47,121 bases of DNA, taken from contig JAJAZC010000200.1 of assembly GCA_026785885.1 (NCBI GenBank), forward strand, positions 1 to 47,121, read 5' to 3'. Below the pieces are notes generated by a model. The model did no database searches, had not been told where the DNA came from, and was given only the letters and a program-made list of their open reading frames with translations. The stretch comes from Rubrivivax sp. Its GTDB lineage: Bacteria; Pseudomonadota; Gammaproteobacteria; Burkholderiales; Burkholderiaceae_C. Positions 1 to 47,121 of the stretch are shown here, in pieces (position 1 is the stretch's first letter; the number at the start of each line of letters is the position of its first letter). A program made the position numbers and the translations under genes.

Positions 1-90
<90 letters not shown>

Positions 91-165
91 TGGCGATGCA
101 GGTCCCACCGGCGATTCCGGCAACCCCGGCAACATGGGCGGTGGAGGCCCGCCTCCCGCAACGCC

Positions 166-648
166 TTGAAGGCCGAGCGCGTCTTCGTCGGTCTGGGTGC
201 CAACCTGGGCGATGCAGGCGCCACGCTGCGGCAGGTGCTGGCGCGGCTGGACGCGCTGACAGGCACGCGGCTGATCGCCGCTTCGCCGCTGTACCGCAGT
301 GCGCCGTTGGATGCAGCCGGCCCCGACTTCATCAACGCCGTGGCCGAACTGTCGACTTCAGTGGAGCCCATGCCGCTTCTGCAGGCGCTGCAGGCCATGG
401 AGCTGGAACACGGCCGGGAGCGCCCCTACCACCACGCGCCGCGCACACTGGATCTGGACCTGCTGCTGTACGGGCAGCGCGTCATGCACAGCGCTGCACT
501 GCAGCTGCCGCACCCGCGCCTGCACCAGCGCGCCTTTGTGCTGCTGCCCTTGCTGGCCCTGGCTCCCGATCTACAGCACCCGGGGTTGGGGCCGCTACAG
601 GACTGGCTGGCCGGCGTACATGAACAAACTATCGAACAAGTGCCGTGA
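166..648 (+). CDS. folK: 2-amino-4-hydroxy-6-hydroxymethyldihydropteridine diphosphokinase
   Basis: FVGLGANLGD...SPLYRSAPLD..DFINAV...RPRTLDLDLLLYG-type HPPK motifs (HAPRTLDLDLLLYG, HPRLHQRAFVLLPL); TTG start. Confidence 0.9.
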   Translation: MKAERVFVGLGANLGDAGATLRQVLARLDALTGTRLIAASPLYRSAPLDAAGPDFINAVAELSTSVEPMPLLQALQAMELEHGRERPYHHAPRTLDLDLLLYGQRVMHSAALQLPHPRLHQRAFVLLPLLALAPDLQHPGLGPLQDWLAGVHEQTIEQVP

Positions 649-711
649 ACCGTGCTGCCTGCGGCGTGCGGCCTGCGGTCCCGCCGTTTGACGCGCCGCG
701 GCGCCTGGCGG

Positions 712-1161
712 TCAGGGGCGGCTGGTGCGCTGGATTTGCTCGTCTTCGAGCTGCCACTCAAAGAACTTCTGCCCGCCGAAGGCCACGGTGCCCGTCAGCA
801 CGCCGCCACCCAGCAGCAAGGCCGCAATTGCGGCGAGCACCGGTCCCCAGCCGGTGGAGCGCGGGGGCTGGCCGGTGTTGTGGCGCGCATCCCATCGCGC
901 GTCGGGCGTCAACGCGATGATCAGCGTTTGCAGCATCGCCGCGCTAATCACAATTCCCAGTAGCGGGATCAGCAGCCACGCCGTGCGGTCGTCCTGACCA
1001 AGATTTTGCATGCGCACGACGCCAGACAAGCCGATCAAGGCTGGCGGTATGTGCAGCCAAGCCCAAACATCACGTGGCCCGTGCAGATACATGCGGTGCA
1101 CACCCAGTGAGCCCAGCAACAGTGCCAGCCATGCTGCAAGCGTCTTGGAGCGGTAACGCAC
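712..1161 (-). CDS. TM2-domain-like small membrane protein
   Basis: [24 protein letters not shown]-terminal TM2-like motif plus further hydrophobic segments. Confidence 0.6.
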
Positions 1162-1532
1162 AGCCTCAGACCGGCGCGGGCAATGCGCCGCGCGTGGGCC
1201 GTTGTACGAACCCGCTTTGCCGCCTTTGGAGCCAGCGTAAATCGTGCAGCGGCACCATGGCAGCTAAATCGTCGGGTGTGCTGGGCCGAGTTGAGCAGGC
1301 GGTCATTGCGAAGGTTGACGGTGGCTGCTGTCGCGGCCAAGCCCAGCAGTTTATAGTTCGGGGTTTTGAGCGCTGGCCTGTTGCACATTGTGTGAATCGC
1401 AAAAGCATCAGGCGTATCTACGGCGACGACAGCGGATGGCTTGCGCGAAACGCACTTGCCATTCACCACGATGGCCGGCCCGGCGTGTCCCCGGCGAGGC
1501 GATCGACCCAACGATTTTCAAGGAATCTCATC

Positions 1533-1781
1533 ATGGTCGTGATCCGACTGGCTCGTGGTGGCGCCAAGAAGCGCCCGTTCTACAACATCGTGGTAGCCGA
1601 CTCGCGTGAGCGCCGCGACGGCCGTTTTATCGAGCGGCTCGGCTTTTTCAACCCCGTGGCCGCCGGGGCCGAGCAGCCGCTGCGTGTGGCACTCGACCGC
1701 CTGAAGCACTGGATCGGTGTCGGCGCGCAGATGTCGCCCACTGTTGCCCGCCTGGTCGATCAGGCGAAGAAGGCTGTCTGA
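1533..1781 (+). CDS. rpsP: 30S ribosomal protein S16
   Basis: [41 protein letters not shown]; followed by rimM-trmD-rplS. Confidence 0.97.
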
Positions 1782-1809
1782 AGCAGCAACCGCACTGGCC
1801 CGGCGCGTC

Positions 1810-2385
1810 ATGACGCAGCAAGCCAGCGCGGCGGAAGACGCTTTGCCCAGCGACGCGGTCGAAGTCGGCCGGGTCCTCGGCGCCTGGGGCATCAAGGGCG
1901 GTATCAAGGTCAAGGCTTTTTCCGCCGACCCGCAGGCGCTGTTTTCGACCAAACGTTGGTATCTGCAGCCGCCTGAAACCTTGCGGCCGGGAATTGCGGC
2001 AGTGCCTTTGCCGCCGCTGCTGCGTGTTGTGCAGGCCCGCGAGCATGGCGATGTGGTGGTCGCTACGGTTCAGGGGCTGGATGACCGCAGCGCTGCCGAG
2101 GCGCTCAGAGGCGCGCGCGTTTTTGTGCCGCGCACCAGTTTCCCGACGCCAGACGATGGTGAGTTCTATTGGGTCGACCTGATCGGGCTGACGGTTGCTG
2201 ACCGCGCTGGCGCAGTGCTGGGGCAGGTGATCGGACTCATCGAAACCGGGCCGCATTGCGTGTTGCGCATCCAGCCTGAAGACAGTGTGGTGGCTGAGGT
2301 GCTGATTCCGTTTGTCGGCGCCTATGTCGACACAGTCGATGAAGACGCGCGCCGCATCACCGTGGACTGGAACATCGGGGATTAA
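1810..2385 (+). CDS. rimM: Ribosome maturation factor RimM
   Basis: VEVGRVLGAWGIKGGIKVKAF; EFYWVDLIGL; operon context. Confidence 0.95.
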   Translation: MTQQASAAEDALPSDAVEVGRVLGAWGIKGGIKVKAFSADPQALFSTKRWYLQPPETLRPGIAAVPLPPLLRVVQAREHGDVVVATVQGLDDRSAAEALRGARVFVPRTSFPTPDDGEFYWVDLIGLTVADRAGAVLGQVIGLIETGPHCVLRIQPEDSVVAEVLIPFVGAYVDTVDEDARRITVDWNIGD

Positions 2386-2397
2386 GGGGCGCTGCCC

Positions 2398-3150
2398 ATG
2401 CGCTTTGACGTCGTAACGCTTTTTCCGGAATTGTTCGCGCCGCATCTGGCTCATGGCATCACGCGCCGGGCTTTCGATTCGCGCCAGGTCGACGTGCGCT
2501 TGTGGCCGCTGCGGGACTTTGCCGACGACGCCTACCGCCGCGTCGATGACCGCCCGTATGGCGGTGGGCCCGGCATGGTGATGCTGGCCGAGCCGTTGTT
2601 GCGCGCGCTGGCGGCCGTTGTCATCGACCGCGCCGAGCCGCAGCCGGAGGTCGTGCACTTCACCCCGACGGGGAGGCGCATGGACCAAGCCGTCATCAAC
2701 ACCCTGGCTGCCGGCTCCGGCGCGGTGCTGTTGTGTGGTCGGTATGAAGGCATCGACCAGCGCTTCATCGACCTGCATGTGACGCAGGAGTTGAGCCTGG
2801 GCGACTTTGTTCTGTCGGGCGGCGAATTGCCGGCACTGGCTTTGTTGGATGCCGTCGCCCGGTTACAGGACGGTGTGCTGAACGCCAGCTCCCACCAACA
2901 GGACAGTTTCGCAGACGGGCTGCTCGATTGCCCGCATTACAGCCGGCCTGACAAGCTGGCCATCGACGGCAGCGAGCATGCGGTGCCGCCGGTACTGCTG
3001 TCGGGCCACCACGCCGACATTGCACGTTGGCGCCGTGAGCAGTCGCTGTTGCTGACGGCGCAGCGGCGGCCCGATGTATTGATGGCCGCCCGAAACGCAA
3101 GCCGTTTGACTGCGGCCGACGAGCAGTTCCTCAAACGCCACGGGTTATAA
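2398..3150 (+). CDS. trmD: tRNA (guanine37-N1)-methyltransferase
   Basis: [53 protein letters not shown]. Confidence 0.97.
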
Positions 3151-3335
3151 TTCGCAGTTGTCCGATCCTCTGCCGGCCACGCAGACCCGTTGAGTAGCTG
3201 ATTGCTTCTTACACCCTCGTTTTGCAGCGATGGTCGTTGGACACGCAGCCAAGCAAGCCGCTTTAGAAAGCAGCTCAACAAACATTCCAACAAGCACTTC
3301 AACAAGCGGCCGCGTCAAGATCGCACGGAGAAACC

Positions 3336-3689
3336 ATGGACCTCATCGCAACACTGGAGCAGGAAGAGATCACGCGTCTCAACCGCACCATTCCGACGTT
3401 CGCCCCCGGCGACACCGTCATCGTCAACGTCAACGTGGTCGAGGGCACCCGCAAGCGTATACAGGCCTACGAAGGCGTGGTCATTGCCAAGCGCAATCGC
3501 GGCCTTAACAGCAGCTTCATCGTGCGCAAGATTAGCAGCGGTGAAGGTGTGGAGCGCACCTTCCAGACCTACAGCCCGTTGATCGCCAGCGTCGAAGTCA
3601 AGCGCCGCGGCGACGTCCGCCGTGCCAAGCTGTATTACCTGCGTCAGCGCAGCGGCAAGTCGGCCCGGATCAAAGAGAAGCTGGCTTGA
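3336..3689 (+). CDS. rplS: 50S ribosomal protein L19
   Basis: [55 protein letters not shown]. Confidence 0.97.
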
Positions 3690-3719
3690 CGCAACGGCGG
3701 TGAGTTGCAGGCCACCACC

Positions 3720-3741
3720 AAGGCCGCCTTCGGGCGGCCTT
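3720..3741 (+). terminator. Hairpin after rplS (terminator-like)
   Basis: aaggccgcc-ttcg-ggcggcctt, 9-bp perfect stem with UUCG loop; weak T-tract. Confidence 0.6.
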
Positions 3742-3767
3742 GTCCATTGAGGCGCACGCTGCACACG

Positions 3768-4463
3768 ATGACACCGCCGCGCATCCTGAATCCGCGCTTG
3801 ATTCCCGTCCTCGGCACCGACGCTCACCTGCCTGCGGTGCCCGACGAGCGGCTTACCGCGGGCGCACTCCAAGTGCGGCTGGCCGACATCCGCGCCTGGC
3901 AGCCAGAACACGTGGGCGATGGCGGCCTCTTTGCTGGGCGCGAGCCCGCCCACGCGGCCGTGCTGGTGCCGCTGGTGCAACGAGAGCGCGGTTTGCAGGT
4001 GCTGCTGACACGCCGCACCGATCATCTGCGCGATCACGCCGGCCAGATCAGCTTCCCTGGCGGCCGCACCGAGCCGGAAGATGCAGGCCCTGCCGGCACT
4101 GCGCTGCGCGAAGCCGAAGAAGAAGTGGGGCTGCCACTGGACCGTGTGCGCGTCATCGGCCAGATGCCGGTCTACACCACCGTCACGCAGTTTGTCGTGA
4201 CGCCGGTGGTAGCGCTGGTGCAGCCGCCGTTCACGCTGGTACTAGACAGCTTCGAGGTTGCCGAAGCGTTCGAGGTGCCGTTGGCTTATCTGATGAACCC
4301 GGCCCACCACCGCCGGCACATCGTTGCTTTCGATGGCGCGCAGCGGCAGTTCTTGTCGATGCCATGGTGCGGCCCCGGTGCCGACGGCATCGAGCGCGAG
4401 TACTTCATCTGGGGTGCCACCGCCGCAATGCTGCGCAACCTGTATTGCCTGCTGGTGCAATGA
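3768..4463 (+). CDS. NUDIX hydrolase, CoA pyrophosphatase-like
   Basis: RRTDHLRDHAGQISFPGGRTEPEDAGPAGTALREAEEEVGL (NUDIX box). Confidence 0.88.
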   Translation: MTPPRILNPRLIPVLGTDAHLPAVPDERLTAGALQVRLADIRAWQPEHVGDGGLFAGREPAHAAVLVPLVQRERGLQVLLTRRTDHLRDHAGQISFPGGRTEPEDAGPAGTALREAEEEVGLPLDRVRVIGQMPVYTTVTQFVVTPVVALVQPPFTLVLDSFEVAEAFEVPLAYLMNPAHHRRHIVAFDGAQRQFLSMPWCGPGADGIEREYFIWGATAAMLRNLYCLLVQ

Positions 4464-4492
4464 GTCGCCGTTAGCGAGGCGGTGATGGAAAA

Positions 4493-4532
4493 GTGACGGC
4501 CAGTGACGGCCAGTGACGGCCAGTGACGGCCA
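4493..4532. repeat. 10-bp tandem repeat (gtgacggcca) x4
   Basis: Four identical consecutive copies in the NUDIX-cobD gap. Confidence 0.95.
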
Positions 4533-4586
4533 GTTATGGGCCAGCAGGAAGCCAGCAATGGGCCAGCAGGGTCGGCGGGTCAGGCT

Positions 4587-4682
4587 GCCAGTCAAGTAGC
4601 CAGTCAAGTAGCCAGCCAATCAGCCAGCCAATCAGCCAGCCGTGCAGCCAGCAAGACCGCCACCAAGGCAACCAGCAACGTG
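4587..4682. repeat. 12-bp tandem repeat array, about 8 units
   Basis: gccagtcaagta x2, gccagccaatca x2, gccagccgtgca, gccagcaagacc, gccaccaaggca, accagcaacgtg. Confidence 0.9.
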
Positions 4683-4726
4683 GCGCGGCACAGCGCTGCT
4701 GGAGTGAGCCCCTATCATCGCGTGCG

Positions 4727-5716
4727 ATGAGCTTCTTCGCCGTCCTTTTCGCGCTACTCATTGAGCAACTGAAGCCGCTTCCTCGCGACAACTGGGTGCA
4801 CGAGACGCTGGTGTCGTGGGTGCGCTGGACTGGCCGCAACTTCGATGCCGGTGAGAAGCACCACACGCGTGTCGTGTGGGCTGTATCGGTGTTGTTGCCG
4901 GCCGTGCTGATCGGCGGTGTCTACCTGCTGGTTCGTGAATACAGCTTGCTGCTGGCGCTGGTCTTCGATGTCGCGCTGCTGTACCTGACGCTGGGCTTTC
5001 GGCAGTTCAGCCACTACTTCACCGACATCCGCGATGCGCTGGAGCGCAGCGACGAAATAGAAGCCCGCCGCTTGCTTGCTGAATGGCGCCACCTGGATGC
5101 CAGCGAGCTGCCGCGTACCGAGGTGCTGCGCCACGTCATCGAGCACGCGCTGTTGGCCGCACACCGCCATGTCTTCGGCGTGTTCTTCTGGTTCGTGCTG
5201 CTGTCGGCACTGGGTTTGGGGCCGGTAGGTGCAGTGCTCTACCGCATGGCCGAGTTCTCTTCACGGTACTGGGGCTATCGGCAGCGCGCGCTGGAAGCGC
5301 CGGCCAACGACGCGCTACAGGCGCTGTCTCGTCGCGTATTCTCGTGGCTCGATTACATGCCGGCGCGCCTGACGGCTTTTGGCTTTGCCGTGGTCGGCAA
5401 CTTCGAAGAAGCGGTGGCTGGCTGGCGGCGCGACGCACCGCTGTGGCAGCACGCCAACGAAGGCATCCTGCTCTCGGCGGCAGCCGGCGCGTTGGGTCTG
5501 CAACTGGGTGGCGCTGCTGCACCCGGAGTGACGCCGGACCGATCCAAGACCTTCATGGCCGGCGGTGAAGCAGGCATCGCCGATGCACAAGGCTCGACGG
5601 CCGGTGTGCCGCCGCAAAGCGGCCATCTGCAAAGCGTGGTCGGGCTGGTCTGGCGATCAGTCGTGCTGTGGATGCTGCTGGTAGCGCTGCTGAGCCTGGC
5701 CAACGTCGTCGGCTGA
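4727..5716 (+). CDS. CobD/CbiB-family membrane protein
   Basis: MSFFAVLFALLIEQLKPL...FRQFSHYFTDIRDAL...VIEHALLAAHRHVFGVFFWFVLL...GPVGAVLYRMAE motifs of the CobD/CbiB/AmpE-like family. Confidence 0.8.
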   Translation: MSFFAVLFALLIEQLKPLPRDNWVHETLVSWVRWTGRNFDAGEKHHTRVVWAVSVLLPAVLIGGVYLLVREYSLLLALVFDVALLYLTLGFRQFSHYFTDIRDALERSDEIEARRLLAEWRHLDASELPRTEVLRHVIEHALLAAHRHVFGVFFWFVLLSALGLGPVGAVLYRMAEFSSRYWGYRQRALEAPANDALQALSRRVFSWLDYMPARLTAFGFAVVGNFEEAVAGWRRDAPLWQHANEGILLSAAAGALGLQLGGAAAPGVTPDRSKTFMAGGEAGIADAQGSTAGVPPQSGHLQSVVGLVWRSVVLWMLLVALLSLANVVG

Positions 5717-5729
5717 GCAGGCCGCGCGG

Positions 5730-6641
5730 CTACCAGCGCTGGGCCGACAGCTCCTCGTACAGCGACTCGTAGATGCGCTGCCGCGACGGCGTGATGTCGC
5801 CACGCTCGATCGCATCACGCACGCCGCAGCCCGGCTCGTGGCGGTGGCTGCAGTTGTGAAAGCGGCAGTTGCCGATGTGCGCAGCAAAGTCGGGCATCAG
5901 CGCGGCCAGATTTTCAGGCGCCACCTGACGCAGGCCGAATTCCTGAAATCCCGGTGAATCGATCAGCGCACCTTGGCGGGTGTCGTCCAGCCAGTACCAG
6001 GTGGTCGTCGTCGTGGTGTGGCGGCCGGCTTGCAGCGCTTGCGAGATCTCGCCCACCTGCGCCGCGGCCTGTGGCACCAGCAGGTTGATCAGCGTGCTCT
6101 TGCCCATGCCGCTGGGGCCCAGCACCAGCGTGATGCGGCCTTGCAGTTGCTGTTGCAACAGCGCGCTGGCGGCAGCGGGCTCGGCTTTCAAAGCCAGCTC
6201 GATCACCGTCACGTCCATGTGGGCATAGGGCAGCAGGCGCGCGCGCGCCGCAGCGGCCGACGGCAGGTCGATCTTGTTCAGGCCGATGAGGGCCGGGATG
6301 CCCGCCTGCGCGGCCGCAATCAGCGCGCGAGTGAGCTGTGATTCACTGAACACCGGCTCGCCGGCCACCAGCACCAGCAGCTGATCGAGGTTGGCCGCAA
6401 AGCTCTTGCTGCGCCATTCGTCCTGGCGGTGCAGCAGGTTGCGGCGCGGCTCCAGCGCCTCGATGACACCGCCGTCGCCTGTGGGCTGCCAGCGCACGCG
6501 GTCGCCCACCACCAGCTCGCTTTTCTTGCCACGCGGGTGGCAGTGCACGCGCCGGCCTTCCGGTGTTTCGACAACGACATGGCGGCCGTGTGCGGCCACC
6601 ACCAGGCCGACATCGAGCGCTTGATCGGTACCGGCCGTCAA
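5730..6641 (-). CDS. rsgA: Ribosome small-subunit-dependent GTPase A
   Basis: GLNKIDLP; GPSGMGKSTLINLL; IDSPGFQEFGL; CRFHNCSHRHEPGCGV Zn motif; TTG start overlaps preceding stop. Confidence 0.93.
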   Translation of the reverse strand: MTAGTDQALDVGLVVAAHGRHVVVETPEGRRVHCHPRGKKSELVVGDRVRWQPTGDGGVIEALEPRRNLLHRQDEWRSKSFAANLDQLLVLVAGEPVFSESQLTRALIAAAQAGIPALIGLNKIDLPSAAAARARLLPYAHMDVTVIELALKAEPAAASALLQQQLQGRITLVLGPSGMGKSTLINLLVPQAAAQVGEISQALQAGRHTTTTTTWYWLDDTRQGALIDSPGFQEFGLRQVAPENLAALMPDFAAHIGNCRFHNCSHRHEPGCGVRDAIERGDITPSRQRIYESLYEELSAQRW

Positions 6642-6979
6642 GTTACCGGCGAGACAAGCGCGTCGACCTTGGCCGCGCAGATGAAGTCGTTGATCGAGAT
6701 GCCGCCCACCGAGTGCGTGTTGAAGCGCACGGTGCAGCGGCCGTAGCTCACCAACAGGTCGGGGTGGTGATCCTCGGTGTGCGCGATGAACGCCAGCGCA
6801 TTCACGAAGGCCAGCGTGCGGTGGTAATCGGCAAAGTCGTAGCGCTTCTGAACGGCACCTTCCACCAATGCCCAACCAGGCGCCTGCTCAAGATGCAAGT
6901 CGATCTCTGCGGTGGCCATGGCGGCCTGGCACTCCAACGGTTGGCAGTGGCGGTCGGCAAGCGGGTTCAAGGTAGGCAT
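6638..6979 (-). CDS. Pterin-4a-carbinolamine dehydratase
   Basis: FADYHRTLAFVNALAFIAHTEDHHPDLLVSYGRCTVRFNTHSVGGISINDFICAAKVD. Confidence 0.92.
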   Translation of the reverse strand: MPTLNPLADRHCQPLECQAAMATAEIDLHLEQAPGWALVEGAVQKRYDFADYHRTLAFVNALAFIAHTEDHHPDLLVSYGRCTVRFNTHSVGGISINDFICAAKVDALVSPVT

Positions 6980-6998
6980 GGTGTGAAGCAGCGCGCGT

Positions 6999-8267
6999 TC
7001 AAGTAGGCGAGGGCAGGGCCGCCAACCGCTCACCGGCCGGCGGGTGGGAGTAATAGAAGCGCGCATAGACCGGGTCTGGCGTCAGCGTGGCGGCGTTGTC
7101 CTCGTGGAGCTTGAGCAATGCGTTGGCCAAGTCGCGTCCATCCGCCTGCAAGCAGGCGTAAGCGTCGGCCTCGAACTCGTGGCGGCGCGAGAAGTACGCC
7201 ATCAGTGGTGAGACAAAGTAGCCGAAGCTCGGCACCACCATCATGAACAGCAGCAGCGCCAGCGCATCGTTGGGCGCGCTCATGTTGGGCCGCACGCCCA
7301 GGCCCGTATAGAAGCCGCTCTGCTGCGCCAGCCAGCCCAGCAGCGCCAGCCCCGCCAGGCTGATGGCGAAGATGCCCAGCAGCCGCTGCAGCACGTGTTT
7401 GTGTTTGAAGTGGCCCAGCTCGTGCGCCAATACCGCTTCGACCTCACCCGGCGACAGGCGCTGCAGCAGTGTGTCGAAGAACACCACCCGCTTGGCCGCG
7501 CCCAGACCAGTGAAGTAGGCGTTGGCGTGCGCCGAGCGGCGGCTGCCGTCCATCACGAACAGGCCCTTGGCGGCAAAACCGCAGCGTTGCATCAGCGCTT
7601 GCACACGGGCCTTCAACGACTCGTCGGCCAGCGGCTCGAACTTGTTGAATAGCGGCGCAATGATGGTCGGGTAGATCACCATCAGTAGCAGGTTGAAAGC
7701 CACCAGCGCGGCCCAGGCCCACAACCACCACAGCCCACCGCTGGCACCCATCAGCCACAACACCAGCGCGGCCAGTGGCAGCCCGATCAGCGCGCCGATC
7801 AAGGCACCCTTGAGCTGGTCGACGATCCACAGGCGCAGGGTCATGCGGTTAAAGCCAAAACGCTGCTCGATACGAAACGTGGCCCACAACTCCAGCGGCA
7901 GCTCGATCAGACCGCCGATCGCGGTGACCGCGGCCACCAGCACCAGTTGATAAGCCAGCGCGCCCCACGCCGGCATCACAACGGCCCGCAGCAGCAGGTT
8001 CAGCGCGTCCAGCCCGCCCAACAGTGTCCAGCCCAGCAGCACTGCGCTTGCGATGGCGGTGGTCCACAGGCCGAAGCGGCCTTTGGCCAGCGTGTAGTCG
8101 GCCGCGCGCTGGTGCGCAGCCAGCGTCACGGTGCTGATGAAGGCGGTCGGCACGGCGTGGCGGTTGAGCGCCACGTGGCGCATCTGGCGTGTGGTCAGCC
8201 ACAACTTGGTGGCCAACGACAGCAGCAAAGCGGTCGCGAAAGCCAGGGTGACAACGCTCGGTTCCAT
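6999..8267 (-). CDS. M48 family zinc metallopeptidase (Ste24/CAAX-protease-like)
   Basis: VLAHELGHFKHKHVL zinc motif; SRRHEFEADAYA; hydrophobic segments. Confidence 0.92.
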   Translation of the reverse strand: MEPSVVTLAFATALLLSLATKLWLTTRQMRHVALNRHAVPTAFISTVTLAAHQRAADYTLAKGRFGLWTTAIASAVLLGWTLLGGLDALNLLLRAVVMPAWGALAYQLVLVAAVTAIGGLIELPLELWATFRIEQRFGFNRMTLRLWIVDQLKGALIGALIGLPLAALVLWLMGASGGLWWLWAWAALVAFNLLLMVIYPTIIAPLFNKFEPLADESLKARVQALMQRCGFAAKGLFVMDGSRRSAHANAYFTGLGAAKRVVFFDTLLQRLSPGEVEAVLAHELGHFKHKHVLQRLLGIFAISLAGLALLGWLAQQSGFYTGLGVRPNMSAPNDALALLLFMMVVPSFGYFVSPLMAYFSRRHEFEADAYACLQADGRDLANALLKLHEDNAATLTPDPVYARFYYSHPPAGERLAALPSPT

Positions 8268-8345
8268 GGGGCGCGAGTGTAGGCGTGAGGTCAGCGCGGA
8301 GCCGCTGTCGGCGAGAATCGCAGTCTTTGCCCGAGGCCTTCATTC

Positions 8346-8987
8346 ATGAGCCCGTCCGTCAGTCCGCCAGTGAGTCCGTCAGTGAGTCCGTCAGTGAGTC
8401 CGCCCATCAGCGATTCCCCAGTCGCCAGCGTGCCCGCCCAACTCGTTCTCAGCGACCAGAACCTGATTTGGATCGACCTGGAGATGACCGGCCTGGTGCC
8501 CGAGCGGGACTGCATCATTGAAGTCGCCGTGATCGTCACCGACGCGATGCTGAATGTGCGGGTGGAGGGCCCGGTGTTCGCGGTGCACCAGAGCGACGCG
8601 GTGCTGGACGGCATGGACAGCTGGAACAAGGGCACGCACGGCCGCAGCGGCCTGACCGAGCGCGTGCGTACATCGATCATCGACGAGGCCACAGCCCAGG
8701 CGCAGGTCATCGAGTTTCTGGCGCGCTACGTGCCCCGCGGCAAAAGCCCGATGTGCGGCAACAGCATCTGCCAGGACCGCCGTTTCCTGGCCCGCACGAT
8801 GCCCGCGCTGGAGGCTTTCTTCCACTACCGCAACCTCGATGTCAGCACCTTGAAGGAGCTGGCCAAACGCTGGAAGCCGGCCGCGCTGGACGGCTTCAAG
8901 AAAGCCCAGGCGCACACCGCGATGGCCGACATCCATGAGTCGATCGACGAGTTGATTCACTACCGCAAGCACCTGCTTGCGGTTTGA
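8346..8987 (+). CDS. orn: Oligoribonuclease with repeat-encoded N-terminal extension
   Basis: [67 protein letters not shown]. Confidence 0.94.
8349..8408. repeat. 12-bp in-frame tandem repeat (agtccgtcagtg-type) x5
   Basis: agcccgtccgtc/agtccgccagtg/agtccgtcagtg/agtccgtcagtg/agtccgcccatc, encodes [20 protein letters not shown]. Confidence 0.92.
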
Positions 8988-9059
8988 TACGGTCTCGCAA
9001 GCACCTGCTTGCGGTTTGATCCGGTCCCGCCAGCATCTGCTGGCCGTCTGATCCGGCGG
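8964..9059. repeat. 32-bp tandem repeat x3, each carrying a palindrome
   Basis: cgcaagcacctgcttgcggtttgatacggtct / cgcaagcacctgcttgcggtttgatccggtcc / cgccagcatctgctggccgtctgatccggcgg. Confidence 0.92.
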
Positions 9060-9152
9060 CCACGCTTCGGCCAAGCGACATGCACTTGCCGAAGTCCGAC
9101 CTCCGGCGGTCGACCCTCTCCCGGCGCTAAAGCGGCTGCGGGTACAAAGGCG

Positions 9153-9934
9153 GTGTCTACCCATCGCTGGAGTCGCCGCAAGATCATTCGTCGCACCGTC
9201 CTCGCCGCAGCTGCAGCTGCAGCTGCAGCCGTGGTGGCGGTTGCTGTTCTGTCGGCGGCCCAGGCGCAGGCGCCTGAATAAAAGAAGCTATGCGTCGGTG
9301 TCGAGGGCAACTACCCGCCGTTTTCCAAACTCGGCCCGGACGGCAAGCTGGCCGGCTTCGACATCGACATCGCGCTGGCCGTGTGCAGCCGCATGGGTGC
9401 CGAGTGCACGCTGGTGCAGCAGGAGTGGGACGGCATGATGCCGGCGCCGAACGCGAAGAGGTCCGACATGATCGTCGCCAGCATGACGATCACCGACGAG
9501 CGCAAAAAGGCGGCCGATTTCAGCGACCCGTACTACGCGTCCCCAGCCGCTGGGTGGCCAAGGCCGGCGCCTTCAAAGACGCGTTGCCGGCATCGCTCGA
9601 GGGCAAGAAAATCATCGTGCTGCGCAACAGCCCGCGCGCCGAGGTCGTCGCCAACAACCACAAGGACGCCGAGGTCCTGCTGGTCAACAAAGAGACCGAC
9701 ATCTACATGGAGTTCGTCGCCGGCCTCGGTGACATCGGCTTCGGCTCGTCGGTGGTGTCGTCCGAGGCTTTTCTGAAGCAGAGCGAAGGCAAAGGCTTTG
9801 CACAGGTCGGCCCCACGCTGCGGCTGGACGGTGGCGGCAGTGGCGTCGGCATCGCCATGCGCAAGGGTGAGACGGCCCTGCGCGACAAAGTCAACGCGGC
9901 TTTGAACGCCATCCGGGCCGACGGCAGCTACTAG
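9153..9934 (+). pseudogene. Degraded amino-acid ABC transporter substrate-binding protein
   Basis: Signal peptide then in-frame TAA (AQAPE*KKLCVGVEGNYPPF), DIALAVCSRMGAECTLVQQEWDGMMPA...ITDERKKAADFSDPYYAS, frameshift near 9540, then KAGAFKDALPASLEGKKIIVLRNSP...to 9934. Confidence 0.85.
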
Positions 9935-10021
9935 AAGATGGCCGACGTGTACTTCGACTTCGAGGTCTCCGGTGGCAACTGAGCAGCCCGTCTTCAACTC
10001 CGCTGCCATCCGGCGCCCGCG

Positions 10022-10647
10022 ATGTTCCACGGCTACCTTGCAGCCATCCTCGGCGGTCTGGGCATCACGCTCGGGGTTGCGGCGCTGTCGCTGGCGGTGG
10101 CCTGCGCTTTTGGGCTCATCGGCGCGGTGGCCAAGCTGTCGCGCTCGCGCAGCGCGCGCTGGGCGGCGGCGTCCTACACCAGTGTGATCTGCGGCCTGCC
10201 GGAGTTGGTGCTGATGCTGATGCTGGCCATCTTCGACGGCGGCCAGATCCTGCTCAACCGCTTGGCCGAAGCGCAAGGTTGGGGCTACATCGACGTGCTG
10301 CCGTTTGCCGCCGGTGTGTTGACCATCGGCTTCATCTTCGGCTCGTACCTCACCGAGACCTTTCGCGTCGCGATCCTGGCCATCCCCAAAGGCCAGGCCG
10401 AAGCTGCGCTGGCCTTCGGCATGCAGCGTGGTTAGGTGCTGCGCCGCATCGTGCTGCCGCAGATGGTGCGCCATGCCATTCCGGGCTTCGCCAACAACTG
10501 GCTGGTGATGGTCAGAGCCACCGCGCTGGTGTCCATCATCGGCCTGGACGACATGCTGCACCGCGCCAAGATGGCCAGTGCTGCCACGCGCGAGCCGTTC
10601 ACGTCTTTCATGCAGATTGCGCTGATCTACCTGGCCATCCGCCGGCT
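10022..10647 (+). pseudogene. Degraded amino-acid ABC transporter permease (HisQ-like), internal TAG and 3' truncation
   Basis: FGSYLTETFRVAILAIPKGQAEAALAFGMQRG*VLRRIVLPQMVRHAIPGFANNWLVMVRATALVSIIGL...ALIYLAI; both halves in the same frame. Confidence 0.85.
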
Positions 10648-10895
10648 CGGAGCCCATCACCGCGCCGCAGGCCGGCGTCGTGGTCTTCCATCAGCGGCTG
10701 GGCAACCGCGTCGAGGCCGGCACGCTGATCGCCGATCTGGTCGATGTCGACAGCGGCGCCGTGCTGCCGCTGGATGCGCAATCGGCCGGCGTGCTGTACG
10801 CACGGGCGGCCACGCGCTGGGCCACGCCCGGCAAGCGCCTGGCCAAGATCGCCGGCACCACGCTGGCGCGCACCGGCAAGCTGCTCAGCCCATGA
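10648..10895 (+). pseudogene. C-terminal remnant of succinylglutamate desuccinylase/aspartoacylase-like protein
   Basis: SEPITAPQAGVVVFHQRLGNRVEAGTLIADLVDVDSGAVLPLDAQSAGVLYARAATRWATPGKRLAKIAG...stop overlaps next ATG; no N-terminal part present. Confidence 0.7.
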
Positions 10896-11692
10896 ACACG
10901 GCCCCGTTCGGTCAGCCGTGGCTGCTGGAAGCGCAGGACATCGTCGAACGCTTCGGTGCCAATGAGGTGCTGCGCGGCGTCACCGTGCGGGCGAAGAAGG
11001 GCGACGTGATCTCGATGATCGGCGCCAGCGGCTCGGGCAAAAGCACCTTCCTGCGCTGCCTGAACCTGCTGGAGCAGCCACACGGCGGCCGCATTGCCAT
11101 CGATGGTGAAATGCTGCTGCTGGTGCTCGACACCGCGCGTGAGGCCGGCGGTGCGCTAAAGGCACAGGACCCGGCGCAGCTGCAGCGGCTGCGCGCGCGT
11201 TTGGCCATGGTCTTCCAGCACTTCAACCTGTGGGCGCACATGACGGCACTGGAAAACGTCATCGAAGCGCCGGTGCAGGTGCTGCGTCTAAGCAAGGCCG
11301 AGGCCGTCGAGCGTGCCGAGCACTATCTGCAGCGCGTCGGCGTCAGTCACCGCAAGAACGCGTACCCGGCGCACCTGTCGGGCGGTGAGCAACAACGCGT
11401 GGCCATCGCGCGCGCGCTCGCGATGGAGCCGCAGGTCATGCTCTTCGACGAGCCGAGTTCGGCGCTGGCCTCCGAGCTGGTGGGCGAGGTGCTGCGCGTG
11501 ATGCGCGCGGTAGCAGAAGAAGGCCGCACGATGATCGTCGTCACGCACGAGATGGGCTTTGCGCGCGAGGTCAGCAACCACCTGGTTTTCCTGCACCAGG
11601 GCTGCATCGAAGAGCAAGGCGCGCCGCGCGAAGTGCTGGCGTCGCCGCAGAGTGCGCGGCTGCAGGGCTTCCTCGCCAACACGCTGAAGTAG
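10892..11692 (+). CDS. Amino-acid ABC transporter ATP-binding protein (HisP/GlnQ-like), possibly decaying
   Basis: GASGSGKSTFLRCLNLLEQP Walker A; LSGGEQQRVAIARALAMEPQVMLFDEPSSAL; D-loop region reads ALASE instead of usual ALDPE. Confidence 0.9.
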   Translation: MNTAPFGQPWLLEAQDIVERFGANEVLRGVTVRAKKGDVISMIGASGSGKSTFLRCLNLLEQPHGGRIAIDGEMLLLVLDTAREAGGALKAQDPAQLQRLRARLAMVFQHFNLWAHMTALENVIEAPVQVLRLSKAEAVERAEHYLQRVGVSHRKNAYPAHLSGGEQQRVAIARALAMEPQVMLFDEPSSALASELVGEVLRVMRAVAEEGRTMIVVTHEMGFAREVSNHLVFLHQGCIEEQGAPREVLASPQSARLQGFLANTLK

Positions 11693-11757
11693 CCCTGCGT
11701 CGCTTGGCGCGCGCAGGGCTTCACACGCCCCGCGCGGCGGGTTCGTACACTCGCGAC

Positions 11758-13848
11758 ATGACCGACGACCCGCAGGCCCCCGCTGCCGACCTGCCCGCTG
11801 CAGGCCTGCCCATCCCAGCCCTGCCGTTGATCAACCGCGAGCGCGCCATCCTGCAGTTCAACCGGCGCGTGCTGGCGCAGGCAACGCGCGACGACGTGCC
11901 GCTGCTGGAGCGGCTGCGCTACGTCACCATCGTCAGCAGCAACCTCGACGAATTCTTTGAGGTGCGGGTGGCCGACATCGTCGAAGCCGCGCGCCGCCCG
12001 GGCTCCGGTGTCACGCGTGAAGAACTGGCTGCCGTGGCGCAGGCCGCGCACGAAATCATCGACGAGCAGTACCGGCTGTTCAACGACGCGGTGATGCCGG
12101 CGCTCAAGCAGCAGGGCATCGTGGTGCTTAACCACGCCGAGCGCAACGCTGCCCAGCGCCGCTGGGTGGCCAACTTCTTCCACACGCAGGTGCAGCCCCT
12201 CCTGGTGCCGGTGAGCCTGGACCCGAGCCACCCGTTTCCACTGGTGGCCAACAAGTCGCTGAACTTCATCGTGCGGCTCGGTGGGCGCGATGCCTTCGGG
12301 CGCGAAAACAGCATCGCCATCGTCAAGGTGCCGCGCGTGCTGCCGCGGGTCATCCGCCTGCCCGACGGGTTGTGCAAGGGGCAGCAGGGCTTCGTGCTGC
12401 TGACCAGCGTGATCCGTGCGCATCTGACGGAGCTGTTTCCGGGCCGCACGGTGCACACGTTTTCGCAGTTTCGCGTCACGCGCGATTCCGACCTGGATGT
12501 CGACCAGGACGACGTCACCAACCTGCGCCAGGCGCTGCGCACGGGCCTGACGACACGCCACTTCGGCCAGGCCTTGCGGCTGGAGGTCGTGAGCACCTGC
12601 CCGCCGGAGTTGTCGGACTTCTTGCTGCAGCAGTTTTCACTGCCGGAGGTGGCGCTGTACCGGGTCAACGGCCCGGTCAACCTGGTGCGCCTGAACGAGC
12701 TGATCGACCAGGCCGTGGGCCCGGCCTTGCGCTTTCTGGCCTTCGAGCCGCGCTGGCCTGCGGACCGGCTGCCGCCCGGGCACAGCATCCTGGCGCGGCT
12801 CGGTCAGGGCGACCTGCTGCTGCACCACCCGTTCGAGAGTTTCGAGCCCGTGGTGCAATTTCTGCGCGAAGCCGTGATGGACCCCGACGTGCTGGCCATC
12901 AAGCAGACCATCTACCGCACCGGCACCCAAAGCGTGCTGATGGATCTGCTGATCGAAGCTGCGCGGCGCGGCAAGGAAGTGCTGGCGGTGGTGGAGCTGA
13001 AAGCGCGCTTCGACGAAGAGGCCAACATCAACTGGGCCGAGCGGCTGGAAGCCGTCGGTGCGCAGGTCGTCTACGGCGTTGTCGGCCTCAAGACGCACGG
13101 CAAGCTGCTGCTGGTGACGCGCCGCGAGAAGGGCGCGCTGCGCCGCTACCTTCACCTGTCCACCGGCAACTACAACCCGCGCACGGCCAGGCTGTACACC
13201 GACATGAGCTACCTCACCGCCGACGCCGGCTTCACCGCCGATGCCGACGCGGTGTTTCTGCAACTGGCCAGCCAGACCCGTGCGCGCCGGCCGCAGCACC
13301 TGGTGACGGCGCCTTTTCAGCTGCACAAACGCATGCTGCGCCACATCAATCAGGTGGCTGCTGCTGCGCAGGCCGGGCAGCCGGCGCGCATCGTCGCCAA
13401 GCTCAACGCGCTGACCGATCCCGGTCTCATCGGCGCGCTGGTGGCGGCCAGCCGCGCCGGTGCGCGCATCGACCTCATCGTGCGCGGCGCCTGCATGCTG
13501 CCGCCGGGCGTGCCGGGGCAGACGCACAACATCCGCGTGCGCTCGGTGGTTGGGCGCTTTCTGGAGCACTCGCGCATCGCCTACTTCAGCTGGGGCGCGG
13601 GTGCCGACGACGAGGTGCTCTACCTCAGCAGCGCCGATTGGATGAGCCGCAACATGTTCCGGCGCGTCGAAGTCGCCTGGCCGGTGCGTGACGCAGCACT
13701 GCGCCAGCGCGTCATCGACGAAGGCCTGGTGCCCTACCTGCACGATGAAGCCGATGCCTGGCTGCTGGACAGTGAGGGTCGCTACCGCCGCCTGGCGCAA
13801 TCCGGCGCCAGCGCACAGCAGGCCTTGATGCAGCGTTACGGCGCCTGA
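11758..13848 (+). CDS. ppk1: Polyphosphate kinase 1
   Basis: LINRERAILQFNRRVL; VSSNLDEFFEVRVA; HHPFESFEPVVQFLREAVMDPDVLAIKQTIYRTG; KTHGKLLLVTRRE; HLSTGNYNPRTARLYTDMSYLT. Confidence 0.97.
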   Translation: MTDDPQAPAADLPAAGLPIPALPLINRERAILQFNRRVLAQATRDDVPLLERLRYVTIVSSNLDEFFEVRVADIVEAARRPGSGVTREELAAVAQAAHEIIDEQYRLFNDAVMPALKQQGIVVLNHAERNAAQRRWVANFFHTQVQPLLVPVSLDPSHPFPLVANKSLNFIVRLGGRDAFGRENSIAIVKVPRVLPRVIRLPDGLCKGQQGFVLLTSVIRAHLTELFPGRTVHTFSQFRVTRDSDLDVDQDDVTNLRQALRTGLTTRHFGQALRLEVVSTCPPELSDFLLQQFSLPEVALYRVNGPVNLVRLNELIDQAVGPALRFLAFEPRWPADRLPPGHSILARLGQGDLLLHHPFESFEPVVQFLREAVMDPDVLAIKQTIYRTGTQSVLMDLLIEAARRGKEVLAVVELKARFDEEANINWAERLEAVGAQVVYGVVGLKTHGKLLLVTRREKGALRRYLHLSTGNYNPRTARLYTDMSYLTADAGFTADADAVFLQLASQTRARRPQHLVTAPFQLHKRMLRHINQVAAAAQAGQPARIVAKLNALTDPGLIGALVAASRAGARIDLIVRGACMLPPGVPGQTHNIRVRSVVGRFLEHSRIAYFSWGAGADDEVLYLSSADWMSRNMFRRVEVAWPVRDAALRQRVIDEGLVPYLHDEADAWLLDSEGRYRRLAQSGASAQQALMQRYGA

Positions 13849-13873
13849 TCGATCAACAACGAGCACCAGAGCT

Positions 13874-14335
13874 ATGGACCTGATTCTGTGGCGCCACGCC
13901 GAGGCGCTGGACATGCGCGAGGTGCAGGACGACCTGGACCGTGCGCTCACGCCCAAGGGCGAGCGGCAGGCCCAGCGCATGGCCGCCTGGCTCAACAAGC
14001 AGCTGCCGGCCACCACGCGGGTGCTGGTGAGCCCGGCGCGCCGCGCGCAGCAGACGGCTGCCGCGCTGGACCGCAAATGCAAGACCGTGCCGGCATTGGC
14101 GCCCGACGCCGGCGTGGAGGCGCTGCTGAATGCAGCGCGCTGGCCCGATGCACGCGAGCCGGTGCTGGTGATAGGCCACCAGCCGACGCTGGGCCTGGCC
14201 GCGGCCTACCTGCTGTCAGGCCAGCCGCAGACCTGGGGTGTGCGCAAGGGCGCTGTGCTTTGGCTGCGCGTGCGGGACCGCGAAGGCCCGCCGCAGGTCG
14301 TGCTGCACGCGGCTCTGGCGCCCGAGCTGGTCTGA
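13874..14335 (+). CDS. sixA: SixA-type histidine phosphatase
   Basis: MDLILWRHAEA; LTPKGERQAQRMAAWL; VLVSPARRAQQTA; VLVIGHQPTLG. Confidence 0.9.
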   Translation: MDLILWRHAEALDMREVQDDLDRALTPKGERQAQRMAAWLNKQLPATTRVLVSPARRAQQTAAALDRKCKTVPALAPDAGVEALLNAARWPDAREPVLVIGHQPTLGLAAAYLLSGQPQTWGVRKGAVLWLRVRDREGPPQVVLHAALAPELV

Positions 14336-14365
14336 TCCAGGCCCCGGCTTGCTTGGCTTGTCTAG

Positions 14366-15868
14366 TCAAGCGGGCGGCAGCAGCAGCCGCAGCGGCCCGC
14401 TACGGGCCCACACCGGGCCTTCTTCATGCAGCAGGTACAGCGTGCGCGGGTGGCTGTCGGCCCACGCGGGGCTAAACACCAGTTGCGCGTCGCGCTGGCG
14501 TGCCTGCACGCCCAGCGCCAGCGGATCGACAGCACCGCGGGCATGGCACTTGATGACGGCCAGGCGCAAACACATGACCTGCCAGGCAAAGGTCTCGCTG
14601 GCCAGCTGCGGCTCGATCTTGCGCAAGCCGCCGCGCTGCCCCAGCACCAGGTCCCCGAGCCGGCGCTGCTGGCTCTGCGAAAAACCGGCCGCGTCGATGT
14701 GCGTCAGCAGGTAGGCGCTGTGGCGGTGGTGGTCGTGGTGCGACACCATCAGGCCGATCTCGTGCAGCGCGCAAGCCCAGGCCAGCTCACGCCGTGTTTC
14801 TGCATCGGCATCGGGCATGGCGGCGTCGAACAACGCCAGCGCCACCGACGCCACGCGCTGCGCCTGTGCGGTGTCGACCGTGAAACGCTGCTGCAGCTCA
14901 ACCACCGACGCGTCGCGCATGTCGCCACGGGCTTGCGCAGCACCGGCCTGGCGCTCGTGCAGATCGACGATGACGCCCTGCCGCAGCGCGCCCTTGGCCG
15001 GCCACAGCGCCTGGATGTCGAAGTGCGTGGCCAGCGTGTAAAGGATTGCCAGGCCGCCGGGAATCACGGCGCGGCGCTCGGGCTTCAGGCCGGGCAGATC
15101 GATGCGGTCGATGTGGCCTGCCTGCAAGCACTGTTCGATGCACCAGCGCAGACCTTGCGGCGTGATGCGGCCATCAGTGATGCCCGCGGCCAGCAGCACC
15201 TGCGACACCGCGCCCGCGGTGCCGGACGAGCCCAACGCGCGGCTCCAGCGCTGGCGCGCAAATGGTTGCAGCGCTTCTTCTAGCTCGGCCCCGGCGGCGA
15301 CCTGGGCCTGGCGGAAGCCCTCCTGCGTGAGCCTGCCGTCGGCAAAGAACCGCAACGACAGGCTGACGCAGCCGATGCCGAAGCTCTCGGTTACGCGCGG
15401 CGTACGGCCCTGGCCCAGGATCAGCTCGGTGCTGCGGCCGCCGATGTCGACCACGAGCCGCGGCTCCTCCGACGGCTGCAGATGGTTGACGCCGGCGTAG
15501 ATCAGCCGCGCTTCCTCGCGACCGGAGATGACCTCGATCGGAAAACCCAGCGCTTCTTGCGCGCGCAGCAAGAACGCGTTGCGGTTGCGCGCCTCGCGCA
15601 GCGTCTGCGTGGCCACGGCGCGCACCTGCGCCGGTGCAAAGCCGGTCAGGCGTGAGGCAAACCGCCGCAGGCAGGCCAGGCCGCGTTGGGCGGCGTCTTC
15701 GCCCAGCAAGCCCGCGGCATCCAGACCGCCGCCCAGGCGCACGGTTTCCTTGAGGTAGTCGATGCGCTTGTAGCGGTCCTGCGGCAGTTGGCCGATCTCG
15801 AGCCGGAAGCTGTTCGACCCCATGTCGATGGCCGCCAGTGCAGCGTTGGGAATGACGCGGGTATCCAT
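14366..15868 (-). CDS. ppx: Exopolyphosphatase (Ppx/GppA family)
   Basis: LAAIDMGSNSFRLEIGQ; AVATQTLREARN; EVISGREEARLIYAGV; VVDIGGRSTELILG; HEIGLMVSHHDHHRHSAYL; convergent with ppk1-sixA. Confidence 0.93.
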   Translation of the reverse strand: MDTRVIPNAALAAIDMGSNSFRLEIGQLPQDRYKRIDYLKETVRLGGGLDAAGLLGEDAAQRGLACLRRFASRLTGFAPAQVRAVATQTLREARNRNAFLLRAQEALGFPIEVISGREEARLIYAGVNHLQPSEEPRLVVDIGGRSTELILGQGRTPRVTESFGIGCVSLSLRFFADGRLTQEGFRQAQVAAGAELEEALQPFARQRWSRALGSSGTAGAVSQVLLAAGITDGRITPQGLRWCIEQCLQAGHIDRIDLPGLKPERRAVIPGGLAILYTLATHFDIQALWPAKGALRQGVIVDLHERQAGAAQARGDMRDASVVELQQRFTVDTAQAQRVASVALALFDAAMPDADAETRRELAWACALHEIGLMVSHHDHHRHSAYLLTHIDAAGFSQSQQRRLGDLVLGQRGGLRKIEPQLASETFAWQVMCLRLAVIKCHARGAVDPLALGVQARQRDAQLVFSPAWADSHPRTLYLLHEEGPVWARSGPLRLLLPPA

Positions 15869-15949
15869 CTGTCGACTGTACCTTCGGCCCTGTTTCTAGA
15901 ATCCGCGTTGCACGGGCACAGCGCCCTTTCACAACCACCAGGAGCCCCG

Positions 15950-16831
15950 ATGATCGAGACCGAATTCGACAGCCGCGTGCCGCCGCGCAGCGTTCTGGAC
16001 CGCCGCGGTTTCATGCGCGCCACCGTGGGCTCCGGCTTTGCCGCCGCCGTGTTGCCGGTGGCTGCACAAACGGTCATCAAGACCAACAGCGCCGGCCTCG
16101 TGGTCGGCGAGGTCACGATCCCTGTCGGTGACTTCAAGATGCCGGCCTACCACGCCGCGCCGGCCGGCGGCAGCGGGCTGCCGGTGGTGCTGGTGCTGAG
16201 CGAGATCTTCGGTGTGCACGAGCACATTGCCGATGTCGCGCGGCGCTTTGCCAAAGCCGGCTACTTTGCGGTGGCGCCCGAGCTGTTTGTGCGCCAGGGC
16301 GACGCCAGCAGCTATGGCGAGATCGCCAAGCTGATGACCGAGGTCGTGGCCAAGGTGCCCGATGCGCAGGTCATGGCTGATCTGGACGCCACGTTGGCCT
16401 GGGCCCGCGGGCAGGGCGCCGACACCGGCCGCACGGCGGTCACCGGCTTTTGCTGGGGCGGGCGCATGACCTGGCTGTATGCGGCGCACAACCCACAGGT
16501 CAAAGCCGGTGTGGCCTGGTACGGCCGCCTGGTTGGCGCAGCCTCGGCGCTGCAACCGCGCCACCCGGTGGACGTGGCGGGGCAGCTCAAAGCGCCGGTG
16601 CTGGGCCTGTACGGCGAGAAGGACGCCGGCATTCCGCTGGATAGTGTCGAGCGCATGAAAGAGGCGCTGCGTGTAGCGGGCACCTCGGCGGCCCGCCAGA
16701 GCGAGTTCGTGATCTACCCGGATGCGCCACACGCCTTTCACGCCGACTATCGGCCGAGCTACCGCAAGGACGCCGCGGACGACGGCTGGAAGCGCGCACT
16801 GGCCTGGTTCAACTCGCACGGCGTCGGCTGA
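15950..16831 (+). CDS. Dienelactone hydrolase family protein (RR-containing signal-like N-terminus)
   Basis: LVLSEIFGVHEHIADVARRFAKAGYFAVAPELF; AVTGFCWGGRMTWLYAA; DAPHAFHADYRPSY. Confidence 0.9.
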   Translation: MIETEFDSRVPPRSVLDRRGFMRATVGSGFAAAVLPVAAQTVIKTNSAGLVVGEVTIPVGDFKMPAYHAAPAGGSGLPVVLVLSEIFGVHEHIADVARRFAKAGYFAVAPELFVRQGDASSYGEIAKLMTEVVAKVPDAQVMADLDATLAWARGQGADTGRTAVTGFCWGGRMTWLYAAHNPQVKAGVAWYGRLVGAASALQPRHPVDVAGQLKAPVLGLYGEKDAGIPLDSVERMKEALRVAGTSAARQSEFVIYPDAPHAFHADYRPSYRKDAADDGWKRALAWFNSHGVG

Positions 16832-16875
16832 AGTGGCAGCAAGGGCCGTTCGCGGATCACTGCGCAGTGGTCGTC

Positions 16876-16931
16876 GATAGCCGATAGCTGACAGCCGATC
16901 ACCGATCACCGTTCACCGATCACCGATCACC
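16876..16931. repeat. 7-bp tandem repeat (gatcacc-type) x8
   Basis: gatagcc gatagct gacagcc gatcacc gatcacc gttcacc gatcacc gatcacc. Confidence 0.9.
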
Positions 16932-17007
16932 ACACGGTGCTGCGGCCGGGCTTGACAGCTTCGGTAGCATCGTCTCCAAGGGGCTGGCCCAACGCCAGCC
17001 CTTTGTC

Positions 17008-17796
17008 ATGATGACGTTGCTCTCGATCATTCTGGCCACGCTGGCCGGTGGTGTGCTGTCGGTGGTGCTGGCTGCCGCGCTGACCGTGTCGGTGCTCGGC
17101 CGCCTGGTCAAGAACCTCGTCAGTCTGTCGGCCGGCGTGCTGCTGGGCACCGCGCTGCTGCATGTGCTGCCCGAGGCCTTCGAGAGCGCTGCCGAGCCGC
17201 AAGCGCTTTTTGGCACGTTGCTGGCGGGGCTCTTGTTCTTCTGGTTGCTGGAGAAGGCCGAGCTGTACCGCCATGTGCACCACCACGAAGGCGATGGCCA
17301 CGGCCACCACCACCAGTTCGACGCGCAGCAGGCCGGCCGCGGCGGCTTGAGCGTGTTGGTCGGCGACGGCATCCACAATTTCTGCGACGGCATCATCATC
17401 GCCGCCGCTTTTTTGGCCGACCCCGTGCTCGGCTGGGTCACTGCAGCCGCTGTGGTGGCCCACGAGATTCCGCAGGAAGCAGGCGACTACATCGTGCTGC
17501 TCAACGCGGGCTTCAGCAAGAAGAAGGCGCTGCTCTACAACGCGTTGTCCGGCTTGGCCGCCGTGGTCGGCGGTGTTCTGGGCTACTACCTGCTCGGCAG
17601 CTTCGCGCAGTGGATGCCGTACCTGCTGGTGGTGGCCGCCAGCAGCTTTATCTATGTTGCGGTGGCCGACCTGTTGCCTCAGCTGCAGCAGCGCCTGGCC
17701 TGGCGCGAGACGCTGTCACAGGTGGTGTGGTTGGGCAGCGGCCTGGCGATGGTGCTGGTGGCGCGCGCGGTGCTGCACTTCGGCCACGCGCACTAG
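17008..17796 (+). CDS. ZIP family metal transporter
   Basis: HVHHHEGDGHGHHH loop; VGDGIHNFCDGIIIAAAFLADP; VVAHEIPQEAGDYIVLLNAG. Confidence 0.92.
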   Translation: MMTLLSIILATLAGGVLSVVLAAALTVSVLGRLVKNLVSLSAGVLLGTALLHVLPEAFESAAEPQALFGTLLAGLLFFWLLEKAELYRHVHHHEGDGHGHHHQFDAQQAGRGGLSVLVGDGIHNFCDGIIIAAAFLADPVLGWVTAAAVVAHEIPQEAGDYIVLLNAGFSKKKALLYNALSGLAAVVGGVLGYYLLGSFAQWMPYLLVVAASSFIYVAVADLLPQLQQRLAWRETLSQVVWLGSGLAMVLVARAVLHFGHAH

Positions 17797-17875
17797 CTAA
17801 GGGGCCACCGGGTCGGCGGCGTCGGCGCTGCGTCAGCACAGAGAGCGCGCTGCTGGCTGCATCGTTGTTCGGCGT

Positions 17876-18784
17876 TCACCCCTTGGCCACCGGCCGTGAG
17901 GCGTCGCTGCACCATTCGCTCCAGGAGCCGGGGTACAGCGCGCCGGCACCGATGCCGGCGTGCACCATCGCCAACAGGTTGTGGCAGGCGGTGACGCCGG
18001 AGCCGCACTGGTGCACCACAGCGGCCGGCTGCACGGCGCCCAGCGCTTCGAATTCGGCGCGCAGCGTGGCGGCCGGCTTGAAGCGGCCGTCGGCACCGAG
18101 GTTGTCCTTGAAGAAGCGATTGACGGCGCCGGGGATGTGGCCTGCCACCGGGTCCAGCGGCTCAACCTCACCGCGAAAGCGCTCGGGCGCGCGTGCGTCG
18201 ATCAGCGTGATGCGGTCGAGCTGGCGACCGGGCTCGTTGCCGTGCGGTTGGCCCAATTGCTGCCCGAGCGTCGATGCGTCGACGGTCGGCATGGCCGCCG
18301 GCAGCGTGGGGTAGGGCGGTGCAGCCGGGGCCGATGGCAATGCGGTGTCGAAGATGCCGCCGGCGGCGCGCCAGGCAGCACGGCCGCCGTCCAGCACAGC
18401 TGCTGCGTCGTGGCCCAGCCAACGCAGCAGCCACCAGGCACGCGCTGCGTAAACACCGCCGTGATCGTCATAACAGACGACCTGCGCTGACGGCGTGATG
18501 CCCCAGGCACCGACACGCGTGGCAAGCGTGCTGCGCTCGGGCAGCGGGTGGCGGCCGTTGTTGCCGCTGTTGCTAGCCGCCTTGCTGGCCACCTTGTCGC
18601 CGGACAGCGCTTGCTCGAGGTCTGCGTACCAGGCACCGGGGAGGTGGCCTTGCGCGTAGGCGCGGGCGCCGAGCGCGGTGTCGGCAAGATCGAAGCCGCA
18701 GTCCAGCAGCAACGTCGGGGGGCTGCCCGCACGGGCCTGCAGCGCCATCAATGCGGCGGCGGAAATAAGCGTGGTGTGCGGCAT
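17876..18784 (-). CDS. sseA: Sulfurtransferase (thiosulfate/3-mercaptopyruvate, two rhodanese domains)
   Basis: LLDCGFDLADT...GHLPGAWYADL; VCYDDHGGVYAARAWWLLRWLGH; VVHQCGSGVTACHNLLAM active-site loop. Confidence 0.88.
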   Translation of the reverse strand: MPHTTLISAAALMALQARAGSPPTLLLDCGFDLADTALGARAYAQGHLPGAWYADLEQALSGDKVASKAASNSGNNGRHPLPERSTLATRVGAWGITPSAQVVCYDDHGGVYAARAWWLLRWLGHDAAAVLDGGRAAWRAAGGIFDTALPSAPAAPPYPTLPAAMPTVDASTLGQQLGQPHGNEPGRQLDRITLIDARAPERFRGEVEPLDPVAGHIPGAVNRFFKDNLGADGRFKPAATLRAEFEALGAVQPAAVVHQCGSGVTACHNLLAMVHAGIGAGALYPGSWSEWCSDASRPVAKG

Positions 18785-18803
18785 GCGGGCCTCGGCGATC
18801 GAG

Positions 18804-19733
18804 TCAAGTCTCGGTAGGTGCGGCGGCCCCGCGCGTGCTGGCCGGCGAGCGCAGCAGCGTGGCGGCCACGCCCGCCGCCATGATCAGCACCATGCCGGCG
18901 CCGGACAAGACCGTCAGGCGTTCATCGAACAGCAACAGCCCCAGCAGCGAAGCGAACACGATACCCAGGTACTGCAGCGCCGCGATGCCGAGCGTCGCGC
19001 CGGTGCCGTAGGCCCTCGTCATCATCCACTGCGCTGCCGTGGCCAACACGCCGATGGCTACCAGCAGCGTCGCGCCGTGCAGGCTGTGGCCCTGCAGCCC
19101 GCCCAACAGCAGCGCCACGGCCAGGCCGAAGACCACGCCGGTGGCCGAGAAGAACAGCACCACGCGCTCGCCGGGCTCGCCCACACGGCCCAGCGCCGTG
19201 ACCTGCAGGTAGGCCATGGCCGCAATCAGCCCCGATCCCAGGCCGATGACGCCGTGCCATAGCTGCTCTTGATCCAGCGTCGGCCGCAGCACCAGACCGA
19301 CGCCGACAAAGCCGATCAGCACGGCAGCCACGAGGCGAACATCGATGGCCTGGCCGCCGCCGCGCTCGGGCGCCAGCAGCACCGCGCCGCCCACCAGGAA
19401 CAGCGCGATCCAGACCGAGGACATGTAGTTCAACGTCATGGCCGTGGCTAGCGGCAGGTGGGCAATGGCATAGAACCACAGGCACAGCGCAGTAGCCCCC
19501 GTAACGCTGCGCCACAGGTGCATGGCCGGGAAGCGCGTGGCAAAGCCGATGCCGCGCCAACGCATCAGCGCGGCCATCAACGCCAGGCCGACGAGGGATC
19601 TGTACAGCACGATCTCACCGGCGTTGTAGTGTGCAGATGCCAGCTTCACGCACGCGCCCATCAGGGCGAACAGCAGCGACGCGGCGATCATCAGCGCCGG
19701 GGCGCTCATGCCGCCGCGCGCCGTGGCCGCCAT
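18804..19733 (-). CDS. DMT (EamA-like) transporter
   Basis: About ten hydrophobic segments; FALMGACVKLASAHYNAGEIVLYRSLVGL; TRAYGTGATLGIAALQYLGIVFASLLGLLLFDERL. Confidence 0.85.
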   Translation of the reverse strand: MAATARGGMSAPALMIAASLLFALMGACVKLASAHYNAGEIVLYRSLVGLALMAALMRWRGIGFATRFPAMHLWRSVTGATALCLWFYAIAHLPLATAMTLNYMSSVWIALFLVGGAVLLAPERGGGQAIDVRLVAAVLIGFVGVGLVLRPTLDQEQLWHGVIGLGSGLIAAMAYLQVTALGRVGEPGERVVLFFSATGVVFGLAVALLLGGLQGHSLHGATLLVAIGVLATAAQWMMTRAYGTGATLGIAALQYLGIVFASLLGLLLFDERLTVLSGAGMVLIMAAGVAATLLRSPASTRGAAAPTET

Positions 19734-19735
19734 CG

Positions 19736-20857
19736 TCAAATCAGCGCGGGCAGCGGGCCCATCTCGCGCCGATACCACTCGTGGAACTGCTGCATGCCGT
19801 CTTCCATCGGGCTCTGGTAGGGGCCGGCGTCGTCATCGCCGCGTTGCATCAGCGCCTGGCGGCCCGCGTCCATGCGCAGCGCGATCTCGTCGTCCTCAGC
19901 GCAGGTTTCCATGTAGGCGGCCTGCTGCGCTTGCACGAAGTCGCGCTCGAAGGCGGCGATTTCTTCGGGGTAGAAGAACTCCACCATGTTCATGGTGCGG
20001 CGCGGCCCCTGCGGGAACAGCGTGCTGACGACCAGCACGTGTGGATACCACTCGACCATCACGCTCGGGTAGTAGGTGAGCCAGATCGCGCCCTGTGTGG
20101 GAGCCACACCGCCGTTGAACTTCAGCACCTCCTGGTGCCAGCGCTGGTAAGCGGGCGATCCGGCCTTGGCGAGCGCTTTGTTGACGCCCACGGTCTGCAC
20201 CGAATGGTGGCGGCCGAACTCCCAAGCCAGATCGTCGCAGCTGACAAACTGCCCGAGCCCGGGGTGGAACGGGCCGACGTGGTAGTCCTCAAGATAGACC
20301 TCGATGAAGGTCTTCCAGTTGTAGTCGCAGCTGTGCATCACGGTGCGGTCGTGCACATAACCCTTGAAATCCAGCTGCGCGCGCGGGCCCACGTGGCCCA
20401 GGTCGCTGGCCACGTCACGCCCTTTGCGCTCGAACAACAGGCCCTGCCAGTTCTGCAGCGGGTAGTTGCGCAGGTTCAGGCAGGGGTCGTGTTCGAAATG
20501 CGGCGCGCCGACCAGGCGGCCATGCAGGTCGTATGTCCAGCGGTGCAGCGGGCAGACGATATTGTTTTGCGTGCGCCCCTGGCCCTGCAGCATGACGGCC
20601 TGGCGGTGGCGGCAGACGTTGGATACCAGCTCAATGCCTTGCTGCGTGTGCACCAGGGCCCGGCCTTCACCTTCCTGCGGCAACGCCAGATAGTCGCCGA
20701 CGTCGGGCACCGACAGCGTGTGCCCCAGGTAGCGCGGTGCCGCATCGAAGATCAGGGCCTGTTCACGGCGGAACAGTTCCTCATCGAAGTAGCTGGTGAC
20801 CGGTAGTTGAGTGCGGCTGCGCTCAAGGGATTCGAGGCTGATGCTCAGGTCCGACAT
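19736..20857 (-). CDS. Rieske [2Fe-2S] ring-hydroxylating oxygenase-like protein
   Basis: NVCRHRQAVMLQGQGRTQNNIVCPLHRWTYDLHGRL Rieske motif; NWKTFIEVYLEDYHVGPFHPGL iron site. Confidence 0.9.
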   Translation of the reverse strand: MSDLSISLESLERSRTQLPVTSYFDEELFRREQALIFDAAPRYLGHTLSVPDVGDYLALPQEGEGRALVHTQQGIELVSNVCRHRQAVMLQGQGRTQNNIVCPLHRWTYDLHGRLVGAPHFEHDPCLNLRNYPLQNWQGLLFERKGRDVASDLGHVGPRAQLDFKGYVHDRTVMHSCDYNWKTFIEVYLEDYHVGPFHPGLGQFVSCDDLAWEFGRHHSVQTVGVNKALAKAGSPAYQRWHQEVLKFNGGVAPTQGAIWLTYYPSVMVEWYPHVLVVSTLFPQGPRRTMNMVEFFYPEEIAAFERDFVQAQQAAYMETCAEDDEIALRMDAGRQALMQRGDDDAGPYQSPMEDGMQQFHEWYRREMGPLPALI

Positions 20858-20987
20858 GATCCGACCGGGTCCTCCTTGGGGTGAAACAGTGGGGGCTGCA
20901 GCCCGCGCTGCAAGGCGCTGTGTGCGCCGAAGCAGCTTGTTGAACAGAGCGGGACGGGCGCTGTCTGCGGGCGGGATGCGAACGTAA

Positions 20988-21026
20988 GGTACGGACGCGA
21001 GGTACGGACGCGAGGTACGAACCCGC
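20988..21026. repeat. 13-bp tandem repeat (ggtacggacgcga) x2 plus one diverged copy
   Basis: ggtacggacgcga ggtacggacgcga ggtacgaacccgc. Confidence 0.8.
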
Positions 21027-21174
21027 CGAAGATTCTAGCCGCGGGGTTTGCAACCCGATGCATGGCAAGGCCCATGCCGGGGCCGGTGATCCGCAGCCGC
21101 CTGCACACGGCCGATGGCAGCTCCTCGGCACAGAGGCCGTTGTCTAGAATGCCGGACTGAACTCAGCCCACAAA

Positions 21175-21420
21175 ATGCCGCGAAGCATTGCCCCGTCATT
21201 GAAGGATTCCAAAGAACCCGCCACCTACGAAGCGGCCCTGGCTGAGCTGGACCGCCTGGTGCTGCAGATGGAAGGCGGCCAGCTGCCGCTGGACCAGTTG
21301 CTGGACGCCTACCGCCGTGGCGCCGAGTTGCTGGCCTTTTGCCGCACGCGGCTGCAGGCGGTCGAAGAGCAGGTCAAGGTGCTGGACGACGGGCTGCTCA
21401 AGCCGTGGACCGCTGCATGA
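21175..21420 (+). CDS. xseB: Exodeoxyribonuclease VII small subunit
   Basis: [57 protein letters not shown]. Confidence 0.95.
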
Positions 21421-22352
21421 GCCAGGCCAGCGGCCACGTCGTCGACGCCGGCCTGCCCATCGATGACTGGGCCGCCAAGCAGCTGGTGGCCGTTGAGGCC
21501 GCGCTCGTTGCCTGGGTGCCGTCTGACGCGCCGGCCGGCCTGGGCCAGGCCATGCGCTACGGCGTGCTGGACGGCGGCAAGCGGCTGCGGCCCTTGCTGG
21601 TGCTGGCGGCGGCAGGCGCCGTCGGGGGTGACCTGCAGGCCGCGCTGCGCGCTGCGGTGGCCGTCGAGCTGATCCATGCCTATTCGCTGGTGCACGACGA
21701 CATGCCCTGCATGGACAACGACGTGCTGCGCCGCGGCAAGCCAACCGTGCATGTGCAGTACGGCCAGGCCAAGGCCATGCTGGCCGGCGATGCCATGCAG
21801 GCGCTGGCCTTCGAGGTGCTGACGCCCGAGCCCACTTTATCGGCAACCCCGGTTATGCCACCCGCGCTGCAGGCTCGCCTCACCGCGCTGTTGGCACGTG
21901 CTGCAGGCCACGCCGGCATGGCCGGCGGCCAGGCCATCGATCTGGCCAGCATCGGCCACACGCTGGACGAAGCGGCACTGCGCGACATGCACCGCCGCAA
22001 GACCGGCGCGCTGCTGCAGGCCAGTGTGCTAATGGGTGCGGCCTGTGGCCACACCACGGCCGCAGCCTGGCAGGCGCTGGCTGACTATGGCGCAGCCATC
22101 GGGCTGGCTTTTCAGGTTGTCGACGACATCCTGGACGTCACGCAGTCAGCCGCCAAGCTGGGCAAGACCGCCGGCAAGGACCAGCACCACAACAAGCCGA
22201 CTTACGTCACCGTGCTCGGCCTGCAGGCCGCACGCCGCCATGCGCAGGCGCTGCGCGAGCAGGCGCTGGCGGCACTGCTGCGCGCCGATCTTGGCCCAGC
22301 GGCAGCGCTACTGTCACAACTGGCCGACAAGGTCGTGGAACGTGAAAATTGA
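21417..22352 (+). CDS. ispA: Polyprenyl synthetase (farnesyl diphosphate synthase)
   Basis: [72 protein letters not shown]. Confidence 0.95.
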
Positions 22353-22356
22353 TGTC

Positions 22357-24345
22357 ATGACCAGCTTGCTGAACCGAATCGACAGCCCGGCCGACCTGCG
22401 CCGCGTACCGCGGGCCGAGCTGCCCGTGCTGGCCGTCGAGCTGCGCCAGTTCGTGCTCGACACCGTCAGCCGCACCGGCAACGGCCACCTGGGCAGCAAC
22501 CTCGGCACGGTGGAGCTGACGATTGCGCTGCACTACGTTTTCAACACGCCGCGTGACCGCATCGTGTGGGATGTGGGCCACCAGACTTATCCGCACAAGG
22601 TGCTCACCGGCCACCGTAACCGCATGCACACGCTGCGGCAGCTGGGCGGCATTGCCGGGTTTCCGCGCCGGGAAGAAAGCGAGTACGACACCTTCGGCAC
22701 CGCGCACAGCAGCACCAGCATCAGCGCTGCTCTGGGCATGGCGCTGGCGGCCAAGCTCAAGGGCGAAGACCGCCACGCCGTGGCCGTGATCGGCGACGGC
22801 GCCATGAGCGCCGGCATGGCCTTCGAGGCGCTGAACAACGCCGGCGTCAGCCATGCCGGTGTCAACGCCGACCTGTTGGTGGTGCTCAACGACAACGACA
22901 TGTCGATCAGCCCGCCGGTCGGTGCGCTCAACAAATACCTGGCCCGCCTGATGAGCGGCAACTTCTACGAAGCCGCGCGCCAGGGCGTCAAGGGCGTGCT
23001 GAAGAACGCGCCGCCGCTGTTCGAGCTGGCGCGGCGTTTCGAGGAGCACGCCAAGGGCATGGTTGTGCCGGGCACGATCTTCGAGGAGTTCGGCTTCAAC
23101 TACGTCGGCCCGATCGACGGCCACGACCTGGACGCGCTGATACCGACGCTGGAGAACCTGCGTGCCAAGAAGGGCCCGCAGTTTCTGCACGTCGTCACTA
23201 AAAAAGGGTATGGCTACAAGCTGGCCGAAGCCGACCCGGTGCGCTACCACGCGGCATCGGCCAAGTTCGACCCGGCCGAGGGCTTCCCGGTCAGCAAGCC
23301 CGGCAAGCCGGCTTTCATGAACGTCTTCGGCCAGTGGCTGTGCGACATGGCCGAGGTCGACGACAAGCTGGTGGCCATCACGCCGGCCATGCGTGAAGGC
23401 TCGGGCATGGTCGAGTTCCACAAGCGCTTTCCCAAGCGCTTTTACGATGTCGGTATAGCCGAGCAGCACGCCGTGACGTTTGCCGGCGGCCTGGCTTGTG
23501 AAGGCCTGAAGCCGGTGGTGGCGATCTACAGCACCTTCCTGCAACGCGGCTATGACCAGCTGATCCACGACATCGCTTTGCAGAACCTGCCGGTGATGTT
23601 TGCACTGGACCGTGCTGGCCTGGTCGGTGCCGACGGCCCGACGCACGCGGGTGCCTACGACATCGCTTACGTGCGCTGTGTGCCCAACATGGCGATGCTG
23701 ACGCCCAGCGACGAAAACGAATGCCGCATGGCGCTGAGCACGGCCTTCGGCCACAACGGCCCGGCCGCCGTGCGCTACCCGCGTGGCCCCGGCGTCGGCG
23801 TGGCTGTCGACACGACACTCACGACCTGGCCCTGGGGCAAGGGCGTTGTGCGGCGGGAAGCGCAGGGCAAGGCCGATGGTCGTGGCGATGGTCGTGGCGA
23901 CATGCGCAGCGATATCCGCAGCGACACGCGCAACGACATGCGCAGCGACAACCGCACCGGCGGCCGCATCGCGATCCTGGCCTTCGGCACGCTGCTGCAC
24001 CCGGCGCTGGCCGCTGCTGAACGCCTGAACGCCACGGTGGCCGACATGCGGTTTGCCAAGCCGCTGGACGAAGTGCTGGTGCTGGACCTGGCGCGCCGCC
24101 ACGACGCACTGGTGACGGTGGAAGAGGGCTGCATCGCCGGCGGTGCCGGCAGTGCGGTGCTCGAATGCCTGGCCGCTGCCGGCGTAACCGTGCCGGCGCT
24201 GCTGCTGGGCCTGCCCGACCGGTTCATCGAACACGGCGACCCGGCCACCTTGCTGGCGCAGTGCGGGCTGGACGCAGCCGGCATCGAAAGCGCCATCGTC
24301 AAGCGCTTCGGCGCCCGCCCGACGCTGGCCGCGGTCAACGGCTGA
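22357..24345 (+). CDS. dxs: 1-deoxy-D-xylulose-5-phosphate synthase, with repeat-encoded insertion
   Basis: [86 protein letters not shown]. Confidence 0.97.
23875..23958. repeat. 12-bp in-frame tandem repeat x7 within dxs
   Basis: gatggtcgtggc x2, gacatgcgcagc, gatatccgcagc, gacacgcgcaac, gacatgcgcagc, gacaaccgcacc: encodes [28 protein letters not shown]. Confidence 0.95.
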
Positions 24346-24454
24346 TACGGCGTCAGCGCGCCGTTGGCGGGTGCGCCGCCTGCGGGCGGTTCGAACTCTG
24401 CCAGTAACCGGCGTGACGGCAGGCGCTATCAAAAGCTGTCATTCTTCAACCGCA

Positions 24455-25264
24455 ATGAACAAGCTCACCGACGCACTGCACATCCCCGATACACAGAGCG
24501 CGCCCGATGGCCGCCACCTGGCCATCCAGCGCGTGGGCATCAAGGATCTGCGTTACCCGCTGCAGATCCGCGTCGCAGGCGCACTGCAATCGACCGCGGC
24601 CGTGTGGTCGTTAGACGTGGCGCTGCCGGCCGACAAAAAGGGCACGCACATGTCGCGCTTCGTGGCCTGGCTGGACGCGCTGGCGACCTCGGGCGACGCA
24701 CTCGACGCACCGGTGCTGCGCCAGCGCCATGCGGCGATGCTGGACAAGCTCGGTGCCGACGAAGGCCGCATCGAAGCCGCTTTCAGCTTTTTCCTGCGCA
24801 AGCGGGCGCCGGTCTCAGGTGTGTCTAGCCTGCTCGATTACGAAGGCCGCTGGATTGCCGAAACTCGCGCCGGCAGCACGGCCGTCTGGTGCGAAGTGGC
24901 GGTGCCGGTGAAGACGCTGTGCCCCTGCAGCAAAGAGATCTCCGACTACGGCGCGCACAACCAGCGCTCGCGCGTGACCATCCGCGTCGAAGCGCGCGAC
25001 ACCGCCGCGGCGCTGCCCTGGGAGCAACTGGTGCGATTCGCCGAAGACAACGCCAGCAGCGAGCTCTGGTCGATGCTTAAGCGCAGCGATGAAAAGTGGG
25101 TCACCGAGCGCGCTTACGAGAACCCGAAGTTCGTCGAAGACCTGGTGCGCGACGTCGCGCTGGCGCTGGACGCCGACGCCCGCATCGGGCGCTACACGGT
25201 GGATGTCGAAAATTTCGAGTCCATTCACAACCACTCGGCTTACGCTCGCATCGAGCGGCTTTGA
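24455..25264 (+). CDS. folE2: GTP cyclohydrolase FolE2
   Basis: [64 protein letters not shown]. Confidence 0.96.
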
Positions 25265-25327
25265 GCGGTTGCAGCCGGCCGGCTAGCCAGCCGCTGTAGT
25301 GCGTGGGCTCTTACGGGACGTCCCGAT

Positions 25328-25726
25328 TCACTTCACGGTGAATCGTGCCGTCACCGGCGCTTTGCCGGGCCAGCTCACCACGGCGACGGCCTTCGTGCCG
25401 GCAGACACTGTGAAGTTGCCTCTGGCCTCCAGGCGATCACCGGCGGGCGACAGCTGCACATCCGACTTCGCAACACCGGTCAGCAGGGTCAGCTTGGCGC
25501 TAGCCTTGCTGATGTCAAACGCTTTGCCGTGGTCGCGCACATGCAGCGACAGTCGGTCGGCTTTGGCGACCAGTTCATAGTCCATGTTCTTGGCTTCAAT
25601 GACCACGCCGCCATGTTTTGGCGTTAGGTCATGCTGGTCTGATGGGCCTGCCAGGGCCGGTGCCGAAAGAAGGCCGAGCGACGTGGTCAGCGCGGCCAGC
25701 AGTGAAACGAGGGTCTTGCGGCTCAT
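25328..25726 (-). CDS. Small exported protein of the metal-efflux operon
   Basis: Signal peptide MSRKTLVSLLAALTTSLGLLSAPALA then DLTPKHGGVVIEAKNMDYELVAKADRL; sits directly downstream of RND permease. Confidence 0.7.
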   Translation of the reverse strand: MSRKTLVSLLAALTTSLGLLSAPALAGPSDQHDLTPKHGGVVIEAKNMDYELVAKADRLSLHVRDHGKAFDISKASAKLTLLTGVAKSDVQLSPAGDRLEARGNFTVSAGTKAVAVVSWPGKAPVTARFTVK

Positions 25727-25798
25727 ATGAACTCCTTCAGTTTTCAGAGGTTGCGGGTTGGGAGGTGACTTGGATATGCAGCGCCGGGCTGGGCGATT

Positions 25799-28700
25799 TC
25801 AGTAAGCCTCGGCGCCCGAATCGGCCACCAGTTTTTCTATGGGCTTGCGGCCATACAGCCACACCAATGCGGGCGTCAAAAAGGTGTCCAGCAACGTCGA
25901 GCTGATGAGCCCGCCGAAGATGACCACCGCCACCGGGTAGAGGATCTCGGTGCCAGGCTGGTTGGCCTCGAACAGCAGCGGCGCCAGCGCAAAGGCGGCT
26001 ACCAGGGCCGTCATCAGCACGGGGGTCAGCCGCTCCAGCGAGCCGCGGATCAACATCTGCTGGTTGAAACTCTCGCCTTCAAAAGCACACAGGTTGATGT
26101 AGTGGCTGATCTTCAGGATGCCGTTGCGCGTGGAGATGCCCGCCAGCGTGATGAAGCCGATCAAAGCCGCCACGCTCAGCGGCTGGCCCGACAGCCACAG
26201 CGCCAGCACCGAGCCCACCAGCGCCAGCGGAATGTTGGCCATGATCATCAGCGTCAGCGTGTTGCTGCGGTAGCGGCTGTACAGCACCAGGTAGACCATC
26301 GCCACCGACACCAGCGACAGCAGTCCGATCAACCGGCTCGACTCTTCCTGCGCTTTGAACTGGCCGCCGAGCTCGATGAAATAGCCACCGGGCAGCTTGT
26401 GCTGCGCCAGCACCGTGCGCATGTCGGCCACCACCTCGGACAAGGGGCGTTGCGACGCATTGGCCGACAGCACGATGCGCCGCTTGCCGTCGTCACGGCT
26501 GATTTGGTTGGGGCCGTCGCCTTCTTCGATGGTGGCCAACTTGGCCAGCGGCACGCGGCCGGCAGGCGTGTCGATCATGACCCGCTTCAAACCTTCGATA
26601 TCGCGTGCGTCGTCGGGCAAACGCAGCACCAGATCAAAGCGCCGGCTGCCTTCCACCACCTGCGTTAGGCGCTCGCCATCGATCAGGGTTTGCAACTCTT
26701 TCAGCAACAGCGATGGCGCCAGGCCGTAGCGCTCGGCGGCGCCATAGTCCACGCGCACACTGATCTGCGGCGTCAGCACCTGCTTTTCGATCTCGAGGTC
26801 GGCCAGGCCGCGAATGCCCGCCAGCTTGGCACGGATGGCATCGGCTTCGCCGCGCAGGGTGTCCAGGTCTTCGCCGAACACCTTGATGGCGATCTGGCTG
26901 CGTACGCCTGACAGCATGTGGTCGATGCGGTGGCTGATGGGCTGCCCGATGCCAATGGCCGCCGGCAATGTTTCCAGGCGCTTGCGCATGTCGGCGTAGA
27001 TGTCGTCGGTGCTGCGTTTGCTGGCGCGCAGCTGGATGTCCAGCTCCGACGTGTGCACGCCTTCTGCGTGTTCATCCATCTCGGCGCGGCCAGAGCGGCG
27101 GCCGACGTACACCACCTCGGGAACCTGCGCCAACAGCAGCTCGGCTTGGCGGCCCAGGCGCACCGACTCGGCCAGCGTGGTGCCCGGGTTCAGGCGCAGG
27201 CCGATCAGCACCGAGCCTTCATTGAACGGCGGCAAAAAGGTGCGGGCGAAGAACGGCAGCGTGGCCAGCGCCGCCAGCACCAGCACCGCACCACCCACCA
27301 GCAGCAGCCTGGCGTGCCCGAACACCCAGCCCAGTGCGCTGGCGTAGTGGCGCTTGAGCCGGCGCACCAGCTTCGGGTCACCGTGGTCGAGGTTCTTGAT
27401 CTGCGGCAGCAGGTAGTACGACATCACCGGCGTCAACGTCACGCTGACCAGCATCGACGCCAGGATGGCCACGATGTAGGCAATGCCCAGCGGCACGAAC
27501 AGCCGCCCTTCGATGCCCGGCAGCAGGAACAGCGGCACGAACACCAGCACGATGATGACGGTGGCCACGACGATGGCCGAGCGCACCTCCAGCGTGGCCT
27601 TGGCGATCAGCTCCACCGGGTTCAGCCCTGTGGCGTGCCGGCGGTCCAGTTTCAGCCGCCGCAGCACGTTTTCCACACCCACCACGGCGTCGTCGACCAG
27701 CTCCCCGATGGCAATCGCCAGGCCGCCCAGCGTCATGGTGTTGATCGACAGATTGAAGTAGCGAAAGACCAGCACCGTGATCAGGATCGACGCCGGAATC
27801 GCCGCCAGCGAAATGATCGTGGTGCGCGCACTGGCCAGAAACAGGTACAGCACCACGGCCACGATGGCCGCCGCACTCAACAGCTTGCCTTGCAGGTTGC
27901 CGATGGACGCTTCGATGAAGCTGGCCTGGCGGAAGGTCACGCGCGGCGCTTCCATGCCCGCCGGCAGGCTGGCCTTCATCTCGGCCATGGCGCGCTCGAT
28001 GGTGCGCGTCAGTGCCACGGTGTCGGCCGTGGGTTGCTTCTGCACACCCAGGATCACCGCCGGCTTGCCACCGAAGCCGGCGTCACCGCGCTTGATGGCC
28101 GGCGCAAAGCTGACATCGGCCACTTGCTCCAGCAGGATCGATCTGCCATCACGAAAGGCCACCGGCAGGCGCTTCAAATCTTCCAGCCGCGTCGTGCGGC
28201 CCAGGTTGCGGATCAGGTACTCGCGCGCATTAAGCTCCAGAAACCCACCCGAGGTGTTGCTGGAAAAACCGCGCAGCACGGTCTGGATGGCCTCCACCGT
28301 GATGCCGAGCGCGGCCATGCGTGCGGTGTCGGGTTGCACCTGGTACTGACGCACTTCGCCGCCGATCGGAATCACCTGCGCCACGCCGGGTATGGCCAGC
28401 AGGCGCGGGCGCAGCACGAAGTCGGCGTACTCGCGCGTAGCCATGGCCGTGGTCTTGCCGGTGTCGATGGGGATGGCCACCAGCATGATCTCGCCCATGA
28501 TCGAGCTGATGGGCCCCATGGCCGCGTGTTCGATGCCGGCCGGCAAGCTGTCGCGCACGGTGGTGAATCGTTCGCTGACCATCTGGCGGGCCCGGTAGAT
28601 GTCGGTGTCCCAACTGAACGTGACATACACAAAAGCCAAGCCCACCGACGACACCGAGCGCACGGTCTCCACGCCCGGTAGGCCGCTCATCGAGGTTTCC

Positions 28701-28906
28701 AGCGGGATGGTGATGAGCTGCTCCACCTCCTCGGGCGCCATGCCACCGGCTTCGATCTGCAGCGTGACCTGTGGGCGGTTCAGATCGGGGAAGACATCCA
28801 CCGGTGTGCGCACCAGCGCGATGGCGCCGACGGCCATCATGGCCAAGGCCAGCGCCATCACCATCAGGCGGTTGCGCAGCGATGCGTTGACGAGCCACTG
28901 AAACAT
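25799..28906 (-). CDS. Heavy-metal efflux RND permease (CusA/CzcA-like)
   Basis: 1035 aa; PVDVFPDLNRPQVTLQIEAGGMAPEEVEQLITIPLE; GELVDDAVVGVENVLRRL; HAEGVHTSELDIQL; TLAGISTRNGILKISHY. Confidence 0.93.
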   Translation of the reverse strand: MFQWLVNASLRNRLMVMALALAMMAVGAIALVRTPVDVFPDLNRPQVTLQIEAGGMAPEEVEQLITIPLETSMSGLPGVETVRSVSSVGLAFVYVTFSWDTDIYRARQMVSERFTTVRDSLPAGIEHAAMGPISSIMGEIMLVAIPIDTGKTTAMATREYADFVLRPRLLAIPGVAQVIPIGGEVRQYQVQPDTARMAALGITVEAIQTVLRGFSSNTSGGFLELNAREYLIRNLGRTTRLEDLKRLPVAFRDGRSILLEQVADVSFAPAIKRGDAGFGGKPAVILGVQKQPTADTVALTRTIERAMAEMKASLPAGMEAPRVTFRQASFIEASIGNLQGKLLSAAAIVAVVLYLFLASARTTIISLAAIPASILITVLVFRYFNLSINTMTLGGLAIAIGELVDDAVVGVENVLRRLKLDRRHATGLNPVELIAKATLEVRSAIVVATVIIVLVFVPLFLLPGIEGRLFVPLGIAYIVAILASMLVSVTLTPVMSYYLLPQIKNLDHGDPKLVRRLKRHYASALGWVFGHARLLLVGGAVLVLAALATLPFFARTFLPPFNEGSVLIGLRLNPGTTLAESVRLGRQAELLLAQVPEVVYVGRRSGRAEMDEHAEGVHTSELDIQLRASKRSTDDIYADMRKRLETLPAAIGIGQPISHRIDHMLSGVRSQIAIKVFGEDLDTLRGEADAIRAKLAGIRGLADLEIEKQVLTPQISVRVDYGAAERYGLAPSLLLKELQTLIDGERLTQVVEGSRRFDLVLRLPDDARDIEGLKRVMIDTPAGRVPLAKLATIEEGDGPNQISRDDGKRRIVLSANASQRPLSEVVADMRTVLAQHKLPGGYFIELGGQFKAQEESSRLIGLLSLVSVAMVYLVLYSRYRSNTLTLMIMANIPLALVGSVLALWLSGQPLSVAALIGFITLAGISTRNGILKISHYINLCAFEGESFNQQMLIRGSLERLTPVLMTALVAAFALAPLLFEANQPGTEILYPVAVVIFGGLISSTLLDTFLTPALVWLYGRKPIEKLVADSGAEAY

Positions 28907-28917
28907 CCCGGGCTCCT

Positions 28918-30060
28918 TCAGCGCACTTGATTCAACAGCGGCGCACCTTGCACCACCACGCGGTCACCCGCCTTCAGGCCCGACAGCACGCTTAACCGCG
29001 CGCCGTCCAGCGGCTCCCAGCGCACCTGGCGCGGCTCGAAGGTCTCAGCTGCCGTGTGCACCCAGACCTGGTCGATGTTGCTGGCGCCCTTGACCACCGC
29101 GGCGGTGGGCACCGGCAGGCCCTTGACCATCGTTCGGGTCTGCACGATGACCTTCACCAGCTGCCCGACGGCCAGCGGCGGCGGGGCCTCACCGGCCTTG
29201 CCCGGCGCGGTACGGAACTGCAAAGGCAAAGCGCCGTCACGCAACACACGGCCGGCGCCGACGAAGCGCAGCGGCAGTGCACTGCCCACGCCGGTGACCA
29301 CCGTGGCGCTGGACACCTGGGCCGCCAGGTTGGCGTCGAAGGCGCTGGCCTCGATCAGCAAACGCGCCGGGTCGATGATCTCGAACAGCACTTCGCGTGC
29401 GTCCACCACCTGGCCGGAAACCACGTTGACGGCCGCTATGACGCCGCTGACCGGTGCCCGCAGTGTTTCGCGGGCGTCGACGCCGCTGCCCACCGCCGCC
29501 AGGCGCTGCTTGAGGCCTTCTAGGTCGATGCGCCCGGCGTCGATCTCGCGCTGCGGCACGCTGCCTTCCAGTTGCTGCAGCCGCTCCAGGTTGCGCTGTG
29601 CGCCCTGCCCCGGGGCCCGCCGCGCGGCGCCCGCCGCGGCCGGGCCGGCGCGCCCCCGCGGGTTGACGCGGGCGCGCACGACCGCCAGTGCTTGGCCGCG
29701 CCGCACGGCTTGCCCCAGCAGCGGCAGGCCGCCCGTGCCGGCCTCTACCCGCCCGGCCAGTGTGGGCTGCACCTTGCCGCCGGCGTTCGGGTCCATCACC
29801 ACACGGCCATTGAGTGCCTCGCTGCGCGGCAGGCTTTTCTCTTCGGTCGTCAGCGTACGAATGCCGAGCTGGCGCTGTGAAGGCTTGGGCAAAAAGACAC
29901 GCCCGTCGGGCTGGCGCTTGGGCGCGTTGCTGTTGGCCGCCACGGAGTCGTCGCCATGGTCGTGGCCGGGGCCTGCCTGGGCCAGCGGTGCCATGGCGGC
30001 AAGCAGCAATGCGCAGAGCGATGAGGCGACCCGGCGGCTGCGAAAGTTGGTGTGCTTCAT
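28918..30060 (-). CDS. Efflux RND periplasmic adaptor (HlyD/CusB-like)
   Basis: Signal peptide; AGPGHDHGDD; LPKPSQRQLGIRT; LRAPVSGVIAAVNVVSGQVVDAREVLFEI; GLKAGDRVVVQGAPLLNQ. Confidence 0.88.
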   Translation of the reverse strand: MKHTNFRSRRVASSLCALLLAAMAPLAQAGPGHDHGDDSVAANSNAPKRQPDGRVFLPKPSQRQLGIRTLTTEEKSLPRSEALNGRVVMDPNAGGKVQPTLAGRVEAGTGGLPLLGQAVRRGQALAVVRARVNPRGRAGPAAAGAARRAPGQGAQRNLERLQQLEGSVPQREIDAGRIDLEGLKQRLAAVGSGVDARETLRAPVSGVIAAVNVVSGQVVDAREVLFEIIDPARLLIEASAFDANLAAQVSSATVVTGVGSALPLRFVGAGRVLRDGALPLQFRTAPGKAGEAPPPLAVGQLVKVIVQTRTMVKGLPVPTAAVVKGASNIDQVWVHTAAETFEPRQVRWEPLDGARLSVLSGLKAGDRVVVQGAPLLNQVR

Positions 30061-30074
30061 GTGGGGTCCTGAGT

Positions 30075-30677
30075 TCAAGCGGCCGGCAAGGTGGGTGCTG
30101 TCGAGGTCGAAGCTGCGCCAGCCAGTGATGCAGAGCCGGCGCTGCGCCGGCGCCAGCGCCAGCGCCACACAGCAACCATCACCGCCAGCAAAGCAGCAGC
30201 ACCCGCGGCCAGCCAGACCCGCGGCCGGTCCGACAGAGGCACCGTGTGATCGGCGCTTGTCGGGTCCGTTGCAGCCGCATGGCCGATCACCAGGTCGCCG
30301 GCCAGCAAGTCGGCGTCGGCACCTGCGACGACGGTGATCGTCACCGGCAGCGGACCTTCCTTGAGCAACGACTCGGAGCCGAAGGTGTAGACGCCCTCGG
30401 GCCCCTCTGCAGCCACGCCTCTGACGCTGCCCAGCTCGACATCGACCTTGGCGCCAACCACCGGTGCGTTGTCGGCGTAACGATCGAGGTAGATCGTCAA
30501 GGTCTTGCCTTCGACGATGCCCACGGCCTCGAACAGATCGGAGTGCGCAGACACGCGCGGGCTGGCCGTGCCAGCCGCGGCGGCGGGCTCATCGCCGTGG
30601 TCGTGGCCGGGCCCGGCCGAGGTGTGCAACGGCAGCGCCAGCGCCAGGCCGGCCAACAAAGCAGCAACGGGTTTCAT
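30075..30677 (-). CDS. Exported/membrane-anchored accessory protein of efflux operon
   Basis: Signal peptide, SAGPGHDHGDEP, IYLDRYADNAPVVGAKVDVELG, C-terminal TM segment VWLAAGAAALLAVMVAVWRWRWRRR. Confidence 0.75.
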   Translation of the reverse strand: MKPVAALLAGLALALPLHTSAGPGHDHGDEPAAAAGTASPRVSAHSDLFEAVGIVEGKTLTIYLDRYADNAPVVGAKVDVELGSVRGVAAEGPEGVYTFGSESLLKEGPLPVTITVVAGADADLLAGDLVIGHAAATDPTSADHTVPLSDRPRVWLAAGAAALLAVMVAVWRWRWRRRSAGSASLAGAASTSTAPTLPAA

Positions 30678-30781
30678 GGCAGCAACCTCGGGACAGAGTG
30701 CAGATGGGAATCGACGGCATTGCATCGGTCGTGGAGCCGGCGGCAGCAGCGGGTACTCAGCGTCTGCGCACGGCGGCGGCG

Positions 30782-32032
30782 TCATGGCACGACCCCCAGC
30801 GCCTGGTTCAACCGCGACGCTGCGCGTTGCAGCTCGACGGCCGCGCGTGCCGCCTGCAGTTCTGCATCGACACGTTCGGTCTGTGCCTGCAAGCGTGTCG
30901 GTAGATCGATGTGGCCCAACTGAAAAGCGCGTTGCTGCAGGGCCAGCGTGTCGTCCGCCAGGCGCAGCCGCTCCTGCACCAGCTGCACGGCGTCGCTGTG
31001 CAGCTGCAGGTCCTGCCGGGCCTGGGCCTGCGCGGCTGCCAGGCGGCTGGCTTCCTGGGCCCATTCGGCTTCCGCCTCGGCCTTGTCGGTCAGGGCTTGC
31101 AGCGCGTCGATGTCGGCGCCCGAGTTGCTGCCCAGCGGAATGCGCAGGCCGATGCGCGCGCTGCGCGCGTACGGCTCAGCCGCTACAGAGCGGTCGCGTG
31201 TGACGGTCAAGCCCAGCTCGGGGCTGGCATAACGGCCCGCACGCGCTTTGTCGGCCGACGCGCTGGCCAGCGCTGCACGGGCTTGCAGCAGGCCCAGCGC
31301 GGGGTGCGTCATGGCCGGTGCAGCGCTGTCGTGATCTACAGCGCGTTCTGCCGCAGCCGGCAAGGCCTGCAGGCCGGTGAGCGTGAGCCACTGGCGCAAG
31401 CTGGCTTGTCGCAATGCGATGGCCTGCGCCGACACGATGCGCGCTGCTTGCTGGGCCGATTGCGCCTGGTTCAAGTCCAGGCGCGCCATGTCGCCGGCTT
31501 TCACGCGGCGTTCGACATCGGCCGCCAAAGCGCTGGCCGCCGCAAGCTGCTGCGCGGCCAGGTCGGCCTCGGCGCCTTTCAGCCGCGCTTCCCACCAGAG
31601 CTCGCGCAACTCGCCGGCGAGCTGCCAGCGCTGGGCCTGCAAGCGCCGCTCCAGTTGCAAGGCGCCTGCGTCGGCAGCGCGGCGCAAGGCAGCGCGCTGA
31701 CCCGGCAGCCACAAGGGCAGCGCGATCTCGGCTTCGGTCTCGCGCGCACCCTGGCTGCTGCCATACGGCTTGTCCGCTCTGTAGCCCAGGCCCAGCGATG
31801 CTGGCTCCGGCAGCAGGCGTGCAGCGGCCGACTGCTGCAGCGCCACCGCGTCACGGGCGGCGCCGGCACTGCGTGCTGCCGGGTGCCGGGCCCAGGCGGC
31901 GGCGAACGCGTCAGCGAAAGCTGCGGGTGTTCCGCCGCTGGGTGTTTCGTTCTGCGGCTGGGCTTGGGCTGTTGCACCAAACAGTCCAACCCCGAGGGCT
32001 GCCAAGCAGGCAGACCGGGACAACTTCGACAT
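30782..32032 (-). CDS. TolC/CzcC-family outer membrane efflux protein
   Basis: Signal peptide; LPLWLPGQRAALRRAADA; RVKAGDMARLDLNQAQSAQQAA; FQLGHIDLPTRLQAQTERVDAELQAARAAVELQRAASRLNQALG. Confidence 0.9.
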   Translation of the reverse strand: MSKLSRSACLAALGVGLFGATAQAQPQNETPSGGTPAAFADAFAAAWARHPAARSAGAARDAVALQQSAAARLLPEPASLGLGYRADKPYGSSQGARETEAEIALPLWLPGQRAALRRAADAGALQLERRLQAQRWQLAGELRELWWEARLKGAEADLAAQQLAAASALAADVERRVKAGDMARLDLNQAQSAQQAARIVSAQAIALRQASLRQWLTLTGLQALPAAAERAVDHDSAAPAMTHPALGLLQARAALASASADKARAGRYASPELGLTVTRDRSVAAEPYARSARIGLRIPLGSNSGADIDALQALTDKAEAEAEWAQEASRLAAAQAQARQDLQLHSDAVQLVQERLRLADDTLALQQRAFQLGHIDLPTRLQAQTERVDAELQAARAAVELQRAASRLNQALGVVP

Positions 32033-32104
32033 GCGCCTCTCCGTGAACTACACAGGAGAAGCCGGCGTCAGGTTTGGTTTGCGATGGGCAAGCGACGGCC
32101 GGCT

Positions 32105-32524
32105 TCAGACAACTGAAGGCGGCACGGTGAGGGGCACATGGTCCAACCGCTCGATCGGGTCGGGGGCGGGCAAAAGCCCATTCGTTAGCTGAAAATTTCG
32201 CGTGGGACTCGAGACGTCCTGTCTCACGACATGGCCGCCCAGCATGGACGAGGCGGCTTCGCACGCGTCGCACGCCGCAGGGACGTCGTCGCTTGCATGG
32301 CCTGCTGCATCACCGACAACCGCCTGCACCAGCGCCGCGGCTTGGCTCCCGACCAACGCAACTTCGCCCTGCAACGACTGCCCGCCTTCAGCCATTGCGG
32401 GCGTGCTGGACGCAGCCGACGCGGCATGGCCGGTGACGTGCACACAACCACCCATGGCCAGTGCATAGCTCGCCTGAAACGGCAACAGGCCGATGAGCAG
32501 CAGCGCTAGAAATTTCCGGAACAT
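32105..32524 (-). CDS. Small exported protein, possibly CzcI-like
   Basis: MFRKFLALLLIGLLPFQASYALA signal peptide; position at head of efflux operon; two CxxC-like cysteines (CDACEA). Confidence 0.5.
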   Translation of the reverse strand: MFRKFLALLLIGLLPFQASYALAMGGCVHVTGHAASAASSTPAMAEGGQSLQGEVALVGSQAAALVQAVVGDAAGHASDDVPAACDACEAASSMLGGHVVRQDVSSPTRNFQLTNGLLPAPDPIERLDHVPLTVPPSVV

Positions 32525-32683
32525 CGACAGGCAGTGAGTACGGGGGCGGAAGGGTTGCAAGACAACGGGCTCGTGCGGGTGCCGCACGTTGACCAAGCGA
32601 TACACATCGGACTGCGCCGCGGCGGCCGCATGCTAGACCAAGACGTCGTGCAGGCGGGTTCTCAAGGCCTCACGCCGCGATCC

Positions 32684-32758
32684 GTGCGCGCCGCGGATAT
32701 CTCGATGGGTGCGCGCCGCGCACGTGTCCATTAGTGCGCGCCGCGCACGTGTCGCCGC
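32684..32758. repeat. 25-bp tandem repeat x3 with palindromic core, spanning the merR stop
   Basis: gtgcgcgccgcggatatctcgatgg / gtgcgcgccgcgcacgtgtccatta / gtgcgcgccgcgcacgtgtcgccgc. Confidence 0.85.
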
Positions 32759-33174
32759 GCGGCGCCTTTGGCGGGGCTGACTGCACCGCTGTTCAGTCCA
32801 CTGAGGATGCCGCATTCATCAGCCCCATGCGACAAGCCGCAGCGCGCCCGCAGCAGCTTCAGCTCACCCGCAAGAGCACGCAGTTCTCGGATGCGCTGCG
32901 CGACATGACGGATGTGGGCATCGAGCAAAGCGTCGACCGCGGCGCAGTCTTGCTGCGGCTTGTCCTTGAAGCCGAGCAGGGCGCGCACCTCGTCCAGGGC
33001 CATGTCAAGACTGCGGCAATGGCGGATGAAGGCCAGCCTATCGACATGTGCGGCGGTGTAGAGGCGGTAGTTGTTCTCGGACCGCTGCGCAGCCGGCAGC
33101 AGGCCCTCGCGCTCGTAGAAGCGGATGGTCTCGACCGGGGTGCCGGTCAGCTCGGCAAGGTTGCCAATGCGCAT
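32731..33174 (-). CDS. cadR: MerR-family Cd/Pb-responsive regulator (CadR/PbrR-like)
   Basis: MRIGNLAELTGTPVETIRFYEREGLLPAAQRSENNYRLY; QDCAAVDALLDAHI; CGLSHGADECGIL cysteine spacing. Confidence 0.88.
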   Translation of the reverse strand: MRIGNLAELTGTPVETIRFYEREGLLPAAQRSENNYRLYTAAHVDRLAFIRHCRSLDMALDEVRALLGFKDKPQQDCAAVDALLDAHIRHVAQRIRELRALAGELKLLRARCGLSHGADECGILSGLNSGAVSPAKGAARRHVRGAH

Positions 33175-33288
33175 GCGGATTCTCTCTTGACGCCATGGCT
33201 TGACTCTACAGCGGCTACAGGGTTTTCAATGGCTGCCGTATGTGCCGAAACAAGCACAAGCACAAGCACACGCACAAGGAAAACGATC

Positions 33289-33914
33289 GTGAGCACCACC
33301 GAATCGAGCACCGCGACAACGCCCGAAACCAAGCCCGAGGCCGCACCGGCTAACAGTTGCGGCGCCTGCCATGCCGATGCGCCCGCGCAAGCGCTGAGGC
33401 CTGACCGCAGGGCTGCTCCTTCGATTGCAAAAGGCGGGCCCCCTTCCGCGTTCCCACCATGGACTGCGCCAGCGAGGAATCCGAGATCCGTCGCGCCGTC
33501 GACAGCATCGACGGCATCCGGACGCTCACGTTTCAGCTTGGCCAGCGCACCTTGGCTATCGATGCGCCGCAAGCCGCCGTCGCGTTGGCCGTCGTCGCCA
33601 TTCGCAAAGCCGGCTTCGATCCGCAGCCGCTGCCGGACCCCGGTGCGAGCTCAACCCACGCGGCAAGCCAGGCCGCTGACGATCACCAGCACGGCGCCAG
33701 ATCGGCAGCCGCCTGGCGCCTGGGCTGGGCGCTGTTGTTGGCGGTCGGCGCCGAACTGCTGGGCTTCTTCGCCCCAAACACGCCGATGTGGAAAGGCGCG
33801 TGGGCGGTGTTCGGCAACGCGTCGATGTGGATGGCGATCTTTGCCGACATGGGCGCCAGCCTGCTGGTGGTGGGCAACGGCCTGTGCTTGCTGAAAGTCA
33901 GGCTGCAGTGCTGA
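33289..33914 (+). pseudogene. Internally deleted, frameshifted P1B-type metal ATPase (CadA/PbrA-like)
   Basis: NSCGACHADAPAQA N-tail, frameshift near 33440, FRVPTMDCASEESEIRRAVDSIDGIRTLTF HMA domain, one TM, then NASMWMAIFADMGASLLVVGNGLCLL C-terminus; no DKTGT or catalytic domains. Confidence 0.85.
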
Positions 33915-33940
33915 AAAAACCTTGCGACCTGAACCGCCCG

Positions 33941-34690
33941 TCAAAGCTGCTGCGCCTGCCGCACCGCCGGCATGTCATCGACAGCGGCCTCAAGGATCGG
34001 CCCGCCGTCTTCCACGTTGACGTAGTGCGGATAGCGCAGGCCGGCTTCTTCCAGCGCTTCGCGCAAGAGCAGCGCGCCTTGCTGCACCTGCGCAATGGCG
34101 GCTTCGGCTGCAGCGGGGGCTGCAGCGGGCAGGAACGACGTGTACGGCAGGTGGCGCGGCTGCAAAGAGGCCGCGTGGCCGCGCCAGGCCAAGCCGTGTT
34201 GGGCCAGCGCGGCAGCCGGGTCCTGGCTGTAGAGGTGGCGACCCGGACCCTGCCAGAACGGTAACTGCCCAACTGCACCGCGCGGGCCCGGCCTCAGCCT
34301 GCATCAGCCGCGACCGTGCCACCGTCTCGAGCATCGCCACACGTGCTTCGACCGTCGGCCCACCGTCGAAGATGTCGACGTAGGTTACGGTGTCGGCGCA
34401 CTCCTCCATCAAGATCGAAAACGGCAGCTCGCCCATCGGGTGCATCTGGCCGATAGCCCACTGCGCGGCCTCAAGCAGCAGTGGCACGTAGATCGGCGTG
34501 TGCGGCATCAGCTAGGCGATGAAAGCCTTGCTTAGGTCGCCGGTCAGGCGCTCGACCTGCGGGTGGGCCATGTCGAAGAAACGCCGGCCCACCGCGTCCC
34601 GGAAAGGGCAGCGCCCGGCGTCGTCGCCGAAGGCGTGGGCGGTAGCGTGAACCCAAGCTCGGTCTGCGCTGGTAGCCGACCAAGACGCCG
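33941..34690 (-). pseudogene. Truncated arginine N-succinyltransferase (AstA/AruF-like)
   Basis: GDDAGRCPFRDAVGRRFFDMAHPQVERLTGDLSKAFIA*LMPHTPIYVPLLLEAAQWAIGQMHPMGELPFSIL..DTVTYVDIFDGGPTVEARVAMLETVARSR; in-frame TAG 34512-34514; 5' part missing, 3' part not clearly assignable. Confidence 0.75.
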
Positions 34691-34693
34691 CTC

Positions 34694-35219
34694 GTGCGGG
34701 CCCCGGACGGCACCGGCTTTCGGGCACCCCGCTTCAGCGAGCTCTACCGGCCCGCAAGCTACGGCAGCAGCCCGGCCTTTATCTACGACTCCGTCACCGA
34801 CAGCTTCGACGTAGGTCATCGATTACGAGCGTCAGTTTGGCAAGCTCGAGCCGCTGGTCAGCAACGTCGGCCGCTTTCTCAACGACCAGGTGATTCAGCG
34901 TTGGCACCACCGCGCCAGCGCCGACTGGGGCGCCGGCGACTTCGGCCTGACGTTGGTCAACACCTGCTAGGGCGGCTACACCGACGACAGCTACCTGCGC
35001 TACGCCGCGCCGCGCCGGGTCGAGGCCTACTCGCTGTGGGACCTGTCGGGTGGTTGGGCCGTCAACAGGCAGCTGCAGCTGCGCGCCGGCCTGCAGAATT
35101 TGCTCGACACCGACCCGCCTTTTTCCAACCCGAGCTACTACTTCCTGTCGACCTACGACCCGACCTACACCGACCCCCGCGGCCACACCTTCTACGCGAG
35201 CCTGAAGTGCCAGTTCTGA
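34694..35219 (+). pseudogene. C-terminal remnant of TonB-dependent receptor
   Basis: GTGFRAPRFSELYRPASYGSSPAFIYD, frameshift near 34810, FLNDQVIQRWHHRASADWGAGDFGLTLVNTC*GGYTDDSYLRYAAPRRVEAYSLWDLSGGWAVNRQLQLRAGLQNLLDTDPPFSNPSYYFLSTYDPTYTDPRGHTFYASLKCQF*. Confidence 0.85.
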
Positions 35220-35334
35220 CGGCAGCGGTCCGGTTTTGCCAGGGCCCGGCGCGCTGCACAGCGCCCCCGGAGCTTTGTTGTTGGTGGCGATCATGGGCGC
35301 GGCCGTGAAGCCGTTCACACCTGATGCCGCTTGT

Positions 35335-35463
35335 AGGAAGTTGCCTGACAAGCCCGCTGGAAGAAGCGGGACTCAAGCCACGGAAATGGCCTGATGCCGG
35401 GGTTCATTTCTGATCCCTACAGTCACTTTCATCCCACCTGAGCCCACCACCACCCGAGACACC
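35335..35463 (+). promoter_or_regulatory. flhDC leader with GGA-in-loop hairpin
   Basis: cccgct-ggaaga-agcggg hairpin (35353-35370); further GGA motifs in taggaag and acggaaat. Confidence 0.35.
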
Positions 35464-35787
35464 ATGACCGCCGACCAAATCCTTGCCGAGATCCGCGAAG
35501 CCAATCTGTCCTATCTGATGCTGGCTCAAAGTTTGATCCGCACCGACCGCGAGCAGGCGCTGTTCCGCCTGGGTGTCAACGAGGACACGGCTGCGCTGAT
35601 CGGCACCTTGACGCCGGCGCAGATGATGAAGATGGCCGGCGGCAACACGCTGCTGTGCCGCTTTCGCATGGACGACGACCTAGTGTGGAACCTGCTCACC
35701 AGCCACGGCAAGGGCGCGGCCAACGACGGCATGAGCCGCCTGCACGCGTCGATCCTGCTCGCCGGCCGGCACCAGGAAGCAGCTTGA
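35464..35787 (+). CDS. flhD: Flagellar transcriptional regulator FlhD
   Basis: ILAEIREANLSYLMLAQSLIRTDREQALFRLGVNEDTAALI; followed by flhC. Confidence 0.96.
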   Translation: MTADQILAEIREANLSYLMLAQSLIRTDREQALFRLGVNEDTAALIGTLTPAQMMKMAGGNTLLCRFRMDDDLVWNLLTSHGKGAANDGMSRLHASILLAGRHQEAA

Positions 35788-35788
35788 C

Positions 35789-36364
35789 ATGGCACGCAGC
35801 AAAAGCATCCTGACCGAAGCCAAGCAGATCGAGCGCGCGGTGACGTTGATTCACCTTGGCGCGCGCCTGCAGGTGCTGGAAAGCGAAACTGACATCAGCT
35901 ACGAGCGCCTGTTGCGCCTGTACAAGGAAGTGGCCGGCAAGAGCCCGAGCAAGGGCCAGCTGCCGTTCTCGACCGACTGGTTCATGACCTGGCAGCCCAA
36001 CATCCACGCCAGTCTGTTTCTCAACACGCACGAGTATCTGAACAAGGTCGCGGTGCTGGACGAGATCGACACCGTCATCAAGGCCTACCAGCTCTACCTG
36101 GAGCAGATGCAGAGCGAAGGCCTGGAGCCGCTGTTGAGCGTGACGCGGGCCTGGCGTCTGGTGAAGTTCGTCGACAACGGCATGTTGACGATGACGGCCT
36201 GCAGCAAGTGTGGTGGCCACTTCGTGACGCACCCGCACGAGATCGCGCGCCACTATGTGTGCGGCCTGTGCAACCCGCCGGCGCGTGCCGGCAAGGGCAA
36301 GATGGCTGGTGCGCTGCAAATTGGCGCGCAGGCCCGCGCCGACCACCACGCGCTGGCGCATTGA
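35789..36364 (+). CDS. flhC: Flagellar transcriptional regulator FlhC
   Basis: RLYKEVAGKSPSKGQLPFSTDWFMTWQPNIHASLF; CSKCGGHFVTHPHEIARHYVCGLC zinc site. Confidence 0.97.
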   Translation: MARSKSILTEAKQIERAVTLIHLGARLQVLESETDISYERLLRLYKEVAGKSPSKGQLPFSTDWFMTWQPNIHASLFLNTHEYLNKVAVLDEIDTVIKAYQLYLEQMQSEGLEPLLSVTRAWRLVKFVDNGMLTMTACSKCGGHFVTHPHEIARHYVCGLCNPPARAGKGKMAGALQIGAQARADHHALAH

Positions 36365-36372
36365 GCGCTTGA

Positions 36373-36435
36373 GCGCACCGCGCGCACCGCGCGCACCGCG
36401 CGCAACGTGGGCAACGGGCACAACGTGGGCAACCT
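36373..36435. repeat. 9-bp tandem repeat (gcgcaccgc to gggcaacgt type) x7
   Basis: gcgcaccgc x3, gcgcaacgt, gggcaacgg, gcacaacgt, gggcaacct, starting 8 nt after flhC stop. Confidence 0.9.
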
Positions 36436-36583
36436 GCGGGGTGAGCGTGATCGGCGCGCCCTGAGGTGTGCCCCGATGAACGCGCGCCGTGCGTCGCCCA
36501 CGCCGACGACAACGCGGCCGTTTGTCACGCCAGGCGGCAGCGGCGCACTCAAGGCGTCAGGCGCCTGAGCCGAAAAACTGGGG

Positions 36584-36666
36584 GTGCAGTGAGAGTTTCA
36601 TTGCACGTCTCCTCCGGGCACAGTTGACTGTGCTTTCAGCGGGCCGCAACCGGCCCGCTTTTTTTT
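36584..36666 (+). ncRNA. Candidate three-hairpin small RNA ending in intrinsic terminator
   Basis: gtgcagtgag-agt-ttcattgcac; linker gtctcctccg; gcacag-ttga-ctgtgc; agcgggccg-caac-cggcccgct followed by T8. Confidence 0.45.
36638..36666 (+). terminator. Rho-independent terminator
   Basis: 9-bp perfect GC-rich stem, 4-nt loop, eight T. Confidence 0.9.
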
Positions 36667-36746
36667 GGCCGACGCGCCGAGCAGGGCCGGCATGACCGGC
36701 GTTATCTGCGGATGCCGTGGCCTACCGCGGCCGACACTGCTGCGGC

Positions 36747-37778
36747 ATGCGCGTCCGGACCCCCACACCAGCGATCGTCCGTCAGACCCTCGGTCTGCGC
36801 TGGCCACAGTGGTTGTTGCTGAGCTTGCAACCGCGCTTGCTACAGCGCGTGCTACAGCGCTTGCAGCCGCGCTTGCAACTGTGCCCACAACCGCGCTGGC
36901 CGATGCCCGCGCTGCTGGCCTGGGCCGCGGCCTGGTCGGTCTACGGCGCTGCGTCTTGGCTGGCAATACCGCTGACGGCTGCGCTGTTGATGGCCACGGC
37001 CACCGGCTCGGCAGCAGCCGGGCTGACGCAGGGCAGGCTGCGGCGTCTGCTGGTGGCCGGCGGCTTTCCGCTGTCGGCATTGGCCTCTGGGCTGACTGCG
37101 GCGTGGCCGACCTGGGCCTGGTTGCTGCTGTTGCTGCCGCTGTCGGTGGCCTACCCGCTGCGGGCTTGGCGTGACGCGCCGTTTTTCCCGACACCGGCTG
37201 CGGCCCTGGTCGGCGTGCACCAGGTCATCGGCCCGGTGCAGCGGCTCGTTGATGCCGGCTGCGGCCTTGGCCATGCGCTGCAGGCGCTGCGTGCCGAATG
37301 GCCGGCAGCGCACTGCGCCGGTGTCGAGTGGAGCCCGCTGCTGGCGCTGCTGGCGCGTTGGCGCTGCCGCTGGGCGCAGATAGAGCGTGCCGACCTGTGG
37401 GCCAGGCCGTGGCACGAACACGATCTGGTCTACGTTTTCCAGCGCCCTGAGAGCATGGTCCGTTTGTGGGCCAAGGCGCAGGCCGAGATGAAGCCGGGTG
37501 CCTGGCTGGCCAGCCTGGAGTTTGCGGTGCCGGGTGTCGAGCCGCAGGCCTGCTGGCACAACGCCGGCCAGCGGCCGCTGTGGCTGTACCGGCCAAATAG
37601 TCCAGGACCCCAAGGGCCCCGGGCCCCCGGCGCTGCGGCTCAATCGAACCGCGGGCCGGCCGATAACCCACGCAAGGTGCAGGCCGGCGCCACCTTGGCC
37701 ATCGCCCGTCGGGCACCCACCAATCACTCTCCCGTCAAGCAGCACTCACCCGGTACCCGCCCGGTACTCACTCGGTAA
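36747..37778 (+). CDS. Class I SAM-dependent methyltransferase-like membrane protein
   Basis: VDAGCGLGHALQALRAEWP SAM motif; N-terminal hydrophobic segments; location between flhC and motA. Confidence 0.75.
   Translation: MRVRTPTPAIVRQTLGLRWPQWLLLSLQPRLLQRVLQRLQPRLQLCPQPRWPMPALLAWAAAWSVYGAASWLAIPLTAALLMATATGSAAAGLTQGRLRRLLVAGGFPLSALASGLTAAWPTWAWLLLLLPLSVAYPLRAWRDAPFFPTPAAALVGVHQVIGPVQRLVDAGCGLGHALQALRAEWPAAHCAGVEWSPLLALLARWRCRWAQIERADLWARPWHEHDLVYVFQRPESMVRLWAKAQAEMKPGAWLASLEFAVPGVEPQACWHNAGQRPLWLYRPNSPGPQGPRAPGAAAQSNRGPADNPRKVQAGATLAIARRAPTNHSPVKQHSPGTRPVLTR
36824..36895. repeat. 12-bp in-frame tandem repeat x6 near methyltransferase N-terminus
   Basis: cttgcaaccgcg cttgctacagcg cgtgctacagcg cttgcagccgcg cttgcaactgtg cccacaaccgcg. 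Confidence 0.88.
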
Positions 37779-37785
37779 ACAGGAC

Positions 37786-38646
37786 ATGTTCGTCATCATC
37801 GGTTGGGTCCTGGCCCTGGGCTGCATCTTCGGCGTGTACGTCGTGCATGGCGGCAACATCGGCGTGATCCTGAAGGCGCTGCCGTTCGAGATGATCACCA
37901 TCTGCGGCGCTGCAGCCGGCGCCTTTTTAGCCAACAACCAGATGAAGGTCGTCAAGGCTTCGATGCGTGGCGTGGCGCAGTGCTTCAAGAGCAGCAAGTT
38001 CAACAAAGCGCGCTACATGGAGCTGCTGGCGCTGTTGTTCGACATCCTGCAGAAGGCGCGCAAGGAAGGCCTGATGTCGATCGAGAAAGACGTCGAGGAG
38101 CCCGGCACCAGCCCGCTGTTTTTGAAGTACCCGACAGTCGGCACCGACCACCACGTCACCGAGTTCATCACCGACTATCTGCGCATGATGGTCTCGGGCA
38201 ACCTCAACGCGCACGAGATCGAATCGCTGATGGACAGCGAGATCGAAACCCACCACGCCGAAGAGCACGCCGCCGTGGCGGCAATAGCGCGGCTGGCAGG
38301 CGGCTTGCCGGCCTTCGGCATCGTGGCTGCGGTGCTGGGTGTCGTCAACACCATGGGCAGCGTCGGCCAACCTCCGGCGGTGCTGGGCGGCATGATCGGC
38401 TCAGCACTGGTCGGCACATTCCTGGGCATCCTGCTGGCCTACGGTTTTGTCGAGCCGCTGGGTGGCCTGCTGGAGCAGAAGGTCGAAGACGCCACCAAAG
38501 AGCTGCAGTGCATCAAGACCACGCTGCTCGCGAGCATGCAGGGCTATGCGCCGCAAGTTGCGATCGAGTTCGGCCGCAAGGTTTTGTACAGCGGCGACCG
38601 CCCGACTTTCGTCGAACTCGAAAGCCACGTGAAGGGCAGGAAATGA
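37786..38646 (+). CDS. motA: Flagellar motor stator protein MotA
   Basis: MFVIIGWVLALGCIFGVYVVHGGN; AAIARLAGGLPAFGIVAAVLGVVNTMGSVGQPPAVLGGMIGSALVGTFLGILLAYGFVEPLG. Confidence 0.97.
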   Translation: MFVIIGWVLALGCIFGVYVVHGGNIGVILKALPFEMITICGAAAGAFLANNQMKVVKASMRGVAQCFKSSKFNKARYMELLALLFDILQKARKEGLMSIEKDVEEPGTSPLFLKYPTVGTDHHVTEFITDYLRMMVSGNLNAHEIESLMDSEIETHHAEEHAAVAAIARLAGGLPAFGIVAAVLGVVNTMGSVGQPPAVLGGMIGSALVGTFLGILLAYGFVEPLGGLLEQKVEDATKELQCIKTTLLASMQGYAPQVAIEFGRKVLYSGDRPTFVELESHVKGRK

Positions 38647-38824
38647 GCGTGTTGACGTCATCGGTCAACGCACAGCGTTGCATCAGCCTGAGCCGACAGT
38701 TGCCCTTGTGGCGCCCAGCAGCCAGTTCGCTGACCAAGGTCATGCCCGTCTCAGGTCCCGGCTCCGTCAAGCCAAAGCATGAACCGGTGGTCAAAACAGG
38801 TGGCGTCATGCCTGGGGGCACACG

Positions 38825-39835
38825 ATGAGCGGAGATGCCAAGAAGCTCCAGCCCATCATCATCAAGCGCATCAAGAAGGGCGGCCATGCGCCCCATGGCG
38901 GCGCATGGAAGATCGCCTACGCCGACTTCGTGACGGCCATGATGGCTTTCTTTCTGCTGATGTGGCTCTTGGGCAGCACGACAGAAGGCGACAAGAAAGG
39001 CATTGCCGATTACTTCAGCACGCCGCTCAAGCTGTCGCTGCTGGCCAGCGGCACCGGCGCCGGTGACGCATCGCACGTCGTCAAAGGTGGCGGGCAGGAC
39101 TTGACGCGCAGCACGGGCCAGGTCAAGCGCGGCGACATCGAAGCCAAGCGCGACACCGTCAACCTGCACCAGCTCAAGGCCGAGCAGATTCGCGCCGAGG
39201 TTGCGCGGCTGGAAAACCTGCGCGCCAAGGTCGAGCGCGCGCTGGCGGAGCGGCCCGAGCTGCGCGGCCTGGCTTCGCAAATTCAGATGGAGATGACGGC
39301 CGACGGCCTGCGCATCCAGATCACCGATCAAGCACAGCGGCCGATGTTTGCCAGCGGCAGCGCCGCCGTGCAGCCGCACATGCGCCAGCTCTTGCAGGCC
39401 GTGGGCCTGCTGTTGGCCGATGTGCCCAACCGCCTGACGTTGGAAGGCCACACCGACGCGCAGCCGTTTGCCGCCGGAGCCGGCAGCGAGCTCGGCTACA
39501 GCAACTGGGAGTTGAGCGCCGACCGGGCCAACGCGTCGCGCCGCGAGCTGCTTGCCGGCGGCCTGCCCGGGGAGCAGGTGCTGCGTGTGCAGGGCCTGGC
39601 CGCGGCCAACCCTTTCGACCGCCGTGATCCGCTGGCGCCGGCCAACCGTCGCATCAGCATCGTCGTGATGACGCGCGAAGCCGAGGACCGCCTGTTTCGC
39701 GCCACGCCGGAGCCGGTGCCCGAGCCGGCCGCAGTCCAGGCCCCGGGCCCGGCACCAGCCCAGGCCCAGGCACAAGCACAGGCGGCCACCGCTTCGCCGC
39801 CGGCCGCCTCAAGTCCGCCGGCCGCCGCCCGATAA
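38825..39835 (+). CDS. motB: Flagellar motor protein MotB
   Basis: WKIAYADFVTAMMAFFLLMWLLGSTTEGDKKGIADYFSTPL; LEGHTDAQPF..LGYSNWELSADRANASRREL OmpA-like domain. Confidence 0.96.
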   Translation: MSGDAKKLQPIIIKRIKKGGHAPHGGAWKIAYADFVTAMMAFFLLMWLLGSTTEGDKKGIADYFSTPLKLSLLASGTGAGDASHVVKGGGQDLTRSTGQVKRGDIEAKRDTVNLHQLKAEQIRAEVARLENLRAKVERALAERPELRGLASQIQMEMTADGLRIQITDQAQRPMFASGSAAVQPHMRQLLQAVGLLLADVPNRLTLEGHTDAQPFAAGAGSELGYSNWELSADRANASRRELLAGGLPGEQVLRVQGLAAANPFDRRDPLAPANRRISIVVMTREAEDRLFRATPEPVPEPAAVQAPGPAPAQAQAQAQAATASPPAASSPPAAAR

Positions 39836-39886
39836 GTTCTGCAGCCCCACTTCTCTGTCGCGCACACCGCCCGAGGCCTGATCTCC

Positions 39887-40282
39887 ATGAACACGACCGA
39901 CCTGAAGTTCTTGATCGTCGACGACTTTTCCACGATGCGCCGCATCGTGCGCGGCCTGCTTAAAGAGATGGGCTGCAACAACGCCGACGAAGCAGAGGAC
40001 GGCGTGGTGGCGCTGGCCATGCTGAAGGCCAGCAAGTACGACTTCGTGGTGTCGGACATCAACATGCCCAACATGAACGGCTTCGACCTGCTCAAGGCTG
40101 TCAAAGCCAACCCCGCCCTGAAGCACCTGCCGGTGCTGATGGTTACCGCCGAGGCACGCAAGGAAGACATCGTGCTGGCCGCACAAAGCGGCGCCGCCGG
40201 CTACATCGTCAAGCCATTTACCAAGGCCACGCTGGAAGAAAAAGTGCAAAAGATTCTGCAGAAACTGGCTGCGACGGCTTGA
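39887..40282 (+). CDS. cheY: Chemotaxis response regulator CheY
   Basis: [69 protein letters not shown]. Confidence 0.97.
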
Positions 40283-40317
40283 TGCGAAGCGTTCGCACAA
40301 CTTACTGAAAGCAGTCA

Positions 40318-40947
40318 ATGAAAATGGATAACGCCGACCATTTGTTGCCCGTTGCGGCGATGGACTCTGGCGACGTGTACCAGCAGATCGGCACCATCAC
40401 GCGCCAGCTGCACGACACCATGTACCAGCTCGGCGTGATGCCCGGGCTGCAGCTGGCGACCGAAGGCCTGCCCGATGCGCGCAGCCGCCTGAGCTACATC
40501 GCCAGCAAGACCGCAGAGGCGGCCAATAAGGTGCTGAACTCGGTCGACCAGGCCAAACTCGAGCACACGGCCATCGCCGAGGCCACGCGCGAGATGGTGC
40601 GCGCCATCCTGGCCGACCCGGTGCGGGCGGTAGCCAGCGGCGCGGTGCTCAACTTTGCGCACGACGTCGAATCGCGCACCACCCGCATCGACGGCCACCT
40701 GACCGACATCATGATGGCGCAGGACTTCCACGACCTCACCGGGCAGGTAGTGGCCAAAGTCGTCAAGCTGGCCAGTGATCTGGAAGACAGCCTGGTCAAG
40801 CTGCTGGTGCAGGCCGTGCCCGACGACAAACGCGAGAAGGTCGACGCCAGCGTGCTCCAAGGCCCGGCGGTCAACGCCGAAGGCCGTGCCGATGTCGTCG
40901 CCAACCAGGGCGAGGTCGACGACCTGCTGGCCAGCTTGGGGTTCTGA
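40318..40947 (+). CDS. cheZ: Chemotaxis phosphatase CheZ
   Basis: ITRQLHDTMYQLG; ARSRLSYIASKTAEAANKVLNSVDQAK; DIMMAQDFHDLTGQVVAKVV; QGEVDDLLASLGF. Confidence 0.95.
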   Translation: MKMDNADHLLPVAAMDSGDVYQQIGTITRQLHDTMYQLGVMPGLQLATEGLPDARSRLSYIASKTAEAANKVLNSVDQAKLEHTAIAEATREMVRAILADPVRAVASGAVLNFAHDVESRTTRIDGHLTDIMMAQDFHDLTGQVVAKVVKLASDLEDSLVKLLVQAVPDDKREKVDASVLQGPAVNAEGRADVVANQGEVDDLLASLGF

Positions 40948-41088
40948 GGACGTGATTCGACTGCGCCGACACCCACGCCGGTTCGGTTGAAGGGCCGGCC
41001 CCGAGCCGTTCTGTCCTGTCCACTCGATCTTGTGCGCCGGCGCCCGCCGGATGAATTGCAAGCCCCTGTGCACCCCAGGAGTTTTCTC

Positions 41089-42839
41089 GTGAGATTGTCC
41101 GATCTGCGTATCACCACCAAGCTCATTGGCGCCTTTGCCACCGTGTTGACTATTGCGACGGTGCAAAGCCTGTTCACTATGTATGAGCTCAAGATCGTCC
41201 AGGGCAAGTCGACCGAGATTGTCGACAACTGGCTGCCCAGCGTGAAACTGACGAGTCGCATCAACACCGCGACCTCGGATTTGCGCATTGCGCAACTGCA
41301 GCATGTGCTGGCCGACAACACGGCCGCGATGGACGTCTATGAGAAAGAGCTGGCCGTTCTCGACAGCACCATCGACAGTAATCGCTAAGCCTATGTCAAG
41401 CTGATCTCGAGCGCCGACGAGCAACGCCTGTATGAGACTTTCAGCAGCGAATGGCAGCGCTATTTGGACCGATGGCCACAGGCGCTGAAGCTGTCGCGTG
41501 AGCTGACGACCGCGCAGGCCCAGGCACTGCTGAACGGCGAGACCCGCAAGGCCTTCGATGCCGCCAGCCTGGCGCTGACCCAGCTCATTGCCTTGAATGA
41601 GGCCGGCGCTTCGCAAGCCAGCCAGCAAGGCGCGGCTCTGTATGCGCGCGCCTGCTCGCTGTCCTGGTTGGACTGGTGCTCATGATCGCGCTCGGCATGG
41701 CCATAGCCGTGTTGCTCAGCCGGGCCCTGGCGCGCGGCATCGGCCATGCTGCCGCTGTCTCGCGGCGGATTGCCGAGGGTCATCTCGACAACGAAATTGT
41801 TGCCGCCGGGCAAGATGAAATAGGCCAGATGCTCGACGGGCTGCGCGCCATGCAAAAGCAGTTGAAGAGCACGGTGGCGCGTGTGCGCGGCAACGCCGAC
41901 GGCGTGGCAACGGCATCGTCACAGATCGCACAAGGCAACCTCGACCTCAACCAGCGCACCGAGCAGCAGGCCTCGGCACTGCAGCAAACCGCAGCATCGA
42001 TGGAGCAGCTAGGCAGCGCGGTCAAGCAGAACGCCGACAACGCGCGCCAAGCCGACCAGCTGGCACAAGGTGCGTCGACGGTGGCCATCCGGGGCGGCGA
42101 GGTCGTCGGCCAGGTCGTCGTGACGATGAAGAGCATCGACGACAGCAGCACGAAGATCACCGACATCATCAGCGTCATTGACGGCATCGCGTTCCAGACC
42201 AACATCCTGGCGCTGAATGCAGCGGTGGAAGCGGCGCGTGCCGGCGAGCAGAGCCGCGGCTTTGCGGTAGTGGCCTCCGAGGTGCGCGGCCTGGCTGGCC
42301 GCTCGGCCGAGGCCGCCAATGAGATAAAGGGCCTCATCACGGCCAGCGTCGAGCGCGTGGCACAGGGCACGCAGCTGGTGGATCAGGCCGGCGCGACGAT
42401 GTCCGAGGTGGTCGGTGCGATCAAGCGCGTGACCGACATCATGGGCGAGATCAGCGCAGCCAGCGTAGAGCAACGCCAGGGGGTGTCTCAGGTGGGCGAA
42501 GCGATCAACCAGATGGACCGGGTGACGCAGCAGAACGCGGCGCTGGTGGAGCAGAGTGCCGGTGCGGCTGAGAGCCTGAAGATGCAGGCGCAGGCGCTGG
42601 TGCAGGCCGTAGCGGTGTTTCAGCTCGACCCGCACGGCGCCGCCGGCCCGCCGGCTCAACCGGTTGCGCATGCCGCCATCATCAGCGGCGTGCCGGCTTT
42701 TGCCGAGCGCCGCGGGCCGCAGAGCGCGAACAATGTGGCGCGACCTTTTTTTTCTGCCAAGGTCAAGCTGGCAGCCGCGGCAAAAGCGGCTCCGCAAGCC
42801 GCGCCGGCTTCGCTTCTTAGGACCGGCACCGACAACTGA
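41089..42839 (+). pseudogene. Methyl-accepting chemotaxis protein with TAA and frameshift in the sensor half
   Basis: LRITTKLIGAFATVLTIATVQSLFTMYEL...IDSNR*AYVKLISSADEQRLYETF (TAA 41386-41388); frame change between about 41640 and 41676; intact signalling domain [55 protein letters not shown]. Confidence 0.85.
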
Positions 42840-42967
42840 GCGAGTTTCTTACGTTCGACCCGGCTGACCTTGCGGATTGGTTAGCGCGGCTTGTAACCGC
42901 CACGCGAAGACGGTGCGCTTTGCACCGCTTATCGCGCTCAAGTCGCCAGGCCTTGTCGGCACCATGC

Positions 42968-42994
42968 AAGGGCTTCATCTCGGAGCCCTTTTTT
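42968..42994 (+). terminator. Terminator-like hairpin directly before flhB start
   Basis: gggcttc-atctc-ggagccc followed by six T; GTG start of flhB at 42996. Confidence 0.6.
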
Positions 42995-42995
42995 C

Positions 42996-44162
42996 GTGGC
43001 CGACTCCTCCGCACAAGACAAACACCTGCCCGCGTCCGAGCGCAAGATTGCCAAGGCGCGCGAAGACGGTCAGGTTGCGCGGTCCCGTGATCTCGGGCAC
43101 CTCGGTGTGCTCGGTGCCGGCGTGGCTTTGATGGCGCTGCTTGCACCGGCCATCAGCGGCACGGCCGGCCAGTTGCTGGCCAGTGGGCTGCGCTTCGATG
43201 CCGCTTCTGTGGCCGACCCGGCCAGCATGGGCCAGCACCTGGGAGCTCTGGGCGTCCAGATGCTGGTGCTGCTGGCGCCGCTGTTTGCCGTGGTCGTGGC
43301 GGTCACGCTGGCCAGCAGCGTGCTGTGCGGCGGCTGGAACTTCACGCTCAAGCCCTTGAGCCCCAAGTTTGAGAAGATCGATCCGATCAGCGGCCTGGGC
43401 CGTGTCTTCTCAGGCCAGCAGCTGGTGCAGACGCTGAAGGCCTGTTTGCTGGCCCTTTTGATGGGCAGCATCGCCGCGGTCTGGCTGGCGCAGCACTGGA
43501 CGCAGCACGCTGGGCTGCTGGCCATGCCGCTGCCGGCTGCGCTGGCCGCAGCGGCCGATCTGGTGCTGTCGGGGCTGATGCTGATCGGCGGCCTGCTGGC
43601 GGTGTTTGCAATCGTCGATGTGCCGTTGGAGCGGCACCTGCTGCAGCGCCGGCTGCGCATGAGCGCGGAGGAGATGAAAAAGGAATTCAAAGAGGTCGAA
43701 GGCAATGCCGAGATCAAAGGCCGGCTGCGCCAGCGCATGCGCGAGCTGTCCAACCGCCGCATGTTCAGCGCCGTGCCGATGGCCGATCTGGTGGTCATGA
43801 ACCCCAGCCACTACGCCGTGGCGCTGAAGTACGACGAAGCGACGATGGCCGCGCCCCGGGTCGTCGCCAAGGGTGCCGACCTGCTGGCGCTGCGCATCCG
43901 CGATCTGGCGCACGAGCACCGCGTGCCGGTGCTGCAGGCGCCGCCGCTGGCGCGCGCGCTGTACGCGCACACCGAGGTCGATCAGGAGGTTCCGGCGCGC
44001 CTGTTCAGCGCCGTGGCGCAGGTGTTGGCCTGGGTCTACGGCCTACGCGACGCGGTGGCCAACGGCCGCAGCGCCGCGGCCGAGCCGCCACAGCCGGAGG
44101 TGCCGGCTGACCTCGATCCGCAGCACGTTGCGCACAACACGCCGGCAGGGACTGCAACGTGA
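42996..44162 (+). CDS. flhB: Flagellar export protein FlhB
   Basis: LPASERKIAKAREDGQVARSRDL; MSAEEMKKEFKEVEGNAEIKGRLRQRMRELSNRRM; VVMNPSHYAVALKYDE (NPTH-type site). Confidence 0.95.
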   Translation: MADSSAQDKHLPASERKIAKAREDGQVARSRDLGHLGVLGAGVALMALLAPAISGTAGQLLASGLRFDAASVADPASMGQHLGALGVQMLVLLAPLFAVVVAVTLASSVLCGGWNFTLKPLSPKFEKIDPISGLGRVFSGQQLVQTLKACLLALLMGSIAAVWLAQHWTQHAGLLAMPLPAALAAAADLVLSGLMLIGGLLAVFAIVDVPLERHLLQRRLRMSAEEMKKEFKEVEGNAEIKGRLRQRMRELSNRRMFSAVPMADLVVMNPSHYAVALKYDEATMAAPRVVAKGADLLALRIRDLAHEHRVPVLQAPPLARALYAHTEVDQEVPARLFSAVAQVLAWVYGLRDAVANGRSAAAEPPQPEVPADLDPQHVAHNTPAGTAT

Positions 44163-44197
44163 GCAGCGACTGGCTGTCAGTGCCTGATCGAGCGGCC

Positions 44198-44212
44198 GTC
44201 CCCGCGGGGGAC
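44198..44212. repeat. Palindrome gtccccgcgggggac in flhB-flhA gap
   Basis: 7-bp arms around a single central base. Confidence 0.7.
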
Positions 44213-44244
44213 CGACTGCGGTACGCCGCGGGCGAGGCGCGCAC

Positions 44245-46362
44245 ATGACGGCCTGGATGCAGCGCCTGAACGCCTTGTTCGGCGGCACCGACGGTGCGCG
44301 CGCCCGCGCCATCAAAACGCTGGTGCTGCCGGCCTTTGTCGTGATGATGCTGGCGATGATGGTGCTGCCGCTGCCTCCCTTCGTGCTGGACCTGCTGTTC
44401 ACCTTCAACATCGCGCTGGCACTCGTCGTGATGATGGTCAGCGCGCAGATGGTCAAGCCGCTGGACTTTGCTGCGCTGCCCACGGTGCTGCTGGTGACGA
44501 CGCTGCTGCGCCTGTCGCTTAACGTGGCTTCCACGCGCGTGGTGCTGATGGAAGGCCACACCGGCCCCGGTGCGGCGGGCAAGGTGATCGAGGCCTTCGG
44601 TCACTTCCTGATCGGCGGCAACTTCGCGGTCGGTTTGATCGTGTTTGCGATCCTGGTGGTCATCAACTTTGTGGTTGTTACCAAAGGCGCGGAGCGCATT
44701 GCCGAGGTCGGCGCACGGTTCGCGCTCGATGCGATGCCGGGCAAGCAGATGGCCATCGACGCCGATCTGAATGCAGGCCTCATCGACGAGAAGATGGCGC
44801 GTGTGCGCCGCGCCGAAGTGGCTGAAGAAGCCGACTTCTTCGGCAGCATGGACGGCGCCAGCAAGTTCGTGCGCGGTGACGCGATGGCGGGCCTGTTGAT
44901 CCTGTTCATCACGATGATCGGCGGTTTCATCATCGGCATGACCATGCACGGCATGGATGCAGCGCAAGCCGCGTCCAGCTACGTCACGCTGGCGGTCGGC
45001 GACGCGCTGGTGGCGCAGATTCCGGCGCTGCTGATCAGCGTGGCCAGCGCAATGGTGGTTTCACGCGTGGGCAAAGAGCAGGACATCGGCACGCAGATCC
45101 GCGGCCAGCTCTTCGATTCACCGGCGGCGCTATTGGTGGCGGCCGGTGTCATTGGCCTGCTGGGGCTGGTGCCGGGCATGCCGCACCTGGTGTTCTTGAT
45201 CGTCGCGGCTGGCCTGGCGCTGCTGGCCTGGCAGCTGATGAAGCAGCAGCGCGCTGCCGCCGCGCAGCCGGAGTCGGCCATCGGCGCCGATGTCCAGCCG
45301 GCCAATGTAGAAGCCAGCTGGGACGACCTGACGCCGGTGGATACGTTAGGGCTGGAGGTTGGCTACCGGCTCATTGCGCTGGTAGACAAAGCGCGCCAGG
45401 GCGACCTGCTGGCGCGCATCAAGGGCGTGCGCAAAAAGTTTGCGCAGGACGTGGGCTTCCTGCCGCCGCCGGTGCACATCCGCGACAACCTGGTGGAGCT
45501 CAAACCGTCGGTCTACCGCGTCACGCTGCGCGGCGCAGTGGTGGGCGAGGGCGAGGCCCAGCCAGGCCAGTTCCTGGCCATCAACCCGGGTGGTGTGAGT
45601 GCTTCGGTGCAGCAGCAACTGCCCGGCAACAAGACTACCGACCCGGCCTTCGGCCTGCCCGCGGTGTGGATCGAAGAGCGCCACAAAGAGATGGCGCAAA
45701 TGGCCGGGTTTACGGTTGTTGATTGCGCCACCGTCGTGGCCACCCACCTTTCACACTTGATGCAGGTAAACGCAGCGCGTTTGCTGGGTCGGGTGGAGAC
45801 TCAAGCGCTCGTAGAACACGTCACCAAGCTGGCCCCCAAATTGATCGAAGACGTCGTGCCCAAGATGGTCGGAATCGCCACCCTGCAACGGGTGTTGCAG
45901 CTGCTGCTGGAAGAGGGCGTGCACATCCGCGATATGCGCTCGATCGTCGAATGCCTTGCCGAGCACGCCGCCACCGTGACTGACCCCGCCGAGCTGGCGC
46001 GCCGCATTCGCGTGCACCTGGCCCCGGCCATCGTGCAGCAGATCTACGGCCCGACGCGCGAGCTGGACGTCATCGCGCTGGACCCGGAGCTGGAGCGGCT
46101 GGTGACGCAGGCACTCAACAGCCCGCACGGCGCCGCGCTGGACCCCGGTGTGGCTGACACGCTCAGCAAAAGCGCGGCGGAGAGCGCGCGCCGCCAGGAA
46201 GACCTGGGCCTGCCGGCCTGCCTCTTGGTGCCGGACCTGATCCGCGCACCGATGGCCCGGCTGCTGCGCCGCGCAGCACCGCGCCTGAAGGTGCTGGGCC
46301 ACAGCGAGATCCCTGAAACCCATTCGATCCGCATCGGGTCAGTCATCGGAAGCACCACATGA
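44245..46362 (+). CDS. flhA: Flagellar biosynthesis protein FlhA
   Basis: PPFVLDLLFTFNIALALVVMM; LRLSLNVASTRVVL; KGAERIAEVGARFALDAMPGKQMAIDADLNAGLI; ILALNAA-independent C-domain VKELIPKL-like VPKMVGIATLQRVLQLLLEEGVHIRDMRSIVECLAE. Confidence 0.97.
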   Translation: MTAWMQRLNALFGGTDGARARAIKTLVLPAFVVMMLAMMVLPLPPFVLDLLFTFNIALALVVMMVSAQMVKPLDFAALPTVLLVTTLLRLSLNVASTRVVLMEGHTGPGAAGKVIEAFGHFLIGGNFAVGLIVFAILVVINFVVVTKGAERIAEVGARFALDAMPGKQMAIDADLNAGLIDEKMARVRRAEVAEEADFFGSMDGASKFVRGDAMAGLLILFITMIGGFIIGMTMHGMDAAQAASSYVTLAVGDALVAQIPALLISVASAMVVSRVGKEQDIGTQIRGQLFDSPAALLVAAGVIGLLGLVPGMPHLVFLIVAAGLALLAWQLMKQQRAAAAQPESAIGADVQPANVEASWDDLTPVDTLGLEVGYRLIALVDKARQGDLLARIKGVRKKFAQDVGFLPPPVHIRDNLVELKPSVYRVTLRGAVVGEGEAQPGQFLAINPGGVSASVQQQLPGNKTTDPAFGLPAVWIEERHKEMAQMAGFTVVDCATVVATHLSHLMQVNAARLLGRVETQALVEHVTKLAPKLIEDVVPKMVGIATLQRVLQLLLEEGVHIRDMRSIVECLAEHAATVTDPAELARRIRVHLAPAIVQQIYGPTRELDVIALDPELERLVTQALNSPHGAALDPGVADTLSKSAAESARRQEDLGLPACLLVPDLIRAPMARLLRRAAPRLKVLGHSEIPETHSIRIGSVIGSTT

Positions 46363-46363
46363 A

Positions 46364-46401
46364 CCCCCACGCTCGCCAAAGCTCGCTGCCCCCCGTGGGG
46401 G
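46364..46401. repeat. Inverted repeat cccccacg...cgtggggg in flhA-flhF gap
   Basis: 8-bp arms separated by 22 nt. Confidence 0.6.
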
Positions 46402-46438
46402 CGCGCGACTCCCTTGAGACGGCTCGGCGGGAGGTCGC

Positions 46439-47121
46439 ATGAACGTGAAGCGCTTTACCGCCCGCACCAGCCGCGATGCACTGGCCTTGGTGCGGCATGC
46501 CTTCGGCGACGACGCTGTCGTCATGAGCACGCGCCCCTGCGCAGAAGGTGTGGAGGTGCTGGCAATGGCGCCCGAGAGCGTGCTGCAGCTGGAGCATGTG
46601 GGCATGCCGGCAGAGCCGCGCCAGCCGCTGCTGCAGCAACAGCTGCCGAAGCCGCAATACAACATCGTGCAGCCGCGCGATGCCCGTGAAACCCGCGATA
46701 CCCGCGATGCCCGCGATGCGCGTGACGCGCGGCCTGCCGAGCGGTTGGAGCCTTCGTTCGACAGTGCGGTCGAGCAAGATATCGAGCAGCTGCAGATGAG
46801 CACGCTGTCGTTCCAGGACTACGTGCGCCAGCGCATGCTCAAGCGCCGCGAAGCGCAGCGCCTGGCGGAGGCGGCTGCCGAGCCCGCCGCGGCGCCGCCG
46901 GTGTTGGCGCCGATTGCCGCCGCGCGCAGCCGCGCTGCACAACGCGAGTTGCGCGAACCGCGCGGGGCGGATGACATGCCGGTGCTCGGCCAGACGCAGC
47001 ACGACAACGAGCCTTCGCTGGGCTTGTCGGCACCCGCCGCGGCGCAGCAGCCGGCTTCGGCGTCGACCGCAGCATCAGCCTCAGCCGCGGTCTCAGCCGC
47101 GGCCACAACCACAGCCACAGC
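46439..47121 (+). CDS. flhF: Flagellar biosynthesis GTPase FlhF, N-terminal part (runs off window)
   Basis: MNVKRFTARTSRDALALVRHAFGDDAVVMSTRPCAEGVEVLAMA; immediately downstream of flhA. Confidence 0.9.
   Translation, partial: MNVKRFTARTSRDALALVRHAFGDDAVVMSTRPCAEGVEVLAMAPESVLQLEHVGMPAEPRQPLLQQQLPKPQYNIVQPRDARETRDTRDARDARDARPAERLEPSFDSAVEQDIEQLQMSTLSFQDYVRQRMLKRREAQRLAEAAAEPAAAPPVLAPIAAARSRAAQRELREPRGADDMPVLGQTQHDNEPSLGLSAPAAAQQPASASTAASASAAVSAAATTTAT
46676..46738. repeat. 9-bp in-frame tandem repeat within flhF, about 7 units
   Basis: cgcgatgcc cgtgaaacc cgcgatacc cgcgatgcc cgcgatgcg cgtgacgcg cggcctgcc, encodes RDA RET RDT RDA RDA RDA RPA. Confidence 0.9.

Follow-up and report, generated by a model that had tools for sequence, protein, structure and literature searches.

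A putative sigma-28-driven anti-Shine-Dalgarno small RNA gene downstream of flhC in Rubrivivax and related Burkholderiales

Downstream of the flagellar master regulator gene flhC of a Rubrivivax sp., we identified a conserved element that is predicted to give an 84-nt small RNA (sRNA) primary transcript (36583-36666, plus strand). All positions refer to the window, which is the whole analysed stretch of 47,121 nt. Judged from the sequence, the element is probably a free-standing sRNA gene of the late flagellar class, driven by sigma-28, whose product would pair with Shine-Dalgarno (SD) sequences and turn the respective mRNAs down. We further incline towards regarding it as an S17-type anti-SD RNA under the control of FliA at the locus that harbors MotR in E. 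coli, which would make it a new sRNA subfamily of the Rubrivivax/Leptothrix-type Burkholderiales.

The flagellar master regulator subunits are encoded on the plus strand by flhD (35464-35787; Pfam FlhD, E 4e-40) and flhC (35789-36364; Pfam FlhC, E 3e-84), with flhC immediately upstream of the element and 94-96% identical to its nearest Rubrivivax-type relatives. The sRNA block begins 219 nt past the flhC stop codon, and the distance from flhC to the conserved core is 240 nt in the window versus about 60-130 nt in most relatives. Short GC-rich tandem repeats (CGCGCACCG, CAACGTGGG) are present right behind flhC at 36365-36435. Between the sRNA and motA lies a methyltransferase-like open reading frame (36717-37778) with a sub-threshold Pfam match to Methyltransf_23 (22.6 versus 27 bits); motA follows at 37789 (Pfam MotA_N and MotA_ExbB), and motB was also confirmed by Pfam. 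Upstream of flhD, the plus-strand region 34800-35219 resembles by eye a TonB-dependent receptor C-terminus that is broken by in-frame TAG codons, and may be a pseudogene.

The minimum free energy of the region 36584-36666 is -41.7 kcal/mol, as compared to -23.5 +/- 3.2 kcal/mol in shuffled sequences (z = -5.77), and none of 200 shuffles folded as well. This bears out the 83-nt block and its three-hairpin fold, both of which had been described in an earlier note made from the letters of this DNA. Hairpin 1 (36584-36606) is present, with 9 bp and a 5-nt loop in the RNAfold structure instead of the 10 bp and 3-nt loop of the earlier description, which included an extra G-U pair; its 3' arm contains a conserved 5' piece, UUCAUUGC. 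The subsequent linker GUCUCCUCC (36607-36615), the anti-SD seed, is single-stranded as had been supposed, with an unpaired probability of at least 0.98 at each base. Hairpin 2 (36616-36635; GGGCACAG-UUGA-CUGUGCUU) has the UUGA loop that had been noted, but its stem comprises 8 bp and not 6. The Rho-independent terminator (36638-36666) consists, exactly as described, of a 9-bp stem (36638-36659) and U8, and it is the strongest among five such sites found in 3 kb. A search for tRNA and tmRNA genes found none, no Rfam family matched anywhere in the window at the gathering thresholds, and a whole-genome search revealed no close DNA copy of the sRNA. An antisense reading frame starting from GCAATG was rejected, as it is not conserved and its ATG is lost in Aquabacterium-type loci.

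The conservation of the element was analyzed with 81 flhC loci, namely the window and 80 loci fetched from public genomes, with relatives that include Rubrivivax, Leptothrix, Ideonella, Aquabacterium, Piscinibacter, and others. The anti-SD core, the middle hairpin, and the terminator were found just 3' of flhC in 70 loci and were missing from the other 11, so that more than the terminator is retained, and a trans-acting-type sRNA gene, as had been proposed, is very probably real. The carriers are Burkholderiales of the Rubrivivax/Leptothrix/Ideonella/Aquabacterium type and not simply Comamonadaceae, to which the earlier note had pointed. In all 70 elements, a core of the GTCTCCTCC type precedes a short hairpin, behind which a GC-rich terminator is located; the overall consensus is TTCATTGCTTGTCTCCTCCTGGCACAG-N4-CTGTGCTTTC-terminator. 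In the 51 elements that were aligned, the seed columns C15, C17, C18, T19, C20, and C21 (first-row numbering) are invariant, and the linker that had been recognized as anti-SD sequence is indeed the most conserved part of the sRNA. Each column holds about 0.1 bit of information upstream, more from position -8 on, and mostly 1-2 bits over the core, with a return to background past the terminator, so that the boundaries are sharp. Directly ahead of the core is the conserved 5' piece TTCATTGC (36597-36604, plus strand; alignment A1), with mostly 0.5-0.9 bits per column at positions -8 to -2 against a background of about 0.1.

The two downstream hairpins are also supported by covariation. Over 15 pairs in two helices of the 51-element alignment, 95.0% of the cells are paired, and 58 both-side changes were counted as compared to 11.2 +/- 4.7 in shuffles, none of 500 shuffles being as high; these changes affect two pairs of hairpin 2 and seven of the nine terminator pairs. 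When the partner was slid by 1-3 columns as a control, pairing fell to 28-56%, a comparison that is partly favored because the stems were derived from that same alignment. Hairpin 1, on the other hand, is not conserved in the relatives: only 10 of the 70 elements fold at all at their 5' end with -4 kcal/mol or lower, and the -12.7 kcal/mol of the window is followed by -6.3 kcal/mol as the next best value. Even locus L216, which is from the same genus and has the identical 5' piece UUCAUUGCACGUCUCC, lacks this hairpin. The three-hairpin design therefore holds for the second and third hairpins, while the first is a local feature peculiar to this genome.

A terminator is expected past flhDC, and the one found here is strong, so that the element could in principle only serve to end flhDC transcription and not act as a regulatory RNA. 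The alignment largely refutes this and makes it highly improbable, as conservation is highest in the unpaired GUCUCCUCC core and not in the terminator, a second covarying hairpin is kept, and the core is common to proven sRNAs.

The consensus of E. coli sigma-28 (FliA) promoters is TAAA-N15-GCCGATAA, to which the form TCAAGT-N13/14-GCCGATAA, present ahead of the RNA in most relatives, corresponds. A candidate sigma-28 promoter that matches this form at 12 of 14 positions is located at 36549-36576 on the plus strand, with the -35 element TCAAGG (36549-36554), a 14-nt spacer, and the -10 element GCCGAAAA (36569-36576), an arrangement common to most relatives. The best promoter scores had a mean of 11.07 of 14 versus 8.43 in Markov-shuffled sequences, with no shuffle above 10, the scoring form having been picked after sight of the sequences. 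As this choice was post hoc, we repeated the scoring with the E. coli consensus and obtained 9.09 for the 70 flhC-linked RNAs versus 7.24 for 25 RF02278-type RNAs from loci without flhC linkage (Mann-Whitney p = 4e-10, a value that overstates independence because the loci are related). The distance from the -10 box to the core is near-constant among the flhC-linked elements, with a median of 26 nt. The best plus-strand sites of the 47-kb window precede cheY (39809), motA (37640), and the sRNA, with an equal-scoring site at 6999; the sRNA promoter is the second-best plus-strand site, tied with that of motA. With the strict pattern, 12 sites were found in the own genome versus four with the reversed pattern, and these sites precede, among others, genes for MCP, CheD, FliD, FliT, GGDEF-EAL, HD-domain, and response regulator proteins. 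In E. coli, the annotated motR start leaves 6 nt between GCCGATAT and +1; carried over to the window, this spacing predicts a start at 36583, one base ahead of the block described earlier, and the end is given by the terminator. A sigma-28-type promoter with the correct spacing is thus located directly upstream of the sRNA, which supports the suspected link to flagellar control.

The earlier note had left open whether the RNA is free-standing or cut from the 3' untranslated region of flhDC. In the latter case, the RNA would mainly be released from the flhDC mRNA by RNase E, and its level would follow flhDC transcription and not FliA. Several aspects suit such an origin: core and flhC share the strand, with 4-240 nt from the flhC stop codon to the core, the sRNA terminator is the first strong one past flhC, S17S arises by RNase E processing (PMC11722255), and in a minority of loci (e.g., L059, L078, and L082) the element is less than 50 nt from flhC and has no sigma-28 box. 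However, most loci have the sigma-28-type promoter just upstream at near-constant distance, and the interval between flhC and this promoter is little conserved. The conserved promoter with a start at 36583 makes the RNA more likely free-standing than a fragment of the flhDC mRNA, and we consider the origin by processing unlikely.

With the same promoter, the element might also act in cis, as a leader or attenuator for the operon that follows it, which comprises the methyltransferase-like gene and motAB, with sigma-28 transcripts that stop at the terminator unless they are read through. E. coli motR has the same position and promoter type, such a role has been proposed for motR-motA (PMC10578931), and the downstream open reading frame begins about 50 nt past the terminator. 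Nevertheless, motA has a sigma-28-like site of its own in the window (37640-37666, plus strand; TCAATC-N13-GCCGATAA; window scan) and in 38 of 53 relatives with a locatable motA, and a leader leaves the conserved anti-SD core unexplained. We therefore regard this explanation as very unlikely, albeit a dual role is possible.

The own draft genome (89.9% complete, 227 contigs) has flhDC, motAB, flagellin, and fliD genes as well as an Hfq gene. No match to FliA was found in it at the cut-off, which is probably due to an assembly gap.

A model, R1, was built on flhC-linked elements only. In the own genome, R1 gave 71.9 bits for the window RNA, 39 bits for C96:14255-14325 (L093:1501-1571), and 21.8 bits for C19:12368-12441 (L094:1501-1574). 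The second of these is a member of RF02278 with 55.1 bits, adjoins coq7, and apparently is the S17 orthologue of this genome. The genome thus has a separate S17 counterpart adjoining coq7, and the flhC-linked RNA comes in addition to it. The third is a weaker relative that reaches 27 bits with RF02278 and consists of GUCUCCUC, a hairpin, and a terminator. In the sample of the family, R1 matched at E <= 0.01 in 71 of 201 genomes, and of 30 family elements fetched with their surroundings, 28 had flhC nearby and one more had a partial match. In a sample taken from the rest of the order, RF02278 members made up the strong R1 hits; flhC was absent from their vicinity, and their sigma-28 scores were at background level. 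In the samples searched, the flhC-linked form was thus found only in the GTDB family of the window.

The window RNA itself reaches 23.4 bits (E 0.014) with RF02278, the family of betaproteobacterial toxic sRNAs of the S17/bdhR1 kind, whereas the gathering threshold is 50 bits, and no match at E <= 0.5 was obtained with seven other flhC-linked loci. As it is below the threshold, we do not file the flhC-linked RNA under RF02278 and only liken its working mode to that kind. The window RNA shares with that kind an unpaired GUCUCC(UCC) close to its 5' end (36607-36615), but it does not have the CACC-GGUG first hairpin with its CU-rich loop and has GGCACAG-N4-CUGUGC(UU) instead, with which the hairpin of L093 and L169-L185 contrasts. 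The low score and the different hairpin 2 sequence suit a convergence, by which the likeness to RF02278 and S17 would consist of a short anti-SD string and a terminator, with no common descent. On the other side, R1 picks up RF02278 members in other families with up to 52.6 bits, at least 13 of which pass the RF02278 threshold, and it recognizes the S17 orthologue of the own genome with the 39 bits mentioned above. Convergence is therefore possible but rather doubtful, and it would be compatible with a sigma-28-driven, SD-pairing sRNA.

As to the function of such a free-standing sRNA, FlhDC would turn on FliA (sigma-28), and sigma-28 RNA polymerase would start at the promoter seen at 36549-36576 and produce the RNA of about 84 nt up to the observed terminator. 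The U-rich tail should permit Hfq binding. By analogy with S17 and NmsR, the exposed GUCUCCUCC would pair with SD regions that contain GGAGGAGAC or shorter versions of it, block 30S binding, and thereby lower the translation of several mRNAs. The outcome would be a brake on genes with such SD sequences that is timed by flagellar assembly. Our best guess is that the controlled genes serve uptake and catabolism; flagellar genes are also possible.

The target prediction with the seed, which the earlier note had suggested, revealed no conserved target in the own genome or in 26 genomes of the genus. In the own genome, GGAGGAGAC-N3-9-ATG, which contains the full 9-nt complement, preceded no gene and occurred only within the two sRNAs themselves, read from the opposite strand. 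In the 26 genus genomes, it preceded about 70 scattered genes, and no widely conserved target orthologue was detected, as none accounted for more than four of the hits. Genes that recurred were those for solute-binding proteins, TctB/TctC, permeases, and PQQ dehydrogenases; the control SD sequence GAAGGAGGT gave only 17 usable genes, too few for an adequate control. A start region (GGAGGAGAC..GCAAUGAA) complementary to the whole 5' end (UUCAUUGCNNGUCUCCUCC) was rejected as a target, as the own genome has no such gene. A feedback loop with flhD as a target was likewise rejected: the flhD leaders of about 75 relatives have ordinary SD sequences, mostly GGAG with C or A as the next base, with no clear complementarity and no conserved extra pairing. 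As a side aspect, genomes from the genus of the sRNA have AGGAGGAGAC before ATG about once each (0-3), as compared to 6-8 times in three sampled genomes of other families; the seed complement may be avoided, or the difference may just follow from composition.

Sigma-28-dependent sRNAs were demonstrated earlier in E. coli (PMC10578931) and Campylobacter (PMC4626219). If our interpretation is correct, the flhC-linked RNA would be a third and apparently independent case, in betaproteobacteria and with a simple, testable seed. The "toxic"/S17 kind of sRNAs, whose physiological roles are poorly known, would gain a relative with a clear signal, the checkpoint of flagellar assembly, and bacteria that build flagella may simultaneously turn down other genes. 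The literature searched, which lies outside most subscription journals, does not describe any sRNA linked to flhC in Burkholderiales.

Among the known systems, Bordetella S17 likewise combines GUCUCCUCC close to its 5' end with a short hairpin and a terminator. Its Site 1 represses BP2158, for which compensatory mutations that restore pairing were tested, and exponential growth is reportedly unimpaired (PMC11722255). S17 adjoins coq7 and is transcribed from a sigma-A promoter before RNase E processing (PMC11722255), whereas the flhC-linked RNA differs by its sigma-28-type promoter, its GGCACAG...CUGUGC hairpin 2, and the lack of a second CU-rich stretch in the loop. The RF02278 sRNAs of Burkholderia (ncS03, ncS05, ncS27/bdhR1, and ncS62), which are of the "toxic" or double-hairpin kind, share the exposed GUCUCC 5' end, a two-hairpin body, the terminator, the anti-SD logic, and the occurrence of several copies per genome, but unlike for the flhC-linked RNA, we found no flagellar linkage for them (PMC5688073, PMC4603805). 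The Neisseria NmsR A/B sRNAs (RF02877), for which the Rfam search of the window gave no hit, are similar in having three stem-loops, a UC-rich anti-SD sequence between SL1 and SL2, and SD masking in multiple mRNAs; they differ by a second anti-SD sequence in the SL2 loop (PMC5362039). With their anti-SD regions, they repress mRNAs of the TCA cycle (PMC5362039). Campylobacter CjNC1 and CjNC4 are also sigma-28-dependent small RNAs of the flagellar system, but they belong to an unrelated group, reportedly with leaders of sigma-54-dependent flagellar genes as predicted targets (PMC4626219).

The closest parallel in position is E. coli MotR, a sigma-28-dependent sRNA between flhC and motA (PMC10578931), which has the same place, a sigma-28-type promoter, a strong terminator, and a length of 95 nt as compared to the predicted 84 nt. 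Homology was rejected, as R1 gave no match at E <= 1 with the E. coli flhC-motA locus, and MotR has neither the GUCUCCUCC seed nor any likeness in sequence or structure to the window RNA. MotR reportedly pairs inside the fliC and rpsJ coding regions (PMC10578931), and its promoter is inside flhC and serves motAB as well, whereas motA of the window seems to have its own. If our view holds, unrelated RNAs at the flhC-motA position would couple flagellar assembly to the translation of other genes in two lineages, in that of the window by direct SD masking, and this repeated use of the same gap would suggest that a tie between translation and the building of flagella is a general need.
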